A stretch of 14,040 bases of DNA, from the NCBI GenBank assembly GCA_937890875.1, contig CALAEB010000303.1:1-14040 (forward strand). The letters are read 5' to 3'. Origin of the DNA: an uncultured Anaerolineaceae bacterium. GTDB taxonomy: Bacteria; Chloroflexota; Anaerolineae; Anaerolineales; Anaerolineaceae. The notes under the pieces were generated by a model, which saw nothing but the letters and a program-made list of their open reading frames with translations, was not told where the DNA came from and ran no database searches. Positions 1 to 14,040 of this stretch are shown here, piece by piece (position 1 is the stretch's first letter; the number at the start of each line of letters is the position of its first letter). The position numbers and the translations under genes were made by a program.

Positions 1-1
1 G

Positions 2-82
2 GACAAACGTGAACGACCTGAATTTCCTGTTCGCTTTTTGATTCTTACCGAGGTTTCTAACAAAATAAACCAGCCCCGGTGA
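2..82 (+). CDS. 3' end of an unidentified gene (partial)
   Basis: One plus-strand frame is open from the window edge for 26 codons and stops with TGA at 80-82. The C-terminus it would encode, ending EFPVRFLILTEVSNKINQPR, has ordinary protein composition. A rho-independent terminator begins about 25 bases after the stop, as expected for the end of a transcription unit. The other two plus frames contain early stops. The piece is too short to assign to a family. It could also be chance open frame. Confidence 0.4.
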   Translation, partial: DKRERPEFPVRFLILTEVSNKINQPR

Positions 83-107
83 AAGCTTTCTACAATTGCA
101 ATAAAAG

Positions 108-153
108 GCGGTTATCTTCCATAAACAATAGAAGAGAACCGCTTTCTCTTTTC
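108..153 (+). terminator. Intrinsic terminator
   Basis: The arm at 108-119 (GCGGTTATCTTC) pairs with 131-142 (GAAGAGAACCGC) with one mismatch and an 11-base loop. A T-rich tract (TTTCTCTTTT) follows. It would end the gene that enters from the left and insulate the downstream TetR gene. The complementary strand also has a short T-rich tail, so weak bidirectional function is possible. Confidence 0.7.
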
Positions 154-199
154 AGGAAAAGAAAATTGAGAAGAATTGCATGAAAATTCCGCCTTACTA

Positions 200-228
200 T
201 TGACAAACAGCCGGCAATATTATATATT
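200..228 (+). promoter_or_regulatory. Sigma70-type promoter of the first TetR gene
   Basis: A perfect -35 box TTGACA (200-205) is followed by a 17-base spacer and the -10 box TATATT (223-228). The -10 lies inside the left arm of the palindrome at 219-250, so a bound repressor would block polymerase. The start codon is 32 bases downstream of the -10. Confidence 0.75.
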
Positions 229-250
229 GAATCTATATTCAATATATAAT
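219..250. promoter_or_regulatory. Probable TetR operator, perfect 14-bp inverted repeat
   Basis: ATTATATATTGAAT (219-232) is exactly the reverse complement of ATTCAATATATAAT (237-250), with a 4-base centre (CTAT). The repeat overlaps the -10 box and ends ten bases before the ATG of a TetR-family gene. This is the usual layout for autorepression. That this TetR binds it is an inference from position and symmetry. Confidence 0.7.
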
Positions 251-260
251 AAGGAACCGG

Positions 261-869
261 ATGGCAAGAACCGAGGAACAAAACGAGAAAATCCGAGATG
301 CAACAAGAACAAGCATCAAAAACGCAGCGCTCGACAAGTTTTCAATGAAAGGCTTATATGCAACACGCATTCAGGATATTGCCGAGAGCGCAGGGATCGC
401 GCAAGGTTTGCTTTATCATTACTACCCTTCGAAAGAGGCCATCTATGTGGATTTAATCGATGATGGCTTGGAAAAAATCATTGAAGCATCCTTATGTCTT
501 CGAGATATGGATGGCACCGCAAAAGAAAAAATTGATTTCGCGCTGAAATCGATCCTGCAAACGATCCAAATCAGCAGCAATTTTGCCCAAAACAGCCGCT
601 TTATCACGCAGGCCGTCAATTCAACCGCTATCCCACCTGAAGTACAAAAGGTCTTGGATGAAAAACGCGATATCCCCTATCAAATTATCGCGGAAATACT
701 GGCAGCCGGCCAGGAAGAGGGCAGCGTTGTTGACGGCGATCCTCGTACACTGTCCACATTATTCTGGGCCAATATAAACGGATTGTCCGCTTATTTTACA
801 ACCTGGAAAAACCCGGGAGAATTACCGGATTATCGACTCATATCGTCAATGTTCTTCAGGAGGGAATAG
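261..869 (+). CDS. TetR/AcrR family transcriptional regulator
   Basis: This 202-residue protein has the TetR layout. The N-terminal helix-turn-helix lies at about residues 10-58, with the recognition segment IQDIAESAGIAQGLLYHYY at about 37-55 followed by PSKEAIY. A helical, poorly conserved ligand-binding and dimer domain follows. The length is typical for the family. The start is supported by an AAGGA motif at 251-255 and by the promoter and palindrome just upstream. The next gene (DUF2087) begins two bases after the stop behind a strong RBS, so the two form one operon. The protein is a cytoplasmic dimer that probably represses its own promoter through the 219-250 repeat. The inducing ligand cannot be read from the sequence. 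Confidence 0.93.
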   Translation: MARTEEQNEKIRDATRTSIKNAALDKFSMKGLYATRIQDIAESAGIAQGLLYHYYPSKEAIYVDLIDDGLEKIIEASLCLRDMDGTAKEKIDFALKSILQTIQISSNFAQNSRFITQAVNSTAIPPEVQKVLDEKRDIPYQIIAEILAAGQEEGSVVDGDPRTLSTLFWANINGLSAYFTTWKNPGELPDYRLISSMFFRRE

Positions 870-871
870 CG

Positions 872-1156
872 ATGGCAAAAAACATTAATAATTTCCTGGA
901 TGCAGACGGAAAATTAAAGCAAATGCCTTCAAAAGTGGCCATGGAAGAATTAGCTTATGCTTATTTGGCCGAAAAATTTGAAGCTGGCGTTATCTATACT
1001 GAACCTGAGGTGAACATTATCATCAGTGAATGGCACACGTTCAATGACTATTTTCTTCTGCGGCGCGGACTGGTTGAAAGCGGTTGGTTAAAACGATTGC
1101 CTGATGGAAGTAAATACTGGAAGAATAAAGAACGGATGGGAGACGAAATCCTATGA
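872..1156 (+). CDS. DUF2087 domain-containing small protein
   Basis: This 94-residue protein matches what I know of the DUF2087 domain along nearly its whole length: FLDADGKLKQMPSK near the start, YLAEKFEAGVIYTEPEVN in the middle, then WHTFNDYFLLRRGLVESGWL and a closing RLPDGSKYW. The pattern resembles a compact winged-helix, and the domain is often found attached to or next to bacterial regulators. Its biochemical role is not established. Translation starts eight bases after a strong AGGAGG RBS (859-864) that overlaps the end of the TetR gene. The stop codon overlaps the ATG of the hydrolase remnant (ATGA), so the three genes were once translationally coupled. It may act with the TetR protein as a second regulatory component, which is an inference from position only. 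Confidence 0.88.
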   Translation: MAKNINNFLDADGKLKQMPSKVAMEELAYAYLAEKFEAGVIYTEPEVNIIISEWHTFNDYFLLRRGLVESGWLKRLPDGSKYWKNKERMGDEIL

Positions 1157-1653
1157 GCTTCAAAGGCAGGTTAGTCCATTTCGAGATGCAATAGGTGGTA
1201 TTGCGCTGAGCACCATACTCAAGCTCAAGGATGACCGAGTTTCGTTATCGGTTTTGCGTCGCCTTTTCGCTGTGCACCGATATGACGATGTCCGGTGGCT
1301 CCTTTCGGACGCGGGCAAAAGTGGATCCTTATCCGCCAAAAGGAATGAATGAGACTTTCTTAGGCTACTATGTCGGAGAAGGTGATCCAAGGTATCTCTA
1401 TGTCTCTCCGCTGTTTGGCGATTTATCCGGTTTGCCGCCGCTTATGGTCCAGGTAGGTGATAATGAAATGCTCCGTGATGATTCGATGATGTTTGCAGAG
1501 AAGGCAAAATCGGCGGGCGTGCCCGTTCAGATGAAGGTATGGCAGGGAATGTTTCATTGTTTTCCGCTACCTGCGCCGCTGTTCGCCGAGGCGACGGAAG
1601 CAATGAACGAGGTGGCTGCATTTATTCATCAGCAGATCCAATGGAATAATTAA
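1153..1653 (+). pseudogene. Alpha/beta hydrolase (hormone-sensitive lipase-like) remnant, deleted and frameshifted
   Basis: The C-terminal part reads clearly as an alpha/beta hydrolase-3 esterase: TDMTMSGGSF, then YVSPLFGDLSGLPPLMVQVG, then DNEMLRDD, and GMFHCFPL near the end. The acid (Asp of GDNEMLRDD) and the His of GMFH are kept. The start ATG at 1153 overlaps the preceding stop and gives MSFKGRLVHFEMQ, an N-terminus of the kind such esterases have, but a stop follows after 13 codons. Homology resumes in another frame at RDAIGGIALSTILKLKDD, which aligns with the nucleophile elbow GDSAGG-LAL but lacks its Ser. A further shift near 1245-1258 leads into the C-terminal frame. Roughly 130-150 codons that would carry the oxyanion-hole HGGG region are missing. 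It cannot make an active esterase. Confidence 0.8.
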
Positions 1654-1796
1654 GTAGAATAAAGACCGGGAATGAAGTTCTCCCCCGGCCATGCCGAAAC
1701 CGCCTGAAAAGCTGATGTGCAAAATTTATGGAGACAACGCATCGACCACCGTGGCGACAAGAGACTGGACATGGAAAAAATCCGCAAGAGCGCCGA

Positions 1797-2171
1797 TCAA
1801 CTGCCAAAACTGAATCTCATCAGGATCAGGAGCGTGACCGCTGACAGGCAAAGCAAAACGCCGTACTGGATTTCCCAGTACGGCATCGCTTCATTTTCCA
1901 AATAGATCGCTGTGAGTTCCGGGCGCGTAAACGTCAAAACCAGCACGTTGTCATCAATGCGATAAATCAGCAGCCAATCCGGCAGAATGTGACATTCCCG
2001 ATGCCCTATCCAATTCCCGGACAGGGTGTGGTCGCGGTTCGTTCCCGGAAGCAGCTCACGCTTGGCAAGCAGGCGAATGATATTGTCCAGCAAATTGATA
2101 TTTTGTCCGCCTTTCATCGCCAGCTTGTAGTCCTTCTTAAATTGGGATGTCCAAACAACATCCAGTTTCAT
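1797..2171 (-). pseudogene. YafQ/RelE-type mRNA interferase toxin, C-terminal frameshift
   Basis: Residues 1-83 follow the YafQ-type RelE toxins (ribosome-dependent endoribonucleases). They include QFKKDYKLAMKGG, NRDH (His48), the LSGNW motif, RECH (His61) and PDWLLIYR (Asp65). After LTFTR the current frame runs into an unrelated, hydrophobic tail up to 1797. A different frame of the same bases reads GTHSDLFGK and stops at 1891-1893, which is the canonical end of the family. One base is therefore missing at about 1919-1925 (cgc-cc-gga where cgc-ncc-gga is expected). This removes the C-terminal His and Phe needed for catalysis in E. coli YafQ. A terminator lies just after the ancestral stop and inside the present tail. 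The start overlaps the antitoxin stop by four bases (ATGA). The present product is probably inactive, if the base loss is real. Confidence 0.82.
1860..1884 (-). terminator. Intrinsic terminator of the toxin-antitoxin operon
   Basis: GCCGTACTGG (1860-1869) and CCAGTACGGC (1875-1884) form a perfect 10-bp stem with a 5-base loop. On the minus strand it is followed by GTTTTGCTTT. It starts only seven bases after the ancestral toxin stop (1891-1893), which independently supports that stop as the original gene end. Confidence 0.7.
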
Positions 2172-2446
2172 TTTTTAAGCTCCCTCAACGTTTCCTCTAC
2201 ATTGCTGTAGTGTTTTGTATTCGGGTCTTTCGCAATCCTCTCTGCTTCCTGCAGAGCTGCAATTGTTTCCGCATTGAGCTGATTAAGCGAAATTTCAAAG
2301 GGAATCCGGCCTTCCCGAAGCGATTGACGGACAAAAATGTTGAACGCCGTGGAGAGGTTCATCCCTAATTCGTTAAACAGCGCGTCGGCCTGCGTTTTCA
2401 GGTCGGCATCCATGCGAATGCTGATATTGGTAGTAGAGCCAGCCAT
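2168..2446 (-). CDS. RelB/DinJ family type II antitoxin
   Basis: This 92-residue protein opens with TTNISIRMDADLKTQADALF, the ribbon-helix-helix DNA-binding motif of RelB/DinJ antitoxins. GMNLSTAFNIFVRQSLREGRIPFEI follows, which is the typical continuation of this family. The acidic, helical C-terminus would wrap the toxin. The ATG at 2446 is chosen because AAGGAG lies about eight bases upstream and the family consensus begins there; a longer in-frame extension to 2515 would run through the promoter. The gene overlaps the toxin start by four bases. Antitoxins of this type repress their own operon, alone or with the toxin. If the toxin is inactive, this gene would persist as an orphan regulator or a neutraliser of related toxins. 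Confidence 0.92.
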   Translation of the reverse strand: MAGSTTNISIRMDADLKTQADALFNELGMNLSTAFNIFVRQSLREGRIPFEISLNQLNAETIAALQEAERIAKDPNTKHYSNVEETLRELKK

Positions 2447-2476
2447 ACAATCATCTCCTTTCGTACTCATACTTAT

Positions 2477-2505
2477 ATTATATGCCGTTTGCACGAAAAA
2501 CACAA
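2477..2505 (-). promoter_or_regulatory. Promoter of the toxin-antitoxin operon
   Basis: On the minus strand TTGTGT (2505-2500) is followed by a 17-base spacer and a perfect TATAAT (2482-2477). The antitoxin start is about 30 bases further on, with AAGGAG in between. The direct repeats at 2491-2521 overlap its spacer and upstream side. Confidence 0.65.
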
Positions 2506-2521
2506 CACAACGCACGAAAAA
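2491..2521. repeat. Direct repeat pair at the antitoxin promoter
   Basis: GCACGAAAAA occurs at 2491-2500 and again at 2512-2521. The copies are 21 bases apart, close to two helical turns, and flank the -35 box. The same-face spacing suits a ribbon-helix-helix antitoxin operator. The binding role is an inference. Confidence 0.4.
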
Positions 2522-2545
2522 AATGTTTTAATTGAGGAATGAAAC

Positions 2546-2780
2546 ATGAGTATTAACGAAATCATGAGTGACAAAATCAAGAAGGCGCTCCGCAATGAGA
2601 TACCGCAGATGCAAACGCTGCGGATAGCATTGACAAGCCGGAACCCTATTTTCAGATTCCCGGGTTTCTTTTTTTGCGCATTTGATGAAAAAGGCTCTGA
2701 CAATTCGTCTCTGGAAAATCCTTCATGAACCCTTTGCCCTCATTGTGCTCGCCCTGATGAAGAGAAAAAAGGCAAATTAG
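2546..2780 (+). pseudogene. Possible decayed small gene, unidentified
   Basis: An ATG at 2546 follows a GAGG motif and begins MSINEIMSDKIKKALRNEIP, which looks like a plausible gene start. Further on, coding-like text moves to other frames: IDKPEPYFQIPGFLF (ending about 2679) and then MKKALTIRLWKILHEPFAL (2685-2741), closing with TAG at 2778-2780. The frame moves in steps that could come from small indels in one old gene. The uninterrupted reading from 2546 ends at 2728 after 60 residues. I recognise no family. The whole may instead be chance open frames in non-coding DNA. Confidence 0.22.
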
Positions 2781-2952
2781 CCGATTTTACTCATTAAAAC
2801 TCCTGGTACTGCATCAAATCCAATTTGAATTCGTACATATAAACACGATACAAAAAAAATTCTCTTTCTTCTGTCCACCGGTGAACGAGAGCCGGGAACA
2901 GCCAAAACAGCCCTCGCGCATTAAAGAAAGATCATCAATCGAAAAACAACTA
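2781..2952. other. Gene-free spacer before the efflux operon
   Basis: No open frame with a ribosome binding site, no strong hairpin with a T-tract and no repeat is apparent here. Together with the doubtful ORF before it and the flanking regulatory sites, it makes up an interval of about 580 bases between the antitoxin and the second TetR gene without a confident gene. Confidence 0.5.
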
Positions 2953-2981
2953 TTGACACGAATAGCAAATAACTGTATCCT
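2953..2981 (+). promoter_or_regulatory. Promoter of the TetR-efflux operon
   Basis: A perfect TTGACA (2953-2958), a 17-base spacer and TATCCT (2976-2981) form a good sigma70-type promoter. The operator palindrome starts seven bases after the -10, covering the expected transcription start. Confidence 0.72.
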
Positions 2982-2987
2982 ATATTT

Positions 2988-3010
2988 TATAGACAGACAG
3001 TCGGTCTATA
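2988..3010. promoter_or_regulatory. Probable TetR operator, 23-bp palindrome
   Basis: The half-sites TATAGACAGAC (2988-2998) and GTCGGTCTATA (3000-3010) are symmetrical about A2999, with ten of eleven pairs matching. The site sits over the transcription start and directly upstream of the AAGGAG RBS of a TetR gene. Autorepression of the whole operon is the likely role, inferred from position. Confidence 0.75.
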
Positions 3011-3026
3011 AACAAGGAGCGTAAAA

Positions 3027-3671
3027 ATGAGGATTCTGAAAGAACCGGAAGTACGGAAAAATGAAATATTGGACGCCGCGGAAGAACTTTTCGCCCAAAA
3101 AGGATTTGACGGCACCAGCACGAACAACATTCTCGAAAAAGCGAGCATCGCCAGAGGCACCCTGTATTATCATTTCAAATCCAAAGAGGACATCATGGAC
3201 GCACTGATCGAGCGCATCAACGCCCGCATATTAACTGCGGCGGAAGAAATCGCCTCAGACAAAAACATCCCTGTCTTTGAGCGCCTGCTGCGTGCGGTAT
3301 TGGCACTTAACGTCAGCGAACAAAGCGCCAATGTTTTGGAGTATGTCCACAAGCCGCAAAACGCACTGATGAATCAGAAAATCCATCGGGCAATGATGGC
3401 CGGCATTCCGCCGATTTTGACGGAGATCATTCGCGACGGAATCCAGGAAGGGTTATTTGATACGCCCTTCCCCTATGAGTGCATGGAAATGGTGGTTGTT
3501 TATCTCAATACGATTTTCGACGAAGATATGCCTGCGCTTTCGGACTCGGAACGAAGCGCGAAAGTCAAAGCATTTGCCTTTAATGCTGAACGGCTTTTCG
3601 GCGCGCAGGAAGGCAGTTTCGTGAATGTCATGGCGATGTTCAATGAAAAAGGCCAGAATGACCATGATTGA
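3027..3671 (+). CDS. TetR/AcrR family regulator of the efflux operon
   Basis: This 214-residue protein has a textbook TetR DNA-binding domain at about residues 8-57: ILDAAEELFAQKGFDGTSTN, then ILEKASIARGTLYYHFKSKE. A helical C-terminal domain follows for ligand binding and dimerisation. The ATG at 3027 has AAGGAG (3014-3019) eight bases upstream. It is the first gene of a four-gene operon with an MFS exporter, an ABC permease and an ABC ATPase; its last codons overlap the start of the MFS gene. It is probably a cytoplasmic repressor that binds the 2988-3010 palindrome and is released by a substrate of the exporters. The ligand is unknown. Confidence 0.95.
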   Translation: MRILKEPEVRKNEILDAAEELFAQKGFDGTSTNNILEKASIARGTLYYHFKSKEDIMDALIERINARILTAAEEIASDKNIPVFERLLRAVLALNVSEQSANVLEYVHKPQNALMNQKIHRAMMAGIPPILTEIIRDGIQEGLFDTPFPYECMEMVVVYLNTIFDEDMPALSDSERSAKVKAFAFNAERLFGAQEGSFVNVMAMFNEKGQNDHD

Positions 3672-4971
3672 CCCGGGGAAATCCTTCAGAAAGTTTTTGC
3701 TTTTATGGTCGGGCGAGTTCATTTCGGCCATCGGCAGCGGCCTGGCCTCCTTTGGGCTGGGCGTGTATGTTTTTCAGCAGACGGGATTGGCCTCGGCAAC
3801 TGCATTGGTGATGCTGTTGGCTTTTTTGCCGAACCTGCTATTAAGCCCGCTGGCCGGTGTGCTTGCGGACCGCTATGACCGCCGTCTCCTGATGGTGGCC
3901 GGCGACGGCCTTTCCGCACTCGGGCTCCTCTTCATCCTGCGCTGCATGGTCCGCGGCGAAGCTCAATTTTGGCAGATCTGCGTCGGGGTGACGATCAGTT
4001 CGATTTTCACATCGCTTCTCGAGCCTTCTTACAAAGCTACCATTACCGACCTGCTCACGGAAGAACAATTCACCAAAGCCAGCGGCCTGGTCCAAGTGGC
4101 TGGATCGGCCAAATATTTGATTTCGCCGGTCATCGCCGGATACCTGCTCACAGTTTCGGATATCAAGCTGCTGATCGTGATCGATATCTGCACCTTGTTG
4201 ATAACCATCGCCGCCACGCTTGCCGTTCGGAAAGGGCTGGTTTCTGTAAAGCAGGTAAGAGAGAATACGCTTTGGAATGAGTTCAGAGACGGCTGGTCGG
4301 CCTTGAGTCAGAACCGGGGCGTACTTGTGCTGACCGTGATGGCTTCCGTTCTGACATTCTTTATCGGATTCATCCAAACGCTTTTCACGCCCATGATCCT
4401 GGGTTTTGCAGACAGCGCCGCGCTTGGAAGGAGCACAACGATTTCCGCCTTGGGAATGCTTGTCACCAGCCTGATCATCGGGTTGGTTCCAATTAAAAAA
4501 GATTACGCAAAAATTCTTTCGGCCGCGCTGTTTTTAGCCGGGCTTTTTATGGCGGGATTTGGTCTGCGTGAAAACATGGTCCTGATTTGTATTTTTGGCT
4601 TTCTATTTTTCGCCATGCTTCCATTCGCGAATACCGGTTTGGATTATCTGATCCGCACCAATATCGAGAATGCCATCCAGGGGCGCGTGTGGGGGCTGAT
4701 CGGGATTATTTCGCAGCTCGGTTACGTTTTTGCTTACATAGCCTCCGGGGTTCTGGCGGATACTGTGTTCACACCGCTCTTGCTGGAAGGCGGCGCGCTG
4801 GCCGGCAATGTGGGGAAAATTATCGGCACGGGGCCGGGGCGCGGCACCGGATTTCTCGTCATCATCGCCGGCATGCTGCTCTCGCTGACTGCCGGCGGCC
4901 TTTATCAGATAAAATCCGTTCGCAGGCTGGAAAAAAGAGGTGTTTATGTACCTGAGAATCATTTGGAATGA
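3658..4971 (+). CDS. MFS transporter, MefA/EntS-like drug efflux type
   Basis: This membrane protein of about 437 residues is rich in hydrophobic helices (roughly 10-12) and opens FRKFLLLWSGEFISAIGSGL, the usual start of MFS_3 (macrolide-efflux/enterobactin-exporter-like) proteins. The family loop motif GVLADRYDRR is at about residues 67-76, between the second and third helices. Length is normal for a proton-driven antiporter. ATG 3658 is preferred, with AAAAAGG just upstream; ATG 3664 is also possible, and longer in-frame starts lie deep in the TetR gene. The gene overlaps the TetR end by about 14 bases and the permease start by 26, so the three are translationally coupled. Substrate cannot be read from sequence; export of a hydrophobic drug or antibiotic is the family expectation. 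Confidence 0.9.
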   Translation: MTMIDPGKSFRKFLLLWSGEFISAIGSGLASFGLGVYVFQQTGLASATALVMLLAFLPNLLLSPLAGVLADRYDRRLLMVAGDGLSALGLLFILRCMVRGEAQFWQICVGVTISSIFTSLLEPSYKATITDLLTEEQFTKASGLVQVAGSAKYLISPVIAGYLLTVSDIKLLIVIDICTLLITIAATLAVRKGLVSVKQVRENTLWNEFRDGWSALSQNRGVLVLTVMASVLTFFIGFIQTLFTPMILGFADSAALGRSTTISALGMLVTSLIIGLVPIKKDYAKILSAALFLAGLFMAGFGLRENMVLICIFGFLFFAMLPFANTGLDYLIRTNIENAIQGRVWGLIGIISQLGYVFAYIASGVLADTVFTPLLLEGGALAGNVGKIIGTGPGRGTGFLVIIAGMLLSLTAGGLYQIKSVRRLEKRGVYVPENHLE

Positions 4972-7264
4972 CATCAAGCGCAGCAAAGTCATCACACTTA
5001 CCATTACCGCGTTTATCCTTGCGGCGGCGCTGCTGGTTTCGCTTGCGGCAGTCATGGTCGTAAATCTTTTCGGCGCCATCGATTCCATGATGCAGCGTGC
5101 GGAAACGCCCCATTTCCTGCAAATGCACGCAGGAAAGATCGATACAGACCGGCTGATGAGTTTCGCCCGGCAGAACAGCAACGTAGAGGCGTTCCAGGTT
5201 TTGGATTTTCTCAACGTCGACGGTTCCAAAATTATCATCGGCGAAAATTTACTGGCCGGCAGCGTCCAGGATAACGGCTTCTCCACTCAAAGTGAAAAGT
5301 TTGATTATTTGCTGGATTTTGACGGCAATGCGATCCGGGTGGCGGATGGTGAACTCTATGTCCCGATCGCCTATCTGAAAGACGGAACCGCTCAGACGGG
5401 TGAACCTGCTGTCATTTGCGGAACGGAACTTAAGGTGGCCGGGTTTTTGCGTGACGCACAGATGAGTTCGACACTTTCTTCCTCCAAGCGGTTTCTGATC
5501 AGCAGGAACGATTATGCCAGGATCAAAGATTGCGGCAGCGTAGAATACCTGATTGAGTTCAGGTTAAAGGACATCGCGCAGCTTGGCGCGTTTGAAGCGG
5601 CTTATATTTCGGCCGGCCTCGAGGCCAACGGCCCAACCGTGACTTATCCGCTCTTCAGGATGATGAACGCCATCTCGGACGGACTGATGATCGCGGTGCT
5701 GCTGCTTGTCAGCGCCCTTGTGGTCATCGTCGCATTCCTGTGCATCCGCTTTACGCTGCTTGCGAAAATTGAAGATGAAACCCGTGAAATCGGCGTCATG
5801 AAAGCCATCGGGCTGCGAGTTTCCGACATCAAACGAATTTACCTCGCCAAATATGCCGCGCTGGCATTTTTTGGCTGTCTGGCCGGGTTTGGCTTATCGT
5901 TTCTGTTCAAAGGTGTTCTTCTGGAGAATATCCGGCTGTATATGGGCGAGGCTGAAAATACTTCGCTGGCGCTGCTGTTCGGGATTGCGGGCATAGCACT
6001 CGTGTTCTTCTCCATCCTCGCGTTTGTGAGTTTTATGCTGCGCCGTTTCCGCAGCATATCCTCCGCCGAAGCGCTCCGCTTTGGAACCGTCCAGGAAAAA
6101 CCGGGTGGCGCAAAGCGGTTCACATTAAGCCAAAACCGGCTGTTCAGCACAAACGTTTTTCTCGGTGTCAAGGATGTACTGAGCAGAAAAAAGCTTTATC
6201 TCACCATGCTGGCGGTGCTGGTCATCGCATCTTTTATCATGATCGTCCCGCAAAATATATCTTCAACGATTTCTGCCAAAGATTTCATCACCTATATGGG
6301 GATCGGGATTTCCGATATGCTCATCAGCATCCAGCAGACCGATGATCCGATACAAAAAGCCGCCGAGATCAACGGCGCCATGGAACAGGACGGCGGCATC
6401 GCCCGACATGTGGTTCTGGTAAGTAAGATGTTTGAAGTGAAAACCGCGTATGGAACAGCGGAACGCATTAAAGTCGAGCTGGGAGACCATTCGGCATTCC
6501 CCATCCGATACACAAAAGGCAAGGCCCCTGAAACAGAGGATGAGATCGCGCTTTCGGGCATCAACGCCGACGAACTCGGCAAAACGGTGGGAGACACGCT
6601 CATATTGCTGGTGGAGGGGAAAGAAAAATCCCTTATGGTAAGCGGAATCTACTCGGATGTTACCAACGGCGGCAAAACAGCCAAAGCGCTGTTCACCGAT
6701 CGTTCTCCCGAAATCCTGTGGGTTACGATCCCGGTAAAATTGGCTGAGGGTGTTTCAACGGAAGCCAAAGTCAGCGAATATGCAAACACATTCCCATACG
6801 CGAAGGTCGCCGGCATAAACGAATACGTTGGGCAGATTTATGGCTCAACCATCGACGCCGTCCAAAAGGCCGCCTTTGCCTCCGTCGCTGCCGCGCTGCT
6901 GATCAGTGCATTGATCCTGCTGCTGTTCATGAAAATGCTGGTGGTGAAAGACCGTTATTCCATCGCGGTGATGAAATCGCTGGGCTTTACAAATGCGGAT
7001 ATTAAGCGGCAATATCTGTCCCGTGCGGGATTCGTCATGATTTTGGGCATTTTGCTGGGTACGTTTTTGGCAAATACGGCGGGGGAATATTTTGGCGGAT
7101 TGCTCATCTCAATGTTCGGAGCATCATCATTCAAATTTATTGTCAATCCACTGATTGCTTATCTGCTTTGTCCGCTGGGCATAGCGGTTGCGGTAGCCAT
7201 GGCGACAATGACAGGCCTGTCAGGGGCCGGGCGTATCCTGATTTCAGAAAACATAAAGGAATAA
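4946..7264 (+). CDS. ABC transporter permease with two FtsX modules (MacB-like)
   Basis: This protein of about 772 residues consists of two similar modules. Each has a first membrane helix (about 15-43 and 416-436), an extracytoplasmic domain, and three further helices (about 244-272, 300-325, 341-365; then 640-664, 694-716, 732-756). Each carries the cytoplasmic coupling motif before the second of those helices: REIGVMKAIGLRVSDIKRIY and YSIAVMKSLGFTNADIKRQY. This is the arrangement of full-length FtsX-type exporters of the MacB/LolC superfamily, which act as mechanotransmission pumps rather than with a pore. ATG 4946 is chosen because AAAAGAGG (4933-4940) sits five bases before it; GTG 4940 would overlap that RBS. 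The start lies inside the MFS gene and the ATPase follows after four bases. A single polypeptide can supply both halves of the membrane dimer. Confidence 0.92.
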   Translation: MYLRIIWNDIKRSKVITLTITAFILAAALLVSLAAVMVVNLFGAIDSMMQRAETPHFLQMHAGKIDTDRLMSFARQNSNVEAFQVLDFLNVDGSKIIIGENLLAGSVQDNGFSTQSEKFDYLLDFDGNAIRVADGELYVPIAYLKDGTAQTGEPAVICGTELKVAGFLRDAQMSSTLSSSKRFLISRNDYARIKDCGSVEYLIEFRLKDIAQLGAFEAAYISAGLEANGPTVTYPLFRMMNAISDGLMIAVLLLVSALVVIVAFLCIRFTLLAKIEDETREIGVMKAIGLRVSDIKRIYLAKYAALAFFGCLAGFGLSFLFKGVLLENIRLYMGEAENTSLALLFGIAGIALVFFSILAFVSFMLRRFRSISSAEALRFGTVQEKPGGAKRFTLSQNRLFSTNVFLGVKDVLSRKKLYLTMLAVLVIASFIMIVPQNISSTISAKDFITYMGIGISDMLISIQQTDDPIQKAAEINGAMEQDGGIARHVVLVSKMFEVKTAYGTAERIKVELGDHSAFPIRYTKGKAPETEDEIALSGINADELGKTVGDTLILLVEGKEKSLMVSGIYSDVTNGGKTAKALFTDRSPEILWVTIPVKLAEGVSTEAKVSEYANTFPYAKVAGINEYVGQIYGSTIDAVQKAAFASVAAALLISALILLLFMKMLVVKDRYSIAVMKSLGFTNADIKRQYLSRAGFVMILGILLGTFLANTAGEYFGGLLISMFGASSFKFIVNPLIAYLLCPLGIAVAVAMATMTGLSGAGRILISENIKE

Positions 7265-7268
7265 GCGA

Positions 7269-8033
7269 ATGGAAAATATTATTGCATGTGAAAATATCGT
7301 GAAAACCTTCGGCGAGGGCGCGGAAGCGTTTCGCGCTTTGGATGGCGTAAGCGTTGAAATCAGAGCGGGTGAATTTGTCGCTGTCATGGGGCCATCCGGC
7401 TCCGGCAAATCCACACTGATGTATGCGTTCAGCGGGATGGATGTCCCCAGTGATGGAAACGTATATTTTTCCGGCAAGGACTTGTCGGGATTGAAGGAGG
7501 AAACGCTGGCCGATATCCGCAGACGCAAAATGGGCTTCGTTTTTCAGCAGCCGACCATGTTGCGGAACCTGAACATTTTGGATAACATCATCCTGCCGGC
7601 ATTGCGTGAAAATCGCCGACAGGCCGCGCAGATCACAAAAAAAGCGCGGGATCTGATGTACAAAACGGGAATTCCCGGGCTTGAAAAGCGGGATATTACC
7701 CAGGTATCCGGCGGTCAACTCCAGCGGGCCGGCATCTGCCGCGCACTGATGAACAACCCGACGATCATTTTCGGCGACGAACCGACCGGCGCGCTCAACT
7801 CAAAAGCGGCCGACGAAATCATGGACATTTTGTCAGAAATCAACGCAGACGGGACTGCCGTGATGCTGGTAACGCATGATCCCAAGGTTGCGGCCAGAGC
7901 CGGACGGGTTTTGTTTATGCAGGATGGCAGAATTGTCAGTGCATTGCGCTTGGAAAAGTTTCGGAAAGAGGATATCGACAGCCGGACTCAAAAGATAAGC
8001 GACCGGATGCGTGAGGTGGAAGCGGTGATATGA
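7269..8033 (+). CDS. ABC transporter ATP-binding protein, MacB/LolD type
   Basis: This 254-residue nucleotide-binding domain has all motifs intact: Walker A GPSGSGKST (41-49), Q-loop in FVFQQPTMLRNLNI, signature VSGGQLQRAGICRAL, Walker B IIFGDEPTG with the catalytic Glu, D-loop ALNSKAAD, and the switch His in LVTHD. FQQP and the layout around GDEPTGALNS are typical of ATPases that partner FtsX-type permeases. AAAGGA lies about eight bases upstream of the ATG. It directly follows its permease and closes the operon. The C-terminal 30-40 residues beyond the core are charged and specific to this protein. It powers the two-module permease at the inner face of the membrane. Confidence 0.95.
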   Translation: MENIIACENIVKTFGEGAEAFRALDGVSVEIRAGEFVAVMGPSGSGKSTLMYAFSGMDVPSDGNVYFSGKDLSGLKEETLADIRRRKMGFVFQQPTMLRNLNILDNIILPALRENRRQAAQITKKARDLMYKTGIPGLEKRDITQVSGGQLQRAGICRALMNNPTIIFGDEPTGALNSKAADEIMDILSEINADGTAVMLVTHDPKVAARAGRVLFMQDGRIVSALRLEKFRKEDIDSRTQKISDRMREVEAVI

Positions 8034-8064
8034 GCTTTGAAGCATGCTTCCGACAAAAATATTA

Positions 8065-8070
8065 TATAAT
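8065..8070 (+). promoter_or_regulatory. Possible -10 box for pepF
   Basis: A perfect TATAAT lies 32 bases after the end of the ABC ATPase gene, followed by GGAGG (8079-8083). No good -35 box sits at 17 bases. A perfect 12-bp palindrome GAAGCATGCTTC (8039-8050) lies just upstream, roughly where a -35 or an activator site would be. There is no terminator between the efflux operon and pepF, so read-through is also possible. Confidence 0.35.
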
Positions 8071-8097
8071 TCGTTAACGGAGGCAAGCAAATTAACC

Positions 8098-9885
8098 ATG
8101 AAAACAATACAAACCGATCAAAAAAAATGGGATCTTTCCGATCTTTATGAGAACAGCAAAGCCAACTCCTTTTCAACGGACCGGAAAAAAGTTGAAACGC
8201 TCAGCACTGAATTTGAAACGTACCGTCCGCGGCTCAGCGCCGATATGGGCATTCAGGACTTCCGGGCCATCCTCGAAAAATATGAAGAAATTGTCACCCT
8301 TTCGCAGAACCTGGGCGCCTTCGTTGAGCTTTGGTTTTCAGAGGATACCCAAAATGCCGAAGCGATTGCCTGTTATGCACAAATTGAGTCACTGTTAACA
8401 GAAGCCGGCAACCGGACTCTTTTTTTCAATTTATGGTGGAAGTCACTGAGTCAACCGGAAGCGGACCGCTTCATTCAGGAAAGTCCGGGATACGCCTATT
8501 TTCTGGAATCCCTTCGCCTGTCAAAACCATACACGCTGGAAGAAAAATCCGAACAGATTATCAACATCAAAAATATGACCGGTTTCAGCGCTTTGACCAA
8601 TTTATATTCCAGCCTGACCAACCGCTATCAATTCAAACTGACCGTTGACGGGGAAGAGAAAAGCCTCACCCGAGACGGGTTAATGGTTTATGCGCGGAAT
8701 TCGGACGCGGAAATCAGAAAGCAGGCCTATCAGGAGCTTTACCGGGTTTATGGAGAAGACGGCACGATCCTGGGGCAGATTTATCAGAATATTGTGCGGG
8801 ATCATTCCTATGAAAACGTTCAGCTGCGCGGATATTCCTCCCCGATCGCGGTGATGAACCTCGCGAACAATATCCCGGATTCGGTGGTGGAGCTTCTGCT
8901 GGCAACCTGCGAGAAGAACAAAAGCTTGTTCCAGAAATACTTTAAGATTAAGAAACAGATTCTTGGGCTCGAAGTATTCAACCGCTACGACCTGTATGCG
9001 CCGACGATCCCCAGCACGAAAAAAGTGTCTTATGCCGAGGCGATTGAAACGGTGAATACGGCCTTTTCGGAATTTGACCCCCGTTTTGCGGAGTTGGCGA
9101 TGTCTGTGCTCGCGGCGGATCACGTCGACAGCGAAGTGCGGCACGGAAAGCGCGGCGGTGCGTTCTGCCTGACCGCAGGCCCGAAACTGACGCCCTGGGT
9201 CCTGCTGAACTATCAGGGACGGGCCTCCGATGTGTCGACGATGGCCCATGAACTTGGGCATGCTGTTCATTCCCTCAGTGCGGCAGACAAGAACATCTTC
9301 GAACAGCACGCCTGCCTCCCGCTGGCTGAAACGGCTTCCACCTTCGCGGAAATGGTCCTGGCAGACTACCTGCTGAAAAATGAGACGGACCCGGATGTCC
9401 GCCGCGACATTCTGATGGAGCAGATGGACGGCGATTACGCAACCATTCAACGGCAGGCTTATTTTGCTTTGTTTGAGAAAAAAGCACATGAAATGGTTCT
9501 TAACGGCGCAGACGTTGAATCGCTCAATCAAGCTTATATGGAAAACCTGCGCGATCAGTTTGGCGATGCGGTTTTTGTCAACGATGATTTCAAATGGGAA
9601 TGGGCCTCGATTCCGCACATCTATTCGACACCTTTTTATGTTTATGCTTATTCGTTCGGACAGCTGCTGGTATTGAGCCTGTACCGGAAATATAAAGAAG
9701 AAGGGAAGGCTTTCCTGCCGAAGTACTGGAAAATCATTTCCGCAGGCGGATCAAAATCACCGGAATCCATTTTGCAGGAAAGCGGATTCAACTTCCGTGA
9801 AGAATCTTTTTGGCAGGGCGGATTTGACGTTTTACAGGAAAGGATTGCATTCCTGGAAAAAAGTCTGCAGCAGGAGAAAAATTAG
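8098..9885 (+). CDS. pepF: Oligoendopeptidase F (M3 family zinc metallopeptidase)
   Basis: This protein of about 595 residues has the length and organisation of PepF. An N-terminal helical domain begins KKWDLSDLYEN, the standard M3B opening. The PepF_N-like middle is followed by the catalytic domain with the zinc motif AHELGHAVHS (His384, Glu385, His388) and a downstream Glu in LAETASTFAE at about 411 as the third ligand. The C-terminal IPHIYSTPFYVYAYSFGQLL stretch is also family-typical. There is no signal peptide, so it acts in the cytoplasm on oligopeptides of about 7-17 residues. ATG 8098 gives the natural family start, though GGAGG (8079-8083) is 14 bases away; an in-frame ATG at 8044 would lie upstream of the putative -10. 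It probably shares its mRNA with the nucleotidyltransferase gene that follows after nine bases. Confidence 0.94.
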   Translation: MKTIQTDQKKWDLSDLYENSKANSFSTDRKKVETLSTEFETYRPRLSADMGIQDFRAILEKYEEIVTLSQNLGAFVELWFSEDTQNAEAIACYAQIESLLTEAGNRTLFFNLWWKSLSQPEADRFIQESPGYAYFLESLRLSKPYTLEEKSEQIINIKNMTGFSALTNLYSSLTNRYQFKLTVDGEEKSLTRDGLMVYARNSDAEIRKQAYQELYRVYGEDGTILGQIYQNIVRDHSYENVQLRGYSSPIAVMNLANNIPDSVVELLLATCEKNKSLFQKYFKIKKQILGLEVFNRYDLYAPTIPSTKKVSYAEAIETVNTAFSEFDPRFAELAMSVLAADHVDSEVRHGKRGGAFCLTAGPKLTPWVLLNYQGRASDVSTMAHELGHAVHSLSAADKNIFEQHACLPLAETASTFAEMVLADYLLKNETDPDVRRDILMEQMDGDYATIQRQAYFALFEKKAHEMVLNGADVESLNQAYMENLRDQFGDAVFVNDDFKWEWASIPHIYSTPFYVYAYSFGQLLVLSLYRKYKEEGKAFLPKYWKIISAGGSKSPESILQESGFNFREESFWQGGFDVLQERIAFLEKSLQQEKN

Positions 9886-9894
9886 ATAAAACGT

Positions 9895-10923
9895 ATGGAA
9901 GTATCCAAAACACGGTTGCTCAACCTGACGAAAAATTTTATCGCGACCCGAATCCGGTCGGATATCAGCATTCAGTGTATTTATCTGACCGGATCCATGT
10001 TGGGAGAAACCCCTTTTCTGAACGGATCCACCGATGTTGATCTGGTATTTGTGCACGAAGGAGAAGAAACGCAATACCGCGAGATCATCAGCGTGTCACC
10101 GGAGATCACTTTTGATATCCATCATTTGAATCAAAGCACCTTTTCGCCTCCCCGCAAATTGCGGTTTGATCCGTGGATCGGATCTTCCATTTGCTTTGAC
10201 CCGGTCGTTCTGTTCGGAAAAGGACATTGGTTCGAATTTACGCAAGCGTCCATTGAGGCGAATTTTTTCCTTCCCGAAAATGTTTATCAGCGGGCATATC
10301 AATTCAATAATCAAGCCAGAAATGCGTGGATACAACTCCGGAATGAAACGAATCAAACTGAAAGCGCATATGCCCAACAATACGTCAAAATTCTTGAAGA
10401 TGCATCCAACGCGATCGCCTGCCTGCGCTTTCATCCGATGACAGACCGGACTTTCATGCAGAAATTCAGCGAGATAGCCAACGCTATTAATCACCCAGAA
10501 CTGCCCGGAGAATTATACGGGCTGATCCTGGGAGCAACCGATCCTGCGCCTTTCTTTGATTATTATTTCAACGCCTGGAAACATTACTTTGCATATTTAG
10601 GAAAAAGCCCGCTGGTCCGGAAATATCCGCAGTATGATTCGGACCGGCTGCTGTACTACACCAATCCAGTGGAGTTTTTCTGGAAAGACCATATTCCTTC
10701 GGCGCTGTGGATCATGCTGAAAACCTGGAGCCGGATAACCGACTGTCTTCAGCTGGACGGAAACGAGTTTTTCCACTCCTTTTGTTCAATTCTAGAAATA
10801 ACTCCGGATCACAAAAAGCAGCGGGCAAATCAAGTGGAGAATTATCTGAACGCAGTTGAGGCATGCCTGATCGGTTGGGGAAGGAGCCAGGGACTGGAAG
10901 ACAAGTCGGATGTCATTCTGTAA
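9895..10923 (+). CDS. Nucleotidyltransferase-fold protein
   Basis: In this 342-residue protein the N-terminal domain carries the polymerase-beta nucleotidyltransferase signature. Gly-Ser (33-34, in YLTGSMLGE) is followed by the metal-binding pair Asp47 and Asp49 in STDVDLVFVH. A third acidic residue, Asp74, lies in ITFDIHHL. All three carboxylates expected for activity are present. The remaining 250 residues are mainly helical, with no motif I recognise, as in aminoglycoside-nucleotidyltransferase-like proteins of unknown substrate. There is no membrane segment, so it is cytoplasmic. The RBS is weak: AGGAG lies 18 bases before the ATG, near the pepF stop, so translation may depend on coupling to pepF. 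An intrinsic terminator begins at its stop codon. The substrate is unknown. Confidence 0.8.
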   Translation: MEVSKTRLLNLTKNFIATRIRSDISIQCIYLTGSMLGETPFLNGSTDVDLVFVHEGEETQYREIISVSPEITFDIHHLNQSTFSPPRKLRFDPWIGSSICFDPVVLFGKGHWFEFTQASIEANFFLPENVYQRAYQFNNQARNAWIQLRNETNQTESAYAQQYVKILEDASNAIACLRFHPMTDRTFMQKFSEIANAINHPELPGELYGLILGATDPAPFFDYYFNAWKHYFAYLGKSPLVRKYPQYDSDRLLYYTNPVEFFWKDHIPSALWIMLKTWSRITDCLQLDGNEFFHSFCSILEITPDHKKQRANQVENYLNAVEACLIGWGRSQGLEDKSDVIL

Positions 10924-10959
10924 AAAAGTATCCACATTTTTTTGTGGATACTTTTTTTA
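10924..10959 (+). terminator. Intrinsic terminator of the pepF unit, built from head-to-head DnaA-like boxes
   Basis: AAAAGTATCCACA (10924-10936) and TGTGGATACTTTT (10943-10955) form a perfect 13-bp stem over a T6 loop, followed by more T. It starts directly after the stop codon at 10921-10923. Each arm contains GTATCCACA, one base away from the DnaA box TTATCCACA. Confidence 0.85.
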
Positions 10960-11123
10960 TGGTCTGTTGAAAACCGTTCTTTTTCAAAAAACTGCCCACT
11001 ATCCACAATTTATAAAAAATAAGCTTTTCTTTTCCACAACTGCTCAACAGAGAGATTTGTTTAAGCCTGGCCAAAAATACGAGGCGGTGGTTCTTTTCTG
11101 AATACTTTTCCACATTATCCACA
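10928..11123. promoter_or_regulatory. Cluster of six DnaA-box-like 9-mers (candidate origin or DnaA-binding locus)
   Basis: On the plus strand there are GTATCCACA (10928-10936), CTATCCACA (10999-11007), TTTTCCACA (11030-11038), TTTTCCACA (11106-11114) and a perfect TTATCCACA (11115-11123). On the minus strand there is GTATCCACA (10951-10943). The last two are directly adjacent and are followed by GGG and AT-rich DNA; a second AT-rich stretch lies at 11006-11033. Nearly all the interval from 10924 to 11204 lacks a gene. A dense set of same-strand boxes next to AT-rich DNA is the anatomy of a bacterial origin. However, dnaA and dnaN are not in the window, and the flanking genes (pepF unit and ferredoxin) both run towards this region, which is unusual for an origin. 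A DnaA-titrating or regulatory site is an alternative. Confidence 0.6.
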
Positions 11124-11204
11124 GGGTATACTATGAAGAAGAAAGCTATTAATCAAACCTGTATTTTATATCAAATCAACATTGGACGTCCATGGAACGA
11201 ATAT

Positions 11205-11247
11205 AAAAAAGGAGGACCGTTATAAAAAATAACAGCCCTCCTTTTTT
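11205..11247. terminator. Bidirectional intrinsic terminator
   Basis: AAAAAAGGAGG (11205-11215) pairs with CCTCCTTTTTT (11237-11247), and GTTAT (11219-11223) pairs with ATAAC (11229-11233) above a small internal loop. Both strands end in six T. It lies 16 bases beyond the ferredoxin stop on the minus strand and faces the pepF unit on the other side, so it probably serves mainly the ferredoxin gene. Confidence 0.82.
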
Positions 11248-11262
11248 GTGAATCGCCAGGAA

Positions 11263-11436
11263 TCAGGCCTGGACCGGTGCGCCGACCGGGCAAACATTCG
11301 CACAGTTGCCACAATCGATACACAAATCCGGGTTGATTTCCATATAGCCATCTGCCTCTGTGATTGCCTCAACAGGGCATTCAGATGCACAAGCACCACA
11401 ATTAATACATTCTTCTGCAATAATTTTGTACGCCAT
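11263..11436 (-). CDS. 2[4Fe-4S] ferredoxin, clostridial type
   Basis: This 57-residue protein starts MAYKIIAEEC. It has two complete cluster motifs, Cys10-x2-Cys13-x2-Cys16-x3-Cys20-Pro and Cys39-x2-Cys42-x2-Cys45-x3-Cys49-Pro. The gene is short but unmistakable; a longer open frame in another register of the same strand is only its shadow. Such ferredoxins are soluble low-potential electron carriers for pyruvate:ferredoxin oxidoreductase, hydrogenases and similar anaerobic enzymes. An AGGAG motif (11449-11453) lies twelve bases upstream, with a good promoter before it and a strong terminator after it, so it is monocistronic. It points to an anaerobic lifestyle. Confidence 0.95.
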   Translation of the reverse strand: MAYKIIAEECINCGACASECPVEAITEADGYMEINPDLCIDCGNCANVCPVGAPVQA

Positions 11437-11478
11437 AGCTTATTCTTACTCCTCTGAAAGATAGAATTTACTGTAAAA

Positions 11479-11507
11479 AGCATATCACAAATGGGTCCAC
11501 CTGACAA
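11479..11507 (-). promoter_or_regulatory. Promoter of the ferredoxin gene
   Basis: On the minus strand TTGTCA (11507-11502) is followed by a 17-base spacer and TATGCT (11484-11479). The distance to the ferredoxin ATG is about 42 bases. Confidence 0.6.
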
Positions 11508-11673
11508 TATTTCCGGGCGGGCAGCAGAAATCCGAACTGAAGTCTGAGCAGTCTTTTATTTCAATTAAAAAATGCCGTGCATTGATTTCCTTTCCAGATC
11601 TTAATCGGTATCTATATTCGTAAAAGTTGTTTTGTTCTGTCCCATTGATTTCTTAACTTCTACAAGAAAAATA

Positions 11674-11709
11674 AAGACCATCCATTTATGACAAATTTTG
11701 GATGATCTT
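11674..11709 (-). terminator. Intrinsic terminator of the peptidyl-prolyl isomerase gene
   Basis: The arms 11700-11709 and 11674-11683 form a 10-bp stem that is fully paired, with one G-U, only in the minus-strand RNA. TATTTTTCTTG follows. The plus-strand RNA would have an A-C mismatch. The remaining DNA between the ferredoxin promoter and this hairpin (11508-11673) shows nothing I can name. Confidence 0.7.
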
Positions 11710-11763
11710 CATTTCTGAAATGTGGGATGAACGATAAAAATCTGAAAATGTTCTGAATCCAAT

Positions 11764-12273
11764 TCAGTTCGCAATAATTTTGACTGTGATTAATTTTCCT
11801 GCAGGTGTGCTAAAACGTGGATCTCGGACCGGTATCTTTAAAACATTTTCAAAACCCGAGGTGACTTCACCAAATACGGTGTGTTTTCCATCAAGCCATG
11901 GTGTGGGCACGTGTGTAATAAAGAATTGAGATCCGTTGGTGTTGGGACCAGCGTTTGCCATTGAGAGAATGCCCGGTTTTGAGTGCTTTAAATCTTTATG
12001 GAATTCATCTTTGAATTGGTATCCCGGACCTCCGCTTCCTGTTCCGGTAGGATCTCCGCCTTGGGCCATAAAGTCCTGGATGACCCGATGAAAAATTGTG
12101 TCGTTATAAAAGCCTTCATTCGCAAGGAAAACAAAGTTATTTACTGTGTTGGGCACTTCCGCCGCAAAAAGTTTCACTTCAAAATTCCCGGCATCCGTTT
12201 CAAAAAGGGCTGTATAACTCTTTTTTAGATCCAAGGTAAAATCCGGTTTCTGGTTCCATGTTTTGCTTGTCAT
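11764..12273 (-). CDS. Cyclophilin-type peptidyl-prolyl cis-trans isomerase
   Basis: This 169-residue protein has a complete cyclophilin core: [20 protein letters not shown], the catalytic FHRVI (Arg63), [36 protein letters not shown] and [12 protein letters not shown] with the binding-pocket Trp126 and His131. It lacks a signal peptide or lipobox, so it is a cytoplasmic folding catalyst that accelerates proline isomerisation. ATG 12273 is chosen because AAAGGA sits six bases upstream; the in-frame ATG at 12288 would overlap that RBS. The gene is divergent from the ABC-F gene, and the intergenic region between them holds the parS site. A terminator lies about 55 bases after its stop. Confidence 0.95.
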
Positions 12274-12313
12274 AAACAATCCTTTCAATTTTTTTCGCAG
12301 TTTTCCCGTCTTG

Positions 12314-12331
12314 ATGTTTCACGTGAAACAT
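12314..12331. promoter_or_regulatory. parS: Perfect parS centromere site (ParB/Spo0J binding)
   Basis: ATGTTTCACGTGAAACAT is an 18-bp perfect palindrome whose 16-bp core TGTTTCACGTGAAACA is the universal chromosomal parS consensus, with no mismatch. It lies in the divergent intergenic space between the isomerase and the ABC-F gene. ParB loads here, spreads as a CTP clamp and recruits SMC for origin segregation. In most bacteria parS sites lie in the origin-proximal part of the chromosome. Neither parA nor parB is in the window. Confidence 0.93.
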
Positions 12332-12338
12332 TTCAAGG

Positions 12339-12347
12339 TGGTATACT
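12339..12347 (+). promoter_or_regulatory. Extended -10 promoter for the ABC-F gene, next to parS
   Basis: TGG followed by TATACT (12342-12347) fits an extended -10 element, 24 bases before the ATG at 12371. A -35 contact at the usual distance would fall at 12319-12324, inside parS. ParB binding could thus interfere with transcription of this gene. Confidence 0.5.
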
Positions 12348-12370
12348 ACGGTAGGAAAATTATAACTGCT

Positions 12371-13411
12371 ATGTCACTGATAACAGCGAATAACATTTCA
12401 AAATCTTTTGGGGATGACGATATCTTTTCCAGTGTGTCGCTGTCCGTTCCGCAAAAAGCCCGAATCGGTTTTGTCGGCCCGAACGGCAGTGGAAAAACAA
12501 CCTTGCTTCGGATCCTGCTCGGTTATGAGACGGTTGATTCCGGCACTGTTCAAAGAGCCAAAAATTTGCAGATTGGTTATCTTCCGCAACAGCTCCGGAT
12601 CGAATTTTCACGTACGCCGAAAGAAGAATGCTTGTCTGTATTTTCCGATCTTTATCTGATCCAGGAAAAAATGATCTCGCTGGAGAATAAAATGGGGACA
12701 GATCCGGATCCGGAAGCGCTTTTGGCTGAATATGGAAAACTGCAGGACCTTTTTGAGGAAAAGGGCGGCTATCAATTTGAAACTAAAGTAAAACAGGTGC
12801 TGGAAGGGCTTGGACTCAAAAACGGAGAAGAGAACCGGCCCTGGCAGCAATTATCCGGCGGTCAACGGACGCGGGCTTATCTTGCGAAAGTGCTGTTGTC
12901 TGATCCCGATCTGCTGTTCCTGGATGAACCGACAAACCATCTGGATATTTATGCGATTGAATGGCTGGAAGCCTTTCTGAAGGATTTTAACGGCGCTGTG
13001 CTGATGGTTTCTCATGACCGGTATTTCCTTGATCAAACGGTGAATACGATCTGGGACCTATCGCCGGTTTTTGAAATCTATCATGGAAACTACAGCGCTT
13101 ATCTGATGCAAAGGGAAGCCCGGTATGAAAGGCAGCTCGCCGAGTTTGAAGCGCAGCAGGCCTTTATCGAAAAGGAAGAGTCCTATATCCGGAAAAACAT
13201 TGAAGGCCAAAATACCCGGCAGGCTCAAGGAAGAAGGACCCGCCTTGAACGAATGCTGCGGGAATCGAAAATTACTAAACCGCGGAAAGAAAAAACGTTC
13301 CATTTGCGGCTGAAGCGCGCTCCGGCGATCAGGTTCTGCGGACGAAAGATGTCCGGATCGGTTACCAGGATGACAAAAAAACGCTGTTTACACTGCCGGA
13401 TATCCGCTTAA
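12371..13411 (+). pseudogene. ABC-F family ATPase, 5' part (frameshifted gene)
   Basis: This encodes the first ATPase domain of an ABC-F protein (Uup/EttA/antibiotic-protection class): Walker A GPNGSGKTT at about 36-44, signature LSGGQRTRAYLAKVLL, Walker B DLLFLDEPTNHLD and SHDRYFLD. The interdomain linker follows, with YERQLAEFEAQQAFIEKEES and an Arg-rich RQAQGRRTRLERM stretch. There are no membrane segments, so it would work on ribosomes. After TFHLRLK (about 13310-13315) the frame leaves the family and ends at 13411, while the second ATPase domain continues in another frame. A single missing G (AAGGCG read as AAGCG) explains it. The start at 12371 is chosen by homology; in-frame codons further upstream merely translate parS. 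The RBS is weak (AGGAA, about 13 bases away). Unless the break is a sequence error, only a half-protein is made. Confidence 0.88.
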
Positions 13412-14040
13412 CCCGTGGTGAATGCGCCGCGGTGATCGGACCGAATGGTGGCGGGAAAACAACCCTGATCAAAACGATCCTGGGGCAGCTGCCGCCGCTG
13501 TCCGGAGAAGTTACACTTGGCGCGAATTTAAAAATCGGTTATTTTGCCCAGGCACACGAGGGATTAAATCCGGATTCCACTCTGATCGATGAGATCAGTG
13601 CGGTTGCACCGGCCATGCTGCCTGCGGACATCCGGAATTATCTGGCCCGATTCCATTTTACCGGTGACGACGTGTATAAAACGGTGCGTGTTTTGTCCGG
13701 AGGTGAACGGGGACGGCTCGCGCTGGCTGTGCTGGGATTGCAGGGCGCAAATCTTTTGCTGCTGGATGAACCGATGAATCATCTGGATATTGGATCCCAG
13801 GAAGGGCTCCAGGCGGTGCTGAAAGACTTTAGCGGTACAATCATATTGGTGTCTCATGATCGCTTTTTGATCGATGGCATCGCTACCCAGATCTGGGAAG
13901 TAATTCCTGAACGAAAAGAGATGGTTTTTTATCCGGGAACTTACAGCCAGTATAAAGAATGGAAAAAAAACGTCAATGGGCCATCGGATTTAAAAAAAGA
14001 CAAAATCATCTCACAGCCTGCCAAAAATGATGACTCTGAG
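13315..14040 (+). pseudogene. ABC-F family ATPase, 3' part (other frame, truncated by window end)
   Basis: Starting at ARSGDQVLRTKDVRIGY, this frame carries the second ATPase domain of the gene that begins at 12371. It has Walker A GPNGGGKTT, KIGYFAQAHEGLNPDSTLID, signature LSGGERGRLALAVLGL, Walker B NLLLLDEPMNHLD (Met where Thr is usual) and SHDRFLID. A charged, Lys-rich C-terminal extension begins at about YKEWKKN and is still open at the last base. No RBS or natural start precedes it; the first possible internal start, GTG 13432, would cut into the domain. Read together with the 5' part, it restores a normal two-domain ABC-F protein. Confidence 0.88.

What the first reader, a model, noticed from the sequence alone, without database searches (positions are those of the whole stretch)
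12314..12331. Perfect parS site in a divergent intergenic region
The 16-bp core matches the conserved ParB-binding consensus without mismatch and extends to an 18-bp palindrome. It marks this window as probably lying in the origin-proximal domain of a chromosome (or on a large replicon with a chromosomal-type ParABS). That is unexpected, given that the only neighbours are a cyclophilin and an ABC-F gene.
Basis: partly seen in the sequence, partly recalled or inferred. Interest (0 to 1): 0.72.

Follow-up and report, generated by a model that had tools for sequence, protein, structure and literature searches.

The report
Chromosome centromere site beside replication origin
The window carries a perfect bacterial centromere sequence (parS) about one kilobase from what looks like the chromosome's replication origin, an ordinary pairing, although in two close relatives the genes for the proteins that should act on it lie near the opposite end of the chromosome.

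Summary
Observation confirmed: TGTTTCACGTGAAACA lies at 12315-12330 inside an 18-bp palindrome. It is the only copy with at most one mismatch in the 80.75%-complete assembly; 0.0008 are expected by base composition. The genome has one parAB pair, on another contig.

ABC-F, parS, cyclophilin and a nucleotidyltransferase-like gene keep this order in 10 of 13 parS-bearing genomes of the genus, probably Flexilinea. In single-contig relative G003 the locus is the GC-skew minimum. So the neighbours are normal origin neighbours here.

The unusual part is parAB. In G003 it is 1.34 Mb from parS and about 50 kb from the skew maximum, so near the terminus; in G009 it is roughly 0.13-0.16 Mb from the maximum. 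In 31 of 31 multi-contig parS-bearing genomes of the order, parS and parB lie on different contigs, which shows separation only.

The parts
12315..12330 (.). parS, exact consensus TGTTTCACGTGAAACA; palindrome extends to 12314-12331
   Evidence: same place in the genus
10924..11215 (.). probable oriC: intergenic, 34% GC against 48% for the window, six DnaA-box-like 9-mers
   Evidence: aligned relatives; skew minimum in relative G003
10928..10951 (.). two inverted DnaA-box-like 9-mers (GTATCCACA at 10928 + and 10943 -) inside a perfect inverted repeat 10922-10936/10943-10957 that also looks like the terminator of the upstream gene
10999..11038 (+). DnaA-box-like CTATCCACA (10999) and TTTTCCACA (11030)
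11106..11123 (+). tandem DnaA boxes TTTTCCACA-TTATCCACA, the second one perfect; a tandem pair aligns here in relatives
9895..10923 (+). nucleotidyltransferase-like protein (name from a recalled GS..DxD motif; no Pfam or NCBIfam match and no significant solved-structure match); its 3' end borders the DnaA-box array across the family
11263..11436 (-). ferredoxin, 57 aa, two 4Fe-4S motifs; also between cyclophilin and the box region in six relatives
11764..12273 (-). cyclophilin-type peptidyl-prolyl isomerase
12339..12347 (+). possible extended -10 element TGGTATACT before ABC-F; TGNTATACT in 8 of 8 loci aligned (8 of 13 available); in the window the -35 place would fall inside parS
   Evidence: the promoter scan alone is at chance level (1 found, shuffles 0.5)
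12371..13411 (+). ABC-F ATPase, first part; frame breaks after 13411
13432..14040 (+). ABC-F ATPase, second part in another frame, runs to the contig end

Best explanation
The 16-mer is the chromosomal centromere parS of a Flexilinea-like bacterium, 1.2-1.4 kb from the DnaA-box cluster of its probable replication origin oriC (window 10924-11215). The single ParB found in the assembly, encoded beside parA on another contig, loads at parS and spreads over neighbouring DNA including oriC; ParA moves the complex so that sister origins separate first. Shown here: the sequence, its copy number, its conserved place, the DnaA-box cluster, the skew minimum in a relative, and a parAB pair. Inferred from established knowledge of ParABS: binding, spreading, ParA-driven movement and DnaA-dependent initiation.
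For: Exact consensus, single copy. One parAB pair; ParB has ParB_N, HTH_ParB and ParB_C and R and G at the positions of R173 and G201. ABC-F flanks parS in 13 of 13 parS-bearing genus genomes. Window: 7 boxes with at most one mismatch in 500 bp, 0 of 300 shuffles reach this; the only cluster of three or more among 76 exact TATCCACA in the assembly. Box arrays lie 3' of the nucleotidyltransferase-like gene in 8 of 8 other genera of the family where that gene was found (no shuffle control). In G003 the skew minimum spans 292.3-296 kb, the only TATCCACA-N(0-40)-TCCACA match is at 295142 and parS is at 296306.
Against: The own assembly has 665 contigs, so only relatives could be placed on a chromosome. 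The window's own GC skew shows no sign change (left +0.028, right +0.041); over 11 genus loci the right exceeds the left in 11, once by only 0.001, and the sign changes in 5 (cluster centres set by hand). Box clusters are weak or absent in G002, G003, G008, G009 and G010 (shuffles reaching the observed: 8, 274, 81, 16 and 14 of 300), and the tandem-box pattern has no match in G009. Two window boxes sit in a terminator-like hairpin. The own ParB reads H and N where the paper lists Q162 and S172 as conserved parS contacts, and K at 184, a residue nearly fixed in Noc; its best NCBIfam score is the Noc model (245.8 bits, below its cut-off of 315), while the general ParB model passes its cut-off (193.8 against 58.45). 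No binding or replication data exist.
Confidence: 0.9

Rival explanations
1. The palindrome is mainly a transcriptional operator for the divergent cyclophilin and ABC-F genes, bound by ParB or another regulator.
For: It lies between divergent starts and, in the window, over the -35 place of a promoter-like site whose -10 is invariant in 8 of 8 aligned loci.
Against: The distance from parS to that -10 is not conserved: close in five rows, further upstream in G012, G005 and G013. In G002 parS persists although no cyclophilin was found beside it. In other genera the adjacent genes differ: ABC-2 exporter ATPases in G015, G017, G020 and G021, PPDK-domain proteins in G018 and G024, an RNA cyclase in G023. 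Yet within the family parS stays 4-27 kb from a DnaA-box array in the 5 of 9 other-genus loci that have both on one contig (G015, G018, G019, G021, G023).
Confidence: 0.05
2. The contig belongs to a large plasmid or chromid with its own chromosomal-type ParABS.
For: The assembly is fragmented and no parAB is on this contig.
Against: Only one ParB is found in the assembly and it is elsewhere. The same locus lies on the 2.945-Mb single contig of G003, at its skew minimum.
Confidence: 0.02
3. The DnaA-box cluster is not the origin but a DnaA titration site or chance boxes in terminator hairpins; parS is origin-near but the true oriC is elsewhere nearby.
For: Two boxes are in a hairpin; boxes are poor in several relatives.
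Against: Only cluster of its kind in the own assembly; at the skew minimum in G003; conserved position relative to the nucleotidyltransferase-like gene.
Confidence: 0.1
4. The own ParB is a Noc-like protein with altered specificity and the 16-mer is a relic.
For: K at position 184; best NCBIfam score is the Noc model, though below its cut-off.
Against: R and G at the two switching positions, which the paper calls absolutely conserved in ParB orthologs; parA lies beside it; parS is kept exact in 12 other genomes of the genus.
Confidence: 0.03

Closest known systems
Chromosomal parS of the Spo0J/ParB family (consensus recalled; reviews PMC7333895 and PMC7022226, passages seen)
   Same: Exact consensus, few copies, beside the origin, a single ParB with R and G at the switching positions
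   Different: In relatives parAB is not near parS; [quoted passage not shown]
Thermus thermophilus chromosomal par (table passage of PMC7022226)
   Same: A single chromosomal parS
   Different: Its parS is the variant TGTTTCCCGTGAAACA; I did not check its gene distances
DnaA-dependent bacterial oriC (general knowledge)
   Same: Intergenic A+T-rich DNA with clustered, partly inverted DnaA boxes
   Different: Not beside dnaA: 90 kb and 164 kb from parS in G003 and G009; own dnaA is on contig C33

Membership tests
chromosomal parS | match to the 16-bp palindromic consensus | tested here: met
chromosomal parS | ParB with parS-type specificity residues in the same genome | tested here: met
   R, T, K, G at 173/179/184/201, aligned by eye to chain 6t1f_A, which I take from recall to be Caulobacter ParB, positions from PMC7383237 passages; but H and N replace the conserved contacts Q162 and S172
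chromosomal parS | origin-proximal location | tested here: met
   Relative G003, less sharply G009; in the own genome only through the oriC candidate beside it
chromosomal parS | bound by ParB and nucleates spreading | not testable with these tools
   needs ChIP-seq or purified protein
[quoted passage not shown]
   In relative G003: parB 1636681 against parS 296306 in 2945494 bp; not testable in the own fragmented assembly
DnaA-dependent oriC | cluster of DnaA boxes in intergenic A+T-rich DNA | tested here: met
DnaA-dependent oriC | at the GC-skew minimum | tested here: inconclusive
   met in relative G003; not decidable in the own 14-kb contig
DnaA-dependent oriC | replication starts there | not testable with these tools
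   needs marker-frequency data

The most novel reading that the evidence does not exclude
In Flexilinea, and perhaps much of Anaerolineales, the partition system is split across the chromosome as a conserved arrangement: the centromere sits beside oriC while parAB sits near the terminus. ParA/ParB gene dosage then rises only as replication ends, which could tie partition-protein supply to completion of the round instead of to its start.
Probability: 0.25. Interest if true: 0.6.

Novelty: new member of a known kind. Interest (0 to 1): 0.4.

Why it matters
It marks a likely oriC-parS pair in a family for which my searches showed no paper on parS (15 of 15 listed) or oriC (12 of 154 listed, none of the 12 holding the word Anaerolineae). 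The conserved neighbours let others find the origin in fragmented metagenome assemblies. The terminus-near parAB in two relatives is an exception to the stated rule that par operons lie in the origin domain, and makes it testable whether that rule reflects need or history.

Tried and rejected
Rfam and tRNA scans of the window: nothing. G035, another family of the order: skew too weak to place origin or terminus; no boxes 3' of its nucleotidyltransferase-like gene; two tandem-box matches near 150 kb suggest an origin about 0.33 Mb from its parS, so tight oriC-parS linkage was not shown there. Naming the nucleotidyltransferase-like protein: no Pfam or NCBIfam match; one solved-structure match at E 0.47. 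Livny 2007, a survey of parS positions, is not held; I saw it only in a reference list.

Corrected on re-check: my ferredoxin query was translated out of frame, so its ferredoxin rows do not count; one search repeats it in frame. One search also left out ABC hits under 40% identity; one search had shown such hits (24-29%) near parS in G015, G017, G020, G021, G028 and G031. I then examined those of G015, G017, G020 and G021: they score best with ABC exporter ATPases, not ABC-F; G028 and G031 were not examined. I lowered the main confidence from 0.92 to 0.90 because the unexpected ParB residues and the Noc score had been left out of my draft.

Full report
Observation. TGTTTCACGTGAAACA is at 12315-12330 and the palindrome extends to 12314-12331. 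Base composition predicts 0.0008 copies in 3.06 Mb. The window is contig C303 of an assembly of 3,056,141 bases in 665 contigs, 80.75% complete. It is the only site there with at most one mismatch. One further place has two mismatches, but at that stringency the backwards control scores equally.

Where it comes from. 

The partner proteins. One HTH_ParB match is in the assembly, on C163, with a ParA gene beside parB on the same strand. Pfam finds ParB_N, HTH_ParB and ParB_C. I aligned it by eye to chain 6t1f_A, from recall Caulobacter ParB, with positions from PMC7383237 (passages). Residues 173, 179, 184 and 201 are R, T, K and G. [quoted passage not shown] Against a textbook match: the listed contacts Q162 and S172 are H and N here, K184 is typical of Noc, and the top NCBIfam score is the Noc model, below its cut-off.

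Conserved place. Of 41 genomes (own plus 40 of the order), 33 have a site with at most one mismatch, 1-5 each, on one contig except in G033; the backwards control has a place in 4 of 41. In the genus 13 of 14 have it; the exception G007 has its cyclophilin at a contig end, so absence cannot be told from a gap. ABC-F flanks parS in 13 of 13 and cyclophilin in 11 of 13; G011's contig ends 0.4 kb past parS, and in G002 no cyclophilin was found there. The nucleotidyltransferase-like gene follows beyond the cyclophilin in 10 of 13. A ferredoxin gene lies between cyclophilin, or parS in G002, and that gene in 7 of 13 (own, G001, G002, G003, G008, G009, G010).

A probable origin in the window. TTATCCACA with one mismatch gave 11 matches where shuffles average 2.7, 0 of 200 reaching 11. 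Six lie at 10928-11123, between the nucleotidyltransferase-like gene and the ferredoxin gene, in DNA of 34% GC. Of 76 exact TATCCACA in the assembly, four fall here within 200 bp; no other contig has three within 500 bp. In ten relatives examined by shuffling, the densest 500 bp lies 0.64-0.98 kb from parS on the cyclophilin side in G001, G004, G005, G006, G013 (5-8 boxes, 0 of 300 shuffles each) and more weakly in G008, G009, G010 (2-3 boxes; 81, 16 and 14 of 300). It does not in G002 (3 boxes, inside the nucleotidyltransferase-like gene; 8 of 300) or G003 (1 box; 274 of 300). Two alignments, of 5 and 4 loci, show part of the boxes in register. One search found the nucleotidyltransferase-like gene in 21 of 23 genomes asked; G014 and G022 were not asked. 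An array of boxes follows it in all 8 other genera of the family among these (G016, G017, G019, G020, G021, G023, G024; G018) and in G012, but not in G035. No shuffle control was run. G015, without that gene, has 12 boxes in 500 bp about 4 kb from its nearest parS-like site.

Skew. Sixty 19-kb stretches of G003 give 26 of 27 positive from 331 to 1,650 kb and 32 of 33 negative elsewhere. Fine sampling puts the minimum at 292.3 kb with a flat floor to about 296 kb, and the maximum at about 1,684-1,687 kb. The only TATCCACA-N(0-40)-TCCACA match in G003 is at 295,142; G009 has none and G035 seven. G003's parS copies are at 296,306 and 296,353, with a two-mismatch site at 275,868. In G009, skew on contig C3 is positive in 14 of 16 stretches up to 1.72 Mb and negative in 6 of 6 from 1.75 Mb on; around parS it goes from negative (3 of 3 stretches up to 65 kb) to positive in 3 of 4 beyond. 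The own window shows no sign change.

parAB is elsewhere. In G003, parB is at 1,636,681, 1.34 Mb from parS and about 50 kb from the skew maximum, with parA beside it. In G009, parB is at C3:1,592,972, roughly 0.13-0.16 Mb from the change of skew, also with parA. In G035 parS and parB are about 1.09 Mb apart. In the other 31 parS-bearing genomes, parS and every ParB hit lie on different contigs, as in 3 of 3 further genomes of the order (G052, G060, G076). This shows separation by at least the contig's reach, not terminus position; many contigs are short. The best case is G023, where parS is 203 kb and 344 kb from the ends of its contig. Of 13 genomes outside the order whose parS places are listed (the list was cut), 5 have parS on the contig of the best ParB match (G058, G082, G090 within about 2 kb; G080 about 50 kb; G096 about 84 kb or more) and 8 do not (G046, G064, G066, G068, G072, G074, G088, G098). 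So both layouts exist in the phylum and separation is not special to this order.

Promoter. TGNTATACT before ABC-F is invariant in the 8 loci aligned, but its distance from parS varies, which argues against parS being primarily an operator. The promoter scan itself is at chance level. In the window ParB could still hinder the ABC-F promoter; this is untested.

Literature. Search listings only: parS+ParB+Chloroflexi (15 of 15 listed), Anaerolineae/oriC/dnaA/GC skew (12 of 154), parAB position (20 of 80, 12 of 40, 12 of 36), Flexilinea (10 of 71). By titles and abstract starts none is about this locus or reports parAB at the terminus; most listed papers were not opened. [quoted passage not shown] PMC7333895 says the same of a single site; PMC6650430 places parAB about 7 kb from an origin marker in Hyphomonas; PMC7383237. 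The library omits most subscription journals.

Verdict. The site is a real chromosomal parS next to a probable oriC: an ordinary centromere in a little-described lineage. The point worth following is where parAB lies.

Noticed in passing
window 13411-13432: The ABC-F gene is in two frames here while G003 has one open frame of 699 aa; assembly error or a broken gene cannot be told.
   Followed up: no
window 1797-2515 (-): RelB-like antitoxin and YafQ-like toxin pair about 8-9 kb from the probable origin.
   Followed up: no
window 9895-10923: Nucleotidyltransferase-like protein without Pfam or NCBIfam match borders the DnaA-box array across the genera examined; it could serve as an origin marker.
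   Followed up: partly
window 10922-10957: A perfect inverted repeat followed by T looks like an intrinsic terminator and at the same time holds two inverted DnaA-box-like sites.
   Followed up: no
G003, G009 and G035: dnaA is not at the origin: 90 kb and 164 kb from parS in G003 and G009, and at 3.07 Mb in G035.
   Followed up: partly
L224, L227, L228, L231 (G017, G020, G021, G015): In four other genera an ABC exporter ATPase of 313-321 aa is the gene next to parS; in G017 and G021 an ABC-2 permease follows it.
   Followed up: partly
G072, G088, G096: Other Chloroflexota carry 22, 16 and 14 sites with at most one mismatch, in G072 spread over many contigs, against 1-3 in this genus.
   Followed up: no
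family f20: G044, G054, G062, G070, G078: Five single-contig genomes of 1.4-1.9 Mb have no parS with at most one mismatch and at best a marginal ParB match.
   Followed up: no
window 1231-1653: An alpha/beta hydrolase ORF matches only the C-terminal half of its Pfam profile.
   Followed up: no
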